Part shown: one piece after another, positions 1-27,595 of the stretch
Numbering within the stretch: position 1 is the stretch's first letter
Layout: each line of letters starts with the position of its first letter
IMG/VR virus record: IMGVR_UViG_3300020162_001076
Coordinates: 1 to 27,595 of that record
Reading direction: 5' to 3' (one strand)
Origin: a virus
DNA: 27,595 nt
Translations under genes and position numbers: made by a program
The notes under the pieces: generated by a model
Seen by the model: the letters and a program-made list of their open reading frames with translations, nothing else
The model's database searches: none
What the model was told of the DNA's origin: nothing

Positions 1-11
1 CCTACGTAGTC
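1..11. repeat. Left copy of 11-bp terminal direct repeat, candidate cohesive end
   Basis: The 11 bases CCTACGTAGTC open the window and also close it at 27585-27595. They contain the 8-bp palindrome CTACGTAG. A filled-in 5' cohesive end of a cos phage would look like this, and the terminase small subunit gene begins 49 bases downstream, the usual place for cos. An assembly overlap is possible, but 11 bases is shorter than usual k-mer overlaps. That this is cos is inference; the identity of the ends is seen directly. Confidence 0.7.
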
Positions 12-59
12 CTCGACTTTCTCTCGCTAGCCTCAAACATTGACCACCAAAGGTGACGG

Positions 60-431
60 ATGGGACGCCCAACAGCCCGCGGTAGCAAGCACAAGCCAAA
101 GGACGTCGTGGAGATCTGCACATCCGCGACGACTGTAGAGTACCTGCGCGCCAGCCTGGAGCAGCTCGAGCAGGCCGTGGTCGATGCCACCGACAGCAAG
201 TCGTGGCAGGCGATGGCCTCGCTCAAGTACCGCGCCCTCGAGACGCGCCAGAGGCTGGACGAGGAACTCGCAAAGGCCGCTCTGCCCGACGACTCGATGA
301 ACGACGAGGAGTTGCTCGGCATCATCGTGCAGGCCGTGGGTCAGTTCAGCGTTCAGCAGATTGAGCGCCTCGAGGATGCGATCGCGTTTCGTCGTGGCCG
401 GCCTGTCGTGCGCCTGGTGGAGACTGGGTGA
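60..431 (+). CDS. terS: Putative terminase small subunit
   Basis: This 123-residue protein is called mainly from position: it is the first gene after the left end and overlaps the large terminase start by 4 bases (GTGA). It has a basic N-terminus (GRPTARGSKHKPKD), a helical middle with a coiled-coil-like stretch (about residues 28-75, rich in Leu, Glu and Ala), and a charged C-terminal helix. Small terminases recognise packaging sites and form rings, and basic N-terminal DNA-binding plus helical oligomerisation regions fit that. The ATG is preceded by AAAGGTG at 49-55. I see no clear HTH signature, so a generic small DNA-binding protein beside terL remains possible. Confidence 0.65.
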   Translation: MGRPTARGSKHKPKDVVEICTSATTVEYLRASLEQLEQAVVDATDSKSWQAMASLKYRALETRQRLDEELAKAALPDDSMNDEELLGIIVQAVGQFSVQQIERLEDAIAFRRGRPVVRLVETG

Positions 432-1828
432 GCGCAGGACTCTCCGCTATGGCGATGGCGGCGGCGCGACTGTCGCGTCGGACGCAGACGGATCCGCTGG
501 CCTACTTCACTCCGACGCAGCCGCAGCTTGACTTCCTCTCGCATACGTCGCGCATCCGGCTCGCCCGATCGGGCAACCAGATCGGCAAGACCACGATGGG
601 CCTCGTGGATCTCATCTACCGCGCGCTCGGGTCGCATCCGTACCAGCTCGTGCGCGCAGCTCCGATCGAGGCGTGGATCCTCTGTCAGTCGTGGGAGTCA
701 TCGCTCTCCATCCAGGGCAAGCTCTGGGAACTGCTCCCGAAGGACAGCCTCGCATTAGACACGGAGTACACCGCAGGGAAAGGCTTCCGCGGCAAGACAC
801 CAGTGGTGCGCCTGCGGAACGGATCGATCATCCGTGTCCGCACGGTCGCGCAGGGAACGCTCGCGCTGGCTGGCTCGACAATCGATGTGTGCCTGATCGA
901 TGAGCCGTGCCCGGAGTCCGTCTACAACGAGATCATCCCACGCGTGTTCGCGAGGAACGGCGTCGTGATGATCACGCTCACGCCGGTCGGCGCTGACCTC
1001 AAGTGGTTGAAGGCGCTTGTCGAGGCCGGGATCGTGACCGATCTGCACTTCCCGCTGACGCCGGAGAACACGCGGCCGATCGGTGCGAGGGAGCCGCGCA
1101 AGACGCAGGCGCAGATCGATGAGCTCGCCAACCAGTTGCTACCGCAGGAACGCGCGCAGCGCCTCGACGGCGAGTGGGAAGGCGAATGGGCAGAGGATCG
1201 CGTGTTCCGCGCGTTCGATCCTGCTCGCCATGTCAAGGACGAGGCGCCTGTCGGCGAGGTGCTCATCGGCGTCGGCATCGACCACGGCACCGAGGCCGGC
1301 GCCCAGGTGGCGATCCTCTCTGCCGTCTTGCGTGATGGCGGCGACGGACACCCGCGGATCTGGGTGCTCGACCAGGTGCAGAGCGACGGCATGACCACGC
1401 CGGAGCAGGATGCAGAGGCGATCCTCGGGATGCTGCGCCGCGCCGGCCTCCGCTGGGAAAACGTAGATCGCTGGGTCGGTGATCGTCGCGTGTTCGGCAG
1501 GAAGAACGGTTCGCTCAAGAGCAACGCCATGCTGATGACCGCGATGGAGCGCAGGATGAACCTTCCGACCGGAAGCCTTCCGTTCCGCATTCAGACGGCG
1601 TGGAAGCCGAAGGGCAGCGTGTACAGCGCCTACCGTCTCATGCAGGCGTGCATGCTTCAAGGCGGCTTCATGGTGCATCCGCGATGCAAGGGTCTGATCG
1701 ATGACCTGCTCAAGTTCGACGGCAGAGAAGCATCGGAGCACAAGCACGCGATCGATGCCCTGCGCTACGGCGCCGTGGAGCTCGTGAGCCGTCGCCTATA
1801 CAACCCGACCGCGATACGGCTTGGGTGA
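428..1828 (+). CDS. terL: Terminase large subunit (packaging ATPase-nuclease)
   Basis: At 466 residues this has normal length for the family. It drives DNA into the prohead and cuts concatemers. The Walker A-like loop is SGNQIGKTT (residues 48-56), Walker B is DVCLIDE (153-159, catalytic Glu 159), and TLTP (183-186) is the coupling motif. The C-terminal RNase H-like nuclease starts with the acidic residue in GIDHG (Asp 285). Asp 352 is a candidate second acid and Asp 443 in HAIDALRYG the likely third. The GTG start overlaps the small-subunit stop (GTGA), implying coupled translation. The NQxGKT form of the P-loop is common in phage terminases. Confidence 0.96.
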   Translation: MSAGLSAMAMAAARLSRRTQTDPLAYFTPTQPQLDFLSHTSRIRLARSGNQIGKTTMGLVDLIYRALGSHPYQLVRAAPIEAWILCQSWESSLSIQGKLWELLPKDSLALDTEYTAGKGFRGKTPVVRLRNGSIIRVRTVAQGTLALAGSTIDVCLIDEPCPESVYNEIIPRVFARNGVVMITLTPVGADLKWLKALVEAGIVTDLHFPLTPENTRPIGAREPRKTQAQIDELANQLLPQERAQRLDGEWEGEWAEDRVFRAFDPARHVKDEAPVGEVLIGVGIDHGTEAGAQVAILSAVLRDGGDGHPRIWVLDQVQSDGMTTPEQDAEAILGMLRRAGLRWENVDRWVGDRRVFGRKNGSLKSNAMLMTAMERRMNLPTGSLPFRIQTAWKPKGSVYSAYRLMQACMLQGGFMVHPRCKGLIDDLLKFDGREASEHKHAIDALRYGAVELVSRRLYNPTAIRLG

Positions 1829-3822
1829 CAGGGGGAACCGTGTACGCCTACTCCAAGATGCCGACGCCGCCCGCTCCGAGCAACCCAGAGGAGGCGATGA
1901 GGTGGGAGCACACGCGCCATCGACGTGCGCTGATGGAAGGTCGCTGGCAGAGGTTGCTCGAGGATCGTCTCCAGACGCAGCTCGGCAGCACGCGACGTCA
2001 GGCATGGGGACTGCCCGACATGGGCACGAACGCCTACCGTCAGGTGTGCTATTCGCTCGCCTGCCTTTACGATGCCGAGCCGGACGTCAAGCACAACAGG
2101 GCCGGCGACGTCTCCGCGCTGACCGACATGATCTCCCGCTCGGGACTGTGGCCGCAGATGAGCCGGTTCCAGGCGATGACCATCGCGCTCCGCGAGATGT
2201 GGATGCGCGTTGACGTCGAGGACGGCCGCATCATCTACCGACCTGTCGCGCCTGACATGACGATCGCCGAGAGCGACCCGTCGCGCCCGACGATCCCGAC
2301 TGCCTACGCCGAGGTGCGTCTGCGCCATGTGCGAGGCGAGACGGTGTGGGCATGGGATGTGCTGGACATTCGCGACCCAGCGAACCCGTCCTACACGGTT
2401 CGACTCGCGACCGATGATGCCAAGTTCGGGGAGGACGTCACCGAGGAGGTACTAGGCGCTCGCTTCGACGGCGCGGCCTACCCCTACCGACGCACGCCTC
2501 GAGGCGACGAGGTGCTCGGCGCACCAATCCTCCCGGTCGTGCTGTACCACGCGAGCCTGTACGGCGATCGCCTGTTCGATCCATTTTTCGGCGTTGAAAC
2601 TTACGAAGCGTCGTTGAACCAATCTGTGTTTAGCACGTTCTTGGCACACTCCATCAGGGACGCTTCGTTCCCGCAGCGGTATGCGATCGGCGTCCGCATC
2701 GCCGGCTCGGACATGGTGGACGGAGGCACGCGAGGCCAGCGCGTCGAGGTCGTGACCGACCCGACTACGATCCTCATGCTGGATGCCGCGATGGAACAGC
2801 AACCCCAGGTCGGACAGTTTACCGCCGGAGCGGACGTTTCCACGCTCGAGGCCACCATCGCCGCCCTAGCACATCGCCTCGCGACGGACGCTGGACTGTC
2901 TCCTTCCGAGCTTCAGCGGACGAGCGGCTCGGCCAAGAGCGGCTACGCGATCAGTCTGTCGAACGAAGGCCGTCGTGAGGCCCAGCGCAAGTACATTCCG
3001 CAGCAGCGTGAGGGCGACGAGCGCCTCCTCGCTGTGACGGCCACGCTGTTCAACCGAGCGATGGGCACGCAGTTCCCGGAGGGCGGCTACTCGATCCTGT
3101 ACCGCGAGATCCCGCTCTCGCCGGAAGAACTGTCGAGCCGTCGTCAGCATGTCCTTGAAATGCTCGAGGCTGGCCTGATGCGCCGCGTGGATGCTCTCCG
3201 CTACTTCGGCTCGCTGTCCGAGGAAGACGCCCGCGCCGCGCTCGAGGCCATCGACGCGGAGAAGGCGCCGACCGCCGCGGAGCAAGAATCGGAGGGTACG
3301 GGGCCGGCGCCCGCCGAGCAGGTATCCACCGAGCCGATGGCTGGCGAGAGCGTGGATGTTGGCGATGCGGCCGAGGAGGTCGTGGCGAGCGCAGAGGCGA
3401 TCCGCGCGCTGCTCGCTGGCGATGTTCCGGTGGCTACCCGTCGTGTCCTCGAGGCCGTCGCCGAGAGTCTCGCGGAGGCCGCGGGCTACCTCGGTGCAGG
3501 CCCGATGGTCGAGGCCGAGGTGGAGATCCACGACGACATGGAGGAGTCCGACGTCGAGGAGTCCACCGACACTGCCGCACCCGAGGAGAGCGTGGCTGCG
3601 GCAGCGACCTCCGCAGGCGTGCCGGCCTCTGCTGTCGCGCTCAACGGCGCACAGGTGCAGGCGGCGCAGGGCATCATCGCCAGCGTTGCGAAGGGCGAGC
3701 TGCCTCGCGAGACTGGCGTGCAGATGCTGATCCAGTTCTTCAACATGGCGCCAGAGTCTGCTGACGCGCTCATGGGCGCAGTCGGACGCACCTTCACGAT
3801 CTCGGCACCCGAGGCGATCTAG
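1825..3822 (+). CDS. Portal protein
   Basis: This 665-residue protein follows terL directly, the canonical portal position, and would form the dodecameric DNA channel at the capsid vertex. Residues about 60-480 have portal-like alternation, including an aromatic-rich stretch near residue 253 (DPFFGVETYEASLNQSVFS). Residues about 490-600 are acidic and low in complexity. The end (about 605-655) carries an LNGAQVQA...GELPRETG...FF helical module that I recognise from C-termini of other phage portals. The start is uncertain: GTG 1825 overlaps the terL stop (GTGA), but GTG 1840 has a better ribosome binding site (AGGGGG at 1830-1835) and would give MYAYSKMP. An unusually AT-rich, inverted-repeat-bearing segment lies at about 2580-2670. 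Confidence 0.88.
   Translation: MTGGTVYAYSKMPTPPAPSNPEEAMRWEHTRHRRALMEGRWQRLLEDRLQTQLGSTRRQAWGLPDMGTNAYRQVCYSLACLYDAEPDVKHNRAGDVSALTDMISRSGLWPQMSRFQAMTIALREMWMRVDVEDGRIIYRPVAPDMTIAESDPSRPTIPTAYAEVRLRHVRGETVWAWDVLDIRDPANPSYTVRLATDDAKFGEDVTEEVLGARFDGAAYPYRRTPRGDEVLGAPILPVVLYHASLYGDRLFDPFFGVETYEASLNQSVFSTFLAHSIRDASFPQRYAIGVRIAGSDMVDGGTRGQRVEVVTDPTTILMLDAAMEQQPQVGQFTAGADVSTLEATIAALAHRLATDAGLSPSELQRTSGSAKSGYAISLSNEGRREAQRKYIPQQREGDERLLAVTATLFNRAMGTQFPEGGYSILYREIPLSPEELSSRRQHVLEMLEAGLMRRVDALRYFGSLSEEDARAALEAIDAEKAPTAAEQESEGTGPAPAEQVSTEPMAGESVDVGDAAEEVVASAEAIRALLAGDVPVATRRVLEAVAESLAEAAGYLGAGPMVEAEVEIHDDMEESDVEESTDTAAPEESVAAAATSAGVPASAVALNGAQVQAAQGIIASVAKGELPRETGVQMLIQFFNMAPESADALMGAVGRTFTISAPEAI
2603..2668. 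repeat. 10-bp inverted repeat around an AT-rich segment in the portal gene
   Basis: ACGAAGCGTC (2603-2612) and GACGCTTCGT (2659-2668) are perfect reverse complements separated by 46 bases. The segment has AT-rich codons (TTT, GAA, ACT, TTG, CAA, TCT) otherwise scarce in these genes. The repeat is seen directly; a function is not established, and about one such repeat could occur by chance in a genome this size. Confidence 0.4.
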
Positions 3823-4250
3823 TGCCATTCATCAGCGAGCGGCAGCGCGACTACCTCAAGCGTGAGCACCCAGCGGTCTATCGGCGCTTCCTGCGTGACG
3901 AGCGAGCGATGGGCTTTGAGCTGGCTGCTCCGGCCAACGTCGCGGCCGTCGCTCGTCGTGGCCTCGAGGCTCGCGAGCGGTACAACCGAGGCGGTACGCT
4001 GGTGGGCGCTCGCCGTGCTGGTCAACTCGCAGGCCGTGAGGTCGTGAGCATCGACACGATCAAGCGCATGGTCGCCTACTTCACGAGGCACGCCGTGGAC
4101 CTCGAGGCTCCAGCAGCGAAGCCTGGGCACCCTGACTATCCGAGCGCGGGACGCATCGCGTGGGATCTGTGGGGTGGCGCGCCTGGTCGAGCATGGGCGC
4201 GTCGGCAACTGACTGTTTGGGAGCGCGTACAGCGCGAGGAGGGCAAGTGA
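3822..4250 (+). CDS. Small head-associated protein of unknown function
   Basis: The product has 142 residues. It opens with MPFISERQRDYLKREHP, the type of N-terminus (MPF-S-xxQRxY) seen on many phage head-region proteins. A compact module follows (about residues 37-130): repeated Ala/Arg-rich helices, GGTxVGxARAxxLA, VSIDTIKRMVAYFTRHAVD, and SAGRIAWDLWGGxPGRAWA. From memory this module occurs in head-region proteins of other phages, sometimes next to or fused with prohead proteases, but no protease catalytic residues are visible here. The GTG start at 3822 overlaps the portal TAG stop by one base, with GAGGCGA upstream. It probably acts in head assembly or on DNA; this is inference. Confidence 0.8.
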   Translation: MPFISERQRDYLKREHPAVYRRFLRDERAMGFELAAPANVAAVARRGLEARERYNRGGTLVGARRAGQLAGREVVSIDTIKRMVAYFTRHAVDLEAPAAKPGHPDYPSAGRIAWDLWGGAPGRAWARRQLTVWERVQREEGK

Positions 4251-4774
4251 GCACGGAAGAAGGAACGGACACGACGGGCGCAGAGGCGCGCATCCGGCAA
4301 CTGGTCGCGCGAGTGAAGGAGCTCGAGGGCCGCGTCGGAGAACTCACGCCGCTCGCCGAGCAGGCCGACAAGTACCGGACGCAGATCGAGGAGGTCAAGG
4401 CGCAGAGCAAGGCCGAGCGCGAGGCGCTCCGCATCGAGCGAGAGATCTCCAGCGCCGGCATCACTGATGCCGAGGGCATGGAGTACGTCCAGCACGCCTA
4501 CAACAAGCTTCCGCAGGAGGGCCGGCCTCCGCTCGCGGAGTGGCTCGCTGCGAAGGACTCGCTCCCGAAGGCGGTGCGTGCGTACCTGCCGGAAGCCACG
4601 CCTGCCGCGGCGCCTGCACCTACCACGATGACGATGCCGAAGGCGAACGCTGGCGTGACCTCGCAGGCCGTGACGCCTACGGCAGCGTGGACTCCGGAAG
4701 CCATTATGCGGCTGTCCCCGAGCGAGTTCAGAGCGAACTTCGCTGCGATCAAGGCGTCGGGCGGCGTGCCTTGA
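4247..4774 (+). CDS. Scaffold-like protein
   Basis: Starting at GTG 4247 (GTGA overlap with the previous stop, and GAGGAGGG at 4237-4243 upstream), the product has 175 residues. An in-frame start at 4160 would run deep into the upstream gene and is less likely. Residues about 12-70 form a strong coiled coil rich in Glu, Lys, Arg and Leu, followed by a helical segment and a Pro/Ala/Thr-rich linker. The C-terminal helix (about 150-175) contains SPSEFRANFAAIKASGG. A coiled-coil protein immediately before the major capsid gene is the usual place for a scaffold. I see no prohead protease gene, so a scaffold that leaves without cleavage fits. Confidence 0.78.
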   Translation: MSTEEGTDTTGAEARIRQLVARVKELEGRVGELTPLAEQADKYRTQIEEVKAQSKAEREALRIEREISSAGITDAEGMEYVQHAYNKLPQEGRPPLAEWLAAKDSLPKAVRAYLPEATPAAAPAPTTMTMPKANAGVTSQAVTPTAAWTPEAIMRLSPSEFRANFAAIKASGGVP

Positions 4775-4800
4775 CAGTCTGTCACGGACGGTAGTACGGT
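4771..4800 (+). promoter_or_regulatory. Putative sigma70-like promoter for the major capsid gene
   Basis: A perfect -35 hexamer TTGACA (4771-4776) is followed after 18 bases by TACGGT (4795-4800), which fits the loose TANNNT form of -10 elements in high-GC bacteria. The stop codon TGA of the scaffold gene lies inside the -35 hexamer. Transcription would start near 4806, just at a stem-loop, leaving a leader of about 80 bases before the capsid start. It would give extra capsid mRNA independent of the upstream operon. Confidence 0.55.
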
Positions 4801-4804
4801 AGCC

Positions 4805-4822
4805 GTGAGGCACACGCCTCAC
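4805..4822 (+). other. Leader stem-loop upstream of the capsid gene
   Basis: GTGAGGC (4805-4811) and GCCTCAC (4816-4822) form a perfect 7-bp stem with a 4-base ACAC loop. No T-run follows, so it is not a standard terminator. Because it sits at the predicted 5' end of the capsid transcript, it may protect the mRNA from decay; that role is inferred. Confidence 0.6.
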
Positions 4823-4889
4823 GCGCTCGGGGCAAGCTCCCGTAAAAAGCGACAGGCGCGGCAACGTCAAACCTTCATAGGAGGCCAAC

Positions 4890-5813
4890 ATGGCCAACAT
4901 CGACTTTGCCGCTCTTGACGGCAACGCCCGCGCCGCTGCGGTTCTGTTCCAGTCCATCGTGATGAAGCTCGCCGACACCGGCAGCCTCCGCAACGCGCCC
5001 TGCTTCCTCAACGTCGGCAGCATCAACGGCTCCGGCTCTGACAGCATCCAGGTGCCTGTCGTCGGCCTCAACGGCACCGACATCATGGCGGCGGTGGCTG
5101 ACGGTTCGTCCGTCTCCAACACCTCGATCACCTCTGCCGCGGCGACCGTGGCCGTGGCGCGCCAGGCTCTCCGCTACGACCTGACCGATCTCGCTCGCGT
5201 CAGCAACAGCGTGGCCGGCGGCGTTGACCTCGAGGGCCTGTCCAACGCGATGGTGGCGGCCTTCAATGGCCGCTTCAACCAGATGGTGTGCGCGCTCTCC
5301 GGTGGCTTCGCCACGCAGGTCGGCAGCACTGGCGTCGATCTCTCGACCGACAAGTTCTATGACGCGATCTTCGCTCTCCAGTTGTCGAGCGTGACCGGCG
5401 AGTACCACGCTGTGCTTCACCCGCAGCAGTACAACGACCTCATGTCGTCCCTGCGCGCGGAGACTGGCCCCGCGCAGTACCTCGCCGCCAATCAGGAGCA
5501 GACGAACGCCCTCGGCGCCTCGTTCAAGGGCAAGCTGTTCGGCGTCAACGTCCACGTTTCTTCCTACGTCCCCAGCGTTGGCGGCACGGACTACCGTGGC
5601 ATGATGCTCGGCGAGGCGGCGATCGCCTACGCCCTCGGCACGCCGGCTCCCATCCAGGCCGCTGGCGGCGTGATCATCCCGGCCGGCGCCCCGATCGCTG
5701 TGGAGTGGGAGCGTGACGCTGCCTCCGGCCTCACGAAGGTCGTCGGCTCCGCGTTCGTCGGCGTTGCCGAGCTTCAGGATCTCAAGGGCGTCGGCATCCT
5801 GTCCGACCTCTGA
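4890..5813 (+). CDS. Major capsid protein (HK97-fold type)
   Basis: The 307-residue protein follows the scaffold-like gene and has the composition of a major capsid protein: rich in Ala, Gly, Val and Ser with few charged stretches. The N-terminal half carries a typical domain with VPVVGLNGTDI (about residues 55-65) and the helix RQALRYDLTDLARVSN; the C-terminal half has YHAVLHPQQYNDL (about 171-183), GKLFGVNVHVSSYVP and GVIIPAGAPIAVEWERDAASGLTKVVG, an axial-domain-like finish. No long N-terminal delta region is present, which agrees with a separate scaffold. It has its own promoter-like site and an AGGAGG ribosome binding site at 4879-4884, and a strong hairpin follows, all consistent with high expression. 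Confidence 0.9.
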   Translation: MANIDFAALDGNARAAAVLFQSIVMKLADTGSLRNAPCFLNVGSINGSGSDSIQVPVVGLNGTDIMAAVADGSSVSNTSITSAAATVAVARQALRYDLTDLARVSNSVAGGVDLEGLSNAMVAAFNGRFNQMVCALSGGFATQVGSTGVDLSTDKFYDAIFALQLSSVTGEYHAVLHPQQYNDLMSSLRAETGPAQYLAANQEQTNALGASFKGKLFGVNVHVSSYVPSVGGTDYRGMMLGEAAIAYALGTPAPIQAAGGVIIPAGAPIAVEWERDAASGLTKVVGSAFVGVAELQDLKGVGILSDL

Positions 5814-5830
5814 TCTCGTAGCCTAGCGTC

Positions 5831-5865
5831 AAGGCGTGTCCGTGCTTATGGTACGGGCACGCCTT
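5831..5865 (+). terminator. Stem-loop after the capsid gene
   Basis: The arms 5831-5843 and 5853-5865 pair over 13 bp with one T-G wobble (AAGGCGTGTCCGT against ACGGGCACGCCTT) around a 9-base loop. Only two T residues end the stem, so termination may be partial; 3'-end protection of the capsid mRNA is an alternative. The ribosome binding site of the next gene (AAGGAGGG, 5873-5880) begins just after it. Confidence 0.7.
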
Positions 5866-5883
5866 CGTGCGTAAGGAGGGATC

Positions 5884-6522
5884 ATGGCAGCAACATTCAC
5901 GACGGCCAACGCGTCCGGGTTTGAGGGCACTCCTGCCTCTCGCCCGCAGGCGATGGCAAACCTTCTCAACATGCCGAGCAACGCGCAGTGGTGGTACACG
6001 CACCATCCGGCTCACTGGCAGCTCGTGGAGGGCGAGTGGCTCCCCGACCTCACGCAGATGGTCGCGATCCCCGGCCTCAATCGCGTAGACAAGAACGGAG
6101 ACACGGCGCTCACCGAGGTTCACCTCGCGAAGAAAGGCGCCGTGGTCATCCCGTGGGAGGTCGAGCCTGGTGGCTACTGCATGCAGTTCGCTGGCGTGAA
6201 TGGGCCGGTCTACCTCTCCAAGTGGGAGAAGCCGAAGCTCGTCGCCGGCCAGCTCCGCGTCACGCCTGACGAGGCCGGCTATCGCGAGTTCCGCAAGCGC
6301 CTCGTCGTTGAGGGATGGGTCAAGGTTCCCGATCCCGACTTCATCGATGTGATCATCGGGCGTCAGGAACGCCTCGTCAATGAGCACCGCACCCGCGCGC
6401 CGGTCAACCCCGGTAGTGCGCTGATCCTACCTGTCGAGGAGAAGCGCCTCGAGGACATGCGCGCCGCGAAGGAGCGCCTCTACGCCACCGACGAAGCCGC
6501 GCCGAAGCGAGGCCGCAAGTGA
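5884..6522 (+). CDS. Unknown structural-region protein after the capsid gene
   Basis: A 212-residue soluble protein of unknown function with a strong AAGGAGGG ribosome binding site. It contains aromatic-rich QWWYTHHPAHWQLVEGEWLPDL (about residues 35-56), a beta-like middle, and a charged C-terminal part ending in a lysine/arginine-rich tail (APKRGRK). Its place between the capsid and connector genes suggests a virion or head-completion role. I do not recognise a named family. The C-terminus overlaps the next small gene by GTGA. Confidence 0.85.
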   Translation: MAATFTTANASGFEGTPASRPQAMANLLNMPSNAQWWYTHHPAHWQLVEGEWLPDLTQMVAIPGLNRVDKNGDTALTEVHLAKKGAVVIPWEVEPGGYCMQFAGVNGPVYLSKWEKPKLVAGQLRVTPDEAGYREFRKRLVVEGWVKVPDPDFIDVIIGRQERLVNEHRTRAPVNPGSALILPVEEKRLEDMRAAKERLYATDEAAPKRGRK

Positions 6523-6668
6523 GCGCGGGCGAGAAGCCGGCGATCCGGAAGGGCATGGATCAGATGACGAAGCGCCTCGTGGAGGGCGGGATGCCATCCG
6601 ACAAGGCCCGCAAGGTCGCGCAGGATGCGGCGCAACGTGCGGATCGTCGGGAGCGCGATAAGCGGTAG
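6519..6668 (+). CDS. 49-residue basic helical protein
   Basis: This short gene starts at GTG 6519, overlapping the upstream stop (GTGA), and ends with TAG at 6666-6668. The product is almost wholly helical and basic: GMDQMTKRLVEGGMPSDKAR, then KVAQDAAQRADRRERDKR. Small proteins with a GMPxDKARKxAxxAAxRADRR pattern are familiar to me from head-tail regions of other phages, without a known function. Codon use matches the neighbours and it exactly fills the gap before the next gene, which supports it as real. Confidence 0.8.
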   Translation: MSAGEKPAIRKGMDQMTKRLVEGGMPSDKARKVAQDAAQRADRRERDKR

Positions 6669-6683
6669 CCAAAGGGGTGGGGC

Positions 6684-7445
6684 ATGTCGCTCGCTGAAAC
6701 CGTCTATGCCGCTCGGTTCCGGTCAACGGAGACAATCGAGCGTGGACGCCAGCAGGCGCTGACATGCCCGACTCAGCGCGCAGGCGCCACGGCCACGCCG
6801 ACGAGCGGGACGATCACGATCTACCGGCCTGATCAGACGGTGCTCGTGACGTCCGCAGTCACGATCCCAGGCGGCGGGATCGCGACGTACTCGCTGGCTG
6901 CGGCGACCACGACGGCCGAGCAGCTCGGCGAGGGCTGGCTCGTGGAATGGGCGCTGGTGATGCCGGATGCGGTGACGCACACGTTCCGCAACGACGCGGC
7001 GCTCTGCCGTCGCACGCTCTACCCGGTCGTGAGCGATGCCGACCTGACGCAGCGTCACAGCGACCTGCCCAACCTGCTTGCGTCGGGCACGACGTCCTAC
7101 CAGGCATATCTGGATGAGGCGTTCGCCACGATCGGGAACCGGCTCATCTCGCAGGGGCGCCGGCCGTACCTCGTGATCCAGCCAAGCGCGCTGCGCGAGG
7201 CGCATGTCGCGCTGACGCTGCACATGATCTTCCTCGACTTCTCCACATCAGCGGGGGACTCCGGTAGGTGGCAGGCGTTGGCCGACCACTACATGCGCGC
7301 GTACACCGAGGCGTGGAATCAGCTCAAGTTCACCTATGACGAAGCTGACGAGAACAAGGTGGACGCCACGATGAAGAAGGGCGCCGCCTCGACCGTGTGG
7401 CTGAATGGGCGCGGCGGGCAGTCTTACTGGACGCGGTGGTACTGA
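6684..7445 (+). CDS. Putative head-tail connector/adaptor protein
   Basis: The 253-residue protein has two visible parts. Residues about 20-105 look like a small beta-sandwich (GTITIYRPDQTVLV, TIPGGGIATYSL, GWLVEWALVMPDAVTHTFRND). Residues about 115-235 are mostly helical (SDADLTQRHSDLPNLL, YLDEAFATIGNRLISQGRRP, HVALTLHMIFLDFS, WQALADHYMRAYTEAW), a pattern like gp6-type connectors that sit under the portal. The ATG follows a purine-rich AAAGGGGTGGGG. The position after the capsid and before the neck genes supports an adaptor role. The family assignment is by architecture only. Confidence 0.72.
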   Translation: MSLAETVYAARFRSTETIERGRQQALTCPTQRAGATATPTSGTITIYRPDQTVLVTSAVTIPGGGIATYSLAAATTTAEQLGEGWLVEWALVMPDAVTHTFRNDAALCRRTLYPVVSDADLTQRHSDLPNLLASGTTSYQAYLDEAFATIGNRLISQGRRPYLVIQPSALREAHVALTLHMIFLDFSTSAGDSGRWQALADHYMRAYTEAWNQLKFTYDEADENKVDATMKKGAASTVWLNGRGGQSYWTRWY

Positions 7446-7888
7446 TGGCCGCGAAGAGCATCCGTCAGTTGCGCGAGGACGTCACTGCGCGCATCCTCAC
7501 GCTCACGGGCTGGAAGGAGTCGCGTGTGGCGCCGGATAACTTCGGGCGTGACGCTGACAGCATCGCGCACAAGGCGTTCGCGGTGCATCCGGCAGAGACG
7601 TCGGACATGCGCGCGTACCGTGGTCGGCCTGCCGAGGGACTCCTGGTCGAGACGTCGCTCGTCGTCCACTACTGTTGGCGCCTCGCGCCGAAGGGCATGA
7701 GCGACAGTTACGACGACGCCCTCGACGGCGAGCAGGCCGTCGTGAACGTGCTCATGGCCTACGACAGCACTTGGCCTCTGTCCTACAAGGTGCAGGTCGT
7801 TCGCACCACGCGCACCACATCGGATAGTGGCGAGTGGGTGCTCGGGCAGGTCGAGACTCGTATCGTCCACACACTTCCGCTTCAGTAA
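7445..7888 (+). CDS. Putative tail terminator/neck protein
   Basis: I chose ATG 7445, which overlaps the upstream stop by one base (TGATG); an earlier in-frame start at 7397 would overlap the connector gene by 49 bases. The resulting 147-residue protein has an N-terminal helix (SIRQLREDVTARILTLTGW), an alpha-beta core with SLVVHYCWRLAP, and an ending of beta strands (YKVQVVRTTRT, WVLGQVETRIVHTLPL). This order resembles tail-terminator (gpU-like) proteins, and the gene lies directly before the major tail protein as expected. The homology is inferred from layout and fold pattern, not from a recognised motif. Confidence 0.68.
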   Translation: MAAKSIRQLREDVTARILTLTGWKESRVAPDNFGRDADSIAHKAFAVHPAETSDMRAYRGRPAEGLLVETSLVVHYCWRLAPKGMSDSYDDALDGEQAVVNVLMAYDSTWPLSYKVQVVRTTRTTSDSGEWVLGQVETRIVHTLPLQ

Positions 7889-7902
7889 AGGGGTGAAATC
7901 AC

Positions 7903-8394
7903 ATGCCTAATTCTATCGTGAAGAATTTTCGTGACGGCACGATCGTCATCAAGGACGGCACCGGCACGCCCATCGCGCTGACCGTCGAGTTCGAAGCCGG
8001 CGACTTCAGCATCTCGGGTCTGTCGGCGAACAGCAACACCGAGGTCACGACCTACCTCGACCGTGGCTCGCTGGGGTCTGTGAGGCTCACGTCGCAGCAG
8101 TTCCCCACGTGGTCCTTCTCGGCGCACATGGTCGAGTTCTCGGATGCCGTTACAAAGACGCTGTGGGACGCGGTCAACAAGACCGGCACCTTCGCGGCCG
8201 CGATCAGCACGATCACGAACAGCGACGTCTACGGACTCGACTGCGTGATCAACATCGAGGGAACCACGCTCGCCGAGGCCACGGATCACACCCTGACCCT
8301 CGTCGGGAACCGCATCACGCTGGACTTCGCGGAGGGAGACCCGAACTCGTTCACCATTAACGGGACTTGCTTCGGCTCGATCTCGGCGACCTGA
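7903..8394 (+). CDS. Major tail tube protein
   Basis: A 163-residue beta-rich protein with strands such as GTIVIKDGTGTPIALTVEFE, SLGSVRLTSQQFPTWSFSAHM and DHTLTLVGNRITLDFAEGD. These are typical of tail tube proteins that stack as rings along the tape measure. The sequence lies between the neck genes and the tail assembly chaperone, the conserved site of the tube gene. It has a good ribosome binding site (AAGGGGTGA just before 7897) and is followed by a hairpin with a T-rich tail, as expected of an abundant protein. Confidence 0.85.
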   Translation: MPNSIVKNFRDGTIVIKDGTGTPIALTVEFEAGDFSISGLSANSNTEVTTYLDRGSLGSVRLTSQQFPTWSFSAHMVEFSDAVTKTLWDAVNKTGTFAAAISTITNSDVYGLDCVINIEGTTLAEATDHTLTLVGNRITLDFAEGDPNSFTINGTCFGSISAT

Positions 8395-8423
8395 TCCACG
8401 CGCGAGGTCGAACCTCTCGCACG

Positions 8424-8460
8424 ACGCCCTCCCTGCCGGTTAGGCTCGGAGGGCGTTTCA
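8424..8460 (+). terminator. Putative terminator after the tail tube gene
   Basis: ACGCCCTCC (8424-8432) pairs perfectly with GGAGGGCGT (8448-8456), and GCC/GGC can pair inside the 15-base loop. TTTCATT follows. This is the most terminator-like hairpin in the late region. It must be leaky or regulated if downstream tail genes are read from the same transcript. Confidence 0.72.
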
Positions 8461-8472
8461 TTCGGAGGGAAT

Positions 8473-8811
8473 ATGGACGTCACGCTCGGTCGGTTCACCA
8501 TCACGCTCAAGAAGCCTGCATCGTTCACGCTCGCACGCGAGGTCACGATGGCCGTGGGCACGAGCGCAATCCGCGGACTCGGCGCGGCGCTCGGCGCGTG
8601 CTGGGGCGGTAAGTCGCTCAAGGCCAAGTACGCATACGACGCCCTCGCCTACGGTGGCGCTGTCGTTGACGAGCTGATGGCGCTCGGCGTGCCGGAAGCG
8701 GAGATCTACGCTGCCGGCAAGATCGCCCTTGACCTGGTGATCGAGAGCCTCCCGCGCGAGGAGGCCGTCGCGCAGGCAGAGGGTTTTTCCGAGGCCCAGA
8801 CGGAGGGCTAG
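8473..8811 (+). CDS. Tail assembly chaperone, short (G-like) form
   Basis: This 112-residue reading frame lies between the tail tube and tape measure genes, where tail assembly chaperones occur. It opens with MDVTLGRFTITLKKPASFTL and is helical after residue 45 (YDALAYGGAVVDELMALGVPEAEIYAAGKIALDLVIES). In lambda-like phages, this short protein and a longer frameshift product coat the tape measure during tail polymerisation. A canonical slippery heptamer lies 24 bases before the TAG stop. The start has GGAGG at 8464-8468. The family call rests on position plus the frameshift site. Confidence 0.85.
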   Translation: MDVTLGRFTITLKKPASFTLAREVTMAVGTSAIRGLGAALGACWGGKSLKAKYAYDALAYGGAVVDELMALGVPEAEIYAAGKIALDLVIESLPREEAVAQAEGFSEAQTEG

Positions 8812-9005
8812 ACGCCGTCGCACTCGAGATCGGCCTGACCTACTGCGGCAACCCGGGCGCCTTCTACGAATGGACTCGCGAGCAGCAGGAGCGCGTCCTT
8901 GCGTGGTGGCGGGTGAAGCACACGCCGCCGAAGCCGAAGGCGCGTCCGAGGGCGCGCGAGGGTGATACGGTGTCGCCAGAGGCGCGAGCCTTCTGGGGGA
9001 TCTAG
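8473..9005 (+). CDS. Tail assembly chaperone, frameshifted (GT-like) fusion form
   Basis: A -1 shift on GGGTTTT at 8781-8787 joins the first 105 codons of the G-like frame to 72 more codons, ending at TAG 9003-9005, for about 177 residues. The extension reads FRGPDGGLDAVALEIGL, TYCGNPGAFYEWTREQQERVLAWWRVKH, then a Pro/Lys/Arg linker and SPEARAFWGI. This open stretch has no start of its own and otherwise leaves an unexplained gap of almost 200 bases before the next gene, which begins on the last base of its stop. In the family, the long form bridges the tube protein and tape measure. The expression ratio cannot be seen. Confidence 0.85.
8781..8787 (+). promoter_or_regulatory. Programmed -1 ribosomal frameshift site
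   Basis: GGGTTTT matches the X XXY YYZ slippery pattern exactly in the zero frame: the last G of codon GAG (8779-8781), then GGT, then TTT. After slipping, Phe-tRNA re-pairs with TTT at 8784-8786, and translation resumes at TTC 8787-8789. Five T residues follow the G run, which aids re-pairing. I did not identify a clear downstream pseudoknot. Confidence 0.88.
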
Positions 9006-9640
9006 TGCCACGCAAGACCATCAGAGTGGGCAGCGCCAGCGTCAGCCTCGGGCCAGAGCTCGACAAGGCGATCGACAGGCTCGTCCGCGACTCCTACGGC
9101 GACGTCGTGTCCACGCTCGAGAGCATCGGTGATCAGCTGGCGACCGACGCAAATGACGAGTGGTACACCAACGTCACGCGCCGCACGGGGCTGTCAGGCA
9201 AGAGCACGGACTACCGGCTCGTGCTGCGTCGAGACTCGATCGCGGCCGTGGTCTACAACGACGCAGAGGCCGGCCGTGCCGCGCGAAGCAAGAGCAGCGG
9301 GCTGAACTTCAACCTCCGGTACGCTTACGTCGTGCGTCGTCCTGGCCCATTCAGCAAGGCGTTCCAGCGCGTGCCTAACGACGAATACGCCTTCGCCATG
9401 TCCTACTACCGCAGGAACGGCAAGTTCCCAGAAGGCTACGCAGAGACTGTGTACTTCACGAAGAGCGGTCGAAAGGCGATCACGCTCCGCAAGGCCGTGA
9501 AGAACGAGAAGGCTCGCGACGGAAAGAACGTATGGAATGAGGTAGTGCTCAAGCCGTCGAAGGCTGTGATCGACACGCGCCTCCTCGCGCTCGACAAGGC
9601 TCTGACCGACGCTGGCAAGCGTTTCAGCAAGGGGGTATAG
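9005..9640 (+). CDS. Putative gp10-like neck/tail completion protein
   Basis: The 211-residue protein starts at GTG 9005, sharing a base with the frameshifted chaperone stop; GGGGGA lies upstream. Residues about 35-85 (LESIGDQLATDANDEWYTNVTRRTGLS, RLVLRRDSIAAVVYN) resemble the HK97 gp10-like pattern, in which a helix leads to xxRTGxL and then beta strands. Family members usually sit before the tail tube, so the position between chaperone and tape measure is unusual. The rest is basic with several Tyr/Phe residues (YAFAMSYYRRNGKFPEGYAETVYF). It could instead be a different minor tail protein. Confidence 0.6.
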   Translation: MPRKTIRVGSASVSLGPELDKAIDRLVRDSYGDVVSTLESIGDQLATDANDEWYTNVTRRTGLSGKSTDYRLVLRRDSIAAVVYNDAEAGRAARSKSSGLNFNLRYAYVVRRPGPFSKAFQRVPNDEYAFAMSYYRRNGKFPEGYAETVYFTKSGRKAITLRKAVKNEKARDGKNVWNEVVLKPSKAVIDTRLLALDKALTDAGKRFSKGV

Positions 9641-11740
9641 GTGGCTACTGCTGAACTTACTATCAGTGCGGATCTCGCTGGCCTGCGGAAGCAGCTCGGT
9701 GAGATCCCCGGCATCACGGCAGAGCAGGCGCGGCTTATGGCCGGCGAGCTCAACAAGTCGATCAAGGCGTCGGAGCGCGCCGCGAAGGCCGCAGGCGCTG
9801 CGTCGAAGCGAGCTATGGAGGAAGCGCGAGTCGCCAGCGAGGCTGCGGCCAAGAGCGTGGGCGACGTCGGCGACAAGTTCGGCCACGTAGGCTCCGCAGC
9901 CGGAAAGCTCGCGGGTGGCCTCGACCTTCTCGCGCCAGGACTAGGTGACGTCGCACGCGGCGTTGCGGATCTCGCGGACGTTGGCGAGGTCGGCGCTGGC
10001 CTCCAGGTGTTCGGCGTCGTCGCTGGCTCTGCGGCTGCGGCTGTGGGCCTGCTCGCTCTGTCGCTCGCGCCCATCGCCGAGCTGATCCTCGAGGAGCGGC
10101 GTGAGGCCGAAGCTACGAAGGCCGCGCTGGATGCTTACACAAGCGCCACCGAGGCCGCGCAGGCGGCTAACGACAAGTTCGCCACGAGCCTCCAGGGCGT
10201 CAACGACTACATCAAGCTCGCCACGGGCCTCGAGACGCAGGCCGAGCAGACGGCACGCAAGCGCATCGAGGCGCTCCGTACCGAGGCACAGGTGCAGACC
10301 GATGCCACGCGCGCGCTAATCGCTAGCGCAGAGGCGCTGAAGGCGCGCAAGGAGGAGGAGCAGGCCACGCTCCTCGCAAAGGCTCGCCTCGGCACGGCCA
10401 GCGAGGCCGAGATCGCGCAACTGAAGGCGAACCGGTCTATCCTCGAGGACCTAAACGATGGCTTGACTGACAACCGACGCCGGCTCGAGGAGGTCGCCAC
10501 GGCGACGGAGGCTAGTGCCGAGTTCCTGACGCTCGAGGCGCAAGCCATCGACCACGCCACGAAGAACAGCGACAAGAAGGCGCGCTCGGACAAGGCCCGC
10601 ACGAAGGCCGCGACAGATCTTGCCGAGGCACAGCGCAAGGCAGCAGAGGACGCGGCGAACATGGCTGCGTTCGTGGACCGCCTCGCGACAGTCGAGGATG
10701 CTGCTCTCACCGAGACACAGCGCCTAGAGATGCAGATCAAGTCGCTAAATCAGCAGAGCATCGACCTGACAGGTAGCACCGAGGCTGCATCCGGCGCGAC
10801 GGAGATCCTGCGCGATAAGATCGCTGCGCTCAACGCCGAGGCATCGGCCTCCAGCCTCGAGAAGCAGGTACAGGCGGCAAAGGATCTTCAGTCTGCCTAC
10901 GATGAACTCATCCCGCCTGAGCAGCTCACCCGCGTGCAGCAGCTCGCGCTCCTTCAGGTGCAGGTGGATGCTGCCTTCGCGAAGGGCACGATCACGGCCG
11001 AGGCTTACGCCGAGATGGTTCGCAACATCGGGAAGGCCACTGATGAGGCGCGCATCAAGCAAGAGGGATGGTACGCGCAGACGCTCCAGATCTCCGATGG
11101 CGTCAACGGCGTAGCGCAGACAGGGGCGGCGCTGTTTGAGTCGCTTGGGACCATCAGTGAACACGCGATGGAGCGGGCCTCAACGGCCTATGCGGAGGCC
11201 ATCGCTGACCGTAAGCGCCTCGGCAAGGACGCCACCGACGCGGAGCGCAAGGCCGCGAAGGAGGAGGTCGAGAACCGGCGCAACGCGCTGATCAAGGCGT
11301 TCATGGTCGATAAGGCTGTGAAGATGAGCCAGGCGCTCATCAACACGGCACTTGCGATCACTTCTGCGCTCACGGCCGGTCCGATCGCTGGCCCGATCCT
11401 CGCCACGGCGGCAGGCGCGGCAGGCGCTGTGCAAGTCGCAGCCATCGCCAGCGAGGCGCCGAGCTTCCACCGAGGCGGTTTGATCGGCCAGCCTGACGAG
11501 ATGACCGCTACGGTCAGGAGCGGCGAGGCCGTGCTCAACCCGATGGGCCGCGCGCGACTCGGCGACCAGACGATCCGCAACCTCAACGCTGGCACGAGCG
11601 ATGGGGGTGGAGGTCAGGCCATCCAAGTCGTCTATGGGCACAAGGCTTTCGACTACTTCATTCGCGATCACTTGCGGTCACGCATGACGCTGCCTCGGGC
11701 GTTAGGGAGGGGCACGCGCACCGGACAGCGAGGGGGATAA
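9641..11740 (+). CDS. Tail tape measure protein
   Basis: This 699-residue, Ala/Glu/Lys-rich, largely coiled-coil protein follows the chaperone, as tape measures do. It starts at GTG right after the upstream stop with GGGGG as ribosome binding site. A hydrophobic segment lies at about residues 121-149 (VFGVVAGSAAAAVGLLALSL), and another Ala/Gly-rich one at about 567-605 (ITSALTAGPIAGPILATAAG). The C-terminus has the widely shared FHRGGLIG...VRSGEAVLNPMGRARLG ending. At the usual 0.15 nm per residue the tail would be about 105 nm long, an inference that assumes little processing. It is the second longest gene in the window. Confidence 0.93.
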   Translation: MATAELTISADLAGLRKQLGEIPGITAEQARLMAGELNKSIKASERAAKAAGAASKRAMEEARVASEAAAKSVGDVGDKFGHVGSAAGKLAGGLDLLAPGLGDVARGVADLADVGEVGAGLQVFGVVAGSAAAAVGLLALSLAPIAELILEERREAEATKAALDAYTSATEAAQAANDKFATSLQGVNDYIKLATGLETQAEQTARKRIEALRTEAQVQTDATRALIASAEALKARKEEEQATLLAKARLGTASEAEIAQLKANRSILEDLNDGLTDNRRRLEEVATATEASAEFLTLEAQAIDHATKNSDKKARSDKARTKAATDLAEAQRKAAEDAANMAAFVDRLATVEDAALTETQRLEMQIKSLNQQSIDLTGSTEAASGATEILRDKIAALNAEASASSLEKQVQAAKDLQSAYDELIPPEQLTRVQQLALLQVQVDAAFAKGTITAEAYAEMVRNIGKATDEARIKQEGWYAQTLQISDGVNGVAQTGAALFESLGTISEHAMERASTAYAEAIADRKRLGKDATDAERKAAKEEVENRRNALIKAFMVDKAVKMSQALINTALAITSALTAGPIAGPILATAAGAAGAVQVAAIASEAPSFHRGGLIGQPDEMTATVRSGEAVLNPMGRARLGDQTIRNLNAGTSDGGGGQAIQVVYGHKAFDYFIRDHLRSRMTLPRALGRGTRTGQRGG

Positions 11741-11741
11741 G

Positions 11742-14700
11742 ATGGGGAACGCCGTCAGCGTCAACGCTCTACGTGGACTCCTCGTCCACGACCCGCGGAT
11801 CACGGAGGCGGCTTTCTCTGAGGCGCTCTCGACGTACTCGCAGGCCGGCGCTCAGCCTGGCGTGCCTGTGCCGCAGCGCGACTCGGACATGGTGCTCGAG
11901 ACGGTCGGCACCACGACGGCGAGCGGTGGATCGCTCGAGGTCGTGACGGTTCGCGCAGGCGGCGCGACCTACAACGTCAACGGCGAGGTCCAGCCGGGAG
12001 CTTTCGCGTGGCGGCAGGCCGGCGGCTCGTGGCTCGGCAGCAACGGTCCAGGCGTGGTGTCTGGCTGGTCGCCTCTGCACACGTTCGGCAGCGGCGGGAC
12101 TGACTTCAAGTACGCCTTTGCTCACGCGCTCCAGACGTCCGAGGGCACGTTCCTCATCACAGCGCGCAGGTACTCCACGCTCGGCACGTTCGCGAGCCTA
12201 GTCGTGCTTCGCAACGTCGGAGGAACAGTCACGACGATCTCGCTCGACACGCTGCCGGTCGCTGACGCGCTTTACCGGCCGTGTCTCGTGGCGCTGCCCA
12301 ACGACCGCATCCTGCTGCTGTCCACGAACCCCAACCCGGACGGCGCGACAACGTACACGATCTCTGCGTGGGTGTCCGACGACGACGGGGCATCGTGGAG
12401 CCTGCAAGCACCGACGACGATCCGATCCTCTTTCGCCACGGCCGACTACGCGCCTCGACGCCTGCGTGCCGCATACTCGCGCGGTCAGGTAATGATGGTG
12501 CTGGCGGTGCGCTCCACGATCGCCACGACGATCCCAGACTTGATGGTCCAGTACGCAAGCGCGGACGGCGGCGTGACCTTCTCCGAGGTCGATCGCACTG
12601 ACGGCGATAGCGACAACGTCCACACAGGCGGCGCACATGAGGTGCTCGGACTGACGTCGGGCTCGTTCGCGCTGCTCTACTGTGGCTCTTCGCGCACGAA
12701 CTGGGGCGCGAACAGCGCCGTGCTGTCGAAGCGGCTCGCGAGCGCGTGGGCGCGCATGACGCGCACGACTCCCACGGTGGTCGCAGAACTCGCCAACCCG
12801 TCGGCGGCGCTCTCGGTCGGTAACCAGCTTTCCGACTCGACCGAGCTTGCCGCATGCGTGGACGAGAGCGGCGCGGCGTATGCCGTGGCGCAGGACTACA
12901 CGTACCCGAGCGAGACTCTCATGGCGCGCAGCATCGACGGCGCGACATGGACGCGAGTCAGCAACCAGCTCGAGCAGGCGCTCGTCCACTACACGGCTGG
13001 ACAGTCGTGGATCTACGGATCGCTGACGTCCTGGAATGGGTCGCTCCAGCTCGTGTCCGCGTGGGACTCGACGTCATGGCCGTACCAGCTCGGCACGACT
13101 CAGCTTGGCAGCTACAGCACGGCGACGGTGCCTTACTGGCCTGTCTCGGAGGCAGCGCCTGACCGGATGCTGCCGTGCTACCTCATGTGGGTCCCGTTCT
13201 GGCTCCCGGCGACGGCCGGCTGGACGCGGGCCGTCATCGGTGGGCCTACCGACGTCCTCGCGAGTAACGGCACGCTGACGCTCACTTGCGGCGCCATCGG
13301 CGATGCGATCTCGTACACGAGTAACGGCACGGCATGGTTTGCGGGCAGTGACTTCACGGTCGCTGCGCTTGGCGAGTGGATCTCGACCTCGGGTCGCAGC
13401 GAGCTTCGCGTGCTCGGCGCTGACGGATCGGGGTCCTATGGCGTGCGTGTCCGATACTCTGGCACGACTGTCGATGTGATCGACCACTACGGCGGCGGCA
13501 CGCTCGGTACGTTCTCCGTCACAGCCGGCACGAAGATCCACGTTCGCGCCATCATCACGGTGAGCGGCAGTTCTGCAGCCACGGTCTACGTCGGCACGTC
13601 GGCCGGCGCGTTGTCGCCGGTCAAGCCTGCGGTGCGCGTCGTCAACGGAGCCGCGCTCGTCTCTGGTGGCGCTGCTGCATCCAGCACGACGGTCGTGTGG
13701 AATCAGGCCACGCAGGGCGTCTCGTCCTGGTCGATGGTCGCATGGGGCACGCGCCGCAGCACGAGCAACCCGCACACGGTCAACATCCCCGGCACGATGC
13801 CAGGTCGGCCATTCTCGCCGCAGCCTCAGCTCCTCGACTACGGCATGTCGATCCGTGCCGTGGCTGGCCCTGCCAAGGTCGGAGACGGATGGGACGTCTC
13901 AAACCGCTACGACTACGCGCTGTCGAACGTGCTCGCGTCGGTGGCTCCTTCGCCTCGTCAGACATGGCGCAGCACGGACACGACCGCACAGACGCTCGTG
14001 TGGGAGCTCGACACGACGGCCGCGAACGTGAGCCCGCTGCGTGGTCCGCTCGGCGCTCTCTACCTCGGGAACGTCAACTTCCGCACGGCCATCCTCGCCG
14101 GCAGGAACTCTGCGGGCATTTGGACGAACATCGGCGTGATCGACACGAGCACATCGTCGTCGGCTCTGCGCTGGGTGCGTGCAGGTACGATCGTGGAGCC
14201 TGACACATCGACCACGACCAGCGCCGGCTACTACTGGCCCTACGCCAGCCTACAAGGCGCGCGGTTCTCGTTCGACACATCGATCGGGCCTGTGCGCCCC
14301 ATCGGCGCATCGACCGAGGGCAACTGGACCAATGCCGCGGCGAAGCGGGTGCGTCTGCTCACGACCGGCAGCATGGCCGGCGTAGGTAGCAGCGGCACGG
14401 CCGGCGCGATCCTCCATCGCAGCGGGCTCCTAGTGTGGAACACGGACGCCGACTACAGCGCCTACCGGCTCATCATCCAGGCGCAGCCGACCTACGAAGG
14501 CTACTTCGAGATCGGCACCATGGTCCTAGGTCATGTGGCTGCGTTCGGGCGCCGCTACTCGTGGGGCCGTCAGCTCACGACAGAGGCCAACACGGCGCTT
14601 ACCACTGGCCGATCTGGTGTGCGCCGCTCGCAGGTCCTCGGGCCTACGCGCCGCTCGGTAGAGTTCGGCTGGACCGACGGTACAGACCTCACGCAGGTAC

Positions 14701-15026
14701 GCCAGCAAGGGCCGGCTGACTACGTGCTCGCGACGTCCTCGGGTGGAACCGAGGCCGTGGCTACGCCGTGGGATGCTCCGCTCGCGATGGCCGGCCTCGT
14801 CGCCGAGCTCAAGGGAGCGAACACTCCGGTCGTCTACCTCCCGTGGGTCGAGCGCAAGGCCAGCGGGACGACGTACACGGCAGCGCATCCGGACCTGATG
14901 ATGTTTGGGCGCGTGGTGTCCGACGTCAGCATCGAGGTCGTGCAGGGCGAGGAGTGGGTCGAGGCCGGCGCGGCTAACGGAGAGGTCGTGCGGACGTCCT
15001 CGGTGCGGATCGAGGAGGAGGTATGA
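11742..15026 (+). CDS. Large minor tail protein with Asp-box (BNR) repeats
   Basis: The 1094-residue protein is the largest in the window and follows the tape measure. Its first part contains Asp-box-like turns: SDDDGASW (residues 212-219), SADGGVTF (273-280) and the shorter SIDGATW (397-403). These occur in beta-propellers such as sialidases and in carbohydrate-binding phage proteins. The rest is Ser/Thr/Gly-rich beta structure. The C-terminal 150 residues (WGRQLTTEANTALTTGRSGVRR, RRSVEFGWTDGTD) look like a tail-tip attachment domain. It may combine structural and receptor or glycan binding roles; no sialidase catalytic set is evident. GAGGGGG precedes the ATG, and the stop overlaps the next start (ATGA). 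Confidence 0.78.
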   Translation: MGNAVSVNALRGLLVHDPRITEAAFSEALSTYSQAGAQPGVPVPQRDSDMVLETVGTTTASGGSLEVVTVRAGGATYNVNGEVQPGAFAWRQAGGSWLGSNGPGVVSGWSPLHTFGSGGTDFKYAFAHALQTSEGTFLITARRYSTLGTFASLVVLRNVGGTVTTISLDTLPVADALYRPCLVALPNDRILLLSTNPNPDGATTYTISAWVSDDDGASWSLQAPTTIRSSFATADYAPRRLRAAYSRGQVMMVLAVRSTIATTIPDLMVQYASADGGVTFSEVDRTDGDSDNVHTGGAHEVLGLTSGSFALLYCGSSRTNWGANSAVLSKRLASAWARMTRTTPTVVAELANPSAALSVGNQLSDSTELAACVDESGAAYAVAQDYTYPSETLMARSIDGATWTRVSNQLEQALVHYTAGQSWIYGSLTSWNGSLQLVSAWDSTSWPYQLGTTQLGSYSTATVPYWPVSEAAPDRMLPCYLMWVPFWLPATAGWTRAVIGGPTDVLASNGTLTLTCGAIGDAISYTSNGTAWFAGSDFTVAALGEWISTSGRSELRVLGADGSGSYGVRVRYSGTTVDVIDHYGGGTLGTFSVTAGTKIHVRAIITVSGSSAATVYVGTSAGALSPVKPAVRVVNGAALVSGGAAASSTTVVWNQATQGVSSWSMVAWGTRRSTSNPHTVNIPGTMPGRPFSPQPQLLDYGMSIRAVAGPAKVGDGWDVSNRYDYALSNVLASVAPSPRQTWRSTDTTAQTLVWELDTTAANVSPLRGPLGALYLGNVNFRTAILAGRNSAGIWTNIGVIDTSTSSSALRWVRAGTIVEPDTSTTTSAGYYWPYASLQGARFSFDTSIGPVRPIGASTEGNWTNAAAKRVRLLTTGSMAGVGSSGTAGAILHRSGLLVWNTDADYSAYRLIIQAQPTYEGYFEIGTMVLGHVAAFGRRYSWGRQLTTEANTALTTGRSGVRRSQVLGPTRRSVEFGWTDGTDLTQVRQQGPADYVLATSSGGTEAVATPWDAPLAMAGLVAELKGANTPVVYLPWVERKASGTTYTAAHPDLMMFGRVVSDVSIEVVQGEEWVEAGAANGEVVRTSSVRIEEEV

Positions 15027-16591
15027 CCGACAGGTGGACTGAGGCGCAGCTTCGTAACGAGCTGTTCTGGGTGCTCGCCGTGACCTTCGCAGGCGGCACG
15101 CGCTACCTCTCGACGGCGCCGCTCGAGATCATGGACGGCGCCAGCAAGATCCAGACGACGGCTAGTCTCGTGGATGTGCCCGACGTCGAGGAGGCGCTCG
15201 ACCTATGGGCGACGGATCAGCCTTCGCTCTCGGTGGCGCTCTCATTCGTATGGCCTGAGAACGTCGCTGCGCTCATCGAGGAGGGCCACGCCCTCGACGG
15301 AGCAGAGGCCGAGCTAGCACAGCACGCATACGGCGACGATTGGAGCCAGCGGCGCATCGTCGTGCGCGGACAGCTTGTCGATCCTGAGTACGACGCTGAG
15401 GGCGAGCCTGTCACCTGTTCGCTCGAGGAGCAGATCAGCGACGATCAGACGACGCTACCGTTCGACCTCGTGACGATCACTGAGGGCACGTTCCCGACCG
15501 GAACGTCGCTTCTGTACTCTCTTGAGGAGAGTTCGATCGGCAAGGTGATCCCGCTGGTGTTCGGCACGCCAGGAGGTGGAGTCGCTGCCGGCTCGCCTGC
15601 GCTGCTGCTCGGCATGGGTCCGGGTGGAGGATCTCTGGTCTACGTCATCGCGGCGCACACGGTCGCGGCGGCCACGGTCACGCTGCAAGCAGAGGACTAC
15701 ACGACCTCCACGCCTCAGGCCGTGCAGCACTGGACTCTCCCGGACGGGCGCATCGTCGCGTATGTGGACGTCACCGGTGGCTGGACCGTTAGCCGCGATG
15801 CGCGCGTTATCTGGAACGACGGCGCCGCGCTCGCGGACGAGACACGCACAGGCATCGTGGGTGCCGGCGACCTCATGGCATACGTGCTCCGACGCTCGAC
15901 GCTGCGCGTGGATTGGGGCCGGCTCGGCGCTCAGTCCGACGCTCTCAACGCCTACACGCTGGGTGGGTACATCGATGAGCCCGTTCCGCTCGGCGAGTGG
16001 CTCCGATCGGTCGTGCTCGACGTCATCCCGGCCGGCATCGTCATCGGACCTGAGGGTGTCTATCCGCTCGTCTGGCGATGGGATGCACAGGCAACCGATG
16101 CCATCCTCGACCTTGACGCAGATGCTGATCCGAGCGTTGAGCGCGCCTCGCGCGTGTCCTACACGGGAAGCGACGAGATCGCGAACACGATCCGGCTTCG
16201 CTACCGGCTAGACGCACGCCGCGAAGACTACGCCGCGGACGAGGTGGCGACGGCACGGCCTGAGCTTCCGTGGACGCCTACCTCGTCGGATCTCGTCCGC
16301 AGCTATGCGCGCTACGGCACGCGCGTCCTTGAGCGTGAGAGCGCCGTGGTTCACGACGAGGTGACGGCCGTGAAGGTCGTGCAGTGGATGACGGCTAGGT
16401 ACGCGCTGCCGTCGAGGTCGGTGTCCTACCTGCTCTCGCCGAGGCACGCCTTCCTCCAGCGTGGCGACGTCGTGACGCTCACCGACTCGGAGATCTCGGC
16501 CTCGTCGCAGGTCTGCATCGTGGAGTCGATCCGCTGGCTCGAGGAGAGTGGCCTCGAGGTGAGGCTGCGATACGTCGAGAGGCGAGGCTAG
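15023..16591 (+). CDS. Putative tail hub/tip protein
   Basis: The product has 522 residues and starts at ATG 15023 within the ATGA overlap. It has an N-terminal beta domain (WVLAVTFAGGTRYLSTAPLEI), a middle with GSLVYVIAAHTVAAATVTLQ, and a hub-like second half: GGYIDEPVPLGEWLRSVVLDVIPAGIVIGPEG, SRVSYTGSDEIANTIRLRYR, and the closing LQRGDVVTLTDSEI...VESIRWLEESGLEVRLRY. This order is typical of siphovirus hub or tip proteins, where the late beta-barrel closes the tube. It lies between the large minor tail protein and the fibre genes. No peptidase or lysozyme motif is visible, so I call structure rather than enzyme. Confidence 0.68.
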   Translation: MTDRWTEAQLRNELFWVLAVTFAGGTRYLSTAPLEIMDGASKIQTTASLVDVPDVEEALDLWATDQPSLSVALSFVWPENVAALIEEGHALDGAEAELAQHAYGDDWSQRRIVVRGQLVDPEYDAEGEPVTCSLEEQISDDQTTLPFDLVTITEGTFPTGTSLLYSLEESSIGKVIPLVFGTPGGGVAAGSPALLLGMGPGGGSLVYVIAAHTVAAATVTLQAEDYTTSTPQAVQHWTLPDGRIVAYVDVTGGWTVSRDARVIWNDGAALADETRTGIVGAGDLMAYVLRRSTLRVDWGRLGAQSDALNAYTLGGYIDEPVPLGEWLRSVVLDVIPAGIVIGPEGVYPLVWRWDAQATDAILDLDADADPSVERASRVSYTGSDEIANTIRLRYRLDARREDYAADEVATARPELPWTPTSSDLVRSYARYGTRVLERESAVVHDEVTAVKVVQWMTARYALPSRSVSYLLSPRHAFLQRGDVVTLTDSEISASSQVCIVESIRWLEESGLEVRLRYVERRG

Positions 16592-16594
16592 CCC

Positions 16595-17245
16595 ATGCGC
16601 GTACCGGTACAGCGAGACAGCACGGCGACAGGCGTGGTCGGCGCGAAGGTCGCGCTCATCAAGCCAGGTACGAACGTCACGTTCTCCGAGGCTGTCGTCG
16701 CCGACAAGCTCGAGGTCACGATCAATGCCTCGGGTGGCGGCGGTGGAGGCGGCACGCCGGCCTCCTCGGTCGTGTCGGAGACGTCATTTGGATTGTCGCC
16801 GGCCGTCGGCACGAGCACCGACTACGCGCGAGGCGATCACAGCCACGGTAGCCCGACGATCCCGCTGGCCTCCTCGGTCGTTGCCGAGACGTCGTTCGGG
16901 CAGAGCAGCGCGGTTGGCACGAGCACCAGCGTTGCGCGAGCGGATCACACGCACGGCACGCCGGCCGTACCTGCTCACTCTGCGCTGTCGTCGCTGGCGT
17001 GGACGTCGAGCGGACACACTGGCACGGCGACGTCGGTCGCGGTGTTTAACGGCGGTGGAGCTGCGGCAGTCTCCACGCCGAGCGCGGATGGTCAGGTGCT
17101 CTCTCGCCAGGGCGGCGCGCTCGTGTGGGTCACGCTGGCGGCTGGCCTAGCGCTCTACCCTGAGGTCACCGAGGTCATCCTCGAGGAGGCCAATGTGCTG
17201 ACGCTCGGCGTGACGCTCACACCTAACTCCGGGACGATCTCCTAA
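16595..17245 (+). CDS. Tail fibre-like protein with two HxH-bearing repeats
   Basis: The 216-residue protein begins with a short beta segment (VALIKPGTNVTFSEA...KLEVTINA) of the type found in many tail fibres, then a poly-Gly hinge (residues 47-53). Two tandem 36-residue repeats follow (56-91 and 92-127), each starting ASSVV-ETSFG and ending in ARGDHSHG or ARADHTHG. The DHxHG motif occurs in trimeric fibres, where HxH residues from three chains can bind a metal ion on the axis, as in T4 short fibres. The C-terminal part carries ADGQVLSRQGGALVWV, another common fibre pattern. It probably forms a short trimeric fibre at the tail tip. Confidence 0.8.
   Translation: MRVPVQRDSTATGVVGAKVALIKPGTNVTFSEAVVADKLEVTINASGGGGGGGTPASSVVSETSFGLSPAVGTSTDYARGDHSHGSPTIPLASSVVAETSFGQSSAVGTSTSVARADHTHGTPAVPAHSALSSLAWTSSGHTGTATSVAVFNGGGAAAVSTPSADGQVLSRQGGALVWVTLAAGLALYPEVTEVILEEANVLTLGVTLTPNSGTIS
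16760..16975 (+). repeat. Two tandem 108-bp coding repeats in the fibre gene
   Basis: Copy 1 is 16760-16867 and copy 2 is 16868-16975. Both begin GCCTCCTCGGTCGT and stay in register with no gaps for 36 codons. The DHxHG box is kept in both (residues 81-85 and 117-121), showing that the repeat unit is the metal-binding module. Copy-number change by recombination would alter fibre length without breaking the frame. Confidence 0.8.
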
Positions 17246-18234
17246 TGCCACTCGCTACCCTGCACTACCGATTCGTCGGCTCGCAAGCCTTCACGGCTGG
17301 CTCCATCTCCGGATGCCTCGACGCCATCTACACGCTCGGGACCAAGGTCACCTATGCGAACGGCACCACGCGCACGCCGGGCAGCGGGTCCGCATGGACA
17401 TGGACGCGGCAGCAGATCGGCGGCATCACGGAAGCGTGCATCGGTGCGATGCCGGCGGCGAACGCGCTGAACATGCGCTTCATCGTGGCAGGCAGCACGA
17501 CCTCACGCGCCTACACGGTGCTTGCACCCGATGCAGCGACGATCAGCAACGTGCTCGTGCAGGGGATGAACCGTGGTTCAGCAACGCTGACGGGCAACTG
17601 GTACGACGCGCAGCCCTTCGGCAGCGGGAACGTCGGTTACTGGCGCTGCTCACTCGCGTTCAGCAACGCGCAAGCCGTGGCGTACATGTGGGAGAGCGAG
17701 GAGACTTACGTCATCCAGGTCGGCATCACGGGATCGTCCACGTTCAGCGCGTGCGGCGGCGGTGCCTTCCTCGACCCGAAGGACACGGGAGCGCCGGCCG
17801 CAGAGAGTGACGGTCGCCTGTACGGCCAGTGGTCCACGGGATCCACCGAGGTCATCCCGGCGCAGTTCCTCACGCACTACTTCCTCGCTGGCTCGGCCGG
17901 CATGATGACGCACTACACGGGCAGCGCGCGAGGCCACCACTGCGTTCTGAACCCCGGCACGACGACGGCCGTGGTTACCTCTCGCATGATCATCCCCGGC
18001 GGTACGGCAGCGATGCCGGCCGGCCAGCAGAACCCCAACGGTAAGCTGGTGATGGTCGAGGATGTACCGTTCAATCAAGCGAACTCAACAGTCTGGGGAT
18101 CTTGGAGAGCGATGGCGTACACCCGACTCGCAATCACGGGGCAGGTCTGGCGCCTGTCGGGCGCCGAGAAGGGCTACTTCGTCGGTGGATCTGCATCGAC
18201 GGCGCAGGACGGCATCCTGCTCCTCGCGAACTAG
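17245..18234 (+). CDS. Putative tail tip/receptor-binding protein of unknown family
   Basis: This 329-residue protein begins at ATG 17245 on the last base of the fibre stop (TAATG). It is Ser/Thr/Gly-rich and beta-like with many aromatic residues (SAWTWTRQQIGG, NVGYWRCSLAF, QAVAYMWESEETYVIQVG). A glycine-rich turn GACGGGAFLDP-like stretch and GHHCVLNPG lie in the second half. The position directly after the fibre and before the lysis region suggests a receptor-binding or tail-tip role. I recognise no enzyme motif. Transmembrane segments and a signal peptide are absent. Confidence 0.75.
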   Translation: MPLATLHYRFVGSQAFTAGSISGCLDAIYTLGTKVTYANGTTRTPGSGSAWTWTRQQIGGITEACIGAMPAANALNMRFIVAGSTTSRAYTVLAPDAATISNVLVQGMNRGSATLTGNWYDAQPFGSGNVGYWRCSLAFSNAQAVAYMWESEETYVIQVGITGSSTFSACGGGAFLDPKDTGAPAAESDGRLYGQWSTGSTEVIPAQFLTHYFLAGSAGMMTHYTGSARGHHCVLNPGTTTAVVTSRMIIPGGTAAMPAGQQNPNGKLVMVEDVPFNQANSTVWGSWRAMAYTRLAITGQVWRLSGAEKGYFVGGSASTAQDGILLLAN

Positions 18235-18243
18235 GGAGGCATC

Positions 18244-18441
18244 GTGACCGACTGCACCGACTACGTCCTCGCCGTGCTCGAGTCCCATCCCACGACGGCG
18301 ATCCTGCGACTCTCTGCACGCGCCTATGCATCGTGCGATCTCTCGCGCATCCCTGCTGGCATCACTACGCTCGAGACTGCCGAGGACTACTGCGAGGCCA
18401 CTGAGTCCGACGGCACACTGCTCATCCGCTTCCGCGTGTAA
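18244..18441 (+). CDS. 65-residue acidic hypothetical protein
   Basis: GTG 18244 is preceded by GGGAGGC. The small protein is mildly acidic and contains three cysteines and a central helix-like part (YVLAVLESHPTTAILRLSARAYA). No family is recognised and there is no membrane segment. It lies between the tail-tip gene and the lysis-region genes. Its good ribosome binding site and codon use support expression. Confidence 0.68.
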   Translation: MTDCTDYVLAVLESHPTTAILRLSARAYASCDLSRIPAGITTLETAEDYCEATESDGTLLIRFRV

Positions 18442-18482
18442 CCTCCGATTAGTCGTGATAGCATCGCCACATCACGGGGGTG

Positions 18483-18767
18483 ATGGTGGCCGACTCGACT
18501 ACTCCAGCGTGGACGCAGCGCCTTGTGCCTGTGCCTGTGTGGGCCCTCATGCTGATCGGGGCCGCGATGGCCGGCGGCGGCGGTGTCCTCGGGATGCAGT
18601 CCGCGGAGGCCAAGAGCACTCCGCAGGTTGAGTCTGCTCAGATCGAGCAGATCCTCTCCAGCCAGCGCAGGATCGAGGGCCGGCTTGACGCTATCGAGCG
18701 TCAGCTCGCCACGGTCGCCGCGATGGCCCACACTCACACAGGAGTCAGCAGTGCCCCTATCCCCTGA
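18483..18767 (+). CDS. One-TM coiled-coil protein, holin- or spanin-like
   Basis: The 94-residue product has one hydrophobic segment at about residues 18-38 (VWALMLIGAAMAGGGGVLGM), then a coiled coil (VESAQIEQILSSQRRIEGRLDAIERQL). The start may be GTG 18480, ATG 18483 or GTG 18486; GGGGG at 18476-18480 suits the last best by spacing. It is located four genes upstream of the endolysin. A single TM followed by a coiled coil could be an inner-membrane spanin in a Gram-negative host or a holin-like protein; no lipobox partner was found. A hairpin (CGTGAT 18454-18459, ATCACG 18471-18476) lies just upstream. Confidence 0.7.
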   Translation: MVADSTTPAWTQRLVPVPVWALMLIGAAMAGGGGVLGMQSAEAKSTPQVESAQIEQILSSQRRIEGRLDAIERQLATVAAMAHTHTGVSSAPIP

Positions 18768-18936
18768 CGAGATCGTAAAGCTCCCGGCCGAGGTCCTCGA
18801 CCTGCTCGCCGCGATCAAGGACGCCCGCGCCGTGGACGGCGACGGCGGCGCCAAGATCACGCGCGGCGAGAAGAAGCTCCTCCTCACGAAGGCCGCTCGC
18901 CTCGTGTGGCTGCTCACCACTGACGCACTCGACTAG
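18751..18936 (+). CDS. 61-residue helical protein with DGxGxxIT motif
   Basis: I start this gene at GTG 18751 with AGGAGT at 18740-18745; it overlaps the end of the TM gene by 17 bases. The product is helical (SPDEIVKLPAEVLDLLAAIKDA), has VDGDGGAKITRGE at residues 28-40, and ends in KLLLTKAARLVWLLTTDALD. The Asp/Gly loop resembles an EF-hand but has Ala rather than Gly at the sixth loop position, so calcium binding is doubtful. Similar small proteins with a DGKITxxE loop occur near lysis or tail genes in other phages. Its function is not known. Confidence 0.72.
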   Translation: MPLSPDEIVKLPAEVLDLLAAIKDARAVDGDGGAKITRGEKKLLLTKAARLVWLLTTDALD

Positions 18937-18944
18937 GAGGCAAC

Positions 18945-19295
18945 ATGGCCGCTCTCGACCTCTCCAATCCTACGCAGCTCCCCTATGTCGCGTGGACAGG
19001 GACACCCGGCACTTCGAACCTCTGTCGTGTGGTGCTTCTGCCGAGCTTCCCGGTCAAGATCACGATCCACAACCGCGACAAGGCGACGAAGGACCTGGTG
19101 CTCTCGACCGATCAGACGCTGACCGATGGTGGCGCTGCGCCGGCCAACCAGTACTTCACGATCACCGAGCAGACGCTGATCCTGCACGGCGAGAATCGGA
19201 TCACTGGGAAGCAGGGCGTGACGCAGCTGGTGTTCTTCTCGCCTTCGCATACGAACGTCAACATCGAGCTTCTCCTCGAGGAAGGCGATCTCTGA
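18945..19295 (+). CDS. 116-residue beta-rich hypothetical protein
   Basis: ATG 18945 follows a clear AGGAGG at 18935-18940. The protein looks like a small beta-sandwich: LCRVVLLPSFPVKITIHNRD, KDLVLSTDQTLTDGG, YFTITEQTLILHGENRI and NVNIELLLEEGDL. It lacks TM segments and cysteine pairs. A virion decoration, tail-associated or accessory role is possible, but I do not recognise the family. The stop overlaps the next ATG by one base (TGATG), so it is translated with the following TM gene. Confidence 0.75.
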   Translation: MAALDLSNPTQLPYVAWTGTPGTSNLCRVVLLPSFPVKITIHNRDKATKDLVLSTDQTLTDGGAAPANQYFTITEQTLILHGENRITGKQGVTQLVFFSPSHTNVNIELLLEEGDL

Positions 19296-19831
19296 TGCCT
19301 GAGCACTTCAGCGTGCAGGAGGCGCCACCCGACGAGGTGGCGTCTGCCGTTACGGCTCCAGCACAAGAGCCAGCCAAGGACGCCATCGTGGAGCAGGTCA
19401 GCGACGACGCTGGCCTCGTCGCGCATGAGGCGCAGGCCCCCACGCCTGACGAGATCGTGAAGATCGCGGAGAACGCTGACGGCGGTGCAGTCGGTATCGT
19501 TCTTGCGCTAATCGCTGTGCTCGGTGGCGGGGCTGCATGGAGGTTCTGGGCACAGCACAGCAAGCAGAAGGCCGAGATCGAGGCCAAGCGCGCTGAGCAG
19601 GACCACGAGTTGGCGATGCGCCGGCTTGAGCTCGAGGCGCAGCACGCGCACGCTAGCCCTCCTACGTGCCTTGCCAAGCACGCCGAGATCGAAGCGCGCC
19701 TATCAGCCATCGAGAGCAAGAGCGCATCCTTCAGCTTGCCAGACGGCTTCGACGCAGACGATCTGAGCGACAGGCTCGCCAAGATCGAGAAGGCGCTCAA
19801 GCCCAAGCCCGCACCGAGGACGAAGCGATGA
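19295..19831 (+). CDS. One-TM protein with C-terminal coiled coil in the lysis region
   Basis: The gene starts at ATG 19295 (TGATG overlap) and encodes 178 residues. Residues 1-62 are acidic and soluble. A TM helix lies at about 63-86 (GGAVGIVLALIAVLGGGAAW), followed by a long charged helix (KQKAEIEAKRAEQDHELAMRR) and a second coiled coil ending in a basic tail (KPKPAPRTKR). It overlaps the endolysin start (ATGA), so a lysis role such as holin, antiholin or spanin is plausible. The long cytoplasmic-type N-terminus is unusual for a holin. Membrane topology cannot be fixed from sequence alone. Confidence 0.75.
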   Translation: MPEHFSVQEAPPDEVASAVTAPAQEPAKDAIVEQVSDDAGLVAHEAQAPTPDEIVKIAENADGGAVGIVLALIAVLGGGAAWRFWAQHSKQKAEIEAKRAEQDHELAMRRLELEAQHAHASPPTCLAKHAEIEARLSAIESKSASFSLPDGFDADDLSDRLAKIEKALKPKPAPRTKR

Positions 19832-20280
19832 ACCTGTCTCCGCACTTCACGTTCGATGAGCTCACCCGTACCGGACAGTCGAGCCTCCAGGCGAAGAACC
19901 GCGAGGAGGCTCGCGCTTACCTCTCGTCGCTCACGCAGCTCGCCGCGATGCTCGAGGTGATCCGCGCGCACTTCGGGCGTCCGCTCAAGGTCAACAGCGC
20001 CTTCCGCGGCGCCGCCGTGAACGCAGCCACGCCAGGCGCGAGCAAGACATCGCAACACATGCTCGGCGAGGCCGCTGATATCGAGATCCCCGGCGTGGAC
20101 GATGCCGACCTGCACCGATGGATCTGCACGCAGAGCGGGCTCAAGTTCGGGCAGTGCATCCTCGAGCGCCCTCCGGGCAGGTCGTGGGTGCATGTGTCCA
20201 TCTGCGGCACGCGCGATCCGAAGCGGTGCGGCGAGGCGCTCACCTTCGACGGCAAGAAGTACTCGCCGTGGAAGCCGTAG
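19828..20280 (+). CDS. Endolysin, M15-type zinc D-Ala peptidase
   Basis: The 150-residue protein is an M15-like peptidase that cuts peptide bonds in peptidoglycan. Zinc ligands are visible as SQHMLGEAADIE (His 77, Asp 84) and SWVHVS (His 122), with Glu 113 in QCILERP as likely catalytic base. The N-terminal MNLSPHFTFDELTRT and the LKVNSAFRG before the active site are typical of the M15_3 subgroup, which includes phage lysins and phage-encoded carboxypeptidases. There is no signal peptide or separate wall-binding domain, so it likely needs a holin. ATG 19828 overlaps the preceding TM gene (ATGA). Confidence 0.9.
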   Translation: MNLSPHFTFDELTRTGQSSLQAKNREEARAYLSSLTQLAAMLEVIRAHFGRPLKVNSAFRGAAVNAATPGASKTSQHMLGEAADIEIPGVDDADLHRWICTQSGLKFGQCILERPPGRSWVHVSICGTRDPKRCGEALTFDGKKYSPWKP

Positions 20281-20600
20281 ACCCTGCCTGCACATGGGAG
20301 GCCGGCGAGGTCGTCGGCGTCTACGACTCGCGCCTGTCGCTGGACGGATGCGAGATCCCGGCCGGCGTGGTCCTGCGACTGCATGTCGTGGAGGTCACGC
20401 CTGTCGTCGTCCGCATCGAGGTGACGTCGCACCCGGACTGCGAGCCGGAACCTGACGAGCGCGAGAAGCTCCGCACGCTGCGCCGTCAGGCTGTGCGCGA
20501 GGCACACGACCGCTGGGGCGACGGCTTCGTCGTGGACTACGGTACGGGAGACTGCGCTGAAACGCGGCGCGTGGACGTAGAGGTCATCGAGACACGTTAG
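20268..20600 (+). CDS. 110-residue hypothetical protein, last gene of the late operon
   Basis: I choose GTG 20268, which overlaps the endolysin end by 13 bases and starts MEAVDPACTWEAGE. The N-terminal half is beta-like (VVGVYDSRLSLDGCEIPAGVVLRLHVVEVTPVVVRIEV); the second half has a basic helix (EREKLRTLRRQAVREAHDRWGDGFVVDYG). Four cysteines are present. No family is recognised. Transcription probably ends at the strong hairpin 39 bases after the stop. The frame stays open well upstream, so the start is less certain than the frame. Confidence 0.65.
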   Translation: MEAVDPACTWEAGEVVGVYDSRLSLDGCEIPAGVVLRLHVVEVTPVVVRIEVTSHPDCEPEPDEREKLRTLRRQAVREAHDRWGDGFVVDYGTGDCAETRRVDVEVIETR

Positions 20601-20638
20601 ACTGCCTCGTCGCACCCTACCGGGGAATGACGGCGACA

Positions 20639-20671
20639 ACGCCCGCGGGACCATGGTGGCTCCGCGGGCGT
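20639..20671. terminator. Bidirectional hairpin between convergent operons
   Basis: ACGCCCGCGG (20639-20648) and CCGCGGGCGT (20662-20671) form a perfect 10-bp GC-rich stem around a 13-base loop containing ACCATGGT. It lies 39 bases after the last rightward late gene and 18 bases beyond the stop of the last leftward gene. T-runs are short, so it may act by stalling, with a factor, or by protecting 3' ends from both sides. Confidence 0.8.
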
Positions 20672-20688
20672 CAACATGTCAGCGATCC

Positions 20689-20988
20689 TTACAGGTTGTA
20701 GTCGTCGCAGTACTGGACCTGTATGGGCCTGCGCCCCCACGACACGGCCGCGTCATGGCTCCCGACGAGGATGTCGATGCGGTTCTTGCGACGGATCTTA
20801 CGTCCTCGATCCTGCACGGTGTAGCGCACCCACTCGCCGTCAATCAGCAGCTCGAGGCATGTGCCGATAGCCCAGTGCCGCGAGGCCGCGACGACATGGT
20901 ATGGCGCGTCGAGCCTGATGCCGGAGGCGGTGTAGCCCGAGCATCCGAGGCAGTTAGCCGTGTAGGCCGTTGCGATCATCGTCCACAT
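20689..20988 (-). CDS. 3D-domain (double-psi beta-barrel) protein, putative peptidoglycan enzyme
   Basis: The 99-residue protein is nearly all one 3D domain, named for three conserved Asp residues and related to the catalytic barrel of MltA-type lytic transglycosylases. Diagnostic parts are IATAYTANCLGCSGYTASG, HVVAASRHWAIGTCLEL, VQDRGRKIRRKNRIDILVG and AVSWGRRPIQVQ. Asp 60, Asp 72 and Asp 79 are candidates for the conserved acids; the family's usual DTGG is DRGR here. No signal peptide is visible. It is at the far end of the leftward operon, away from the endolysin, so it may help lysis or modify the wall at another time. The start has GAGG upstream. Confidence 0.82.
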   Translation of the reverse strand: MWTMIATAYTANCLGCSGYTASGIRLDAPYHVVAASRHWAIGTCLELLIDGEWVRYTVQDRGRKIRRKNRIDILVGSHDAAVSWGRRPIQVQYCDDYNL

Positions 20989-21332
20989 GGCGCAGCCTCG
21001 AGCGTGACGACGAGGGCTTCTGCGTATGTCTGCGCTTCCTTGATGAGACCTAGATACTTCTTCCCGTTGTACTCAAACTTTCCCTCGCACACCCAAAGCT
21101 CATTGACGAAATCCCAGCATACGCAGATGTGCTGATCACCCATCGCCTCCCGCACCAGTGCGAGCAGGCAACCCAGCGTGGCTGGGTCGGTGAGGTCGGG
21201 AATCTCGTCGGGTGAGAAGGCGTGAGCCTCATAGCGCAGGCGTAGACCCGACGTGAGGATCATTCCCGGCATCCATCGCCATCCACGGCACGCCACGGCG
21301 CGGCGTGCGAGCGAGATCATCTCGTCGGTCAT
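20976..21332 (-). CDS. Hypothetical early protein of a recurrent phage family
   Basis: I start at ATG 21332 (ATGA overlap with the upstream gene, GAGGGG before it), giving 118 residues. The protein begins MTDEMISLARRAVACRGWRWMPGM, followed by DLTDPATLGCLLALVREA and WDFVNELWVCEGKFEYNGKKY, and ends with a helix containing AEALVVTLEAA. I recognise this arrangement (GWRWMPGM...DPATLGCLLALVREA...AEALVxALEAA) from many environmental phage genomes, always as an uncharacterised small protein near replication genes. Its role is unknown. The gene overlaps the 3D-domain gene by 13 bases. Confidence 0.82.
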   Translation of the reverse strand: MTDEMISLARRAVACRGWRWMPGMILTSGLRLRYEAHAFSPDEIPDLTDPATLGCLLALVREAMGDQHICVCWDFVNELWVCEGKFEYNGKKYLGLIKEAQTYAEALVVTLEAAPCGR

Positions 21333-21532
21333 CGCCCCTCCTCGCGTCGGTGCTCGCCGCGTTCGATGGCGTCCGCCTCGTACATCACGCGTGTCAACTG
21401 TTCGCCTTCCGCAGGAGACATTCGCAGCCACGCCACCACGGCGGCGCGCTCCTCGGCGACAGCACGCGCGACGGCCTCGTCCACGCCTACGATCGCGTCC
21501 CATCGCTTCAGACGCTCCAGTGCGTCACTCAC
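21329..21532 (-). CDS. 67-residue helical early protein
   Basis: GTG 21532 is preceded by a strong GGAGG on the minus strand and overlaps the upstream stop by 8 bases. A longer reading from 21607 would run through the upstream gene and is unlikely. The product is helical and acidic: SDALERLKRWDAIVGVDEAV, AEERAAVVAWLRMSP, and a C-terminal ADAIERGEHRREEG. The ERAAVVAWLR...IERGEHR pattern often precedes the DPATLGCLLALVREA protein in related phages, as it does here. Its function is not known. Confidence 0.78.
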   Translation of the reverse strand: MSDALERLKRWDAIVGVDEAVARAVAEERAAVVAWLRMSPAEGEQLTRVMYEADAIERGEHRREEGR

Positions 21533-21815
21533 GGCGACCTCCAAGTGCGGCGAGCTGCGCCGCGTCCTCTGTCTCGATGGCGATGCGCTCGGCCTGGAGT
21601 AGGCCACGCTGACGAGCTGCGGTCATCACGCGCTCTTGCGCCTCTGCGCGCGTCTCTGCGCGTCCACGCTGGTCATCGCGAGGGTCGGGCATGTTGAGCT
21701 CCCACGCCCAGCGATCGTACATCTCCTGCACGATGCCCCATGCCGACGAGCCAGCGAACGACGCGCTGTACGTGGGCCTTCCGTTGACGTCGCTTCCAAC
21801 TACGCGCCAGGTCAT
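21525..21815 (-). CDS. 96-residue hypothetical early protein
   Basis: ATG 21815 is preceded by GGGGG on the minus strand and overlaps the upstream gene (ATGA). The first 40 residues look like a small alpha-beta unit (TWRVVGSDVNGRPTYSASF, WGIVQEMYDRWAWELN); the rest is a charged helix with many Arg, Glu and Ala residues (RGRAETRAEAQERVMTAARQR). It may be a small regulator or accessory protein of the recombination operon. No named family is recognised and no membrane segment is present. Confidence 0.75.
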   Translation of the reverse strand: MTWRVVGSDVNGRPTYSASFAGSSAWGIVQEMYDRWAWELNMPDPRDDQRGRAETRAEAQERVMTAARQRGLLQAERIAIETEDAAQLAALGGRRE

Positions 21816-22033
21816 GCGACCCCCATCGTCTGATCGAGCAGGTACTCCGGCACAGGCTTACGCGCGCTGTCCTTCCATGCGAGGCAAGCACGAAGGCGTG
21901 CGCCAGATGCGGTGCGGCTGAAGCCGACGATCTCCGCGTGGCCGGCGCCTTCGCGCACTACCCACATGATGCGGCCGTTGTAGTCGATGACCTCGAGGTC
22001 GCGCCCATCCGGCGCAGTAGCGAGCCAGTTCAT
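21812..22033 (-). CDS. 73-residue hypothetical early protein
   Basis: I choose ATG 22033, which overlaps the exonuclease stop (ATGA). The product starts MNWLATAPDGRDLEVIDYNG and has a small beta part (RIMWVVREGAGHAEIVGFSR) followed by RLRACLAWKDSARK and PEYLLDQTMGVA. Longer in-frame readings would lie inside the exonuclease gene and are rejected. It is one of four small proteins translated in a tight overlapping series between the exonuclease and the 3D-domain protein. I cannot assign a function. Confidence 0.75.
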   Translation of the reverse strand: MNWLATAPDGRDLEVIDYNGRIMWVVREGAGHAEIVGFSRTASGARLRACLAWKDSARKPVPEYLLDQTMGVA

Positions 22034-22674
22034 GCGGCACCCACAAGCGCGCGGTACACGGCGCGGGTGACCTCGACGTCTTGCAGGCAGTATGCGGCGA
22101 TCTCGTCGCGGCTTCCGGAGAGCCACATGTCCCACACCTGCGATCCGTCGCCAGACTTGCCCTCGAGGCCAAGGGCCGTGGCGAGGTCGCCGAGACGGCA
22201 TCGCTCCGCGCCCATCGCGAGGCGCATGGTGTCCTGCACGGCGTGACGATGGCCGCGGTACTCGGACAGTTCACGAGCCAGATTATGCACTCCGTTACGC
22301 GCCGCAGCGATGTGGAGACGCGGCAGGTCGAACCCGACGATGTTGTGGCCCACGATCGTGTCGGGCGCGTACTGCACGAGGATCGCGTCCAGCTCGCCAA
22401 GCATCTTCCGTTCGCCATGCTCGTCCAGCATGATGACGGTACGCTCTTGGACGTCGTGGCCGATCTCCACGATCACGCCGATGCAGCAGATGCGCGCATA
22501 GCGCCAATCGAGAGCAGTGCGAAGCCACTGCTCCATGCGGTGCTCCTCGACCCATTTGGCGATGGACTCGGGCTTCGTGTAGTTGCCGGGGACGGACGCC
22601 AGCGCGTGCGCGTCAACCTGCTCGTCCGTCCAGTTGGCGGGAAGCGTCTCGATGTCTAGGTAGAGTGTGGTCAT
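22030..22674 (-). CDS. DEDDy-type 3'-5' exonuclease
   Basis: This 214-residue protein has the three exonuclease motifs of the DnaQ-like/PolB-associated superfamily: YLDIETLP with Asp 7 and Glu 9, IVGHNIVGFDLPRL with Asp 116, and YCLQDV with Tyr 195 and Asp 199. The Tyr in the third motif places it in the DEDDy group. It is a stand-alone nuclease; I see no attached polymerase domain. Together with the ERF protein encoded just upstream, it could provide end resection or trimming for strand annealing. Proofreading for the host polymerase is less likely. GGAG lies 8 bases before the minus-strand ATG. Confidence 0.9.
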   Translation of the reverse strand: MTTLYLDIETLPANWTDEQVDAHALASVPGNYTKPESIAKWVEEHRMEQWLRTALDWRYARICCIGVIVEIGHDVQERTVIMLDEHGERKMLGELDAILVQYAPDTIVGHNIVGFDLPRLHIAAARNGVHNLARELSEYRGHRHAVQDTMRLAMGAERCRLGDLATALGLEGKSGDGSQVWDMWLSGSRDEIAAYCLQDVEVTRAVYRALVGAA

Positions 22675-22685
22675 TGTAGTGCTCC

Positions 22686-23414
22686 TCAGAACGGGGTGCT
22701 GTCGAGGTCGGGGTAGTCGTCAGGTGCGGAGGCAGGCGCAGGTGCGGCGGGTGCCTTCCAGATGCGCCCAGCACATCCCTTGTCCTTGCAGCCAAAGTCG
22801 GGAGCCTTCGGGTTGACGGCGCCGCTGGCCTTCTTCGGACGGTTGTCCCACATGTCGCCGCCGCATGTCGGGCACGGAGGCTTGTTGGGATCCACCGGCT
22901 TCACGCGCTCGACGCTCTCGACCTTGGCGTCGAACGTCTTTGCGACCTTGGATGCCGTCTCCACGAGCCGGGCGGGCGGTTCCTCGCGCTGCGCTGGCTT
23001 CTGCTGACGAGCAGGCGCGGAGGCCGCTTCTCCATCGTCGTCATCGCTGACGACTCCGCAAACGGAGGCAAGTGCGTATCGACGGAGGTAGGTCAGGATC
23101 GATCCCACAACCTGCGGGTTCTCCTGCGCCGGACGCGCCGAGATGGTGCTGCCGAGATGCTCTCCGCTCTCGTGGAGCAGGATCGTCGTCAGCTGCACGC
23201 TGCCGTCCTCGCCACGACCGGGAAGCTGTGTGACAGCGAGCCCATGCTTGGAAAGCGGCTCACGGCATGCATCCATGATGGATGACAGATCGGCGTACTT
23301 GGAACGAAAATGCGGGTTAGAAGCGTCCTTTGCGGCGGCTCCCATCTCGCCCTGCGCCTTGGCGAGAGCCAGCGCAAGGTGCCCGATAGTGTCAGACTGA
23401 TAGTGGAAAGCCAT
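22686..23414 (-). CDS. erf: ERF-family single-strand annealing protein with zinc ribbon and SSB-like tip
   Basis: From ATG 23414 the product has 242 residues. Residues about 1-130 form an ERF-type domain: IGHLALALAKAQGEMGAAAK, PHFRSKYADLSSIMDACR, GLAVTQLPG, LTTILLHESGEHLGS and GSILTYLRRYALASVCGVVSDDDDG. Such proteins anneal single strands during phage recombination and circularisation. After a Pro/Arg/Glu linker, Cys 181, 184, 209 and 214 form a zinc ribbon (PPCPTCGG ... FGCKDKGCAGRIW). The last residues DDYPDLDSTPF mimic the acidic C-terminal tip of bacterial SSB. The start overlaps the stop of a tiny upstream gene (TAATG); GGAG lies upstream. A start at 23639 would run through the control region and is rejected. 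Confidence 0.93.
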   Translation of the reverse strand: MAFHYQSDTIGHLALALAKAQGEMGAAAKDASNPHFRSKYADLSSIMDACREPLSKHGLAVTQLPGRGEDGSVQLTTILLHESGEHLGSTISARPAQENPQVVGSILTYLRRYALASVCGVVSDDDDGEAASAPARQQKPAQREEPPARLVETASKVAKTFDAKVESVERVKPVDPNKPPCPTCGGDMWDNRPKKASGAVNPKAPDFGCKDKGCAGRIWKAPAAPAPASAPDDYPDLDSTPF

Positions 23415-23509
23415 TAGCAGATCTCCTCGATGAAGGCGATGGTCGCGTAGACGCAGACCGTGAGAGGGATGAGGGCGAGGCAGAGCCATACGGCAGAGAT
23501 CTCGATCAT
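23414..23509 (-). CDS. 31-residue membrane peptide, first gene of the leftward operon
   Basis: On the minus strand, ATG at 23509 is preceded by AGGAG with ideal spacing and reads 31 codons to TAA, whose last base starts the erf ATG (TAATG). The peptide is one hydrophobic span, IEISAVWLCLALIPLTVC followed by VYATIAFIEEIC, with short acidic ends and three cysteines. It must cross or sit in the inner membrane. Such a first product of an early operon could alter the host membrane, exclude other phages or serve as a translated leader controlling erf. No family is recognised. It is too short for typical gene-finder limits. Confidence 0.72.
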   Translation of the reverse strand: MIEISAVWLCLALIPLTVCVYATIAFIEEIC

Positions 23510-23601
23510 GGTGCTCCTGTGTGGACGTCGAAGGGTTGCCGCTCCGACACCCATACATTAAGGGGGAGGTGCCGGGCGGGCAAGCCCAGCGAGGAGAAAA
23601 A
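23510..23601. promoter_or_regulatory. Divergent control region between the early operons
   Basis: This 92-base gap separates the leftward membrane peptide/erf operon from the rightward XRE regulator. It holds a TTGCCC-17-TAATGT site on the minus strand and a weaker plus-strand TTGCCG (23536-23541) with 17 bases to TAAGGG (23559-23564), so the two candidate promoters face each other with touching -10 regions. The inverted repeat GGGCAAGCCC (23578-23587) covers the leftward -35 and is a candidate operator. The XRE protein encoded immediately to the right is the obvious binder. All regulatory roles are inferred. Confidence 0.6.
23555..23583 (-). promoter_or_regulatory. Putative leftward early promoter
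   Basis: On the minus strand TTGCCC (23583-23578) and TAATGT (23560-23555) are separated by exactly 17 bases. The -35 matches four of six sigma70 consensus positions, and the -10 fits TANNNT. It would start transcription about 40 bases before the 31-codon membrane peptide gene. This is one of the few AT-rich spots in the region. Confidence 0.5.
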
Positions 23602-23811
23602 GTGAACGTGATCGAAAAGCGCAGGACGGAACTCGGCATCAGTCAGCGACGTCTAGCCGAGATGATCGGCGTAGAACGGTACAGCGTGAGCAAGTGGGAG
23701 CGCGGCCATCGCCGGCCTGCGCCCGAAGTGCTCTCACGCCTGTACCTGGCTCTCGGGCTGGATGCCGAGGAGATCGCGAGCCTCTACCTGCGCGAGGAGG
23801 GCGAGCGATGA
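23602..23811 (+). CDS. XRE-family (Cro/CI-like) transcription regulator
   Basis: The 69-residue protein is one HTH_3 domain: EKRRTELGISQRRLAEMIGV, then ERYSVSKWERGHRRPAPEVL and a helical end (LYLALGLDAEEIASLYLREEGE). It binds DNA and probably controls the divergent promoters just upstream. It starts at GTG 23602 after GAGGAG at 23591-23596. It has only the DNA-binding unit, without a CI-type peptidase or dimer domain, so it is closer to Cro in size. With no integrase in the window, it more likely times early expression than maintains lysogeny. Confidence 0.88.
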   Translation: MNVIEKRRTELGISQRRLAEMIGVERYSVSKWERGHRRPAPEVLSRLYLALGLDAEEIASLYLREEGER

Positions 23812-24188
23812 CTACTGTGCTTTACACGCGCTCTGTGAGCGAGTCAGGACGCAGGACGTACCATGAGTGGGGCCATGCTTACGACTCGGACGCACTACCG
23901 TTCGGCTGGCATCTCGTCGGCGTGCTTCATGGCGAGCGCACGACACGGTATGGGGTAGACCCAGCGCGCGCGGCTCTGCTTGCTGCGCTGCGTGAGCAGA
24001 AAGAAGCCGTCGGTCGAGCGATCTTCGCTGCGCTGCAAGGACGCCCAGTTGTGGACTCCGAGAGGGCACGCGATGCGTACCGCGCCTACCGTGCGGCAGG
24101 AGGCTGCGAGGATGATGTGTGGTCGCACGCGAGCGTCGGCGAGATCCTGACTGCGCTTGAGATGGCGCTGTTGGAGGTGAAGCCGTGA
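23808..24188 (+). CDS. 126-residue hypothetical early protein
   Basis: ATG 23808 overlaps the XRE stop (ATGA) with GAGGAGGG upstream. The protein contains RTYHEWGHAYDSDALPFGWH near the start, then helices rich in Ala, Arg and Glu (PARAALLAALREQKEAVGRA, SERARDAYRAYRAAGG) and an acidic end (GEILTALEMALLEVKP). There is an HxxxH-like spacing in the first part, but no clear metalloprotease consensus. Its place between the regulator and resolvase suggests an early accessory role. No family is recognised. Confidence 0.78.
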   Translation: MTTVLYTRSVSESGRRTYHEWGHAYDSDALPFGWHLVGVLHGERTTRYGVDPARAALLAALREQKEAVGRAIFAALQGRPVVDSERARDAYRAYRAAGGCEDDVWSHASVGEILTALEMALLEVKP

Positions 24189-24634
24189 CGGAGCACACCT
24201 ATACGATCTTGCTCGACCCACGCGGCAAGGGCCGTCCCGTGTTCACGCGCGCCACTGGGCACGCACGCACGCCAGAGACGACTCGTTCGTGGGAGCACGA
24301 GGCCGCGCACCAGCTGCGCGAGCAGCACGGCGACGTCGGCACGCTGGATGGGCTGTCGCCCATGTGGGGCGTGAGGATCTCGGCCTACCATCCTCGCCCG
24401 AAGGCCCGCCCCGGCTACCTGCCTCGCGCGCTGTGGTCCGTCGCTGACTACGACCTGCCGGCCACCAGCAGACACGACCTCGACAACGTGGTGAAGATCG
24501 TGCTCGACGCGCTCCAGGTCGGAGGCGTCATCCTCAACGATCGGTGCATCGTCGCCATCGACGCGGCCTCGTGGTTCGCCGGCCACGGTCAGCGCGGGCG
24601 TGTCGAGGTGACGCTGACGGAGGTGACGCCATGA
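24185..24634 (+). CDS. rusA: RusA-family Holliday junction resolvase
   Basis: The 149-residue protein has the RusA pattern: an N-terminal KGRPVFTRATGHARTPET segment and the catalytic block RHDLDNVVKIVLDALQVGGV followed by ILNDRCIV. Asp 98, Asp 100 and Asp 119 align with the three metal-binding Asp residues of the family and Lys 104 with its conserved Lys. Such enzymes cut four-way junctions so that branched concatemers can be packaged. It starts at GTG 24185 (GTGA overlap) with a strong GGAGGTGA. It would act with the ERF protein and terminase. Confidence 0.92.
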   Translation: MTEHTYTILLDPRGKGRPVFTRATGHARTPETTRSWEHEAAHQLREQHGDVGTLDGLSPMWGVRISAYHPRPKARPGYLPRALWSVADYDLPATSRHDLDNVVKIVLDALQVGGVILNDRCIVAIDAASWFAGHGQRGRVEVTLTEVTP

Positions 24635-25251
24635 GCAAGCATCGCACCAGGTGGAGCGCCGAGGAGAAGGACACGCTCCGCAGCCTCACGCGCGAGGGTC
24701 ATACCTACGCGCGCATCGCGGAGATGCTCGGGCGCACCGAGCACGCCATCAACATCATGGCCTACCATCTCGACCTGCGGCATCCGAGGGTCAAGCGGTG
24801 GACGGCCGCGGAGCTCGCCACAGCCACGCGCCTTTACCGTGCCGGCAACACGGTGCAGGAGATCGCCCGCATCCTCAAGCGCACACCTACGGGCGTCTCG
24901 TCGACGCTGACGTCGCATGGAGTCCTCGACACCAGCAGGCAGGGATGTGGCAAGCGAAAGAACGATACGCAGGTCTACATCCTTCGAAAGCGTGGCCTGA
25001 TGATCCGCGAGATCCTCCTGGTGCTCGGCAGGGACGACAGCGAGGGAGCGCGAAAGGCCACGCGCATGTGGCTCGAGGCGTACTGCACGAGGCTCGGCGT
25101 CGAGATGCCACCGGCCAGCACGCCGAGGAAGAAGCCAGACATGGCGCTCGTGGAGGCTGTGAGAGCGGAGATCGCCTCGCTTACTGGGAGCATGAGCAAG
25201 TACAACTCATCGATGAAGAACGAAGGCCGGCCGGCTCGAGGTGCGGCGTGA
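24631..25251 (+). CDS. Two-repeat SANT/Myb-like DNA-binding protein
   Basis: The 206-residue protein starts at ATG 24631 (ATGA overlap, GGAGGTGA upstream). Residues 7-49 (RWSAEEKDTLRSLTREGHTY, ARIAEMLGRTEHAI) and 56-98 (KRWTAAELATATRLYRAGNT, VQEIARILKRTPTGVSSTL) are two related three-helix SANT/Myb-like units with the usual Trp and HTH turn. Residues about 113-150 (VYILRKRGLMIREILLVLG) look like a degenerate third HTH. The end is basic and ends with Lys/Arg-rich parts. It is probably a regulator, perhaps of late genes, or an origin-binding factor. Confidence 0.82.
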   Translation: MSKHRTRWSAEEKDTLRSLTREGHTYARIAEMLGRTEHAINIMAYHLDLRHPRVKRWTAAELATATRLYRAGNTVQEIARILKRTPTGVSSTLTSHGVLDTSRQGCGKRKNDTQVYILRKRGLMIREILLVLGRDDSEGARKATRMWLEAYCTRLGVEMPPASTPRKKPDMALVEAVRAEIASLTGSMSKYNSSMKNEGRPARGAA

Positions 25252-25529
25252 GGTGGACAGAGGCCAATGACGACTACCTGCGGGCCTGCGTGGACGAGGG
25301 CGTGCCGTACCCGGAGATCGCCGCGCATCTCGGACGCACGCCGGCCTCCATCCGATGCCGCGTCTACCGGCTGTACAACAGGGCGCCGCGCAAGCGCCAG
25401 TGGTCCGCGATGGGGATCAGCGATGTGCTCAGGCTGCGAGCTGATGGCCTTACCTGTCGCGAGGTCGGCGACCTGTTCGGCGTCTCGAGGGCGTCGATCG
25501 CGAAGCTCGTGCAGCGACACAAGGGTTGA
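25248..25529 (+). CDS. SANT-like plus HTH DNA-binding protein
   Basis: The 93-residue protein starts at GTG 25248 (GTGA overlap, GAGGTG upstream). Residues 2-42 (RWTEANDDYLRACVDEGVPY, PEIAAHLGRTPASIRCRV) form a unit much like those in the preceding protein. Residues 57-91 (ISDVLRLRADGLTCREVGDL, FGVSRASIAKLVQRHKG) form a classical HTH of the Hin/resolvase-like type. It has no catalytic domain. Its stop codon lies inside the -35 of the next promoter, suggesting dose-dependent control at this point; the role is inferred. Confidence 0.85.
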   Translation: MRWTEANDDYLRACVDEGVPYPEIAAHLGRTPASIRCRVYRLYNRAPRKRQWSAMGISDVLRLRADGLTCREVGDLFGVSRASIAKLVQRHKG

Positions 25530-25554
25530 CCGCTAGGTGCCGCCCCGGTATGCT
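25526..25554 (+). promoter_or_regulatory. Putative strong sigma70-like promoter before the replication genes
   Basis: TTGACC (25526-25531) and TATGCT (25549-25554) are separated by the ideal 17 bases; five of six -35 and four of six -10 positions match consensus. The stop TGA of the second HTH gene (25527-25529) lies in the -35. The promoter would drive the coiled-coil peptide, initiator and ssb genes, and possibly transcription across the joined ends into the late genes. This is the best promoter match in the window. Confidence 0.68.
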
Positions 25555-25592
25555 CCACATGTCCTCGCCGGACGCGGACTGATCCTCCGCTC

Positions 25593-25616
25593 GCGGGGGG
25601 CGTCAATGCCCCCCGC
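25593..25616 (+). terminator. Leader hairpin/attenuator-like terminator
   Basis: GCGGGGGGC (25593-25601) pairs perfectly with GCCCCCCGC (25608-25616) around the loop GTCAAT, giving a 9-bp, very GC-rich stem. TCTTCCC follows, a weak T-rich tail. It sits about 32 bases after the predicted transcription start and 26 bases before the first downstream start codon, so it could reduce or regulate read-through of replication genes, or end transcripts from the HTH genes. Confidence 0.65.
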
Positions 25617-25642
25617 TCTTCCCGGCAGGACAGAGGCGAGAC

Positions 25643-25804
25643 ATGGAAGGAATCAAGTGCTCCTGCGGGAGCGAAGAAGTCGTGCGTCTTTACGGAGAGG
25701 TCGCGCGTCTGAAGGCCAACCTCGACCGCGCGCTGCGTGAGGTCCGCGATCAGGAGCGCGAGAACGCGGCGCTGCGTCGTCGGCTGAAGGAAGGCGGGCG
25801 ATGA
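25643..25804 (+). CDS. 53-residue coiled-coil peptide with CxC motif
   Basis: ATG 25643 has GAGGCGAG upstream and ends with TGA that overlaps the initiator start (ATGA). The product begins MEGIKCSCGSEE and continues as one amphipathic helix (VVRLYGEVARLKANLDRALR, EVRDQERENAALRRRLKE) with Val/Leu at heptad-like spacing. It may dimerise like a leucine zipper. Cys 6 and Cys 8 could bind metal or form a redox pair. Coupled translation suggests a partner or regulator of the initiator. No family is recognised. Confidence 0.78.
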   Translation: MEGIKCSCGSEEVVRLYGEVARLKANLDRALREVRDQERENAALRRRLKEGGR

Positions 25805-26763
25805 GGCCGTCGATCTCCACGCTGACCGGAGCCTTCGGCGTCGTGCCTGTTGCGCTGGCGACCTGTGACGAGGTGCAGGCGCTTCCTCTGCGTGCTCTGC
25901 GCGTCTACCTCGTCCTGCTCTCGCGCTTCAATGCCAAGCGCGACGGATGGTCGTGGAGCAAGGCCGCGTTCGCCCGAGACACGGGCGTGCATCGCGACCA
26001 CATCGGCGAGGTCATCAAGCGCCTCGAGGCTTCCGGCCTGCTCGCCGTGGAGCGTGGTCACGGCCTCGTGTCGAGCCACTACCGGCTCACGGTGCCGCCC
26101 AGCCTTACGGTAGGAGAGGGGGCCAGTTTGGCCCCCACGGTGGGGGCTGGTTTAGCCCCCTCCCCCCTTCCAGCTACCTCTGAACTGGCCCCCACGGTGG
26201 GGGCTGATTCGGCCCCCTGGGTGGGGGCTAGTTTGGCCCCCACATTACACAGAGATCACACAGAGGTCACAACAGAACCCCCTTACCCCCACAGCGAGCA
26301 AATCCGAGCAGAACCGAAGAACCCCCTAGCCCCCTGCAAGCAGGGGGAACCGATCAGGTCTTCTGTCGAAGGGGAGAGCCAGGAGTACCGACTGCCGGAA
26401 GCGATGCTGCGTCGGACGCGAGCGCCGCGGCAGGCTGGCCTTCGGGAGCGGCTGCGTCAGGACGTCGTGCCTGATCCACCAGAGGTGATCCCGCCCGATC
26501 CCGTGGAGTACGAGGGCGAGCTCACGCGAGGCGACCTCGTGCGTCAGGTGGCCCGCGACCTCGGCGTCCGTCCGCGTGAGGCGCGCCGCATCGTGGAGCG
26601 CCGCGAGATCATCTCCGCGCAGGACGTCGAGCCGCCGCCTCCGCTCATGGTCGAGCGTCAGCACATCGAGGAGATGCGCGCGCTCGGCTGGCTCACGCCG
26701 GGGATGGAGGAAGCCTGCGCCGGCCGCATCATCGAGAACGGCTACACGCCGGTCGTCGCTTGA
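25801..26763 (+). CDS. Replication initiator (winged-helix, lambda O-like organisation)
   Basis: The 320-residue protein starts at ATG 25801 (ATGA overlap, AAGGA upstream). Residues about 5-98 form a winged-helix unit typical of phage and plasmid initiators (PLRALRVYLVLLSRFNAKRD, WSWSKAAFARDTGVHRDHI, VIKRLEASGLLAVERG, SHYRLTVP). Residues about 105-190 are low-complexity linker with APTVGA-type repeats encoded by inverted repeats in the DNA. The C-terminal part has LTRGDLVRQVARDLGVRPREARRIVERREII and ALGWLTPGMEEACAGRIIENGY, perhaps for helicase or loader contact. Lambda O likewise carries its origin inside the gene. No DnaC/helicase-loader motif is visible. The call rests on HTH type, position and the repeats. 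Confidence 0.8.
   Translation: MRPSISTLTGAFGVVPVALATCDEVQALPLRALRVYLVLLSRFNAKRDGWSWSKAAFARDTGVHRDHIGEVIKRLEASGLLAVERGHGLVSSHYRLTVPPSLTVGEGASLAPTVGAGLAPSPLPATSELAPTVGADSAPWVGASLAPTLHRDHTEVTTEPPYPHSEQIRAEPKNPLAPCKQGEPIRSSVEGESQEYRLPEAMLRRTRAPRQAGLRERLRQDVVPDPPEVIPPDPVEYEGELTRGDLVRQVARDLGVRPREARRIVERREIISAQDVEPPPPLMVERQHIEEMRALGWLTPGMEEACAGRIIENGYTPVVA
26118..26241. repeat. Iteron-like inverted-repeat array, candidate replication origin
   Basis: Four 19-bp elements of form GGGGGCYRRTTYRGCCCCC lie at 26118-26136, 26142-26160, 26199-26217 and 26223-26241 (spacings 24, 57 and 24). Each can form a 7-bp stem with a 5-base loop; the inner closing pair is C-G in copy 1, T-A in copy 2 and T-G in copies 3 and 4. 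Each pair of elements is joined by a 5-base spacer, and the 43-bp block recurs after 81 bp, in frame. An additional GGCCCCCACGGTGGGGGC motif occurs twice. Arrays like this in an initiator gene suggest the origin and initiator binding sites. Confidence 0.75.
26248..26269. repeat. 11-bp tandem repeat in a lower-GC stretch next to the iteron array
   Basis: CACAGAGATCA (26248-26258) and CACAGAGGTCA (26259-26269) are adjacent 11-bp repeats differing at one base, one per helical turn. The surrounding 26242-26320 is markedly poorer in GC than the rest of the window. It would suit the unwinding element of an origin. The repeat is seen; the role is inferred. Confidence 0.6.
26330..26347. repeat. 18-bp palindrome at the right edge of the origin-like region
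   Basis: CCCCCTGC (26330-26337) and GCAGGGGG (26340-26347) are perfect inverted repeats with only AA between them. It lies within the initiator coding sequence and may mark the right edge of the origin region or bind a dimeric protein. The tight 2-base centre favours a protein-binding site in duplex DNA over a stable hairpin. Confidence 0.6.
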
Positions 26764-26766
26764 CGC

Positions 26767-26788
26767 CGGCACGCGGTGCCGATACGGC
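26767..26788 (+). other. Short hairpins just after the initiator stop
   Basis: CGGCAC (26767-26772) and GTGCCG (26776-26781) form a 6-bp stem with a GCG loop, four bases after the initiator stop. GCCG (26778-26781) can instead pair with CGGC (26785-26788), so the two hairpins are mutually exclusive. No T-run follows. Confidence 0.45.
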
Positions 26789-26824
26789 ATCGAAGCAGGG
26801 GCTGCTAGGGGTCGCTGTCGTGTG

Positions 26825-26864
26825 GATAGGCGCGTCGGCAGATGGTCTGCCGGCGTGGCCTATC
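26825..26864 (+). other. Long structured RNA hairpin in the ssb leader
   Basis: The outer arms GATAGGC (26825-26831) and GCCTATC (26858-26864) and the inner arms CGGCAGA (26836-26842) and TCTGCCG (26846-26852) are perfect complements around a TGG loop. The intervening GCGT (26832-26835) and GCGT (26853-26856) pair as RNA with two G-U wobbles, leaving one bulged G (26857). The result is an 18-bp stem ending 22 bases before the ssb start. It is stronger as RNA than as DNA and is not followed by a T-run. Confidence 0.72.
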
Positions 26865-26886
26865 TGCGTCTGTTAGGAGCAAGATC

Positions 26887-27273
26887 ATGATCAACAAGGT
26901 GATCCTCGTCGGCAACCTCGGGCAAGACCCAGAGACGCGCCACACGAACGGCGGCAACAGCGTTACTCAGCTTCGCCTTGCGACGACGGAGAAATACAAG
27001 GACCGCGACGGCGCCATGCAGGAGCGCACCGAGTGGCACACGGTCATCGTGTGGGGCAAGCAAGGCGAAGCCTGCGGCAAGCACTTGACCAAGGGCCGGC
27101 AGGTCTACGTCGAGGGCCGACTGACCACGCGCAAGTGGCAGGACAAGGAAGGCAAGGATCGCTACACCACTGAGGTGATCGGAGACAACGTGCGCTTCCT
27201 CGGTGGCTCGCCTGGTGAGAAGCGTGAGGCCGCGCCGGCCGACGATCTCGGCTACGGTAACGGGCCGTGGTGA
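26887..27273 (+). CDS. ssb: Single-stranded DNA-binding protein
   Basis: The 128-residue protein is a bacterial-type SSB with one OB fold (residues about 1-106): [78 protein letters not shown] and [16 protein letters not shown]. The linker is very short, and the tip [11 protein letters not shown] replaces the usual acidic DDDIPF ending with a Trp at the C-terminus. It coats single strands at the origin and at recombination sites. ATG 26887 with AGGAG at 26876-26880 is chosen; the earlier frame passes through the leader hairpin. Confidence 0.95.
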
Positions 27274-27593
27274 AGGTCAAGTTCGAGGTCATCGCCGGCG
27301 GGCCGTGGCTCGGCTGGACTACGTGGGACCAGTACGGTCGCGCGGTGGAGGACGTCACGCTAGACACGATGGCGGTGACGTCGATTCACTCGCGGTACGA
27401 TGGCGTGACGCGGGTCATCACGACGACGAGCGTGCTGCTGGTGCATGAGTCGATCAGTCAGGTCACACGCTGGGTCATCGCTGCTCGACGCGGGCTGGCG
27501 CACGCTGACGAGGTGTACGCTGAGGATGTGCCGCATCCGGAGGCGACGGAGAAGGGCGTGTATACTGACGGACCCTCCCCCGACCCTACGTAG
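27270..27593 (+). CDS. 107-residue hypothetical protein ending in the terminal repeat
   Basis: GTG 27270 overlaps the ssb stop (GTGA); GTG 27267 is an alternative adding one residue. The product is beta-rich ([40 protein letters not shown]) with a helical, acidic end and many Asp/Pro residues ([18 protein letters not shown]). Its TAG stop (27591-27593) lies inside the terminal 11-base repeat, so the coding end and genome end coincide. No family is recognised. The frame is closed in the linear form and also after joining the ends. Confidence 0.72.
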
Positions 27594-27595
27594 TC
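27585..27595. repeat. Right copy of 11-bp terminal direct repeat, candidate cohesive end
   Basis: These last 11 bases are identical to 1-11. The preceding bases (CGAC) add a partial dyad around TACGTA (GACCCTACGTAGTC), as expected of a terminase nicking site. If the ends anneal, the circular junction would keep one copy and place ssb and the last gene directly upstream of terS. Confidence 0.7.

Follow-up and report, generated by a model that had tools for sequence, protein, structure and literature searches.

The phage ssDNA-binding proteins T7 gp2.5 and T4 gp32 carry acidic C-termini that contact replication proteins. In both, and in part in SSB, the acidic tail has been described as bending back over the DNA-binding groove until ssDNA displaces it; acidic tails are able to act in cis. 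Stimulation of annealing by Sak4, as well as of recombineering, requires the tip of the cognate SSB (PMC5928155), and PriB with a grafted SSB tail shows increased affinity for ssDNA, with stimulation of PriA (PMC8509808). A survey of Firmicutes annealases described pairing of erf with ssb genes as well as a common C-terminal HTH domain; its text does not contain the word zinc (PMC8093625).

Here, we analyzed a viral contig of 27.6 kb, referred to as the window, whose erf gene and the other genes that bear on it are as follows.

22686 to 23414, minus strand: erf gene for a single-strand annealing protein of 242 aa (translation; PF04404, E 8e-27; PHROG 2324, E 1e-41)
22977 to 23369, minus strand: ERF core domain, residues 16 to 146 (PF04404 match; closest solved fold, Gp77 in 9y6u)
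22875 to 22976, minus strand: first linker, residues 147 to 180, variable in length and sequence (alignment; pN above that of the core or ribbon; low pLDDT)
22758 to 22874, minus strand: putative four-cysteine WDNR zinc ribbon, residues 181 to 219 (C181, C184, C209, C214, and WDNR invariant in 24 diverse ribbon ERFs)
22722 to 22757, minus strand: Pro/Ala-rich disordered tether, residues 220 to 231 (pLDDT about 50)
22689 to 22721, minus strand: SSB-Ct-like acidic tip DDYPDLDSTPF, residues 232 to 242 (P[FY] conservation in ribbon ERFs; codon-level selection)
22030 to 22674, minus strand: PolB-type 3'-5' exonuclease of 214 aa, a candidate phage partner, 14 nt after erf (PF10108, E 2e-14)
26842 to 27273 (likely true start, 26887), plus strand: phage OB-fold SSB, ending in GNGPW, no Pro-Phe tip (PF00436, E 6e-37)

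By profile and fold, the erf product is an ERF-family protein with a predicted annealing function. It matched PF04404 with 94.6 bits against a curated cut-off of 25, as well as PHROGs 2324 and 155, and in a Foldseek comparison its core resembled Gp77 in 9y6u (E 1.9e-7; TM on target, 0.76; 32% identity), a Rad52-type annealase fold. When an OB fold or PF00436 was sought in the same protein by profile search, the sole match was PF04404; since only this family was found there, the erf product is not a member of the SSB family. The ribbon reads CPTCGGDMWDNRPKK...NPKAPDFGCKDKGCAGRIW (residues 181 to 219; CPTC...CKDKGC), with both Cys pairs invariant in the 24 sequences; it matched no Pfam family above cut-off and no PHROG convincingly. 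With the 24 aligned ribbon ERFs as input, AlphaFold2 modeled most of the core with confidence and the ribbon with intermediate confidence; pLDDT in the tail (residues 221 to 242) was about 50, as expected of the flexible tether that carries an SSB-Ct type tip. In relatives, the tail past the ribbon is 22 to 92 residues long. Thus, the translation, the PF04404 core, the ribbon, and the low-pLDDT tail bear out a preliminary description of this DNA, in which the protein was said to end in DDYPDLDSTPF after a zinc ribbon and a flexible linker. Immediately upstream of erf lies a 46-aa membrane-like ORF (23414 to 23554, minus strand), which is 98% identical in a related phage and whose stop overlaps the erf start (TAATG).

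The same description had called for a survey of ERF homologues, with a lack of conservation of the last residues among close homologues as the outcome that would refute its reading; we found the reverse. Ribbon-bearing relatives in viral contigs form several clades with differing tethers, and a Pro-Phe/Tyr end was present in 54 of 57 distinct ribbon-ERF C-termini, 53 of which also had acidic residues nearby. A few ribbon ERFs, such as L120, L332, and L442, lack the tip. With the tip defined as a P[FY] end plus two or more acidic residues among the final nine, 51 of 55 tails carried it; shuffling the letters of the tails yielded 0.34 on average and 4/55 at most. The position-wise majority of these ends, D(-6) D(-5) D/E(-4) I/F/M/L/T(-3) P(-2) F(-1), is the SSB-Ct pattern, and ribbon ERFs often end in the exact E. 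coli SSB hexapeptide, DDDIPF. The remaining clades end in PDEIPF, EDGPGFPF, EDDRGFPF, DDDMPF, DEEIPF/Y, DIDDMPF, DDEIPY, DEDLPF, DDDLPF, DDAGLPF, DNGEIPF, SDELPF, PDELPF, DDEMPF, or DEETPF. The end of the window clade, DLDSTPF, keeps Pro-Phe after acidic residues; the full hexapeptide D-D-D/E-[I/L]-P-F occurs in sister clades (DDDIPF, DDDLPF, and DEDLPF), and the window has LDSTPF in its place. The window tip is thus a degenerate version, with Ser instead of an acidic residue at -4 and Thr instead of Ile/Leu at -3, although Thr at -3 recurs in DEETPF (L462) and TEYTPF (L140).

Codon comparisons pointed in the same direction, with single pN/pS values being noisy because the regions are short. 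Over the final six codons, the 14 sequences of the DDDIPF clade had a pN of 0 and a pS of 0.18, compared to 0.11 and 0.38, respectively, in the adjoining tether. In the GFPF/DMPF group, the residues preceding PF vary, while P and F are fixed (pN 0 and pS 0.30 over two codons); in the EIPF/EIPY clade, F alternates with Y at the end. A DNA-level cause, such as overlap with the ribosome-binding site of the next gene, was considered and set aside: the distance to that gene ranges from 2 to at least 180 nt and the tip codons vary synonymously, and such a cause is unlikely because the tip persists at distances of 2, 14, and 180 nt alike. We also counted the tip among non-ERF ORF ends in the examined ERF-relative loci. 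Only 43 of 4,056 distinct ends matched, comprising 37 OB-fold SSBs, 4 ribbon carriers, and 2 others. In phages of the examined loci, an acidic P[FY] end practically marks a protein as an SSB.

The tip is linked to the zinc ribbon. Clustering by core identity covered ERFs taken from bacterial genomes, annotated phage records, and viral contigs. With a threshold of 80%, the tip was present in 20 of 24 clusters with the ribbon versus 6 of 65 without it (Fisher P 4e-11, on counts that ignore kinship), the outcome that the preliminary description had named as strengthening its case. The corresponding counts, which likewise ignore kinship, were 10/14 versus 6/59 at 70% identity and 7/11 versus 3/48 at 60%. 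On an ERF tree of 75 representatives, the ribbon needed four changes and the tip eight, and supported pairs were too few for a phylogenetically paired contrast of the two. Ribbon-less ERFs with a tip are L041, L048, L065, L136, L137, and L140; in two related ones, L048 and L136, the HHDLPF and EIDIPF tips follow a different extra C-terminal domain, so that the tip may have been gained independently there. No ribbon was present in the ERFs of the eight bacterial loci examined. A tblastn search of cultured phages with the ribbon alone gave no match even at an E of 10, a result to which low-complexity masking may contribute, and none of 1,238 phage records matched the full ribbon-ERF query with a coverage of 80% or higher.

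Ribbon and tip also occur together outside the ERF family. Two Rad52-like proteins (PF04098, PHROG 1097) that carry the ribbon end in LAHLPF (L132) and YDEVPF (L133), whereas a third ribbon protein related to these two, L472 (phmmer E 7e-9), ends in LAEGY and has no tip. Rad52-like annealases therefore bear the tip in 2 of 3 cases with the ribbon versus 0 of 78 complete ribbon-less relatives, the latter being those found with L132 as the query. An SSB gene is present in 51 of these 78 ribbon-less loci, and 41 of the 51 SSBs end in PF/PY. The ribbon was also seen at the start of small phage proteins (L109, L112, L127, L335, L337, and L475) and inside unclassified, probably ssDNA-related proteins (L320, L326/L473, L341, and L474) and the RecT protein L126; in all of the internal cases more sequence follows the ribbon and there is no tip. 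Because two of the small ribbon-first proteins end in an SSB-like tip (L112, DPDLPF; L337, SDDLPF), such proteins may be stand-alone adaptors.

Altogether, the tip reads as a selected SSB-Ct mimic on an ERF annealase, since it is conserved, is linked to the ribbon, recurs on Rad52-like proteins, and is otherwise almost confined to OB-fold SSBs. In the window, the tip is on paper a weaker copy than those of its sisters, and it may bind less tightly or serve a narrower set of partners.

We next compared these ERFs with the SSBs encoded beside them. As the preliminary description had stated from the translation, the window phage's own SSB ends in GNGPW. Of the 38 records in the first set, which were mostly ribbon carriers, 4 had a PF00436 match, as did 3 of 29 records with a ribbon-less, tipless ERF. 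Since most ERF records lack PF00436 with or without the tip, SSB absence is not specific to tip-bearing ERFs, and the idea that the tip substitutes for a missing phage SSB gene is unsupported. A profile search gave no PF00436 match in four sister genomes (G003, G005, G009, and G025), which have direct end repeats of about 125 to 165 bp, as in complete assemblies. Relatives of many window genes, the large structural ones among them, occur in these genomes in the same order. Beside tip-bearing ERFs, SSBs from three lineages end in GNGPW (the window and L006), GYGNLY/GYGIPY (L008 and L029; IPY is a borderline tip), and TYNW (L336). Of the 15 SSBs that accompany tipless ERFs, 11 end in PF, with a short and doubtful hit in L368 excluded; the four others are from L032, LP.2, Vibrio phage 1.038, and phage EB49, the last two having an extension after DDDIPF or DDIPF. 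The proposed division of labor between the ERF and the phage SSB is only hinted at: the SSB tails differ in the three lineages, but most ERF phages of the set lack PF00436 regardless of the tip. Because the lineages are so few, the contrast between ERF and SSB tails is suggestive only.

Several other SSB ends were recorded. SSB-like proteins of L399 and L409 have, as annotated, a nonterminal DDDIPF or DDIPF followed by an extension, and some phage SSBs end in Trp in place of Pro-Phe (GNGPW in the window; DATYNW and MPDW in others, including L394 and L410). The ERFs of the cultured coli- and Klebsiella phages L405, L406, and L409 have the acidic-aromatic ends INDFE, PIEGF, and PIEQF and adjoin SSB or SSB-like proteins that carry either DDDIPF or DDIPF.

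From these sequence comparisons, we consider it probable that the ribbon-bearing ERF annealase, through its tethered SSB-Ct mimic, docks host SSB partners onto phage ssDNA. The ERF core would coat ssDNA as an oligomer, and this coat would present many tips, which could dock in the SSB-Ct pockets of host RecO, RecQ, PriA, ExoI, RecG, chi, and DnaG. Docking would place host enzymes of recombination and replication restart on phage DNA coated by the annealase, with no need for host SSB, and the ribbon would probably contribute a further contact, with nucleic acid or protein, next to the tip. A host partner is indicated because the tip is kept despite differing neighbor genes and because complete sister genomes lack a PF00436 SSB; as to the host itself, terminase comparison gave only weak matches, with mixed hosts. 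A broader picture can be offered only tentatively, and we rather doubt it: a mobile C-terminal cassette of WDNR ribbon, tether, and SSB-Ct mimic would be joined to at least two phage annealase families, ERF and Rad52-like, and to small stand-alone ribbon proteins, the annealase would act as an SSB-type interaction hub on phage ssDNA, and any remaining phage SSB would have lost its tip.

The partner could instead be encoded by the phage, for example, the adjoining PolB-type exonuclease, with which the ERF would form a two-component recombinase. In favor of such a pairing, the exonuclease gene directly follows erf in the window and in the DEIPF and DDDIPF clades. Nonetheless, the GFPF, DMPF, EIPF/EIPY, and other tip-bearing clades have no exonuclease relative beside erf, and an unrelated protein of about 165 aa comes next. 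The exonuclease was accordingly rejected as a general partner of the tip, and its absence beside erf in these clades makes a phage-encoded partner improbable. Chance, or a neutral trait of a tail rich in Pro and Asp, deserves mention in that the tail is indeed rich in Pro and acidic residues and the window tip is degenerate. However, the excess over shuffled tails (51/55 versus a mean of 0.34), the absence of amino acid change in the DDDIPF tips, and several appearances on the ERF tree largely refute this origin, leaving it only the slimmest probability.

Two further explanations accept selection on the tip but assign it another role. The acidic-aromatic tail could be self-regulatory, bending back over the groove that binds DNA, in the ERF ring or in a neighboring subunit, until ssDNA displaces it. 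A flexible tail that is acidic and ends in an aromatic residue would suit this role on a protein that binds ssDNA; on the other hand, the tip tracks the SSB-Ct pattern D-D-D/E-x-P-F more closely than a simple DNA mimic would need, and this tip also occurs on another annealase core, so we regard self-regulation as unlikely. Alternatively, the tip could act as a decoy, sequestering host SSB partners from SSB-coated phage DNA and, for instance, inhibiting host nucleases or RecQ/RecO. This explanation shares its sequence evidence with recruitment, and an SSB-Ct mimic would compete with SSB, but a tip held covalently on an ssDNA-binding protein would be expected to concentrate partners on DNA, and we give a decoy little credence. 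Recruitment of host SSB partners remains our preferred reading. If the tip does so, it would explain how small phages without their own SSB engage host recombination and replication restart. The effect of a tethered tip on the dependence of annealases on host SSB, a practical limit in recombineering, would become testable.

Compared with known systems, the ribbon ERFs combine a known annealase with a known docking motif, a combination that we did not find described in the open-licence literature, where a search for a native annealase with an SSB-Ct-like end returned none. The tip is like that of bacterial SSB (PF00436; E. coli DDDIPF) in its terminal position, its acidic residues followed by hydrophobic-Pro-Phe, its disordered tether, and its ssDNA-binding carrier; it differs in being placed via a zinc ribbon on a Rad52-superfamily annealase with no OB fold and, in the window, in reading STPF. 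T7 gp2.5 and T4 gp32 tails lack the D-D-D-x-P-F pattern, and their carriers are not annealases of the same superfamily. Core domain and fold are shared with the ERF annealases (PF04404) and Gp77 (PDB 9y6u), whereas most ribbon-less ERFs are tipless (59/65 clusters) and several cultured phages have the tip on the adjoining SSB gene. Similarly, among Rad52/Sak-like annealases (PF04098, PHROG 1097), the ribbon-bearing L132 and L133 end in LPF/VPF after acidic residues, unlike the 78 ribbon-less members. The engineered PriB-SSBc chimera also places an SSB tail on another ssDNA-binding protein, with stimulation of PriA, but it is artificial, while the ribbon-ERF tip is natural (PMC8509808). In phage HK620, the function of the annealase Sak4 likewise uses an SSB-type tip (NDYPPF), which there is supplied in trans, by the cognate SSB, and here lies in cis on the ribbon ERF (PMC5928155). 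Thus, where annealases are known to use an SSB tip in trans, a native annealase that bears the tip itself reverses the relation.
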